NCBI GenBank assembly: GCA_001602645.1
Contig: LUYE01000017.1
Span: forward strand, 1-32,713
Length of the DNA stretch: 32,713 nucleotides
Origin: Methanosarcinales archaeon Methan_01
GTDB taxonomy: Archaea; Halobacteriota; Methanosarcinia; Methanotrichales; Methanotrichaceae
Reading direction: 5' to 3'
Positions 1-32,713 of this stretch are shown in pieces (the first letter of the stretch is position 1; every line of letters starts with the position of its first letter). The notes beneath the pieces are model-generated. The model saw only the letters and a program-made list of their open reading frames with translations. It did not search any database and was not told the origin of the DNA. The position numbers and the translations under genes were made by a program.

Positions 1-44
1 CCAGGAAAAAACTTCAAAGGCATTATTTTAATTTGCAAAATTAA

Positions 45-692
45 TGTTCCATAGCACTAGCCTTCTCAAGGGATAATCAGCATGCTGTTGGCAGGCCAGG
101 TGATCTCTTCCACTACTCAGACACCGGTTATGTTCTCCTAGGGAGAATAATCGAGAACAGAACATCCAAACCGTTCCATGTAAACCTGCATGACGAGTTC
201 TTTACGCCTTTGGAGATGAATGACTCATATCTCATGTTCCGATCCGAACCCGCCAATCAACCGAAGAAGCCTATCCAGAAGACCTGGCTGAATGATACAG
301 AGATAAGTCAATTCACCTCGCTCAGTTCTGATTGGGCCGGTGGTGGAATCGTTTCTACTCCGGCAGACATTCTGAAATTCCACACTGCTCTGAGAGACGG
401 CCAGCTTATTAGTCCTGATCTTCTGGGGCAAATGGAGACTGCTACTAACCAGTTCATGCCAGGCATCAATTACGGTATGGGCATGATGGAAATTGATTTC
501 CAGGGTTTATCTCCTATGCTCAGCGGTCTTCCTCCCGTCACCGGCCACATAGGGATTTGGGGGACTCACATGTTCTATGACAGTACGACGGACACGTATA
601 TCATCATAAATCTTGGGTCGGCATCTTACATGAATACCAGCTTCGAAGTACTGATAGAGCTGATGAGTACTATCAGGAGCGTGAGAAACTAG
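45..692 (+). pseudogene. 5'-truncated beta-lactamase-fold serine hydrolase remnant
   Basis: This is the C-terminal half of a class C beta-lactamase/penicillin-binding-type hydrolase. Reading upstream of the first ATG (210), the same frame stays open to a TAA at 42-44. It encodes a stretch matching the family's Tyr-motif block (residues reading HYSDTGYVLLG, from base 111). Further on are a GGGIVSTPADILKF-like block and a C-terminal TGHIGIWGT block, equivalent to the family's third active-site motif (HxG). The N-terminal SxxK nucleophile motif is absent. All three forward frames carry stops within the first 53 bases, and no ATG/GTG start precedes the Tyr motif. The gene is therefore probably broken upstream, although only 44 bases before the stop are visible. 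Base composition is clearly more AT-rich than the neighbouring chromosome, consistent with transferred or decaying DNA. An intact shorter protein starting at 210 is possible but would lack two of the three catalytic motifs. Confidence 0.6.
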
Positions 693-1113
693 ATTGCGCC
701 TGGCGATGATCGTGGATCTCCAACTCTGATCTTCCTCGACGGCTCGACCTATGGCAGACGGGAGAATCCGGATTGAAACAGGCAGTTGGGCGAATTGGAG
801 GCGCTCTAATGCAGACCCTAGAACAACACCGGCGGGAGCGTGGTCTTGAAGATTACGGACCAGTGTAAGTTGTATGTGAAAGGTAGATTTGGTCAACCCC
901 GGATATGTTCGACAGACGTGTTCATGTGGCCGTTTGTGGCAGTTGCCAGATAGGCTGGTCACAGCAAGTAGTAAGTACACAGTGCTTTGCCTGTCAAATA
1001 CATGGCGGACCTATTACGAGGAACCCTGGCAGATCTTGATGTGTATCGGCGCCGACCGAGAGGGGATTGGACGAAGAATGGTTACAGCAGCCTTGCTGTA
1101 GTTTTTCCTCTAT
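693..1113. other. Gene-poor stretch, no supported feature
   Basis: These 421 bases separate the hydrolase remnant from the convergent acetyltransferase gene. Short open frames exist on both strands, but none has a ribosome binding site or a recognisable motif. I see no tRNA-like fold or repeat. It may be decayed coding DNA belonging to the same accessory patch. Confidence 0.5.
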
Positions 1114-1638
1114 TCAGCACCTGCCCTTTTTCGTCAACGTCTTCGTCATGACCATCTCCGAGGCACCTGCCTCTTCGTTTATCTCTTCACTTAGGAGCTT
1201 CCAACCTTTGTCCAGGTAAAATCTCATGGCTCTATCGTTATCGCTGAAACATGCCAGCTTTGCCATCCCGTATCCTGATTTCTTTATCTCCATCTCAACG
1301 ATATCCAGCAGAACGCTTCCTATCCCTTCTCTCTGGTGGGCTGGATGAACCCAAACAAGGCCTACCAAGTTGTCAAATCTAGCAGCAACTGCCACAACCT
1401 CCCCAGCCTTTTCAGCCACAATCATGTTTTGCCACGAATTGTTGACATCGCTACTTAGCTGGTCGCCTTCCGCCCAGGGCTTCAATCTATCCTCCGGCAA
1501 GATCTGACCGTATACCTCCTCGATAGTCTCGTTGAGCAAATTTATGATTTTTGGGACGTCCTCCTCTGCAGCGTCTCTGAATGTGTATTCGATCATAGCA
1601 CAACCTTCCATTGACTTACTCGTTAGAGATTTTCTCAT
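1114..1638 (-). CDS. GNAT-family N-acetyltransferase
   Basis: This is a 174-residue acetyl-CoA-dependent N-acyltransferase of the GNAT fold. The acetyl-CoA pyrophosphate-binding signature is visible as HPAHQREGIGSVLLDIVE near residues 98-115 (the R/Q-x-x-G-x-G/A pattern). It is followed by a typical FYLDKGWKL strand near residue 140, also conserved in the family. The ATG at 1638 has a good Shine-Dalgarno sequence (AGGAG about 8 nt upstream). A second in-frame ATG at 1596, where family similarity begins (MIEYTFRDA), also has a GGAAGG upstream, so either could be used. The substrate cannot be read from the sequence; candidates include protein N-termini, small amines and antibiotics. The gene stands alone and is relatively AT-rich like its left neighbour. 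Confidence 0.85.
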   Translation of the reverse strand: MRKSLTSKSMEGCAMIEYTFRDAAEEDVPKIINLLNETIEEVYGQILPEDRLKPWAEGDQLSSDVNNSWQNMIVAEKAGEVVAVAARFDNLVGLVWVHPAHQREGIGSVLLDIVEMEIKKSGYGMAKLACFSDNDRAMRFYLDKGWKLLSEEINEEAGASEMVMTKTLTKKGRC

Positions 1639-1820
1639 ACATAAATCTCCTGAATACTTTTAATCTACACTACATAAATATTCTTTCCGACTTCTTTCCG
1701 ACTATATGTCCTGGTTTTTTTTCCTCTGGATGCATGATAAAGACCATCGTGAGCTCGTCGAGTTCAGGGATCGTGGGACCGTAAACGGCACCCGGGCGGA
1801 GCAGATCTGACTAACGGCCC

Positions 1821-2490
1821 CGCGCCCCTTCCCTCCTCTCAATCCCGTCGTCCGACCGCCCGGCGCTCCTTCGTCGCGCCGGGCGGCGCTGTATCCGGAG
1901 GGGCCAGAAGACGCCCCCACCGCCACCAGGGAAAGAAAAATATCACGAGAGGCTCCCCTCGACGATGGCGACCTCCTCGGCGGTGAGGCCGTATAGCCGA
2001 TACACGATCGCATCGATCAGCCGGTCGACCTCCCCGATCCGCAGCAAGAGCGGCCCGAGCTTCTCCATCGACGCCGAGTGCTCCCGCCGCAGGTCCTCGC
2101 CGAAGGCCCGGCGGCTTGGGTCGCAGGCGAGCTTGCCCCGGTTCTTCTTGAGGACGGCGAGAAGCTCGGGAAACTCGATCTCGTAGTAGGCCTGGACCTT
2201 CGTCTTGTTCGAGAGGTCGTCGACCCCGGCGCCGGTGAAATCCTCAAGCCACGCGAGGAACCCCCGGATCTCCTCCTGCTTCTCCCGGTTCATCCGGATC
2301 ATCTCCTCGGCTAAATGGGCGAGCAGGTCGTGGACGACGTCGGACCTCTCGCCCTCGGCGATTGCCTCGCCCACATCGTCTTTCGGCAGGCAGCTGTCAA
2401 CTATTTCCAACACTTTGTCGAACTGTCCGGCGGCGATAGAAGCCGAGAGCTCCTCCCCCAGGCGGCGGCGGTCGTCCTCGGGGGCGGACA
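1821..2490. repeat. Direct repeat copy A (methylase 3' end plus hairpin)
   Basis: This is one of two imperfect direct copies of about 670 bp. The other is at about 3303-3970, in the same orientation. The copy covers the last ~180 codons of the restriction-methylase gene plus about 120 bp beyond its stop. Similarity is nearly complete around the stop codon (about 1905-2095) and falls off toward 2490. The MNT-HEPN operon lies between the copies. Confidence 0.85.
1857..1885 (-). terminator. GC-rich hairpin downstream of methylase 3' fragment
   Basis: A perfect 10-bp inverted repeat (CGCCCGGCGC at 1857-1866, its complement at 1876-1885) with a 9-nt loop lies about 60 bp beyond the stop of the duplicated reading frame. 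The same stem sits at the same place after the intact gene. It has no T-run, so a terminator role is tentative. It could equally be an RNA-processing or recombination structure. Confidence 0.35.
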
Positions 2491-2551
2491 AAAAAGAGCT
2501 GGTTTTCAAAGAGAGCAGTTTATCTTCGATGTTTAAGGACCTAACTAACAA
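1943..2551 (-). pseudogene. Detached C-terminal fragment of an Eco57I-type methylase
   Basis: This 202-residue open frame matches the final ~180 residues of the large restriction-methylase upstream. The last ~50 residues are identical (RREHSASMEKLGPLLLRIGE and onward), with more substitutions toward the N-terminus. It contains no methylase motif and no nuclease motif, so it cannot act alone as a restriction enzyme. Its first possible start, a TTG at 2551, lies inside the last codons of the HEPN toxin gene and has no ribosome binding site. It is best read as the leftover 3' end of a paralogous or ancestral methylase gene. It might still be translated with the toxin operon, or serve as a silent donor for recombination. 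Confidence 0.75.
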
Positions 2552-2906
2552 ACCCCGGTCGATCCTCCCCAGGGTTGAGATCTTTGAGGATCATCTCAAC
2601 ATTGGCCTTCAGAACCGGAAGATCGATATTTGTAGTGTCCCAAACCTGCTCCAGATCGATCCCAAAATAGTGGTGGACGAGAACGTTTCGCATAGCTACG
2701 ATGTCGGGCCAGGGGATATCGGGATGTTCTTTTTGCAGGGAATCTGAAATATGGTTTGCGGCCTCACCTATTATCTGGAAGTGATGGACTATCCAGGTCT
2801 GGACGAGCTCGTCCTCGAATATGGCGTCTTTACCCTTCGATGCGTATCTCTCGATCTTTTCGATAGCTTCGAGGATGTCGAGGAGAAGCTCCCGGTCTGA
2901 CCTCAA
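2541..2906 (-). CDS. hepT: HEPN-domain toxin, HepT-like (DUF86)
   Basis: This 121-residue helical protein is the toxin half of an MNT-HEPN type VII toxin-antitoxin pair. The diagnostic R-x4-H-x-Y motif is intact (RNVLVHHY, about residues 71-78). In characterised HepT proteins this motif forms the RNase active site, and its Tyr is the residue AMPylated by the antitoxin. The upstream stretch IVHHFQIIGEAANHIS is typical of the family. Its ATG overlaps the stop of the upstream MNT gene by 4 bp, so the two are translationally coupled. The pair lies between two copies of a methylase 3' end, which suggests it arrived by recombination into the restriction locus. Confidence 0.9.
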   Translation of the reverse strand: MRSDRELLLDILEAIEKIERYASKGKDAIFEDELVQTWIVHHFQIIGEAANHISDSLQKEHPDIPWPDIVAMRNVLVHHYFGIDLEQVWDTTNIDLPVLKANVEMILKDLNPGEDRPGFVS

Positions 2907-3193
2907 AGGGGGACGGCCTCCTTGATAACCCGATCACGAATCCGCTCCCTTAGGCCCCTCTCACTCACCACGTCGACCTGGCGGCCCAGGAGCTCCTCCA
3001 GCTCGCGGGACATCGCCGAGCTTTTTATGAGGGTGAAGCCGGGCATTGGCTCCACCAGGAGGTCGAGGTCGCTTCGGTCATCGGCCTCGCCCCGGGCGAC
3101 GGAGCCGAATATCCGGACATTTCGGACCCCGTATTTCTCGGCTATGGCGAGGATCTCCTCCCGCCGGGCCTTCAAGGTCTCCTCAATCTTCAT
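2903..3193 (-). CDS. mntA: Minimal nucleotidyltransferase antitoxin, MntA-like
   Basis: This 96-residue protein of the DNA polymerase beta-like minimal nucleotidyltransferase family shows the complete GS-x10-D-x-D motif (GSVARGEADDRSDLD, about residues 31-45). In studied MntA/HepT systems this enzyme transfers AMP to the HEPN toxin's tyrosine and so neutralises it. The open frame extends a further 72 codons upstream, but that part is Arg/Gly-rich, overlaps the GC-rich repeat and hairpin, and does not look like protein. The ATG at 3193 starts exactly at the family's usual N-terminus. An A/T-rich patch (TATAATCAGATA on the coding strand, about 3209-3222) may be the promoter. It is followed by hepT with a 4-bp overlap. 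Confidence 0.9.
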   Translation of the reverse strand: MKIEETLKARREEILAIAEKYGVRNVRIFGSVARGEADDRSDLDLLVEPMPGFTLIKSSAMSRELEELLGRQVDVVSERGLRERIRDRVIKEAVPL

Positions 3194-3302
3194 CGCTGAG
3201 GTCCTATGTATCTGATTATATTTATACTTCCTGAAGCCGACCGCCCTCAAGCTTCCAGGAGAAGCAGCTTTGACGACCTCCCACCTACGCCGCCCCCGCC
3301 CA

Positions 3303-3970
3303 CGCGCCCTTCTCCTCCGCATCTCTCGATCCCGTCGTCCGTCCCGCCCGGCGCCGCGGCGCCGGGCGGCGCTTGGCCCGGCGGGGCCTGAAGACGCCCC
3401 CACCGCCACCAGGGAAGAAAAATATCACGAGAGGCTCCCCTCGACGATGGCGACCTCCTCGGCGGTGAGGCCGTAAAGCCGGTAAACGATCGCATCGATC
3501 AGCCGGTCGACCTCCCCGATCCGCAGCAAGAGCGGCCCGAGCTTCTCCATCGACGCCGAGTGCTCCCGCCGCAGGTCCTCTCCGAACGCCCGGCGGTTCG
3601 GATCGACCCCGAGCTTCCGCTTGTTCTTCTTGAGGACGCCAAGAAGCTCGGAGAACTCGATCTCGTAGTAGGCCTGAACTTTCGTCTTGTTCGAGAGGTC
3701 GTCGACCCTGGCGCCGGTGTAATCCGAAAGCCACGAGAGGAAACCCCGGATCTCCTCCTGCTTCTTCCTGTTCATCCGGATCATCTCCTCGGCGAGGTGC
3801 GCCAAAAGATCGCAGACGACGTCGGATTTCTCAGCCTTGGCGACGAACTCGCCCGAGGCGTCCATCGGGAGGCAGCCGTCGACTACATCAAGAACTTTAT
3901 CAAAATGTCTGGCGGCGCAGAGGCCCGAGAGCTCCTCCGAGAGGCGCCTGCGGTCGGCCTCGGGGGTGGA
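3303..3970. repeat. Direct repeat copy B (3' end of intact methylase gene)
   Basis: This partner of the copy at 1821-2490 carries the same order: coding 3' end, stop codon, about 60 bp spacer, GC hairpin. Its upper edge (about 3970) coincides with an abrupt change in the intact gene to AT-rich sequence, suggesting that this is a recombination junction. Confidence 0.85.
3345..3368 (-). terminator. GC-rich hairpin downstream of restriction-methylase gene
   Basis: The same 10-bp stem as at 1857-1885 occurs here (arms 3345-3354 and 3359-3368), with a 4-nt CGCG loop. It lies about 57 bp past the methylase stop. No T-tract follows it, so intrinsic termination is uncertain. Confidence 0.35.
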
Positions 3971-6900
3971 GAAGGAGATGCGGCGGATGGGTGTTTTATC
4001 AACGAAAATTGCTGAAAAATTAAAGCTGTTTCCTTGGAGATCTGTGCATGAATTGTGAATGAAAAGCCGGATCAAAGATGAATTAAGGAGCGCTAGAAGA
4101 TAGTATGTAGCCTCTGGAATAATGTAAGCTTTGTTGTTTGCGTATAGTCCATTTGAATCGAAGGTGAACCTTGCACTTCCAGCTATTTCGGGCCAGAATA
4201 TTTTTGGCTTTTCAAATTGATCGTAATAATCACAAGCCCGCAGCTCCCACCAGTATTCGCCCTTATCATACCTTTTTTGAGCCGCATCAGAGAACTGCGC
4301 CAGATGAGCAGCAACTGCCGGGTACTTTGCCTCGAACCACCCCCAGGGATCTTCAGCGCCCGACGATTGAGCGCGGGTCCAGCCGTTCGGAACCAGAATC
4401 AAGTAACGATCGCTCTCAGGCGGCTCATACCTCTTGATGTCACGCCCGGCTAGGAAGGGCTTGATCAGCTCGGCACTCTTCGGATCTTCCCGGATCAGCC
4501 GGGCCCGGGTCTCAGCGTCGACGACGAAGGCCTCGTTTAGCCCCGTGAGAATCCCGCGGTATATTTTACCCCCGACGTACTCGCCCAGGGGCGCCCCCGC
4601 CCGGCGGAGCTTCTCCAAAAGCCGCTGGACCGATTCGTCGACCAGTGACCACCCGGAGTCGTCAAGCCCCGCAAGGCTGACGGAGTAGGCGCGCTCCTCG
4701 ACGTAGCCCTTCAGGCTGCCGAAATCGAGGGATTGGACTTCCGCAGCCCGGAAGCTCGGCCTCGCCGGGCCGCCGCAGAGCCGGAGGATGCAGGGGTAGG
4801 TCGTCGCCTCCGGGAAGACCGGCAGGTCCCCGAAGTCGACGATCTCGTCGATGCACCGCTCTTTCATCCACCGTCGGAGGGGCTCGCCATAGTTCGCCCT
4901 CATCCACTTGTTTGCGAGGATGTAGGAGAAGAAGCCGTCTTTCTGGAGGAGGCTTGTACCCAGCTCGACGAAGTAGACGTAGAGGTCGGCGACCCCGTGA
5001 TACGCCCTGTACCTCTCAGCAAAGTACCCCTTGAACTCCCCCAGCCCCTCCTGCCGGACGTACGGCGGATTTCCCACCACCGCGTCCCAGCCGGGGCTCT
5101 CCTTGACGGCGCCGCCCGCAAAGAAGACCTCGGGAAACTCCAGCTCCCAGTGAAAGAAGCTCCTCTCCCCGGCGATCCTCTGCGCCTCACCGAACCACCG
5201 GGGGGAGGTCTTGCGGCGCCACTCGGCCTCGTCGCCGCCGACCGCCCAGAATAGGTCGTGGTAGACCTGGTCGGGGTCCTTGGCCCCCGAGGGCGTCGCC
5301 CTCGCCTCCACCTCATTTCCGAAGTAGACGGCGGTATGGACGTTGGCGATGGCTTTCGCCTTGGTGTACTCGGGTAGGCTTCGAAACTCCTGAAAGACCC
5401 TCTCCTTCTCCTTGATCTCGGAGAGGGAGTCGTCCCCGATCTCCTCCAATTCCCTGATCTTGCCGATGAGGTGGGAGAGGAACCGGGGCGAGACGAAGGA
5501 GGGGAGCGTCGTCTGGTCCTTATCCGTGCCGGCCGAGCCCGGATAGTTCATCAAATCCGAGAGGCGGGCGCCGACGAGGCTGTTTCCCTGCTTGAGGCGG
5601 TGGTCGAGGAAGGAAAGGGGCTTTTCCTTGGCGATGGTGACTAGCCATAAAGAGACCTTCGCGAGCTCGACGGCCAGCTCGTTCAAGTCGACGCCGTAGA
5701 TGCACCGCGCCACCACCTCCCTCTTCGCCCACTCGGGGGTGAACTGCCCTCTGTCCTCGACCCAACCCCAGTCGATATCCCTCTCCGTCGCCTGGAGGAG
5801 CTTTCCCGCCAGGTACTCCACCGCCCCTACGAGGAAGTGGCCCGAGCCCATGGCGGGGTCCAGGACCTTGATGGACAAGGTCGCCTCGATGAGGCTCTGC
5901 TCCTTGAGGAGCGCCTCCTTCCACCTTCCATCGACGACCGGCCCCACCGTCTTCTCGACGATGTAGTCGACGATGTAGTCCGGCGTATAGTAGGAGCCCG
6001 TCGCCTTCCTCTCGCCCCGGTCGGTCGTCAGGTACAGCTCCCCGGCCCGCGCCCGGTCGAACTCCGAAAACTCCTGGAAGGATCTCTCCTTCTTCTTGCC
6101 CTGGTTGTACTCGGCGAGGCTGACCCACCGCCGATCCTTGCCCCCCGAGACGACCAGGTCTTCGTCAGCGACGGCGAGGCTGTACTCGAGAAGCCCCTCG
6201 TAGATCGAGCCGAGGTGCCTTATCTCCAGGGTCGAGTAGTCGACGAAACCCTTCCCGCCGTTGGCGCCAGCGTCGCCGCCACCCTCTCCGTCCTCGCCCT
6301 TCTTCCTGCCCCCTCCCATCCCTCTGCCGCCGGCCCCCGAACCCGCCTCCGACCGAGAGAGGAGGTCGATCGCCTCGGCCAGATAGGAGTCGCCGATCGT
6401 CCACCCTGCGAGGTCCGGATGCCTCGCGGGGTCGAAGAGGCCGCCGTTGTAGGCGGGAACGTCGATCAGCTCCCCGATCCCAAGCCTCTCGCTCCCGAGG
6501 TCGATCAGCCGGAATAGGTCGGAGAGGTCGGACCATAGCGACCTCTTGATCCGGAGAAAGCCCTGGGCCGCCGGGCCGTCCCGCCGGAGGGCCACCTCTT
6601 TTTTGATCCGGTCGAAGCTGTAAGAGGCGGCGTATCGTTCGTCTTTGAGGTCTAAAAGCTCCTTCCCCTCGGCGTATAGCAGGAATAAAAAGCGGTATAG
6701 AAGGATCATGGTGCTCCTCTGAACCCGCGCCCTCGTCTCAGGATCGGCCGGATCGAGGCGGTTCTCCGGCCAGGCGATGAACCCCTCCGCCAGGACCTTC
6801 ATCGCCCGGTAGACGTTCTCCTTCAGGTTCTCCCCGATCTCTCTTGCATAGTTGGCCGACCCCCGGAGGACCTCCTCCAGGAAGACCTCTCCCCGCTCGT

Positions 6901-7549
6901 CGGGGAGGAAGGCCTCCTGCCGGAAGAAGTAGTAAAAGTACCGGAAGGCCTCGACGTCGCCTTCAGCCAGCATCGCCGGAAGATCCACCTCGTAGTAGAC
7001 GTCCAGGGGCCGATTCTGCCGGTAGAGCCGCCACTTCGCGCCGTTCGAGAGGATCCCCCAGGCAGGCTCCGTCTCGGTGAGGTAGAGCCAGATCTGAAAA
7101 GAGGGGTTACGCCTCTTGTCCTGCCGATCCCTCCCAAACCGGTCTAGCTCCGCATCCCACCTCTTCACCTCGCCGATGGCGAAGGCCTCCAAAAAGAAAG
7201 ACTCTGAGCCCTTATTCGCCTGGGCCCGGTCCCGGGCCTCCCGGTGGGGGAAGAAGGCGTAGTCGGGAAACTCCCGGGACCTCGTCGCCCCCTGGACCTC
7301 GTACTCGGGGAGGATGACGGCGAAGACCCGCCGGATCAGCCGCTCTTCGAGCTGCGCCTCGGAGAGGCCGGCGACGAAGGCCGCCTCCCGCTCGTAGATC
7401 CTCTTCAGCTCGGCGAAGGCGGCCTCGTGGTCGGATCGGGCCAATTCGGGGGAGGCCCTGACCTGGTTTTCTAGGTAGTGGTTCGAGAAGAGGTTCCGGT
7501 TCTTGAAGGGTCGCCTCGCCATCGGGATCAGATCTCCGTCAGCGGCCAT
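3425..7549 (-). CDS. Eco57I-type (type IIG-like) restriction-modification enzyme
   Basis: This 1374-residue protein appears to combine restriction and adenine methylation. An N-terminal PD-(D/E)xK-like nuclease signature is visible: PDYAF near residue 95 and the E-x-K of AIGEVKRW near 126-128. Residues 398-434 form a Gly-rich linker. Methylase motif I (LDPAMGSGHF, about 561-570) binds S-adenosylmethionine. Motif IV (GNPPY, about 825-829) marks an N6-adenine methylase. The region from about 990 onward (YRGILTGLNEAFVV, KPFLAGRDIKRY) looks like a target-recognition domain. The length fits the family. The second in-frame ATG (7522) has GGAGAT 9 nt upstream and may be the true start; the first has no ribosome binding site. 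Bases about 3985-4290 are much more AT-rich than the rest, pointing to a swapped recognition segment. No separate restriction or methylase subunit is adjacent. A BREX-type methylase is an alternative, but the nuclease motif argues against it. Confidence 0.88.
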   Translation of the reverse strand: MAADGDLIPMARRPFKNRNLFSNHYLENQVRASPELARSDHEAAFAELKRIYEREAAFVAGLSEAQLEERLIRRVFAVILPEYEVQGATRSREFPDYAFFPHREARDRAQANKGSESFFLEAFAIGEVKRWDAELDRFGRDRQDKRRNPSFQIWLYLTETEPAWGILSNGAKWRLYRQNRPLDVYYEVDLPAMLAEGDVEAFRYFYYFFRQEAFLPDERGEVFLEEVLRGSANYAREIGENLKENVYRAMKVLAEGFIAWPENRLDPADPETRARVQRSTMILLYRFLFLLYAEGKELLDLKDERYAASYSFDRIKKEVALRRDGPAAQGFLRIKRSLWSDLSDLFRLIDLGSERLGIGELIDVPAYNGGLFDPARHPDLAGWTIGDSYLAEAIDLLSRSEAGSGAGGRGMGGGRKKGEDGEGGGDAGANGGKGFVDYSTLEIRHLGSIYEGLLEYSLAVADEDLVVSGGKDRRWVSLAEYNQGKKKERSFQEFSEFDRARAGELYLTTDRGERKATGSYYTPDYIVDYIVEKTVGPVVDGRWKEALLKEQSLIEATLSIKVLDPAMGSGHFLVGAVEYLAGKLLQATERDIDWGWVEDRGQFTPEWAKREVVARCIYGVDLNELAVELAKVSLWLVTIAKEKPLSFLDHRLKQGNSLVGARLSDLMNYPGSAGTDKDQTTLPSFVSPRFLSHLIGKIRELEEIGDDSLSEIKEKERVFQEFRSLPEYTKAKAIANVHTAVYFGNEVEARATPSGAKDPDQVYHDLFWAVGGDEAEWRRKTSPRWFGEAQRIAGERSFFHWELEFPEVFFAGGAVKESPGWDAVVGNPPYVRQEGLGEFKGYFAERYRAYHGVADLYVYFVELGTSLLQKDGFFSYILANKWMRANYGEPLRRWMKERCIDEIVDFGDLPVFPEATTYPCILRLCGGPARPSFRAAEVQSLDFGSLKGYVEERAYSVSLAGLDDSGWSLVDESVQRLLEKLRRAGAPLGEYVGGKIYRGILTGLNEAFVVDAETRARLIREDPKSAELIKPFLAGRDIKRYEPPESDRYLILVPNGWTRAQSSGAEDPWGWFEAKYPAVAAHLAQFSDAAQKRYDKGEYWWELRACDYYDQFEKPKIFWPEIAGSARFTFDSNGLYANNKAYIIPEATYYLLALLNSSLIRLFIHNSCTDLQGNSFNFSAIFVDKTPIRRISFSTPEADRRRLSEELSGLCAARHFDKVLDVVDGCLPMDASGEFVAKAEKSDVVCDLLAHLAEEMIRMNRKKQEEIRGFLSWLSDYTGARVDDLSNKTKVQAYYEIEFSELLGVLKKNKRKLGVDPNRRAFGEDLRREHSASMEKLGPLLLRIGEVDRLIDAIVYRLYGLTAEEVAIVEGSLS

Positions 7550-7799
7550 CGCCGATAAATCTGTCGAGAGAGAGGAGGCGGCGATGATGGGAGGCGATCA
7601 TGCCGCCGGAAGCTCCGGGCGAAGGGTTTCGAATGCCGAAAAGTTCGCATCCCGGAGGGGAGGGGTCCTGGAGGGTTGAGGCAAGGAGGGGCTCAGGGTC
7701 GATGATGATCTCGGGGCAGAGAGGGGCTAAAGGAACGGATAAAGAAAGCCGGAAGGAAAAATATGACGGAATAAAAAGAGAAGGTGAACGAGGGACTGA

Positions 7800-7873
7800 T
7801 GGGCCCGACGCGATTCGAACGCGTGATCCCCGCCGTGTAAGGGCGATGTCATAACCACCTAGACCACGGGCCC
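7800..7873 (-). tRNA. tRNA-Val (TAC anticodon)
   Basis: The reverse strand folds as a full cloverleaf of 74 nt. It has acceptor arms GGGCCCG/CGGGCCC, a D arm starting GTCTAGGTGG, an anticodon loop CTTACAC giving TAC, a T arm with GTTCGAATC, and discriminator A at 7800. No CCA is encoded and no intron is seen. An AT-rich box lies about 30-45 bp upstream (7898-7910). Confidence 0.95.
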
Positions 7874-7930
7874 GCCGGGCCATGCCTTGTCCTTATTCAT
7901 ATTAGATCCTATCGCTTCCGCTCCGCGCCG

Positions 7931-9484
7931 TCACCTCCTCCGGATGAAGAGGCCGGTCCGGGTGTGGTCGAGGATCTCCTCAGGGGGCTTCGCAGTCGCA
8001 AGGCTGACGACGACGATCGCCAGGATCGAGAGGGCGAAGCCGTAGAGGCTGAAGTGGACCGGGAGGATGTGAACGAACTGGTACCAGTACCCCGCCACCC
8101 CGGCGCCCACCAGGCCCAGAACCATCGAGAAGATCGCCCCCTCCCTCGTCGCCCGCCTCCAGTAAAGGCCGGCCAGGAGCGGCGCCACGTAGCAGGCGAG
8201 CATCAGGCCGATCCCCATCCATATCAGCCACGCCAGGAGGGCGGGGGGGTTGCTCCAGGCGAGGAGGAGGGTGAGGACCGCGGAGGCGGCCACCGCCAGC
8301 CGGCTGACGAGGGTGACCGTCGAGTCCCGGGCGTCGGGGCGGAGGAACCTCTTGTAGATGTCCCATCCGAAGTACGTCCCGATGGTGAGCATCAGCCGGT
8401 CCGTCGTCGACATGACGGCGGCGAGGACTATCACCCCGATGAAGACGCTGATGATGCTGGGGAAGGCGTACTCCGCCCCCAGGATGAAGGCGTAATCGGA
8501 GGGGTTTGAGACGTTCGTCGGAAGGCTGATCATCCCCTCGGCGGCCATCGACCTCCCTGCATACCCCGTGATCTTGATCAGGTACATGATGACGACGTAG
8601 ACGGCGAAGGCGGCGAGGGGCGCCCACTTGAAGTACTTCTCGTCCCGGGCGGCGAAGACGTTGTTTATGACGTGGGGGGCGCTGGCGAGGCCGAAGGCGA
8701 GGAGGAAGAAGAAGGAGACGAGGAAGATGGGCGTAGCGAAGGCGTACCCGGCGTAGGGCCCCGCCAGCTCAGGGTACCAGCTCGGATACCAGGGCTGGAC
8801 GAAGTTCGGGTCGATCCCCGCGAGGACGGCGTTGATGGAGGAGAGCCCCCCCCCCGATCGGATCACCGCCGGGGCTACGAGCAGAACGCCGACGATCAGC
8901 ATCAACCCCTGGATCAGGCTCGACCAGGCGACGGCGTAAAGCCCCCCCATGATGACGTAGGCGGTGACGATCAGGGCCGAGAGGATCAGGGCGGCGTGGT
9001 AGGATATCCCGAAGAGCCAGCTGAGGACCATGCTGATGGCGACGAACTGCCCCACCATGTAGATTAAGGATACGAGAATACCCGTCACCGCCGACAATCC
9101 ACGGATCCCGTTCTTGCTGTAGAACCGATCCGAGAAGTAGTCCTGGACCGTCAGGTACCTCCGGTCCCGCCCTACGGCGTGGAGCTTCGTTCCGAAGAGG
9201 AGGATGCAGACGGCTGCGCTGAGGGGGACGAAGACCTGCTCCCATATCGTCGGCCAGCCCGTCACGTACCCGAGGCCGCTAGTCCCGAGGATCGTCATCC
9301 CGCTGCAGATGCTGGCGACGATCAGGATCGTGAATACCCAGAAGCCGAGGTTTCGCCCCGCCAGGATGTAGTCCTCTGAAGTTCTCACCTTCTTGGAGGC
9401 CCAGGCCCCCACGACCATCAGACCCAGGAAGTAGACGGCGACGATCGCCACCATCTCGAAGTTAAAATTCAACTCCTTCACCAC
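7931..9484 (-). CDS. Sodium:solute symporter (SSS family) permease
   Basis: This 517-residue integral membrane transporter of the solute:sodium symporter family has about 13 hydrophobic helices spread along its length. The family-typical N-terminus is visible: a first helix, then KKVRTSEDYILAGRNLGFW near residues 31-49. The core includes a conserved small-residue helix, ASICSGMTILGTSG, at about 57-70. Such proteins couple Na+ entry to uptake of an organic solute. The substrate (acetate, pantothenate, proline or another) cannot be read from the sequence. Translation starts at one of two adjacent GTG codons (9484 or 9481), overlapping by 7 bp the stop of a 30-residue membrane peptide gene. The two are therefore surely co-translated. 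Confidence 0.9.
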   Translation of the reverse strand: MVKELNFNFEMVAIVAVYFLGLMVVGAWASKKVRTSEDYILAGRNLGFWVFTILIVASICSGMTILGTSGLGYVTGWPTIWEQVFVPLSAAVCILLFGTKLHAVGRDRRYLTVQDYFSDRFYSKNGIRGLSAVTGILVSLIYMVGQFVAISMVLSWLFGISYHAALILSALIVTAYVIMGGLYAVAWSSLIQGLMLIVGVLLVAPAVIRSGGGLSSINAVLAGIDPNFVQPWYPSWYPELAGPYAGYAFATPIFLVSFFFLLAFGLASAPHVINNVFAARDEKYFKWAPLAAFAVYVVIMYLIKITGYAGRSMAAEGMISLPTNVSNPSDYAFILGAEYAFPSIISVFIGVIVLAAVMSTTDRLMLTIGTYFGWDIYKRFLRPDARDSTVTLVSRLAVAASAVLTLLLAWSNPPALLAWLIWMGIGLMLACYVAPLLAGLYWRRATREGAIFSMVLGLVGAGVAGYWYQFVHILPVHFSLYGFALSILAIVVVSLATAKPPEEILDHTRTGLFIRRR

Positions 9485-9570
9485 CTCAGCGCCCAGTAGA
9501 GGAGCACCAGGGAGATCAGCACCGGCGCGGCGATGACCAAGAACAGAGTCTCAAAGGGCAATCCAAACAA
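9478..9570 (-). CDS. Symporter small accessory membrane peptide
   Basis: This is a 30-residue open frame starting with TTG at 9570, too short for ordinary gene finding. It has a textbook ribosome binding site, GGAGGT, 7 nt before the start. The product begins MFGLPFETLFLVIAAP, continues as a single hydrophobic helix of about 20 residues, and ends in a positively charged LRW tail. Its TGA overlaps the GTG start of the sodium:solute symporter by 7 bp. From memory, archaeal sodium symporters are often preceded by a peptide of this kind (an annotated 'symporter small accessory protein' family begins similarly). By position and form it should be a membrane subunit or assembly partner of the downstream permease. 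Confidence 0.8.
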   Translation of the reverse strand: MFGLPFETLFLVIAAPVLISLVLLYWALRW

Positions 9571-9747
9571 TCAAACTACCTCCGCGAAATGATTCGCATT
9601 ATTGACCATTTTTGTACATATGTGGCGCAAATCCGCCAGATTCGCCCTGCAGGGCGGCGCCTTTCATCTGATATGTGATAGCGTGTAGCAGTATATCATG
9701 TTTAAATTTAACGTCTATAATAAGTCCCAACCGTCGGTTGAAGGGCG

Positions 9748-9758
9748 ACTTTTATAAG
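9748..9758 (+). promoter_or_regulatory. Archaeal TATA box for phosphatase/NAD kinase operon
   Basis: The sequence ACTTTTATAAG centres about 28 bp before the ATG at 9782. In archaea transcription starts about 25 bp past the TATA box, so the mRNA is predicted to be leaderless or nearly so. No Shine-Dalgarno sequence precedes the start, which agrees. Confidence 0.65.
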
Positions 9759-9781
9759 AGATCTCGTCCTGGTACTCCACG

Positions 9782-10621
9782 ATGGAAGAACAGGTGGAGA
9801 TGGACCTCTCCTCCGAGGGGAGGAGGCTTCTTGAGATCTGCAACATGGCAGCAGAAGCCGTCTATTTGTCGATAGAAGAGATGATCGGCGACCCCGCCAG
9901 CGGCCGGGTGATCCACATGGGGGCTGACGGCACCCCCACCAAGAGCATCGACCAGAGAGCCGAGGACGCGGTCTTCGCCGTCCTGGAGGGGTCGGGGATC
10001 GACTTCGCCATCCTCTCAGAGGAGGAAGGGAGAAAGGAGATCGGAAAGAACCCGACCTACTTCCTCCACCTCGACCCCCTCGACGGGACCTTCAACGCCA
10101 TCGCCGGCATCCCCTTCTACTCGATCTCGATCTACATCAGCGGCCCCACCACCAGCTTCGGCTACGTCTCCGACCTCGCCCACGCCGTCCGATACTTTGC
10201 CGAGAGGGGGCGTGGAGCCTGGTCTGAGGCCGCCGGGAGGAGGATCCGCCTCGGCGTCTCGACGACTCCGACCCTCCGGGATTTCTGCGTCTCCGCCTAT
10301 ACCCTCCGGCCCAACACCGGACGGATCGTCCCCCTCGGCGACGTCGTCCGGCGGATCCGGACCCTGGGCTCGACCTCCGCAGAGCTCTGCCTCGTCGCCG
10401 CTGGCCGGCTCGACGCCTTCGTCGACCTCCGGGGAGGCCTCCGCCTCGTCGACGTCGCCGCCGGGAGCCTCATCGCCCAGGAAGCCGGCGGGACCGTCAC
10501 CGACGGCCAGGGGGACCAGATCTGCTTCAACGGCGACATGTGGCAGAAGTCCGAGTTCCTCGCCTCAAACGGCCTATTCCACCGGGAGATTTTGGACCTT
10601 TTAGGGGGTGGCAGGGGTTAG
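9782..10621 (+). CDS. IMPase-fold phosphatase (FBPase/IMPase or NADP phosphatase)
   Basis: This 279-residue Mg2+-dependent, lithium-sensitive-type sugar-phosphatase fold has its metal-binding motifs intact: LSEEEG near 79-84, DPLDGT at 98-103, and RLVDVAAGSLIAQEAGG near 230-246. The same fold serves in archaea as fructose-1,6-bisphosphatase, inositol monophosphatase and NADP phosphatase. The gene overlaps the NAD kinase gene by 14 bp in a different frame. The order phosphatase-then-kinase matches the domain order of the fused NADP phosphatase/NAD kinase MJ0917 of Methanocaldococcus jannaschii. That makes an NADP(H) balance role plausible here, though bisphosphatase activity cannot be excluded. 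Confidence 0.88.
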   Translation: MEEQVEMDLSSEGRRLLEICNMAAEAVYLSIEEMIGDPASGRVIHMGADGTPTKSIDQRAEDAVFAVLEGSGIDFAILSEEEGRKEIGKNPTYFLHLDPLDGTFNAIAGIPFYSISIYISGPTTSFGYVSDLAHAVRYFAERGRGAWSEAAGRRIRLGVSTTPTLRDFCVSAYTLRPNTGRIVPLGDVVRRIRTLGSTSAELCLVAAGRLDAFVDLRGGLRLVDVAAGSLIAQEAGGTVTDGQGDQICFNGDMWQKSEFLASNGLFHREILDLLGGGRG

Positions 10622-11423
10622 GATAGGCTTCGTCTCCCGGGGGGACCCCGAGTCGATCAACATGGTCCGAAACCTCGTCGAGAGGTTCCAGTCTAGGGCC
10701 GGGATCTCCGTCGAGCCGGAGACGGCGAAGAAGCTCGGCCTCGCCGAGACCCGGATCGAGGATATGGACGTCGACTTCATAGTCTCCGTAGGGGGGGACG
10801 GGACGATCCTCAGAACGATCCGGAGGATGGAGGACCCGAGGCCGATCCTGGGGATCAACATGGGGACCCTCGGCTTCCTCGTCGACGTCGAGCCGAAGGA
10901 CGCCGTCCGGACCCTGGAGCGGGTCCTCTTCGGCTTCGAGGTGATGGAGAGGAGCCGCCTTTCGACCTGCCTCAACGGCATCCCCCTCCCCCCGGCGACG
11001 AACGAGATCGCCCTCCTCTCGGCGAGCCCAGCCAAGATGCTGGAGTTTGAGATCATCGTCGACGACTCCCTCCTGGAGAGCCTCCGGGCCGACGGCCTCC
11101 TCTTCGCCACCTCCACCGGCTCCACCGCCTACGCCATGTCCGCCGGGGGGCCGATCGTCGACCCGAGGGTCGACGCCGTCGTCCTCGTCCCCCTCGCCCC
11201 CTTCAAGCTTTCGGCCCGCCCCTGGGTCCTCCCCGCCGAGTCGGTGATAAAAGTCGACCTCGATCTCCCCGAGAAGGAGGCCCTAGTCGTCATCGACGGC
11301 CACAACGTCGCCACCATCTCCAAAAAGGACCACATCACCATCAGCCGGGCCGAGACGCCCGCCAGGTTCGTCAAGGCTCGGGAGGGGGGGTTCTACGAGA
11401 AGGTCAAGAGCAAGCTCGCCTGA
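10608..11423 (+). CDS. nadK: NAD kinase
   Basis: This 271-residue enzyme transfers phosphate from ATP or polyphosphate to NAD to make NADP. The catalytic GGDGT motif is at residues 62-66, followed by LGINMGTLGFL near 82-92. The NAD-binding block TSTGSTAYAMSAGGPIV lies near 169-185. The GTG start at 10608 lies inside the preceding phosphatase gene and overlaps it by 14 bp, so the pair is translationally coupled. Length is normal for archaeal and bacterial NAD kinases (about 270-300). Separate, overlapping genes for the two halves of a known fusion protein support opposing or coordinated control of the NAD/NADP pool. Confidence 0.95.
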   Translation: MAGVRIGFVSRGDPESINMVRNLVERFQSRAGISVEPETAKKLGLAETRIEDMDVDFIVSVGGDGTILRTIRRMEDPRPILGINMGTLGFLVDVEPKDAVRTLERVLFGFEVMERSRLSTCLNGIPLPPATNEIALLSASPAKMLEFEIIVDDSLLESLRADGLLFATSTGSTAYAMSAGGPIVDPRVDAVVLVPLAPFKLSARPWVLPAESVIKVDLDLPEKEALVVIDGHNVATISKKDHITISRAETPARFVKAREGGFYEKVKSKLA

Positions 11424-11574
11424 CCGTTCCAGAGCGCACCCCAGGGGACTATCGCGGCTTTGTAGGTGCCGCCGGGCGGGGTCTCCTCCGCGATATGAGG
11501 TCTCGGGGGCCCTCATCTCCTCCTGGGATGGGGGGAGGTGACGAAAGATCGGCTCGGAGAGGGAGGGCCAGATC

Positions 11575-11871
11575 GTGATCTGCTCAAGGTGCGGCCTCTG
11601 CTGCATAAATCTGGACATATTGGTGATAAAAACCCGGTCGATACGCCCCGACGGAACCCTCGACCCCGGCGACCCGGAGTCGATGATCAGAAAGCCCGCC
11701 GGCGAGAGGTGCCCCCACCTCGCCTTTGCCGGGGAGGTCGCCATCTGCGCCATCCACGACCTCCCCTGCTACAGGGGGACCCCTTGCGACCTCTTCGATC
11801 AGTTCGGCCCTGAGGACGGGATCTGCATCCTCGGAAGCTACTTCAAAAGTTCAGGCTCTGCGGAGCTCTGA
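11575..11871 (+). CDS. Cys-rich YkgJ-like metal-cluster protein
   Basis: This 98-residue small cytoplasmic protein has an N-terminal CSRCGLCC cluster (residues 3-10). A second group of cysteines follows at CPHLAFAGEVAICAIHDLPC and at the following PCDLF. This pattern matches the YkgJ/CxxCxxCC family, thought to bind zinc or an iron-sulfur cluster; no enzymatic role is established. The GTG start at 11575 has GGAGGG about 8 nt upstream. It lies 151 bp after NAD kinase, with no obvious promoter in between, so it may be transcribed with that operon. The 151-bp gap itself shows nothing recognisable. Confidence 0.7.
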   Translation: MICSRCGLCCINLDILVIKTRSIRPDGTLDPGDPESMIRKPAGERCPHLAFAGEVAICAIHDLPCYRGTPCDLFDQFGPEDGICILGSYFKSSGSAEL

Positions 11872-12015
11872 GCGCGCAAAGCCAAGGTTGGCCGACAGAC
11901 CGGGACCGATCCAATCGGCGGGTCTCCGGAAGAGCGTTGGCAACTGAAGGCCCGAAAGAAACAAAAGCCGATGCTGCGCCCTTCAACGGGATGCAGGGCG
12001 CCCATTTTATCTCAC

Positions 12016-13293
12016 CTAGAAGAGGAGGATCGACAGAAGCCCCACCCCGATCATGGGGACGAATATCAGGGCGACCCGGGAGCCGAACTCCCGCGTCCCC
12101 AGGGCGAAGGTGATGGCAAGCTTCACCAGGGTGTTGGTCATGGCGGCGAGGGTTATCGCCGCCACCGCCACTCCCTCCCCCAGGGCCGGGGTCCTGGCCA
12201 GGGTCGCGAGGGAGAGGGTTATGGCGTCGACGTCCGCAAGCCCCGCCACGAGGCTCGCGGCGTAGGTCCCGGCCTCGCCGAAGTAGATGCTGGCGACCTT
12301 GGAGACGAGGAGGACAAACGCGAAGAAGGCCCCGAACTTGAGGGCCGGTGAGAGCCTGAAGGGGTCGGTCAGGTTTACAGGCGCCTCTATAGTCTCCCTC
12401 TTCCTGTAGAGGAGGAGGGCCAGGGCGACCCCGGCGATCGTCATGCTCGCCATCGGCAGCAGGAGGGGAAAGAAGAGGTCCCTGTTGACGACGAAGACCT
12501 CCAGGAGGATCCGGGGGAACATGGTGCAGCTCGCGATGGTGGTGGCGAAGACCGCCGAGGGGATCACCTCCCGGTGGGCCTTCGCCTCCGCCGCCATGGT
12601 GGTGGCGACGGCGGTGCTGGAGACTAGCCCCCCCAGGGCTCCGGTGATGGATAGGCCCTTCTCCGTCCCGAAGATCCTGATCATGACGTAGCCGACGTAC
12701 CCGATCAGGCTGACCAGGACAACCATCATCCAGATGTTCCGCGGGTTGAGGACCCCGAAGGGGTCGATTGGGATGTTCGGCAGCAAGGGGAGGATCACCA
12801 GGGCCACCAGCCCCATCTTGAGGGTGTCTAGGAGCTCCTCCTCCCGGATGATCTCGACGTACCGGTGGGCGGTCTTCTTGATCGCCAAGATCACCGTCAC
12901 CAGGATGGCGAGGGCGATGGCGAGCATCGCCGTCTCGGGGACGTAGCAGAGGGCTCCGAGGATGAAAGCGATCGCCGCCGCCACCTCCGAGGTGAAGTCG
13001 AGCCTCCCTAGGTTCGTTGCGCTGGCGGCGTACCCCACCGCCGCCATCAGGGCGAAGCTGGCGAAGGCGACGATGATGAAGGCGCCGCCGTAATCTGCCG
13101 CCATGGCGGCGGAGAGGGTGCCGAGGAGGGTTATTAGGATGAAGGTCCGGAGGCCCGCCACCCCGCGCTTCTTCTTCTCGAGGAGGTCCCGCTCCCGCTC
13201 CGTCCCCACGAGGGCCCCGATGAGGATCGAGATGAGGAAGGGGTAGAGGTCGCTGAAGGCCATCGCCTCCAGGCTCAGACTGCCGTAGTCCAT
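12016..13293 (-). CDS. MgtC/SapB-DUF4010 family membrane protein
   Basis: This 425-residue polytopic membrane protein has about 12 hydrophobic helices. The N-terminal part carries the MgtC/SapB signature (LIGALVGTERERD near 24-36, GLRTFILITLLGTLSA near 47-62). The C-terminal half matches DUF4010, with GALGGLVSSTAVATTMA near 218-234 and an ATMTNTLVK-like helix near 385. Proteins of this family are linked to metal-ion or acid stress and may transport or regulate ions; the substrate is unknown. An AT-rich box (AAAATTATTA on the coding strand, about 13317-13330) lies about 30 bp before the ATG. The gene is transcribed away from the endonuclease III gene. Confidence 0.85.
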   Translation of the reverse strand: MDYGSLSLEAMAFSDLYPFLISILIGALVGTERERDLLEKKKRGVAGLRTFILITLLGTLSAAMAADYGGAFIIVAFASFALMAAVGYAASATNLGRLDFTSEVAAAIAFILGALCYVPETAMLAIALAILVTVILAIKKTAHRYVEIIREEELLDTLKMGLVALVILPLLPNIPIDPFGVLNPRNIWMMVVLVSLIGYVGYVMIRIFGTEKGLSITGALGGLVSSTAVATTMAAEAKAHREVIPSAVFATTIASCTMFPRILLEVFVVNRDLFFPLLLPMASMTIAGVALALLLYRKRETIEAPVNLTDPFRLSPALKFGAFFAFVLLVSKVASIYFGEAGTYAASLVAGLADVDAITLSLATLARTPALGEGVAVAAITLAAMTNTLVKLAITFALGTREFGSRVALIFVPMIGVGLLSILLF

Positions 13294-13380
13294 CCCTCAA
13301 ATCCTGGCCCCCCTCGGCTAATAATTTTTCCGTAGAGCCGCCGGATGGGAGGAAGATGAGAAAGCCGGTTTAGAGACGGA

Positions 13381-13415
13381 AAGAGGGAAGATAGGCGTCA
13401 AGAGGGAAGATAGGC
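13381..13415. repeat. Short tandem repeat, 16-bp unit twice
   Basis: The unit AAGAGGGAAGATAGGC occurs at 13381-13396 and again at 13400-13415, separated by GTC. It lies between the divergent MgtC-like and endonuclease III genes. It may be replication slippage or a paired operator site. Confidence 0.6.
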
Positions 13416-13503
13416 AGAAAGGGGAGGAGAAGCCGCTGAAAACCCCCAGCGACCTGAAGGCCCAGCGTCAGGTTATTGACCTTCCGAGGCCACCGCTGGA
13501 GGG

Positions 13504-14319
13504 ATGGAAGTGACCAATCCCGACGCCATAGGCCTTTCAGAAGATCCCTCTGAGGCAAAGATCAGGCTCGACAGGTGCATAGAGCTTTTGGAAGGGGCCT
13601 ACGGCCCTCCCAAGAGGCGGAGGTCCGACCCCGTCGACCTCCTCGTCCAGACGATCCTATCCCAGAACACCACCTCGGCGAACACCCACCGGGCCTTCGA
13701 TAGCCTAAAGAGGGCTTACCCCACCTACCAGGCGCTCCTCTCCGCTCCCGACGAGGAGGTGGCGGAGCTGATCCGCTGTGGCGGCCTCGCCAACATCAAG
13801 ACCCGGAGGATCAAGGAGGCCCTGGTGATGATCCGGGAGAGGCAGAGGGATCGGATGGGCGCGATAGAAGGAGAGGAGAAACAGAAGGACAGGACGGGCG
13901 CGAGAGGGGAAGAGGAGAGGGAGGGGAGAGGAGAGGTGGGTCGGGCGGAGCGGATAGACCTGGATTTTCTGAGGGGAGCCGACCCGGTGGAGGCCCGAGA
14001 CTTCCTGGTGAGCCTACCTGGAGTGGGGCCGAAGACCGCGGCCGTCGTCCTCCTCTTCGCCTTCCAGATGCCCCTCCTTCCCGTGGACACCCACGTCAAC
14101 CGCCTCTCCCGGAGGCTTGGCTTCGTCCCGGCTGGCGCAAGCATAGAGGAGGCGGAGCGGATCCTGGAGACGATCACCCCCCGGGAGAAGTACTGCTCCT
14201 TCCACGTCAACCTGATAAGGCACGGCCGAGCCGTTTGCCGGGCGAGGTCCCCCTCCTGCGGGGCTTGCGTCCTCGCCGAAATATGCCCCAGCGCCGACGG
14301 GGCGGGGCAAAAGGATTAA
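13504..14319 (+). CDS. nth: Endonuclease III homologue (DNA glycosylase/AP lyase)
   Basis: This 271-residue helix-hairpin-helix base-excision glycosylase removes oxidised pyrimidines and nicks at abasic sites. The HhH motif LPGVGPKTAAVVL (about 179-191) contains the catalytic Lys. The catalytic Asp is in PVDTHVNR about 15 residues later. A C-terminal 4Fe-4S loop is present with the correct C-x6-C-x2-C-x5-C spacing (CRARSPSCGACVLAEIC). About 35 extra charged residues (roughly 112-150, Arg/Glu/Gly-rich) interrupt the middle of the fold, making the protein longer than the usual ~210-230. The predicted ATG is directly against GGAGGG. An in-frame GTG at 13510 has that same site at the better spacing of 6 nt and is the likelier start. 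Confidence 0.92.
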   Translation: MEVTNPDAIGLSEDPSEAKIRLDRCIELLEGAYGPPKRRRSDPVDLLVQTILSQNTTSANTHRAFDSLKRAYPTYQALLSAPDEEVAELIRCGGLANIKTRRIKEALVMIRERQRDRMGAIEGEEKQKDRTGARGEEEREGRGEVGRAERIDLDFLRGADPVEARDFLVSLPGVGPKTAAVVLLFAFQMPLLPVDTHVNRLSRRLGFVPAGASIEEAERILETITPREKYCSFHVNLIRHGRAVCRARSPSCGACVLAEICPSADGAGQKD

Positions 14320-14350
14320 ATGGTAGAACGCCAACCGAAGGGCCACCGGC

Positions 14351-14425
14351 GCTCCGGTAGTGTAGCTCGGCCAATCATGCAGGACTCTCACTCCTGCGAC
14401 TGGGGTTCAAATCCCCACCGGAGCA
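14351..14425 (+). tRNA. tRNA-Glu (CTC anticodon)
   Basis: This is a 75-nt cloverleaf with acceptor arms GCTCCGG/CCGGAGC and discriminator A. The anticodon stem CAGGA/TCCTG encloses loop CTCTCAC, giving CTC, and the T arm contains GGTTCAAATC. The sequence closely follows archaeal tRNA-Glu. There is no intron and no encoded CCA. A TATA-like GATTAAATG lies about 35 bp upstream, overlapping the end of the endonuclease III gene. A TCCTTTTAC tract directly after it may terminate transcription. Confidence 0.95.
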
Positions 14426-14539
14426 TCCTTTTACTAGTATTTCTGAGGGCATTCCTCTCTGGCTGCTTCTTCGGCAGGAGCGACGGATCCAGGGTGACGA
14501 TCCGATAAGGGCCTAATCTCCCCGGCTCCCTCCCCCTCT

Positions 14540-15814
14540 TCAGAGGAGGGCCCAAGCCAGGAGGGTCATGGCCATGACGGCCGGGACCGCATACTTGGCT
14601 ATCGGCAGCGCCACCCTCCTGCCCCGCCCCATCTCCTCGGCAAGGTCCCCCCCTTCCATAAACCAGGTGAAGGTGACGGCGATGAGGGTCGCCGTCAGGA
14701 CGAGGCCGAGCCCCCCTACCGTCTCGTCCATGATGTCGAGGACCCGCATCCCCCCGACCTCCAGGGCGGCGCTGCTGTAGCTCAAAGCCGACGGCAGCCC
14801 CAGGGCTATGACGCCGGCGGTGAGGGCGAAGCTCACCCTCCTCCGAGAGATCCCGGTGGCGGCGACGACGGAGGCGGCGCTAACCTCCAGCATCGATACC
14901 GCCGAGGTCATGGCGGCGGAGAAGAGGAGGGCGAAGAAGGCGACGGCAAAGGCGGCGCCGTAGGGCATCACCTCGAAGGCCCGGGGGAGGGTCGAGAAGG
15001 CGAGCTCCGCCCCCGCCGTCGGCTCGAGGCCGTAGGTGAAGACGACAGGAAATATCACCAGCCCCGCGAGGATCGCCACCCCGAGGTCGGCGACGGTGAT
15101 GATCAATGACGAATTCAGGATTCCAACCCCCTCGTCGAGGTAATCGCCGTAGGTGAGGAGGATACCGTAGCCGACGGAGAGGGAGAAGAAGGCCTGGCCG
15201 AAGGCGGCGGCCCAGAGGAGGGGGTCGGCGAGGACGGAGAAGTCGGGGGTGAAGAGGTACCGCCTCCCCGCCCCAAACCCCTCCAGGGTCGAGGAGAAGG
15301 CCGCTAATCCCAAAAGGAGGAGGAAGGAGAAGGGTATCAAGAGCTTCGTCGCCCTCTCGATCCCGTCTTTTATCCCGAGGCTGACGATCGCCCCCATCAT
15401 CAGGGCCGAGACGATGAAGTAGCTTATCGGCCTGTAGGTCGATGTGAAATCCGCGAACTCGACCCCCTCCCCTGCGATGGAGAAGACGACGTAGGCGAGG
15501 GTCCAGCCGGTGACGACCAGATAATAGGAGAGGATCGAGAAGACGACGGCGCAGACGACCCACCCCAGGGGCCTGAACCGGGGCCTCGCCCGGCCGAAGG
15601 CTGTGACCACGTCCCCCCGGAGCCGCCTCCCCGCCGCCAGCTCCAGCATCATCAGGGGGAGGGCGAAGGCGAAGACCGCCGTGAGATAGGGGACGAGATA
15701 CGCCCCCCCGCCGTTCTGTCCCACCACCGAGGAGAACCGCCAGATGTTCCCCATCCCCACCGCCGAGCCGACGGAGGCGAGGATGAAAGCCGTCCTCGAG
15801 GACCACCGCTCCAA
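14540..15814 (-). CDS. Neurotransmitter:sodium symporter (NSS/SLC6-like) family permease
   Basis: This 424-residue polytopic protein with about 11 hydrophobic helices is likely a Na+-coupled amino acid or amine importer. The family's first helix is unmistakable: SRTAFILASVGSAVGMGNIWRF (residues 6-27), whose unwound middle forms the Na+ and substrate sites. It is followed by GGGAYLVPYL. The length and helix number match the short prokaryotic members with 11 helices, such as the MhsT type. The start is a TTG with GGAGGT 6 nt upstream. The substrate is not predictable. It is a single gene, facing the carbamate kinase operon's downstream side. Confidence 0.9.
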   Translation of the reverse strand: MERWSSRTAFILASVGSAVGMGNIWRFSSVVGQNGGGAYLVPYLTAVFAFALPLMMLELAAGRRLRGDVVTAFGRARPRFRPLGWVVCAVVFSILSYYLVVTGWTLAYVVFSIAGEGVEFADFTSTYRPISYFIVSALMMGAIVSLGIKDGIERATKLLIPFSFLLLLGLAAFSSTLEGFGAGRRYLFTPDFSVLADPLLWAAAFGQAFFSLSVGYGILLTYGDYLDEGVGILNSSLIITVADLGVAILAGLVIFPVVFTYGLEPTAGAELAFSTLPRAFEVMPYGAAFAVAFFALLFSAAMTSAVSMLEVSAASVVAATGISRRRVSFALTAGVIALGLPSALSYSSAALEVGGMRVLDIMDETVGGLGLVLTATLIAVTFTWFMEGGDLAEEMGRGRRVALPIAKYAVPAVMAMTLLAWALL

Positions 15815-16018
15815 GATTTAACCTCCGGATCGATAGAAGACAGGTTATGGCTACGGCGTGACAGGTTATCTATTTTGCCAGGTTCAGAGGAGGAGAGACC
15901 AAAAAGCGGCTTTGTTTTAAGAGGCTGGCTGAACCCCCCGGAGCGGCCATTGGCCCCGCTCCGTCGCTCCAGAGCCGAAAGCCGATCCGAACACCGATGA
16001 GGTGGAACCCCAAGGAGC

Positions 16019-16933
16019 TCAGGGGAGGATCCACGTCCCCGCCCGGCCGACGAGGGCGGCCCCCAGATGGTCGACATCGGTGATGAGGGCACCCATCCCG
16101 GTCGCCTCGGCGAAGGAGAGGGCGGCCTCCACCTTCGGCCCCATGCTCCCCGGCGGCAGGAGATCGATGAGACCCCGGGCGTCTTCGGGGCGGAGGTGGG
16201 GGATCGGCTCGGCCCGTATGCCGCCGAAATCCCGGTAGACTGCGTCCACCTCCGTCAGGATGACGAGCCTCTCAGCTCCCAGGGCGACGGCCATGAGGGA
16301 AGCGGTCAGGTCTTTATCCACCACCGCCTCCACCCCAAAGAGCTCCCTGCCCCGACCCCGGCGGACGGGGATCCCACCGCCGCCTCCGGCGATGACGAGG
16401 TGGCCTTCGGCCACGGCCTCCCGGACCAGCCCGATCTCCACCACCTCCAGGGGCCGGGGGGAGGGGACGACCCGCCTCCACCCGCCGGCCCCTGGGGCGA
16501 GGTCCCAGCCGTGGATCTCCCGGAGCCGGAGGGCTTCCTCCTCGCCGTAGAACGGCCCCACCGGCTTCGCCGGCTGAGCGAAGGCCGGATCTGATCCGTC
16601 GACGACGACCTGGGTCATCACCGCCGCCACATACTGATTAGGATGGGCCGAGGCGGACCGGATCGTCCTCGCGAGGAGGTAGCCGATGGACCCCTGGGTC
16701 TCGGCCACCAGGACGTCCAGGGGCTCCGGAGGGATCCGGTCCTGGGTCGCTTCGATCCTGAGGAGGATCATCCCCACCTGGGGGCCGTTCCCGTGGACGA
16801 GGACCAGCCCCTCCCCCGAGGGGTTGACGAGGCGGAGGGCAGCTGCCAGGGCCAAGGCCCGGGGCCCCTGGGACTTGGGGTCCAGAGGGTCGGGGAGGAG
16901 GGCGTTTCCGCCGAAGGCGACGACCGAGACCGT
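16019..16933 (-). CDS. arcC: Carbamate kinase, start codon missing or frameshifted
   Basis: This amino-acid-kinase-fold enzyme interconverts carbamoyl phosphate + ADP and ATP + carbamate. Conserved blocks include VVAFGGNALL at the extreme N-terminus, LVHGNGPQVGMIL, ETQGSIGYLLARTI, VIAGGGGGIPV, DKDLTASLMA and GSMGPKVEAAL. The in-frame reading begins at ACG, immediately after the in-frame TGA that stops the upstream GTPase gene. No ATG, GTG or TTG occurs before the GGNALL block. The first in-frame start, a TTG at 16855, would delete that essential motif. A GTG at 16937 lies one base out of frame. Deleting one A of the AA at 16933-16934 would give GTG-ACG-GTC-TCG and a typical 305-residue enzyme overlapping the upstream gene by 4 bp. 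This is therefore either a frameshift mutation, a sequence error or an unusual initiation event. Confidence 0.85.
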   Translation of the reverse strand, partial: TVSVVAFGGNALLPDPLDPKSQGPRALALAAALRLVNPSGEGLVLVHGNGPQVGMILLRIEATQDRIPPEPLDVLVAETQGSIGYLLARTIRSASAHPNQYVAAVMTQVVVDGSDPAFAQPAKPVGPFYGEEEALRLREIHGWDLAPGAGGWRRVVPSPRPLEVVEIGLVREAVAEGHLVIAGGGGGIPVRRGRGRELFGVEAVVDKDLTASLMAVALGAERLVILTEVDAVYRDFGGIRAEPIPHLRPEDARGLIDLLPPGSMGPKVEAALSFAEATGMGALITDVDHLGAALVGRAGTWILP

Positions 16934-18274
16934 TCACCCACCCCCCGACCTATCTCCAGAGGCGAGGAACTTCTCCACCACCCCCCGGAGCCCCGGATCC
17001 TCCATCTCCACCATCTCGTAGGTGACCCGGAGGACGGGCTTGTTGATCTTGATAGAGGCGGCCAGGTCCACGGGGGTGGAGACGACGACCGCGTCCGCCG
17101 GGACCCGGTTGATCGTCTCCTCCAGCTCCGCCATCTGGTGAGGGTAGTACCCCATCGCTGGGAGGACCGGCCCTATCTGGGGGTACCTCCTGAAGACCTC
17201 CACGAAGGACCCCACGGCGTAGGGCCGGGGATCGACCACCTCAGCCGCCCCGTACCGCCAGGCCGCCTCCAGCCCCGCCCCGTGGCTCATCCCCCCGTGG
17301 CTGAGGCTGGGGCCGTCCTCCACCACCAGGACCCTATTCCCGGCGACGAGCTCTGGACGGTCGGCCCGGACCTCCGAGGAGGTGAGGACCGTCCTCGCCC
17401 CCGGGTTGACCCTCCGGACGCTCTCCCTGATCTCCGCCACGGCCCGAGAGCCCGCCGTCCTCGCCTTGCTGATGACTACGACGTCGGCCCGGCGGAGGTT
17501 CACCTGGCCGGGGTAATAGGAGAGCTCGTGCCCCGGCCGGAGGGCGTCGGCGATGGTTATCCAGAGGTCGGGGCGGAGGAAGGGGAGGTCGTTGTTCCCG
17601 CCGTCCCAGACGATCAGGTCCCCCTCGCCTTCCGCCATCTCCAGGACCTCGCCGTAGTCCACCCCCGCTAGGACCGGCGTCCACTCCTTCAGATGGGCTT
17701 CGTACTCCTCCCTCTCCTCCATCGTCACCCCCGCACGATCCAGGTCCTCGAGGGCCAGAAACCTCTGGACCCTCATCGCCAGGAGATCGCCGTAGGGCAT
17801 CGGGTGGCGGACGACTACGGGCTTTAGCCCCCACTGCCGGAGGATGCGGGAGACGTACCGGGCGGCGGGGCTCTTCCCCGCCCCAGTCCTGACGGCAGTG
17901 ACGGCGATCACCGGGAGGCGGCTTTTGAGCATCGTATGCTCGCCGCTCAGAAGGCCGAAGTCCGCCCCAGAGGCTAAGACGCGGCTCGCGAGGTCGATCA
18001 CCTCCTGGGCTGAGAGGTCGCTGTAGGCGAGGATGCACCTCTCCACCCCCTCTTCCTGGATTATCTCCTCCAGCCCCACCTCCGGCCAGATGGGGAGGCC
18101 CCGAGGGTACAAGGGCCCCGCCAGCTCCGGAGGGTAGGAACGGTAGGCGATGCCTGGAATCTGGGCGGCGGTGAAACCCACCACCTCATACCTCCCCTGG
18201 TCCCGGAAGAAGAGGTTGAAGTTGTGGAAGTCGCGGCCTGCGGCCCCCAGGATCAGAACTCGCTCTCTAGCCAT
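16934..18274 (-). CDS. Cyclic 2,3-diphosphoglycerate synthetase-like P-loop GTPase
   Basis: This 446-residue cytoplasmic protein resembles the COG2403/cPGS group. An N-terminal Rossmann-like segment (RVLILGAAGRDFHNFN, about 5-20) is followed by a P-loop AVRTGAGKS at about 127-135. The motif DLIVWDGGNNDLPF near 217-230 looks like a Walker B-type region. In Methanothermus fervidus a related enzyme makes the thermoprotectant cyclic 2,3-diphosphoglycerate. Many homologues in mesophiles are uncharacterised, so that activity is uncertain here. Adjacency and apparent coupling with carbamate kinase suggests a joint role in carbamoyl-phosphate or nucleotide metabolism, which is inference. The ATG at 18274 has AGGAG about 12 nt upstream. 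Confidence 0.75.
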   Translation of the reverse strand: MARERVLILGAAGRDFHNFNLFFRDQGRYEVVGFTAAQIPGIAYRSYPPELAGPLYPRGLPIWPEVGLEEIIQEEGVERCILAYSDLSAQEVIDLASRVLASGADFGLLSGEHTMLKSRLPVIAVTAVRTGAGKSPAARYVSRILRQWGLKPVVVRHPMPYGDLLAMRVQRFLALEDLDRAGVTMEEREEYEAHLKEWTPVLAGVDYGEVLEMAEGEGDLIVWDGGNNDLPFLRPDLWITIADALRPGHELSYYPGQVNLRRADVVVISKARTAGSRAVAEIRESVRRVNPGARTVLTSSEVRADRPELVAGNRVLVVEDGPSLSHGGMSHGAGLEAAWRYGAAEVVDPRPYAVGSFVEVFRRYPQIGPVLPAMGYYPHQMAELEETINRVPADAVVVSTPVDLAASIKINKPVLRVTYEMVEMEDPGLRGVVEKFLASGDRSGGG

Positions 18275-18388
18275 AGAGCTTCTACTTCTCCTTTCATGAT
18301 CATCAATCTGACCCCATAATCGGTGGAGACGATCTAAAGCGATGATGCCCTTCCCAAAGGCGGGACTGTTCAGTCAATTTTTCTCGTC

Positions 18389-18399
18389 GGTTTTAAGTA
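18389..18399 (+). promoter_or_regulatory. TATA box for DUF523-DUF1722 gene
   Basis: The sequence GGTTTTAAGTA lies about 20-25 bp before the paired ATG codons at 18413/18416. No Shine-Dalgarno sequence is present, so a leaderless transcript is likely. It lies in the 138-bp divergent intergenic region shared with the GTPase gene. Confidence 0.5.
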
Positions 18400-18412
18400 G
18401 CTCTGACCCCCA

Positions 18413-19426
18413 ATGATGAAAGAAGGGTGGTTTTCGTTGAGAGAGTTTCCCAGGCCGAGGGTGGTGGTGAGCAGGTGCATCGAGGTCGACCACTGCAGGT
18501 ACAACGGCCAGATCATCAGCAGTGACTTTGTAAAGAGCCTTCAGCCTTACGTCCAGTTCGAACCGATCTGCCCCGAGGTGGAGATCGGCCTCGGCGTCCC
18601 CAGGGATCCGGTGAGGCTCGTCTCTTCCGGCAGAGAGAAAGAGACGAGGCTCATCCAGCCCGCGACGGATAGGGACGTCACGGCGGAGATGAATGCCTTC
18701 GCCGACGCCTTCCTCGACGCCGTGGGCGACGTCGATGGCTTCGTCCTCAAGGCGAGCTCCCCCTCCTGTGGGATCAGAAACACCAAGGTCTACCCCACCG
18801 CCGGAAGGTCGGCGCCCCTCACCAGGAGCGCGAGCGGCCTCTTCGGCGCCGCCGTTCTGGCCAGCCACCCCCACCTCGCCGTCGAGGACGAGGGGAGGCT
18901 CCGAAACCCGAGGATAAGGGAGCACTTCATGACGAGGCTCTTCACCCTGGCGAGCTTCCGGGAGGTGAAGAGGTCGGAGTCGATGGAGGAGCTCGTCCGG
19001 TTCCAGACTGAGAACAAGATGCTCCTCCTCGCCCACCACCAGGCCGAGGCGAGGGCCCTCGGCAGGATCGCCGCCAACCACGACCACCTTCCCTTCGATG
19101 ATCTGGTCGGCGAGTACGAGCCCCACCTGGCGAGGGCTCTATGCCGCGCCCGGAGGTACACCTCCAACATCAACGTCCTGATGCACATCTTCGGCCACTT
19201 CAAAGGTCGGCTATCGCCGGGGGAGAGGGCGATCTTCCTGGAGAACGTCCAGAGATACCGGGACGGCAAAATAACGATCTGCCCCAACACCACCATCCTC
19301 AGGGCCTGGGCGGCACGGTTCGAGGACGAATACCTGGGGAGCCAGACCTTCTTTGAGCCCTACCCCGAGGACCTGGTTGAGGTCGACCCCGCCGTCTCTC
19401 ACCGGGGCCGGGACCTCTGGAGGTGA
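18413..19426 (+). CDS. DUF523-DUF1722 (YbgA-like) fusion protein
   Basis: This 337-residue cytoplasmic protein has two conserved domains. Residues about 10-160 match DUF523, with cysteines in VVVSRCIEVDHCRYNG, the block CPEVEIGLGVPRDP and KASSPSCG. These probably bind a metal or Fe-S centre. Residues about 195-325 match DUF1722/YbgA, with QTENKMLLLAHHQAEARALG, NVLMHIFGHFKG and the terminal PYPEDL. The same two-domain arrangement is widespread in bacteria and archaea. I know of no firmly established reaction, although gene neighbourhoods elsewhere have hinted at DNA repair or sulfur chemistry. Two adjacent ATG codons (18413, 18416) are available, and the transcript is probably leaderless. It is a single gene converging on the tubulin-like operon. 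Confidence 0.85.
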   Translation: MMKEGWFSLREFPRPRVVVSRCIEVDHCRYNGQIISSDFVKSLQPYVQFEPICPEVEIGLGVPRDPVRLVSSGREKETRLIQPATDRDVTAEMNAFADAFLDAVGDVDGFVLKASSPSCGIRNTKVYPTAGRSAPLTRSASGLFGAAVLASHPHLAVEDEGRLRNPRIREHFMTRLFTLASFREVKRSESMEELVRFQTENKMLLLAHHQAEARALGRIAANHDHLPFDDLVGEYEPHLARALCRARRYTSNINVLMHIFGHFKGRLSPGERAIFLENVQRYRDGKITICPNTTILRAWAARFEDEYLGSQTFFEPYPEDLVEVDPAVSHRGRDLWR

Positions 19427-19460
19427 GGGCTCGGCGGAAGAGCCAAAGTTGAAGGAGCGG

Positions 19461-19485
19461 AAAAAGCCGGAGAAAGAGGGAAAAA
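19461..19485 (-). terminator. T-tract terminator candidate for tubulin-like operon
   Basis: On the reverse strand two T5 runs (19481-19485 and 19461-19465) lie about 130 bp past the last operon stop, in otherwise GC-rich DNA. Archaeal RNA polymerase terminates at such T-tracts without needing a hairpin. Confidence 0.4.
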
Positions 19486-19614
19486 GAAGCCTAAGACGGA
19501 GGGAGATGAGGGCGGACCCTCAGGCCTCCGCCATCTTCTGGGTCGCCGCCTTCTCTGCAAGGATGATCTTCTCTTTCAAGGCCCCCTGGGCTACCTCGCC
19601 CCCCCCCCGAGCCT

Positions 19615-19830
19615 CTAGAGACCCAAGGCGTCTTCGGCCTCGTATATCCTCTCAAACTCTTGGCCGTACCGAGGGTAGCTCAGGGGGACCATCGATGGAC
19701 CTCCCATCAACGAGAAGGAGGGGTCTACCTCGATCACCTCGCCTTTCTTGTTCTTCACCAGGAGCCAGAGGCCATGGACGCCACCGGAAAAGCCCATTTC
19801 TTCGCCATGGTCGTTCCCACATCTCACCAA
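19615..19830 (-). CDS. Small hypothetical protein, last gene of tubulin-like operon
   Basis: This 71-residue frame begins 5 bp after the stop of the FtsZ/tubulin-like gene, with TTG (19830) or the adjacent GTG. There is no clear ribosome binding site, so it relies on coupling. The protein reads like a folded soluble domain (GGVHGLWLLVKNKKGEVIEV, then a PSFSLMGGPSMV stretch). Its GGVHGLWLLV resembles GGVKGLWLEA near residue 39 of the tubulin-like protein itself, which could be chance or a shared small motif. I recognise no family. A run of ten G (coding strand) directly follows its TAG, and a plausible helical peptide continues in a shifted frame. A frameshifted longer ancestor is therefore possible. 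Confidence 0.5.
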   Translation of the reverse strand: MVRCGNDHGEEMGFSGGVHGLWLLVKNKKGEVIEVDPSFSLMGGPSMVPLSYPRYGQEFERIYEAEDALGL

Positions 19831-19835
19831 AAGGC

Positions 19836-21371
19836 TCAGAGCCCCCGTTCCGTGAGGATCCTCTTCACCTCTGCCTCCACGAGCTTTCGAAGATCCTCGT
19901 CCCTTATCTCTCCGCCGCCCCGGTGGGCCTCGTGGGGGCGGGGTCCCCGGCTCGACCTCTCAAAGACGTTCCTCTCTTCAAGGAAGAAGGGCTTCTCGCC
20001 AACCTCGATTCGTTTGAGCCCCTCTAAAAAGCGCTCTCGGATCCCATCTTCTCCGCGGAAGTAATCCTCCAGGGCCCTCTTCGTCAGATCCGGCATCCCA
20101 TCTTTGACGAGGTTGCTCTCGGGGTCGTCCATGTACTTGAGGGCCATCCTGATCACCCTGTGGAGACGATACTCGAGGTTACCCTTCACCTCACATCCCC
20201 TCTTCTCACCGTAGGGGTTTCGCAGGAGGATCAGGATCTCATCCCAGCCTTTCTCTCCAAGCTTCCTCCACGGCTCAATCCGATCTGAAGGAAGGCCCGT
20301 CTCCCTCGCCACCGCCTTCCCAATCTCCTCGAGGTTCATGAAACCTCTGGTGAAGACGTAAGCCCTCTCAGCCCTCCGCGGATCGCATCCGAAGAGCTGC
20401 CCCTCAGAGAGGGCCTTTCTGACGAGATCGCCTTCGGGGTCCTTCCGCCTCCGATCTCGGAAGTAGCAGGGGACGAGGATGGGAGGGCGGTCCAGCCCCT
20501 CAATGAACTTCTCCCGCATCGCCAGGCTCGGAGGGTCCTCCCCGGGATAATGGCGGCCGGCTACGAAAGGTATCATCGACTGATGGATGAAGTCGTCGAT
20601 GGCGGAGTAGTCCTGACCGAACCTCTCCACCAAGATCTGGTTGTCCGCGAGGATCACTCCATCCACCCCCACCCCGACCTTTTTGGTCAGCAGATCGTAG
20701 AGGGAGATTGTCGCGCCGAGGTCCCTCTTCGCCTCCTTCGCCCTCTGCTGAGGGTCGGTCCCCTCCTCGGTGAGAACCCCCAAAACGAAGACCGGATATG
20801 CGGGCCGCTCCCCTCGGATGTACCTGGTTATGGGGTTGACAAAGCCGGTCCCTGTCCCTCCGCCGAAGGAGACTATGAAGAGGATACCATCGCACATCTC
20901 CGACCCGCTCATCCCCTTCTCGGCCGCCAGGGTGGTATAACCCCGGATCTTGTCCCAGGCTGCCCTCAGGATCGGGTTCTCCGACTCGTGCTCCGATAGG
21001 GCGGCCCGTTTCACCTCTTCATCGGCCTCAAAGATCTCGAAGACGGCCTTGAGGAACTCAGCCTGCCTCATGAACCCTTGTTTCTTGACATCGTAACCGT
21101 ATTTGTCGACGATCAGCTTCGAGGTCTTGGATTTAGATCCTATGACGTCGTGGGGTATGAAAAAACCTGGATAGCATCCCTTCTCCAGGGAGCCGAAGAA
21201 GCTCTGGTTCTCCGTCTCCTGGACGTCCGCCTCCAGCCAGAGGCCCTTGACGCCTCCGAAGGAGACGTGCTCCCCCAGGGACTTCTTGAGCGGCGCCACG
21301 TCCTGGTTTTTGAGGAACCGCTCCGCCAGATGTCCTCCACACCCACCGATCCCGATTATACACAGCCTCAT
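19836..21371 (-). CDS. Divergent FtsZ/tubulin-family GTPase
   Basis: This 511-residue cytoplasmic protein has the GTP-binding fold of the tubulin superfamily. The N-terminal loop IGIGGCGGHLAERF (residues 6-19) is nucleotide-binding. The defining tubulin signature GGGTGTG is complete at 170-176. A helix-strand block VDGVILADNQILVERFG (236-252) is followed by QDYSAIDDF (253-261), at the position of the T7 catalytic loop. All are in the FtsZ order. The rest of the sequence is unlike FtsZ, CetZ or TubZ: there is a ~90-residue insertion between T1 and T4 and a ~230-residue C-terminal part rich in charged residues. It should hydrolyse GTP on polymerisation and may form filaments. Its ATG overlaps the upstream membrane-protein stop by 4 bp, so it is made together with that protein. 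It is not expected to be the main cell-division FtsZ. Confidence 0.85.
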   Translation of the reverse strand: MRLCIIGIGGCGGHLAERFLKNQDVAPLKKSLGEHVSFGGVKGLWLEADVQETENQSFFGSLEKGCYPGFFIPHDVIGSKSKTSKLIVDKYGYDVKKQGFMRQAEFLKAVFEIFEADEEVKRAALSEHESENPILRAAWDKIRGYTTLAAEKGMSGSEMCDGILFIVSFGGGTGTGFVNPITRYIRGERPAYPVFVLGVLTEEGTDPQQRAKEAKRDLGATISLYDLLTKKVGVGVDGVILADNQILVERFGQDYSAIDDFIHQSMIPFVAGRHYPGEDPPSLAMREKFIEGLDRPPILVPCYFRDRRRKDPEGDLVRKALSEGQLFGCDPRRAERAYVFTRGFMNLEEIGKAVARETGLPSDRIEPWRKLGEKGWDEILILLRNPYGEKRGCEVKGNLEYRLHRVIRMALKYMDDPESNLVKDGMPDLTKRALEDYFRGEDGIRERFLEGLKRIEVGEKPFFLEERNVFERSSRGPRPHEAHRGGGEIRDEDLRKLVEAEVKRILTERGL

Positions 21372-22051
21372 CGGATCCCTCCTAGGGCCTCAGCGTATAC
21401 AGGCCAGAGGAGCGCCACCTCAGAGCCAAAGAGGGCGAGGAAGGCGAGGCCCCTCGCAGCCGGGTCCAACTCGGGAAATATCGTCCCCAGCTGGACGGAT
21501 AGAGCGATGGAGAGGGCCAGGGCTGGCACCGTCAGCATTATCGCGACCTTCGTCTCCCTGGAGAGCTCGTAGTAGCCGTAGAGCTCTTTGGGGATGAAAG
21601 CGGCCGCCAAACCCGTCAGAAGGAGGAAGAAAAGGCCGAAGGCCGCAAACCCCACGGGGCCCGAGGATAGGGTTGGCACCAGGTAGTAGTTGCGGCCAGG
21701 GAATATCTCGGGGGTCAGGAAGTAGAAGTAGGCGAAGGCGGCAAAGAGGAGCATCCACGCCGCCACCGCCGCGGCGTTGAAGTTCGATCCCTGGCGGGTG
21801 AACATCTCCTCTCGAAGGTCCTCGGGGGATACTTCACCGCCATGGGTGGTGGCTGCTACGTTCCGGTAAGTCCTATCCATGTTCAACCTGTGGAGGAGAA
21901 CCCCTCCGGCCAGGAGGGCGATGAATATCCCGACGCCCAAAAGGCCGTTGGAATAGATGCCGGCGAGGAAGCTCGATAACCCCTCGGAGGCCAGCCCCGA
22001 CGATATATCGACGGCCTGGACCGTCGCCACCGTCTCGTTCAGGTCGCTCAT
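21368..22051 (-). CDS. Five-helix membrane protein of tubulin-like operon
   Basis: This 227-residue integral membrane protein has no recognised family. Hydrophobic helices are visible at about 35-54, 93-112, 132-152, 168-190 and 200-220. A soluble N-terminal segment (1-30) precedes them. A charged loop at about 56-90 (HRLNMDRTYRN, EDLREEMFTRQ) is probably cytoplasmic and could contact the tubulin-like GTPase. The start overlaps the stop of the secreted/anchored protein gene by 4 bp, and the stop overlaps the start of the GTPase gene by 4 bp. Strict coupling on both sides argues that it is the membrane hub connecting the two. Confidence 0.8.
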   Translation of the reverse strand: MSDLNETVATVQAVDISSGLASEGLSSFLAGIYSNGLLGVGIFIALLAGGVLLHRLNMDRTYRNVAATTHGGEVSPEDLREEMFTRQGSNFNAAAVAAWMLLFAAFAYFYFLTPEIFPGRNYYLVPTLSSGPVGFAAFGLFFLLLTGLAAAFIPKELYGYYELSRETKVAIMLTVPALALSIALSVQLGTIFPELDPAARGLAFLALFGSEVALLWPVYAEALGGIR

Positions 22052-23490
22052 CGATACAGCCTCCTCTCGATCACGATCCCACCTGCAAGGGCTGCCAGCA
22101 GAACGAAGAGGAGGTTTCCGATGGTCACCGCCGAGTATATCGGATACCTGACGATCTTCGGATGGATCTTCCCATCGGAGGTTCCGCCCATCATCTCTTC
22201 AGAGTTCTGGTCGGTAGCCGAGTACTTGAAGTAGTAGGTGAAGCTTTCGTCGGCGTCGGATACGTCGAAGGGCCTGAGATCGAAGAGGACGACCTGCGCA
22301 TCCTCAGAGGCGTTGATAACCCTCGTATCCTGATACCGGTTGGGGTGGGACGGGGTGCTGGTGTAGAGGTCTATCCGAAGGTTATCCACCTCCAGGTTCT
22401 TCACCTTGAGGCTGAACCGATAGTTCTGCCACCAGTACCGGTTCTCGTCCGCGGCCTCCACATTGGAGTCCGAGACGAAGATCTTGGGGCTGGGGAGGAG
22501 GCTCGGCCCGGGATATATCTCCGTCGCGTTGCCATCGAGGCCGTCGCCGTAGGTGAACCGGTAAGAGAAGTTCCTCCCAGCGTCCCCCTCGCCAAAGAGG
22601 CCGTACTCGCTGGCAGAGAAGGTGACGTTCGTCCCCGACTTCACCTCCTGGGTGAGGTTCGCCCGCTCCCTCCCCTGGTCGTCAAGGACTTGGAGGGTGA
22701 CGTTGACGAGGTCCCCATCGGCGTCGACGAACCGGGACGCATACCGGATCGGATCGTTATACCTGGCCCTTGCTGGCTCAACCCTGATGCTCTCCCCCAC
22801 GACCTCCGGGGGGCTGTTGACGAGCTCGAGCTCCAGGATGCTGTAATAATCGTCTTTCTGATAGGGCCTGGTGTACATGGTGTCGGTGAGGTAGGTGCTG
22901 TGCATGTCGTTGAACCAAATCCGGAAGGTGGCGTTCCCCACCACCCTCGAATCGACGAACGGAGTCAGCCCGGACCAGTCCCGGATGGTGGAGTTGGACT
23001 TCTGGGAGTACTCGTTCGCGAGGATCACCCTCTGAGATCCGACCCTGGTGAAGTTCTCATCCCCCGGACCCTTCGCCTCCAGGTAAAGGTAGACGTCTGA
23101 CCTGACCTCGATGGGGTTGTCATTCTTCACATAGGCATAGATGTCCAGATTGTCATTTCTTGTGATCTTTGTCTTCTCTGAAGGGTACCATATCAGGACC
23201 GTCGGAGCGGAGTAATTCTTCGGCGGGACGAAGGGTATATGGAGGAGCTTTTTGAGGTACTCGTACTCCTGGGGCTCGTCCTGCTTCCATTTCTCCAGGT
23301 TGCCGATGAGGTCGTCCAGCTCCAGCTTGACGATCTTCTTTCCCCCGCTCGTGGTGGTGGACGCCCCGCCGCTGCTCCCTCCGCTGGATGAGGGGGTGGA
23401 CTTCGGCGGCGAGGGGCTCACCCCCTGGGCCTCGACCACCAGGGGGAGGAGAAGGAGGGTCACGATGAGGAATGCTGCCAATCTCTTCAT
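22048..23490 (-). CDS. Secreted, C-terminally membrane-anchored repeat protein
   Basis: This 480-residue extracytoplasmic protein has a signal peptide (about 1-21), a Ser/Thr/Gly/Pro-rich low-complexity segment (28-49), several all-beta Ig-like stretches, and one C-terminal membrane helix (about 452-474) followed by RRLYR. The protein would be held on the outer face of the membrane. Blocks such as FSYRFTYGDG, then YPGPS, then YRFSLKVKNLEVDNLRIDLY resemble the repeat unit of the larger secreted protein encoded just upstream, so the two probably share a domain family. Several N-x-S/T sites suggest N-glycosylation, as is common on archaeal surface proteins. The gene begins 1 bp after the upstream stop. 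Confidence 0.8.
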   Translation of the reverse strand: MKRLAAFLIVTLLLLPLVVEAQGVSPSPPKSTPSSSGGSSGGASTTTSGGKKIVKLELDDLIGNLEKWKQDEPQEYEYLKKLLHIPFVPPKNYSAPTVLIWYPSEKTKITRNDNLDIYAYVKNDNPIEVRSDVYLYLEAKGPGDENFTRVGSQRVILANEYSQKSNSTIRDWSGLTPFVDSRVVGNATFRIWFNDMHSTYLTDTMYTRPYQKDDYYSILELELVNSPPEVVGESIRVEPARARYNDPIRYASRFVDADGDLVNVTLQVLDDQGRERANLTQEVKSGTNVTFSASEYGLFGEGDAGRNFSYRFTYGDGLDGNATEIYPGPSLLPSPKIFVSDSNVEAADENRYWWQNYRFSLKVKNLEVDNLRIDLYTSTPSHPNRYQDTRVINASEDAQVVLFDLRPFDVSDADESFTYYFKYSATDQNSEEMMGGTSDGKIHPKIVRYPIYSAVTIGNLLFVLLAALAGGIVIERRLYR

Positions 23491-23491
23491 A

Positions 23492-25486
23492 TCAGCTCAC
23501 GACCGGCGAGAAGTCTACCTCCAGATAATACGGGTAACCCTTCCACTCGAGCCTCTGCCACTCGGAGGATTCTGAGGCGTAGACCTGGGGGTCCCCTGCC
23601 AGGGTCCAGACTGTTCGGTCCATGGTGGTGACGAGGTCGACGGATACGCTGGGAAGGGAGGAGCGGACCTCCACGCCGTAGGTGTAGACGTAATCGCCCC
23701 GGGCGTTGTCGTAGGAGACGTTCCATGTCTTGTTTCTGAAGTTTACCTCGATCTCAGGACCGACGAAACCCTCCTGGCCGTCCAGGAATCTCGTCCCGGA
23801 GAGGAACCTGAACCTCGACTCGCCGAGGAACGGCTCGGCGAAGGGGAGCTCGTCGAGGGTGAAGTTGAGAGACCCCTGGGTGAAGTTGTAGCTCTGAGGT
23901 TTTCCCGCCTCGATCCAGGCATTTCGGACCGGATCGTATAACTCCAGCTTCACGACCACCGGATCGGACCCCTCCACGGTATCTATCTCAACCGCGTAGA
24001 CGTAAGGCACCCGGACGAGCCTCTCTCGCGGCTGGTGGAAGCTCGAATCCCAGGACCCGATCGACCCGTTGGATGGAGAGACCCGTCCGACGATCGACTC
24101 TTTGAAGATGACGGGGCCTGTATAAACGGTGGGGGGCGAAGCAGCCCTTATAAACCGGTAGGTTACGTTGCCGGCTACGTCGCCGTCGAAGGCGACGTCC
24201 TTCCAGGTCAACCGGGGGTCGCCGTTGTAGGTGGCTATCCCCTGGGACCTCCAGATCCCTGAGCCAGGCTCGGTCGTCTGGAGCTCTATGTCGCAGACGG
24301 GGAGGGCGGTGCTGACGTCCACCGAATAGGTGTACCGGGCTACGGCGCTCCCCCTCTCAGGAGATACGGTGGCGTTATCATACTTGATCAGGACGATATC
24401 GGGGCCGAGGTTCACCTTCCCCTCCTCCTCCCGGCTGGTCCCCAGGGGGCTCTCTGACCCAGGGTAGTAGAAGCTGAAGAAGTAGGAGGAGCTCCCCTCC
24501 GAGCCTATCGCCTCGCTCGGCGTGACGCCGGTCCAGACTAAACTCTGCCAGCTGGTAGCGTTTGCATACCTCTTCTTCTCGACGAGCTTGAAGAGGTTCT
24601 GGTCTATATCCCAGATGTTGAGGCCGACGTCCAAGCTCTTGGAGCCCCTGAAATCTAGGGCATAGGTGAAAGGCGACCTCGAGAAGCCGTCTTTTGGGGT
24701 GACGGTGGCGTTCGCGTATTCGTATTCCACCGGCCAGAAGGGGCCCTCAAAGGCCTCAGTCTGCTTTCTTCCGACGAACCTGTACCGGGCCTTGATGAAG
24801 TCGAAGTCGAGGGCGATGTCGTCCCACATCAGGGTCTGCCATTCGCCGATGTTGGTGTAGTTCCTGCTCCCGCAGTCCTTCCAGGGGCCGATCGCCTCGG
24901 GAGCGACCTGGAGGGATACGCTATCGACGGCGCTGGAGAATACGTCGATCCGATAGCTGTAGAGTTCAGCGTCCGTCCCCATCTTCGGGGACACCTCGGC
25001 GTTCTTGTAGACGGTGATCATCTTGATGAGGGTGGGCTCGCCATCGTAGCTCTCCAGGCTCACCGGATCGCCGACGAGGGGCGTAATCAAAACCCTATAC
25101 CAGCCCTTCTCCCAGATGCTGGTGTCGTTATCGTCGGTGGCCCATCTTCCGAAGGCTCCTCGGATCATCTCCGGGGACCTAAAGTTGACGTCGAAGGTGA
25201 CGTCCTGAGCTGAACGAGCCGTGAGACTGACGTCTGAAGTGTATTTTTTTGAGGCGGAATAGTCGGTGTAATCGGGTCCGACCTCCAGATCCACCACGTA
25301 GCGCATGGGGCTGTTCATCGCATTCGTCAGGTGGACTTTGTAGACGATGGGCTGGTTGACGTTGTACGGCATATTCGTGGTGCCGCTCTGCTGGAAGCTC
25401 ATCGACGCTTCCGTCCGGCCGAGGGCCGGTGTAAGAACTAAAGTGATGGCTACAAAAACGACGATAGCGAATCTAGGAGATATCAA
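23492..25486 (-). CDS. Large secreted protein with about five beta repeats
   Basis: This 664-residue protein has a signal peptide (about 1-27), an N-terminal domain (30-150) resembling an archaeal surface beta-sandwich, then about five diverged repeats of ~100 residues. They begin near 159, 257, 369, 464 and 585. Each opens with a V-(S/T)-P-x-x-G turn (EVSPKMG, TVTPKDG, TVSPERG, RVSPSNG; the fifth is degenerate) followed by Y-x-Y/F-x-(V/L)-(D/E)-(V/I/F). Most have a W/L-x-W block (WQTLMW, WQSLVW, LTW, WQRLEW) and a YRF...GP end. The last repeat stops early. There is no membrane anchor; it may bind the anchored protein encoded next. The start is a TTG without a ribosome binding site, and a CATAAATC box about 26 bp upstream suggests a leaderless mRNA for the whole operon. 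Function is unknown. Confidence 0.8.
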   Translation of the reverse strand: MISPRFAIVVFVAITLVLTPALGRTEASMSFQQSGTTNMPYNVNQPIVYKVHLTNAMNSPMRYVVDLEVGPDYTDYSASKKYTSDVSLTARSAQDVTFDVNFRSPEMIRGAFGRWATDDNDTSIWEKGWYRVLITPLVGDPVSLESYDGEPTLIKMITVYKNAEVSPKMGTDAELYSYRIDVFSSAVDSVSLQVAPEAIGPWKDCGSRNYTNIGEWQTLMWDDIALDFDFIKARYRFVGRKQTEAFEGPFWPVEYEYANATVTPKDGFSRSPFTYALDFRGSKSLDVGLNIWDIDQNLFKLVEKKRYANATSWQSLVWTGVTPSEAIGSEGSSSYFFSFYYPGSESPLGTSREEEGKVNLGPDIVLIKYDNATVSPERGSAVARYTYSVDVSTALPVCDIELQTTEPGSGIWRSQGIATYNGDPRLTWKDVAFDGDVAGNVTYRFIRAASPPTVYTGPVIFKESIVGRVSPSNGSIGSWDSSFHQPRERLVRVPYVYAVEIDTVEGSDPVVVKLELYDPVRNAWIEAGKPQSYNFTQGSLNFTLDELPFAEPFLGESRFRFLSGTRFLDGQEGFVGPEIEVNFRNKTWNVSYDNARGDYVYTYGVEVRSSLPSVSVDLVTTMDRTVWTLAGDPQVYASESSEWQRLEWKGYPYYLEVDFSPVVS

Positions 25487-25654
25487 GCTTTAACAACCCC
25501 ATCCGATTTATGCGATTCTCTTTCACAACCCACCTGATCTGTCCGGTTAGTTCTCTCGATCTGCCCCCGGAGCCATAAAAGATATATCTCTATTAAATGT
25601 TAACGGATGAACAGATCGTCGGCAGGATATACCGATTCGAGGGCGCCGACGACG

Positions 25655-25664
25655 AAAAATTTTT
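25655..25664 (-). terminator. A5T5 tract after aminotransferase gene
   Basis: AAAAATTTTT lies 10 bp past the aminotransferase stop and gives a T5 run on the transcribed strand, a plausible archaeal terminator. The rest of the 187-bp gap to the secreted-protein gene holds only that operon's promoter-like box. Confidence 0.4.
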
Positions 25665-25673
25665 GTGCGAGGT

Positions 25674-26813
25674 TCAGGCGTCTATCGCCCTGCTCGCCGC
25701 CTCTATCCCGGCCCCGAGGCTGGATATCACGCCCTCCTTCTTCAGGACCAGCTCCAGGGTCGAAATGGTCCTGAGGACGTCGGCCTCGGTGCAGGCCCCC
25801 ATGGTCCCGATCCTGAAGATCTTCCCCTTGAGCCCTTCCTGGCCGCCGGAGACGACGACGCCGCGCTTTCGCATCCCTCCTCGAAGCTGGCTGTCGTTGA
25901 TGCCATTTGGCATCTTCATGGCGGTGACGGTGTTGGAGTAGGTGGTGTGCTCGTTCACCTGGGGGAAGAGCTCGATCCCGAGGGAAGATGCTGCAGCTCT
26001 AACCCCTCCGGCGAGGCCAGCCATCCGCGCCCGCCTCTCGGGGAAGCCCTCCTCGGAGGCGATCGTCAGCGCCTCCTGGAGGGCGAAGAAGAGGGAGACG
26101 GCCGGGGTATAGGGGGTCTGGTTCTTCTTGGCCTTTTTCAGGTGGGCCTTGAGGTCGGTGTAGTAGCCGCCCTTCCCCTCCTCCAAGAGATCCATCGCCC
26201 TCTCGCTTACGGCCACCATGGCGAGCCCTGGCGGGACGGCGAGACACTTCTGAGATCCGGTGATGGCGATGTCGACCCCCCATTCGTCGGTGAGAAACTC
26301 GTTACCCCCGACGGAGGAGATCCCGTCGACGATGAATACGGCATCGTACTTCCTCGCGAGCTTCCCGACCTCCTTCGCTGGGTTGACGATCCCGACGGAG
26401 GTCTCGTTGTGGACCATGGTGATCGCCTTCGCGCCTTCCTCCAAGGCCGCCTTTACCCGTTCCAGGTCGAAGGGGGTTCCCCAGGGGAAGTCGAGGGGGA
26501 CTGAGGTCCCGTAACGGTCGCCGAGCTCCGTGAACCTCTCGCCGAACTTTCCGTTGGTGATGGTGACGACCTTCTCCCCTTTGCCGATGATCCCGCCGAC
26601 GGCCGCCTCCATGCCGGCGGTTCCGCTGCCGCTCAGGACCACGACTTCGTTCTTCGTATCGAAGAGGTCCCTCAGCCTCAACCTGCAGTCCTCGTAGATC
26701 TTCTCGAAGTCGGCGCTTCGGTGGCTGATCATCGGCTTCGACATGGCCCGGAGCACCCTCTGGGGAACCTTTACAGGCCCCGGGATCATCAGCAGCGTGT
26801 CCTCGATATCCAA
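25674..26813 (-). CDS. Class V aminotransferase (alanine/serine-glyoxylate type)
   Basis: This 379-residue cytoplasmic PLP enzyme is of the serine-pyruvate/alanine-glyoxylate branch. The N-terminal IPGPVKVPQRVLRAMSKPM with the later HRS is the branch hallmark. SGTAGMEAAVGG (about 64-75) binds the PLP phosphate. The Asp of VDGISSVGG (about 162-170) contacts the PLP ring. The Schiff-base Lys is in TGSQKCLAVPPGLA near 187. In methanogens homologues supply serine, phosphoserine or glyoxylate-linked amino transfer; the exact substrates are not readable. The start is TTG, with weak GAGGGA 7 nt before it. A TATA box (ATTTATATAG, reverse strand 26848-26857) overlaps the end of the RNase HII gene, so it probably has its own promoter although it is only 34 bp downstream of that gene. 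Confidence 0.88.
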   Translation of the reverse strand: MDIEDTLLMIPGPVKVPQRVLRAMSKPMISHRSADFEKIYEDCRLRLRDLFDTKNEVVVLSGSGTAGMEAAVGGIIGKGEKVVTITNGKFGERFTELGDRYGTSVPLDFPWGTPFDLERVKAALEEGAKAITMVHNETSVGIVNPAKEVGKLARKYDAVFIVDGISSVGGNEFLTDEWGVDIAITGSQKCLAVPPGLAMVAVSERAMDLLEEGKGGYYTDLKAHLKKAKKNQTPYTPAVSLFFALQEALTIASEEGFPERRARMAGLAGGVRAAASSLGIELFPQVNEHTTYSNTVTAMKMPNGINDSQLRGGMRKRGVVVSGGQEGLKGKIFRIGTMGACTEADVLRTISTLELVLKKEGVISSLGAGIEAASRAIDA

Positions 26814-26847
26814 GTTTTATCCCTCGTCCCTAACAACCACGGGGTGC

Positions 26848-27480
26848 CTATATAAATCTAGCTTTTATCCGTTCTGCGGTCTTCCAGCTCTGCCTCGCGA
26901 CGGGAGGGAGGTCGCCGTGCTCCGTCACCCAGGATTCGAGGAACCGGACGGTGGCGGGATCTGAGGGGTAGCCGCTCCCGATCTCTCGTCCGACCGCGAC
27001 CTCGATCTCCCGTACCGACCGGTCCCTCTTCACCTTGGCCAGGATCGAGGCGGCGGCGACGACCGGGTGGTTTCTATCGGCCCGGTGCTCGGCGACGACC
27101 TCCATCTCCGTCCCGCTGACCTCCTTCACCCTCCGGGCGAAGCGCTCAGCGTTCACGTCGGCGGCGTCGAGGATCGCTCTATCCGCCGAGAGGTTCTCCA
27201 GAACCTTAGAGAAACTCCGAACCATGACATCGTTCATGGTCATGATCTTCCGGAGCTCGTCGATCACCTCGGGCCTCACCTCCAGGACGTATTTGTCGAG
27301 AGCGATCTTCTCGATCCTGCCGGCGAGGACCTCCCTCCTCGCTGGTGAGAGGAGCTTTGAGTCCTTCACCCCCAGGGCCGCGAGGTCAAAGAGCCGATCC
27401 TCGTCGATGACCACGCCGGCGACGAACATCGAGCCGATCACCGGACCCTTCCCCGCCTCGTCGGCGCCCAAAAGTCGCAT
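26848..27480 (-). CDS. rnhB: Ribonuclease HII
   Basis: This 210-residue endonuclease cleaves the RNA strand of RNA-DNA hybrids, including single ribonucleotides left in DNA. The catalytic motifs are intact: GADEAGKGPVIG (about 5-16), KDSKLLSP, the Asp in AILDAADVNAE, and the block ADRNHPVVAAASILAKVKRD. Length and the DEAGKG form fit archaeal enzymes. The frame extends 35 codons further upstream, but that part is not protein-like. The ATG at 27480 begins exactly at the family N-terminus and is preceded by GGGGGAAGG. The aminotransferase gene follows 34 bp later. Confidence 0.93.
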   Translation of the reverse strand: MRLLGADEAGKGPVIGSMFVAGVVIDEDRLFDLAALGVKDSKLLSPARREVLAGRIEKIALDKYVLEVRPEVIDELRKIMTMNDVMVRSFSKVLENLSADRAILDAADVNAERFARRVKEVSGTEMEVVAEHRADRNHPVVAAASILAKVKRDRSVREIEVAVGREIGSGYPSDPATVRFLESWVTEHGDLPPVARQSWKTAERIKARFI

Positions 27481-27631
27481 CCTTCCCCCGATGGAGGCTT
27501 GTGGTATTTGAATCGATCGAAAAATGGTCGGCGGGCGGTAGGCGATACAATCCAACCTTTCGCCCTCAATCCCGACCTTGCTCATACGGCTCTAGCGGTC
27601 AGACGACCGAGAGTCGTTCGGATAAAATATC

Positions 27632-28420
27632 TCAAGGCGCTTCCACGCTCGGAAATGATGTCGACTCAGGCGGCATCAAACCCTCCATAAGAATTGGGAC
27701 CCAATCTAAATCTGACAATCTGACATCGTTTACGGTCACCACATAGAACGGGTACTGAGTATCTATGTAAACCACGTCCCCTTTATCGTAGATGGCATAT
27801 CCCCCGTTATTGATGTCTCCGTTTTTGTTCAAGAAGCTGAGCATCCCAGGGAGCGTCAAGGTTTTGTGACTGATATCGTCCTCGCCAGCCGTAACTCTCG
27901 ATCCAGGAACGTATGAAGATGGTAAAAAACCGGTGATCCGGATGTCTCCCTGTGAGACTTCAACTGGCTCAGCAATGAGGTATATTTCGTCCTCAAAGCT
28001 GTAGGGTCCTTTATCGTCCATATCAATATACCGCAGCTCTGCCCTGGGGTTTTTGGCGGTCCCGAACTTGATGAGCTTCCTTCCCAAGTCGAAGTCGCCA
28101 ATGGATACTTGAGACCCTGCATGATAAGTGGTAGGAGGATTCACGAAATCCGTCAGGCGGACGTCATTTTCGCTGACGACGTCGTCAGTTGGATTTATGT
28201 TTAGGTAGACCACCTCATCCGGGTCGAGTCTTTCGTTTTCGTTCTTATCCCAGAAAGCGAACTCGGGACTTACATAAAAGGGACTGAGAGCTAATCCCAT
28301 GTCTGGGTCTCCCAGTTCAACCTTTGATCCGTACTCGTCACTGTCCCCGGAGGCCGAGGACGCAGCCAGAGCCAAAACCAGTACCGTCAGAGCTGTCCTG
28401 CTAAAAGGAAGAGATCTCAT
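27632..28420 (-). CDS. Secreted triple-repeat protein with calcium-loop-like motif
   Basis: This 262-residue exported protein has a clear signal peptide (about 1-25). After that come three diverged repeats of about 70-80 residues starting near 34, 105 and 177. Each has a G-D/E-x-D-(M/L/I) opening, a middle LxFxxKNxN-like or YIDMDDKGPYS segment, a D/E-x-V/I-Y-L/I strand, and a D-(V/I)-R-(L/I)-(T/S) end. The first repeat contains DKNENERLDPDE, which resembles a 12-residue EF-hand loop, and the other repeats keep acidic residues there. A calcium-dependent surface protein is a reasonable guess, not a demonstrated function. The ATG has GGGTGA 6 nt upstream and a TATA box about 70 bp upstream. No membrane anchor is visible. 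Confidence 0.75.
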   Translation of the reverse strand: MRSLPFSRTALTVLVLALAASSASGDSDEYGSKVELGDPDMGLALSPFYVSPEFAFWDKNENERLDPDEVVYLNINPTDDVVSENDVRLTDFVNPPTTYHAGSQVSIGDFDLGRKLIKFGTAKNPRAELRYIDMDDKGPYSFEDEIYLIAEPVEVSQGDIRITGFLPSSYVPGSRVTAGEDDISHKTLTLPGMLSFLNKNGDINNGGYAIYDKGDVVYIDTQYPFYVVTVNDVRLSDLDWVPILMEGLMPPESTSFPSVEAP

Positions 28421-28487
28421 TATGAGTCACCCCACATCATTTCGTATTGCTCCCCTATTGTTCTGAATCTACCATTCTACGGCATAG

Positions 28488-28498
28488 CATATAAATAT
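28488..28498 (-). promoter_or_regulatory. TATA box of secreted triple-repeat gene
   Basis: Reverse strand ATATTTATATG, a strong archaeal TATA element, lies about 70 bp before the ATG at 28420. This predicts a 5' leader of about 45 nt containing the ribosome binding site. Confidence 0.55.
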
Positions 28499-28822
28499 TG
28501 CGAGAATGATACACCCATATCCCGAGGGGGAAGGTTATCGGTGATCTCTGTGAGAAAAAAATGATCTGAAACCGGAATAGTCTCATCTCGCCAGCGATGG
28601 CAGGGCCCCTCAGGATAATCCGATCCAGATCAAATCAGATTTTATCGAGATATCTGCCGTCTTGCCATCTATACCGCCAAATCGTCCCTGATCACCTTAC
28701 CCTCATCCTATCCCGGGGGGCCCATCTTCCGGGATCCGACCTTTTCCAGCCACTGCTCCATGGCGTCTGGGGAGGTGGAGGAGTCGCCTAATATCAGGAA
28801 CCGGCCCTTCCCCATCACCTGA

Positions 28823-28993
28823 TATGCAGCTCTTTATCTGGATCTGGCGAAGTTCTCCATTGTAAGAAACCTCGTGGCAGCCAAAGAGCCCATTAACGTG
28901 AATCAACGTGATCAGCTTGAAGGCTACAAAAAGATCAGCATGGATCTATGGAGCATGTTCAAGATCGACTTTTGCGTCTCGATCGTCACCTAG
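28823..28993 (+). pseudogene. Possible gene remnant (protein-like C-terminal peptide)
   Basis: From a TGA at 28820 the frame runs to TAG at 28991 and reads like real protein (YLDLAKFSIVRNLVAAKEPI, then a block ending in WSMFKIDFCVSIVT). There is no ATG/GTG start at a sensible place, no promoter, and no family that I recognise. It is offered as a decayed fragment only. Confidence 0.25.
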
Positions 28994-29269
28994 GGCTCGC
29001 TAGAGACGTTCATTGGGACGTCTCCCGCAAGATACAAGCTTCTTAGCAGAGCCCTTCTATGCTGTCGTCGACGGTAGTAGAGGCTTTCTGAGAGAATCAG
29101 CTGAAAGCCGTGGGTGAAGGTGAACTCCTCGTCGTCTTCCACGAACCTTCCCTTAGTGACGATCTTGCCGGGAGATCGAGCGGATAGGGTGCCATTGTAA
29201 AGCCTAGGTCCATTGATTAAGGATATACCCCTACACTCCGGCTTTCGACCGGCTGCTCTTCGATCTTTG

Positions 29270-31195
29270 TCATTTCGAGACGGTCCAGACCCTCCCATAA
29301 TTGCTGGGCACCAAAATGCTGGTCCATCGACCAGCCACCACATCCTCTAAGTCGTCGATGGCGTGGAGCTCCTCCCGATAATCTCCGCCGAAGGGGAACT
29401 GGAACTCCACCTCCTGATCCCGATCGGTGAAGTTGAGGGCGACGAGGCTGTAGCGCTCCCCGTCCTCCCTTGAGAAGAGGAGGAGGCCCCTGGACTGGTA
29501 GCGGTAGCCATCGTTGATGAAGTGGTGTCTCCCCCTCTGGAACTGGGGCGAGCGTCGCATCTTGATCAGCCTCCGGACGAGGGAGACCATCCTCTTCCCG
29601 ACGGGATCGTAGAAGTAGTCCCACCGGACCGGCCTGAAGAGGATCACCCTCCCCATCCCCCTCTCGGGTATGAAGTAGTTCTCTCCGAACTCCTGCCCCT
29701 GCCAGATCATCGGTATCCCCTTGGCGGCGAAGATCCCGATCAGGTAGGGCTGGACCTTGTACCAGAGCCCCCGGTCCCCGTCCTTCAGGGGGAGAAGGTC
29801 CGGTCCGATCGCCCCGCAGAGGTCCGGATTCCTCTCTCTCAGGAGCCTGAGGCTTTCGTCGATCCCCTTCGGGAGGGTGCCGAAGTTGCAGACGAGGCGG
29901 GGATGGTCGTGGTTCTCCAGGTACTGGAGGGCGGTCTTCCTGATCGCGTCGCCGTTCGCCAACACCTCCGTAGGATAATCCATCAGGCCTAGGCAAAAGC
30001 CGAGGGCTGTCAGCCATCCGTCGTTCCCTCGGGCCACCTTCTTCGCCGCGTCCAGGGTATCGTTCTGCCAGGTGCAGTTGCTGTAAGTCTCCCAGAGGAC
30101 ATCCCTCGGCCCCTCCAGCTGCTCAGCACACTGGATCAGGTTGATGGATCCGCCGTCGAAGAACCTCCGCCAGTCATCGGCCTTCGCCTTGACCAAGTTG
30201 TAGGTCTCGTAGACGAGGGAGGCATAACCCCTCCCCACAGGGCCGTCCCAGTAGTTGGGGACGCAGTCGTACCGAAATCCGTCGACGTGGTAGACCTCGA
30301 GCCAGTGGTAGTTGACGGTGAAGAAGAAGTCTTGAGTGATCAAACGGTTGAAGTCGGTGCTCCTGCCGAAGTAATCCTTCGCGAAGGGTCCCATGAAGGG
30401 GTTTTCGGTGTAGTGAAGCCTGTCGTAGAGGTAGCAGTAGGGGAACTGGTCGCTGGTATGGCCGTATACGACGTCCAGAATGACGGCGATTCCCCTCCTG
30501 TGGGCGGCGTCGACGAACCTCTGCATGTGGCACCTTTTGCCGAAACGCTCGTCGACCCCGAAGTAGCCGATGGGAAGAAAGCCCCAGTCGACGGTGTTGG
30601 AGACGTTGGAGACCGGCATCACCTCGACGCAGTTTATCCCCAGGTCCTGGAGGTAGTCGAGCCGGTCGATGGCGTCGCCGATGGATCCCCCAAACTCGTT
30701 TATCATCAGCTCGTAGACGATCAGCTCGTCGAGAGGAGGGGTCTTCCACCCTTCCTCGTCATCGCTCCAGCGGTACCGGTAGTCCCTATCATATCCCTTG
30801 GTGATCGCTGAGAGCTTTCCGACGCCGAACTCCCGGGCGAAGGGATCGACGATCCAGTCGATAGGCCCTTCGAGGAGCGGAGATTCCAGCTGGTACCTGT
30901 AGACGTACCTCCCGTCTTCACCAAAGTGCGAGTCGGGATGGCGGTCCCCTGAGTCCGGATCGATCTCCACCTCTGCGGACCAGAGGGCGCCGTAGTCGGG
31001 GTCCTCCGACTGATCCATCTCAAACTCCAACGGCTGTACATCCTGGATGAACTGGTCCTTCTCGTGAATAATCTTAACGAAGAGGCGGTTTCCGTCCCGA
31101 GCATAGACCCAGGGGAGGAGGACGCGGAAGTCGAAGACCTCCGGCGATGTGCCCCTCGACCGCGCACCGAGCCTCTCCAGCGGCAATAGTCTCAT
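29270..31195 (-). CDS. GH13 alpha-amylase-family enzyme
   Basis: This 641-residue glycoside hydrolase or transferase of family GH13 acts on alpha-1,4/1,6-glucans. An N-terminal beta domain (about 15-130) resembles the starch-binding-type module of branching and debranching enzymes. It is followed by a TIM barrel carrying all four conserved regions. These are DVVYGH (about 241-246), GFRYD with the nucleophile Asp (about 306-310), CAEQ with the acid/base Glu (about 358), and ENHD with the third catalytic Asp (about 430). A C-terminal beta domain ends the protein. There is no signal peptide, so it is cytoplasmic, probably handling stored glycogen-like polymer. Whether it hydrolyses, branches or acts on trehalose-type sugars is not resolvable. 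The ATG at 31195 has a strong GGAGG 8 nt upstream. Longer in-frame starts exist at 31216 and beyond but lack one. Confidence 0.85.
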   Translation of the reverse strand: MRLLPLERLGARSRGTSPEVFDFRVLLPWVYARDGNRLFVKIIHEKDQFIQDVQPLEFEMDQSEDPDYGALWSAEVEIDPDSGDRHPDSHFGEDGRYVYRYQLESPLLEGPIDWIVDPFAREFGVGKLSAITKGYDRDYRYRWSDDEEGWKTPPLDELIVYELMINEFGGSIGDAIDRLDYLQDLGINCVEVMPVSNVSNTVDWGFLPIGYFGVDERFGKRCHMQRFVDAAHRRGIAVILDVVYGHTSDQFPYCYLYDRLHYTENPFMGPFAKDYFGRSTDFNRLITQDFFFTVNYHWLEVYHVDGFRYDCVPNYWDGPVGRGYASLVYETYNLVKAKADDWRRFFDGGSINLIQCAEQLEGPRDVLWETYSNCTWQNDTLDAAKKVARGNDGWLTALGFCLGLMDYPTEVLANGDAIRKTALQYLENHDHPRLVCNFGTLPKGIDESLRLLRERNPDLCGAIGPDLLPLKDGDRGLWYKVQPYLIGIFAAKGIPMIWQGQEFGENYFIPERGMGRVILFRPVRWDYFYDPVGKRMVSLVRRLIKMRRSPQFQRGRHHFINDGYRYQSRGLLLFSREDGERYSLVALNFTDRDQEVEFQFPFGGDYREELHAIDDLEDVVAGRWTSILVPSNYGRVWTVSK

Positions 31196-31287
31196 CGACA
31201 AATCCTCCAAATCCATCGGTCGGCGAAGGCCCGTCCCTGACCTCCCCGATCTTTCTTCATTTATTCTCAGGGCAAGAGATAAGTATC

Positions 31288-31299
31288 TTTTCATATATT
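31288..31299 (+). promoter_or_regulatory. TATA-like box for nucleoside-recognition protein gene
   Basis: TTTTCATATATT ends about 16 bp before, and centres about 22 bp before, the ATG at 31315. No ribosome binding site follows, consistent with a short-leader or leaderless mRNA. The reverse strand of the same divergent region carries GAATAAATGA (about 31257-31267), a candidate box for the amylase gene. Confidence 0.45.
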
Positions 31300-31314
31300 G
31301 AAGAAGTACCGTCG

Positions 31315-32379
31315 ATGGAGGCCACCCCCACCGGGGCTGAAGATGCGGGCATGGCCGCGTCAAGGCCCCCCTGCGCGAACTCGTCCTGGGGCTCGCCGCT
31401 GGAATACCTTGATCTATCGGCGGGGAGAGACCTACGTACGATGATAGATCTCCTCCTCAGGACCCTCGATTTCGCATCTCCCATCCTGGCTATGATGGGG
31501 ATCGGCCTCTTCGGCGCCGGCGTCCTGACGGAGATGGGTCTCCTCCAGGGCATATCCAGGATCGCAAGCCCCATCTTCTCCTTCACGAGGCTCCCCGACG
31601 CCTGCGCCTCCACCTTCGTCGTATCCCTGGGGTCGGCGGTGGCTGCCAACGGGATGGTGGCGAGGTTCCGGGACGAAGGGCGCCTCAGCGAGAGGGAGGT
31701 GGTCCTCTGCGCCATCATGAACAGCATCCCCGTCTACTTCCGGGAGCTCTTCACCTACCAGATACCCATTGTCCTTCCGGCCCTGGGGCTTCTGGTGGGA
31801 GGCTTTTACGCGTTCGTCTTCATCGTCACCGCCCTCGTCAAGATATTCGCGGTGGTGATCCTCTCCAGGTTATTCCTCGTCGAGAGGAGCTGCCGGATCC
31901 CCGACCCTATCCCCCAGGAGAGGGCCTCCCTCCGGGAGGCGGTGGCGAGGTCCTTCCGGCGAGAGAGGAGGCTCTTTCTCAAGATCGCCGCGATCTACGT
32001 CACCATGACGGCCGCGGTCTTCGCCCTGAGGGACCGGGGAGCCTTCGACGCCTTCAGCGTCCTCCCCCTGGCGGAGATCTTCGGGATCCCTCCGGAGAGC
32101 ATCGTCCCCCTGACGACCTACGTCGCAAGCCCCATCGTCGGGATCTCCCTCCTGGGGCCGATGATCGCTAGCCACGGGATCACTCCAGTCCAGGCGATGA
32201 TCGTCCTGATGCTGGGGAGCATGTTCATGCTCCCCCTCTTCGCCGCTAGAAGCCTCCTCCCCCGCTACGTCGGGCTCTTCGGCCCCCGCCTCGGGGTCGG
32301 CATAGTCCTCTTCTCCACGGGGGTGAGCATCCTCGTCAGGCTCGCCATCCTTCTGGTGCTGCTGGCCATAGGTCGGTGA
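31315..32379 (+). CDS. Nucleoside-recognition (Gate) domain membrane protein
   Basis: This 354-residue polytopic membrane protein has about 8-9 helices. It contains two Gate/nucleoside-recognition-type halves, the first around MMGIGLFGAGVLTEMGLLQG and SLGSAVAANGMVARF, the second around SIVPLTTYVASPIVGISLLG. Family members include the SpmA/SpmB-like and archaeal homologues. They are presumed transporters or channels, but most have no known substrate. The frame is open further upstream into the amylase gene, but the ATG at 31315 follows a TATA box at the right spacing. Another possible start is 31441, just before the first hydrophobic helix. Confidence 0.8.
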   Translation: MEATPTGAEDAGMAASRPPCANSSWGSPLEYLDLSAGRDLRTMIDLLLRTLDFASPILAMMGIGLFGAGVLTEMGLLQGISRIASPIFSFTRLPDACASTFVVSLGSAVAANGMVARFRDEGRLSEREVVLCAIMNSIPVYFRELFTYQIPIVLPALGLLVGGFYAFVFIVTALVKIFAVVILSRLFLVERSCRIPDPIPQERASLREAVARSFRRERRLFLKIAAIYVTMTAAVFALRDRGAFDAFSVLPLAEIFGIPPESIVPLTTYVASPIVGISLLGPMIASHGITPVQAMIVLMLGSMFMLPLFAARSLLPRYVGLFGPRLGVGIVLFSTGVSILVRLAILLVLLAIGR

Positions 32380-32426
32380 GGCGGTGGCGAGGTTGAAGCG
32401 AAGGGGACGCCAGCCCTTCCCCTCGC

Positions 32427-32713
32427 CTATCCCTCGCCGATGATCTGGACGACGACCCTCCGGTATCGTGGTCTATTGTCCAGGTCCAGAAAGACTATCT
32501 GCTGCCATGTGCCGAGGAGAAGCTTCCCGTTTGCAAAGGGGATGACGAGGCTTGGGCCGATCACCGAGGCCCGGATGTGGGAGTGGCCGTTGCCGTCCCC
32601 CCACCTCAGGTTATGGGCGTACTCGATATCCACTGGCGCTATCCTCTCCAGGGCGCCCTTCATATCCGCCACGAGGCCGGCCTCGTACTCGATGGTGGTG
32701 ACCGCCCCCGTGG
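32427..32713 (-). CDS. YjbQ/UPF0047 family protein, 5' end outside window
   Basis: The 95 visible residues are the C-terminal two thirds of a small (~135-140 residue) protein of the YjbQ/UPF0047 family. Members have been called secondary thiamine-phosphate synthases. The family's conserved blocks are plain: TGAVTTIEYEAGL near the window edge, GDGNGHSHIRASVIGPSLVIPF, and LLLGTWQQIVFLDLD, ending VVVQIIGEG. The His residues and the Glu of the first block form the presumed metal/active site. The frame runs unbroken off the window's right end, so the start is not seen. It converges on the nucleoside-recognition gene with a 47-bp gap. Confidence 0.92.
   Translation of the reverse strand, partial: TGAVTTIEYEAGLVADMKGALERIAPVDIEYAHNLRWGDGNGHSHIRASVIGPSLVIPFANGKLLLGTWQQIVFLDLDNRPRYRRVVVQIIGEG

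Follow-up and report, generated by a model that had tools for sequence, protein, structure and literature searches.

Among described members of the tubulin superfamily, CetZ (Haloferax CetZ2, PDB 4b45; Methanosaeta CetZ, 3zid) is by profile and by fold the nearest to the GTPase analyzed here, sharing with it T1, the GGTG core of T4, the DNQ motif of T6, and the C-terminal domain. Our protein differs from CetZ by extra insertions and a tail (about 509 to 687 aa compared to 367 aa for the CetZ of its own genome), by the loss of the acids in the CetZ T7 loop (TDLGD), and by its location in an operon with membrane and surface proteins. With FtsZ it shares the nucleotide loops and the layout of core, linker, and short C-terminal helix, but the FtsZ T7 motif NLDFAD is absent and the gene does not lie in a division cluster. 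For the FtsZl1 group, a joint system with vWA proteins that remodels membranes has been proposed (Makarova and Koonin 2010, PMC2875224). Just like the GTPase studied here, FtsZl1 is a divergent tubulin-like GTPase whose gene neighbors code for membrane and secreted proteins and whose host genomes possess FtsZ as well. However, FtsZl1 lacks a recognizable T6-H7 region and has a coiled coil, whereas T6-H7 is clear in our GTPase and the C-terminal half of its model is a tubulin-type domain with no coiled coil. Similarly, the partners of FtsZl1 are vWA, kinase, or P-loop GTPase proteins, and none of these domains occurs in the three partners at our locus. Against Pfam Tubulin_2, which we take to cover the FtsZl1 group, the GTPase scores 14.9 bits (cut-off 27). 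Halo.Tub and other unclassified groups are, as described in the main text of a superfamily phylogeny (PMC9871819), likewise archaeal and beyond the FtsZ/CetZ core, but Halo.Tub is reported to occur in quasi-tandem copies and coiled-coil neighbors are common in such groups. This main text does not name Methanothrix, and the passages retrieved by searching it and the main text of a CetZ survey (PMC9856176) make no mention of such a Methanothrix protein. The four-gene set described below is thus apparently new to the literature.

Methanothrix species form sheathed filaments and are the main acetate-consuming methanogens, accounting for much of the biological methane made from acetate. The window, i.e., the whole stretch of 32,713 nucleotides under analysis, belongs to a Methanothrix of the M. 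harundinacea group (nearest named records M. harundinacea, Methanothrix sp., and Methanocrinis, Methanotrichaceae) with a genome of 2.6 Mb that is 99% complete. On its minus strand, four genes spaced by +1, -4, and -4 bp occupy positions 25486 to 19836; they are listed here with their surroundings.

23492..25486 (-): predicted secreted repeat protein, 664 aa; signal peptide and ~5 beta-sandwich-like repeats
22048..23490 (-): predicted secreted Ig/PKD/cadherin-like protein, 480 aa; signal peptide, beta-sandwich ectodomain, C-terminal membrane helix
21368..22051 (-): predicted five-helix membrane protein, 227 aa; no family match
19836..21371 (-): divergent tubulin-superfamily GTPase, 511 aa; T1, T4, and T6 present, T7 Asp pair absent
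19615..19830 (-): decayed relic, 71 residues, of a gene for a one-helix protein of ~190 aa; probably not functional here
25674..26813 (-): class-V aminotransferase; flank outside the module, conserved neighbor
26848..27585 (-): archaeal RNase HII; flank outside the module

Judged by profiles and by its model, the 511-aa protein is a true member of the tubulin superfamily and represents a family apart from FtsZ and CetZ. It matches Pfam Tubulin (PF00091) with 35 bits (cut-off 33), and all 31 sequences of the family that we aligned (the window protein and 30 relatives) match as well. The motifs of T1, T4, and T6 (DNQ) are kept in this family, and T4, which reads GGGTGTG in the window protein, is invariant as GGGTG[ST]G across the 31 sequences; the family also has large insertions of its own. 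A profile of these sequences searched against solved structures ranks CetZ first and also finds FtsZ and tubulins, and hhalign aligns the family with CetZ at a probability of 99% (E 2e-18) over residues 160-359, spanning T4, T6, H7, and the C-terminal domain. An AlphaFold model of the protein (pLDDT 83, pTM 0.84) retrieves CetZ2 as the top Foldseek match (E 1.4e-12, TM 0.69 by target length); its alignments to CetZ2 and to tubulins take in both domains and exceed 400 columns (E about 1e-12). The preliminary description had assigned the protein to the FtsZ/tubulin superfamily and proposed a structure comparison; the Pfam score above the cut-off, the complete GGGTGTG motif, and the match of the model to the CetZ2/tubulin fold all bear this assignment out. 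Since the source genome also encodes a standard FtsZ (L042) and a CetZ (L043) besides one further unclassified tubulin relative, the 511-aa GTPase constitutes an additional, separate family. Its C-terminus consists of a poorly conserved linker modelled at low confidence (residues ~473-488) and an 18-residue helix (491-508), and relatives show a comparable helix-like tail behind a linker of variable length. FtsZ binds its membrane anchor through a similar C-terminal tail, and by analogy the tail of the GTPase may play a comparable part.

The loop initially read as T7-like is non-canonical. In a joint alignment with FtsZ and CetZ of the same genome, all 31 family sequences have Met, Ile, Val, Leu, or Phe in place of the second T7 aspartate, and only about six have an acidic residue at the position of the first. 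Where FtsZ reads LINLD-FADVRT and CetZ reads SVTD-LGDFKT, members of the GTPase family have, e.g., DPPS-LAMREK or IPPS-QAIAHN; this alignment is of moderate certainty, and the model is less certain at T7, with blocks at pLDDT 66-75. R273 and P276, immediately upstream of the loop, are invariant, and a glutamate is commonly conserved; one may speculate that these residues serve another role in the GTPase. The T7 acids bear on activity, while membership in the tubulin fold is independent of them. With a hydrophobic residue at the second position throughout, GTP-driven turnover is doubtful, and the GTP-driven filament postulated in the preliminary description finds no support in so incomplete a catalytic loop. 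The divergence of T7 makes a dynamic filament less plausible, and a filament could be absent altogether.

The three partners have the architecture of envelope proteins, and data on hydrophobic stretches and sequons uphold the topologies originally described for them. The 664-aa protein has a single hydrophobic stretch, its N-terminal signal peptide, and is built of repeat units of ~90-105 aa, of which four to five are detectable in the short and medium forms of a family ranging from 537 to 1460 aa. Profile searches linked it to no recognized adhesin family and no described family. The 480-aa protein has an N-terminal signal-like helix and one further helix (456-474) followed by ERRLYR, which is predicted to be cytoplasmic. 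In its model, beta-sandwich domains follow one another in a chain; the protein weakly matches bacterial Ig, cadherin-like, and PKD families, and a structure search with the model returned nothing more specific than Ig-like proteins of several domains, at low TM-scores. N-glycosylation sequons (N-X-S/T) reach 22 per 1000 residues in the 480-aa protein and 20 in the repeat protein, 2.4-2.5x the shuffled expectation; the GTPase and the five-helix protein, with 2.9 per 1000, do not exceed expectation. The confinement of this excess to the 480-aa and repeat proteins independently supports their location outside the cell. A domain family common to these two proteins was considered and rejected after a negative profile comparison. 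Five helices are found in 21 of 23 relatives of the 227-aa protein, and positive charges cluster in loops one and three of this family, predicting an N-out/C-in orientation. In this predicted topology, helix 1 of the 227-aa protein is followed by a charged cytoplasmic loop of ~40 residues, and a QGSNFN motif is conserved ahead of helix 2. Searches of Pfam gave scattered sub-threshold matches only and no described family for this protein. As a side observation, one repeat of the repeat protein is weakly detected in a few relatives of the 480-aa protein.

The four genes are a lineage-specific block that is present or absent together and fixed in order. We examined 56 loci (49 distinct), and 41 of the 49 carry the genes for the repeat protein, the Ig-like one-helix protein, the five-helix protein, and the GTPase completely and in this order; seven of the remaining loci are truncated where a contig ends, and in a single-contig metagenome assembly (L052/G303) the module is divided over two sites. 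Order, strand, and tight spacing are thus kept in 41 distinct loci, an arrangement beyond chance. The GTPase is matched in 46 of 50 genomes of the family, of which 45 are real since the match in G296 is only at the FtsZ/CetZ level. The 480-aa protein occurs in 43 of the 50, each of which also has the GTPase, and in the GTPase-only genomes G311 and G315 the gene lies at a contig end. Across the phylum (393 genomes), the 480-aa protein and the five-helix protein are found in one identical set of 15 genomes, made up of 14 Methanotrichaceae and one bin of another class. A GTPase scan of the entire collection (84,980 species) likewise found only Methanotrichaceae-type records and this same bin, UBA148 (L040/L084), where the composition of the locus is nearer to Methanothrix than to the rest of the bin, albeit with little sequence compared, and either misbinning or transfer may account for it. 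The co-occurrence check suggested in the preliminary description therefore came out clearly, with the GTPase, 480-aa, and five-helix proteins near-perfectly together and nearly universal in Methanotrichaceae. Duplicates are copies of whole cassettes (L051/L058, L050/L077, and L053/L066), and the RNase HII-aminotransferase flank is stable in several genera. The GTPase and the five-helix protein diverge in step (r 0.92 between their pairwise distances, but rho only 0.54); the housekeeping genes of the flank likewise give high correlations (0.71-0.86), so this signal of co-evolution is not specific. For the locus of Methanothrix thermoacetophila, the main text of PMC10470525 yielded no expression data.

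The best reading of these observations, to which we give a probability of about 50%, is an envelope-spanning and co-inherited scaffold module specific to Methanotrichaceae. That the four proteins form one complex is proposed with fair confidence. The GTPase would bind GTP and make longitudinal assemblies in the cytoplasm which, given the missing T7 Asp pair, are likely stable, slow in turnover, or otherwise regulated. Its tail would dock on the five-helix protein at the charged cytoplasmic loop; the five-helix protein in turn would pair with the 480-aa protein in the membrane, and the ectodomain of the latter would hold the repeat protein between the membrane and the S-layer or sheath. The complex could then act as a positional scaffold that holds glycosylated beta-repeat proteins, as a patch or ring, at selected positions of the filamentous cell, organizing envelope contacts such as a cell end or the attachment of plug or sheath, not the construction of the sheath itself. 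Our confidence is low, however, that the GTPase assembles into stable polymers with a positional role for the surface repeat proteins. A bolder version, which we put forward only tentatively, is that of a new tubulin family without T7-driven hydrolysis that provides a stable cytoplasmic template, wired through the membrane to beta-repeats as an inside-out scaffold. A tubulin relative without the T7 acids would probe what the superfamily is capable of in the absence of GTP turnover, and the module may be Methanothrix's own inside-to-outside scaffold.

The preliminary description had also considered a role in sheath or septum formation, and a machine for sheath or spacer-plug assembly that positions new hoops or plugs where the cell divides would suit a sheathed, filamentous lineage in which the module is near universal. 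Plug proteins and the partners of sheath assembly are unknown in the literature (PMC11576556, PMC6242892), and Ig-like repeats are a feature that the module shares with sheath adhesins (PMC11576556). Yet we consider this reading unlikely. The complete genome of Methanothrix soehngenii GP6 (G305; plasmid at 100% identity) contains none of the GTPase, 480-aa, five-helix, or repeat proteins that we searched for; RNase HII and aminotransferase are still adjacent, and unrelated genes follow them. GP6 (formerly M. concilii) is one of the classic sheathed strains and has concentric-ring plugs (PMC6242892), so sheath and plugs can do without the module, at least in GP6, and the collection-wide scan and phylum samples found no relatives in sheathed lineages beyond Methanotrichaceae. 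An essential part in building sheath or plugs is hence disfavored, and the obligatory form of the earlier proposal falls. GP6 is at the same time a natural knock-out for a module of named genes that can be tested. A surface cassette that is mobile or selfish and lacks a fixed role in the cell might explain this absence along with the second copies in some genomes and the copy in a bin outside Methanotrichaceae (L040/L084), but such a cassette is very improbable given its near-universal presence, a stable flank in several genera, and no relatives of the GTPase among 2.9 million viral contigs. We rejected a viral or mobile origin on the same viral search, and a defense system since PADLOC gave no match.

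Two further explanations have a limited chance of being correct. In an adhesion or display platform, the tubulin-like protein would cluster the membrane pair so that the long repeats contact partners or neighboring cells, which would agree with a repeat protein of 537 to 1460 aa (a range typical of display proteins), the strong sequon enrichment, and the dispensability of the module in GP6. CetZ genes adjoin some archaeal pilus operons, as described in the main text of PMC9856176, but the present module has no pilin, ATPase, or secretion gene, and its repeat protein matches no recognized adhesin family. An equally doubtful explanation dispenses with the cytoskeleton and makes the GTPase, its filament dynamics lost with T7, a monomeric or dimeric GTP-sensing switch of a membrane receptor complex. 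While the hydrophobic second T7 position in 31 of 31 sequences and the large family-specific insertions are in line with such a switch, the retention of both tubulin domains and the tail architecture as well as the conserved T1, T4, and T6 argue against it.

Of the five co-directional genes originally assigned to the operon, the four spaced by +1/-4/-4 bp stand, but the fifth, a 71-residue protein taken for a component of the complex, does not. At its site, a related species (L031) encodes a full one-helix protein of 193 aa, and the window retains only the middle part of this gene, with the front lost and an in-frame TAG where L031 has GAG. Unless there is an assembly error, positions 19615-19830 are thus a relic, and a working component is improbable here. 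Intact forms of 186-198 aa with one N-terminal helix are found in L031, L032, and L046-L051. Relatives adjoin modules in only two genera, the second of which (L038/L057) has a 472-aa form, and the protein is therefore accessory at most.

Some genomes carry a divergent second copy of the module (L058, L077 and L066, with L051, L050 and L053 as the respective partner copies), and where these second copies are complete their repeat protein can be much longer, as with the 1235 aa found in L058. Separate proteins with the module-type repeat are also encoded close to several modules (L051 11435-13300, L058 11985-13256 and L084 1007-2236). One module copy (L040 / L084) lies in a bin assigned to Methanocellaceae UBA148, which could be due to either misbinning or gene transfer; its neighbours, judged by eye, include a large vWA-type surface protein with multiple repeats and one that is GH25-like. 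In the single-contig metagenome genome G303 (L052 / L095 / L096), the repeat gene is located about 0.5 Mb away from the other three module genes, and the front part of the 480-aa gene is missing, a split and shortening that may reflect rearrangement, decay or misassembly.

The protein of about 190 aa that represents the intact form of the relic (L031:10841-11422 and L038:12975-14393) has no Pfam family and shares the conserved pattern HLWLLV...EVDP; in L038, this part is preceded by a longer secreted region. Two other genes concern the window flank and a further tubulin relative:

18413-19426, + strand: 2-thiouracil desulfurase-like domain fused to DUF1722, immediately downstream of the module
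G000:C34:135641-136108 (locus L044): additional tubulin-superfamily relative, 59 bits to PF00091 (Pfam Tubulin), in a 356-codon frame
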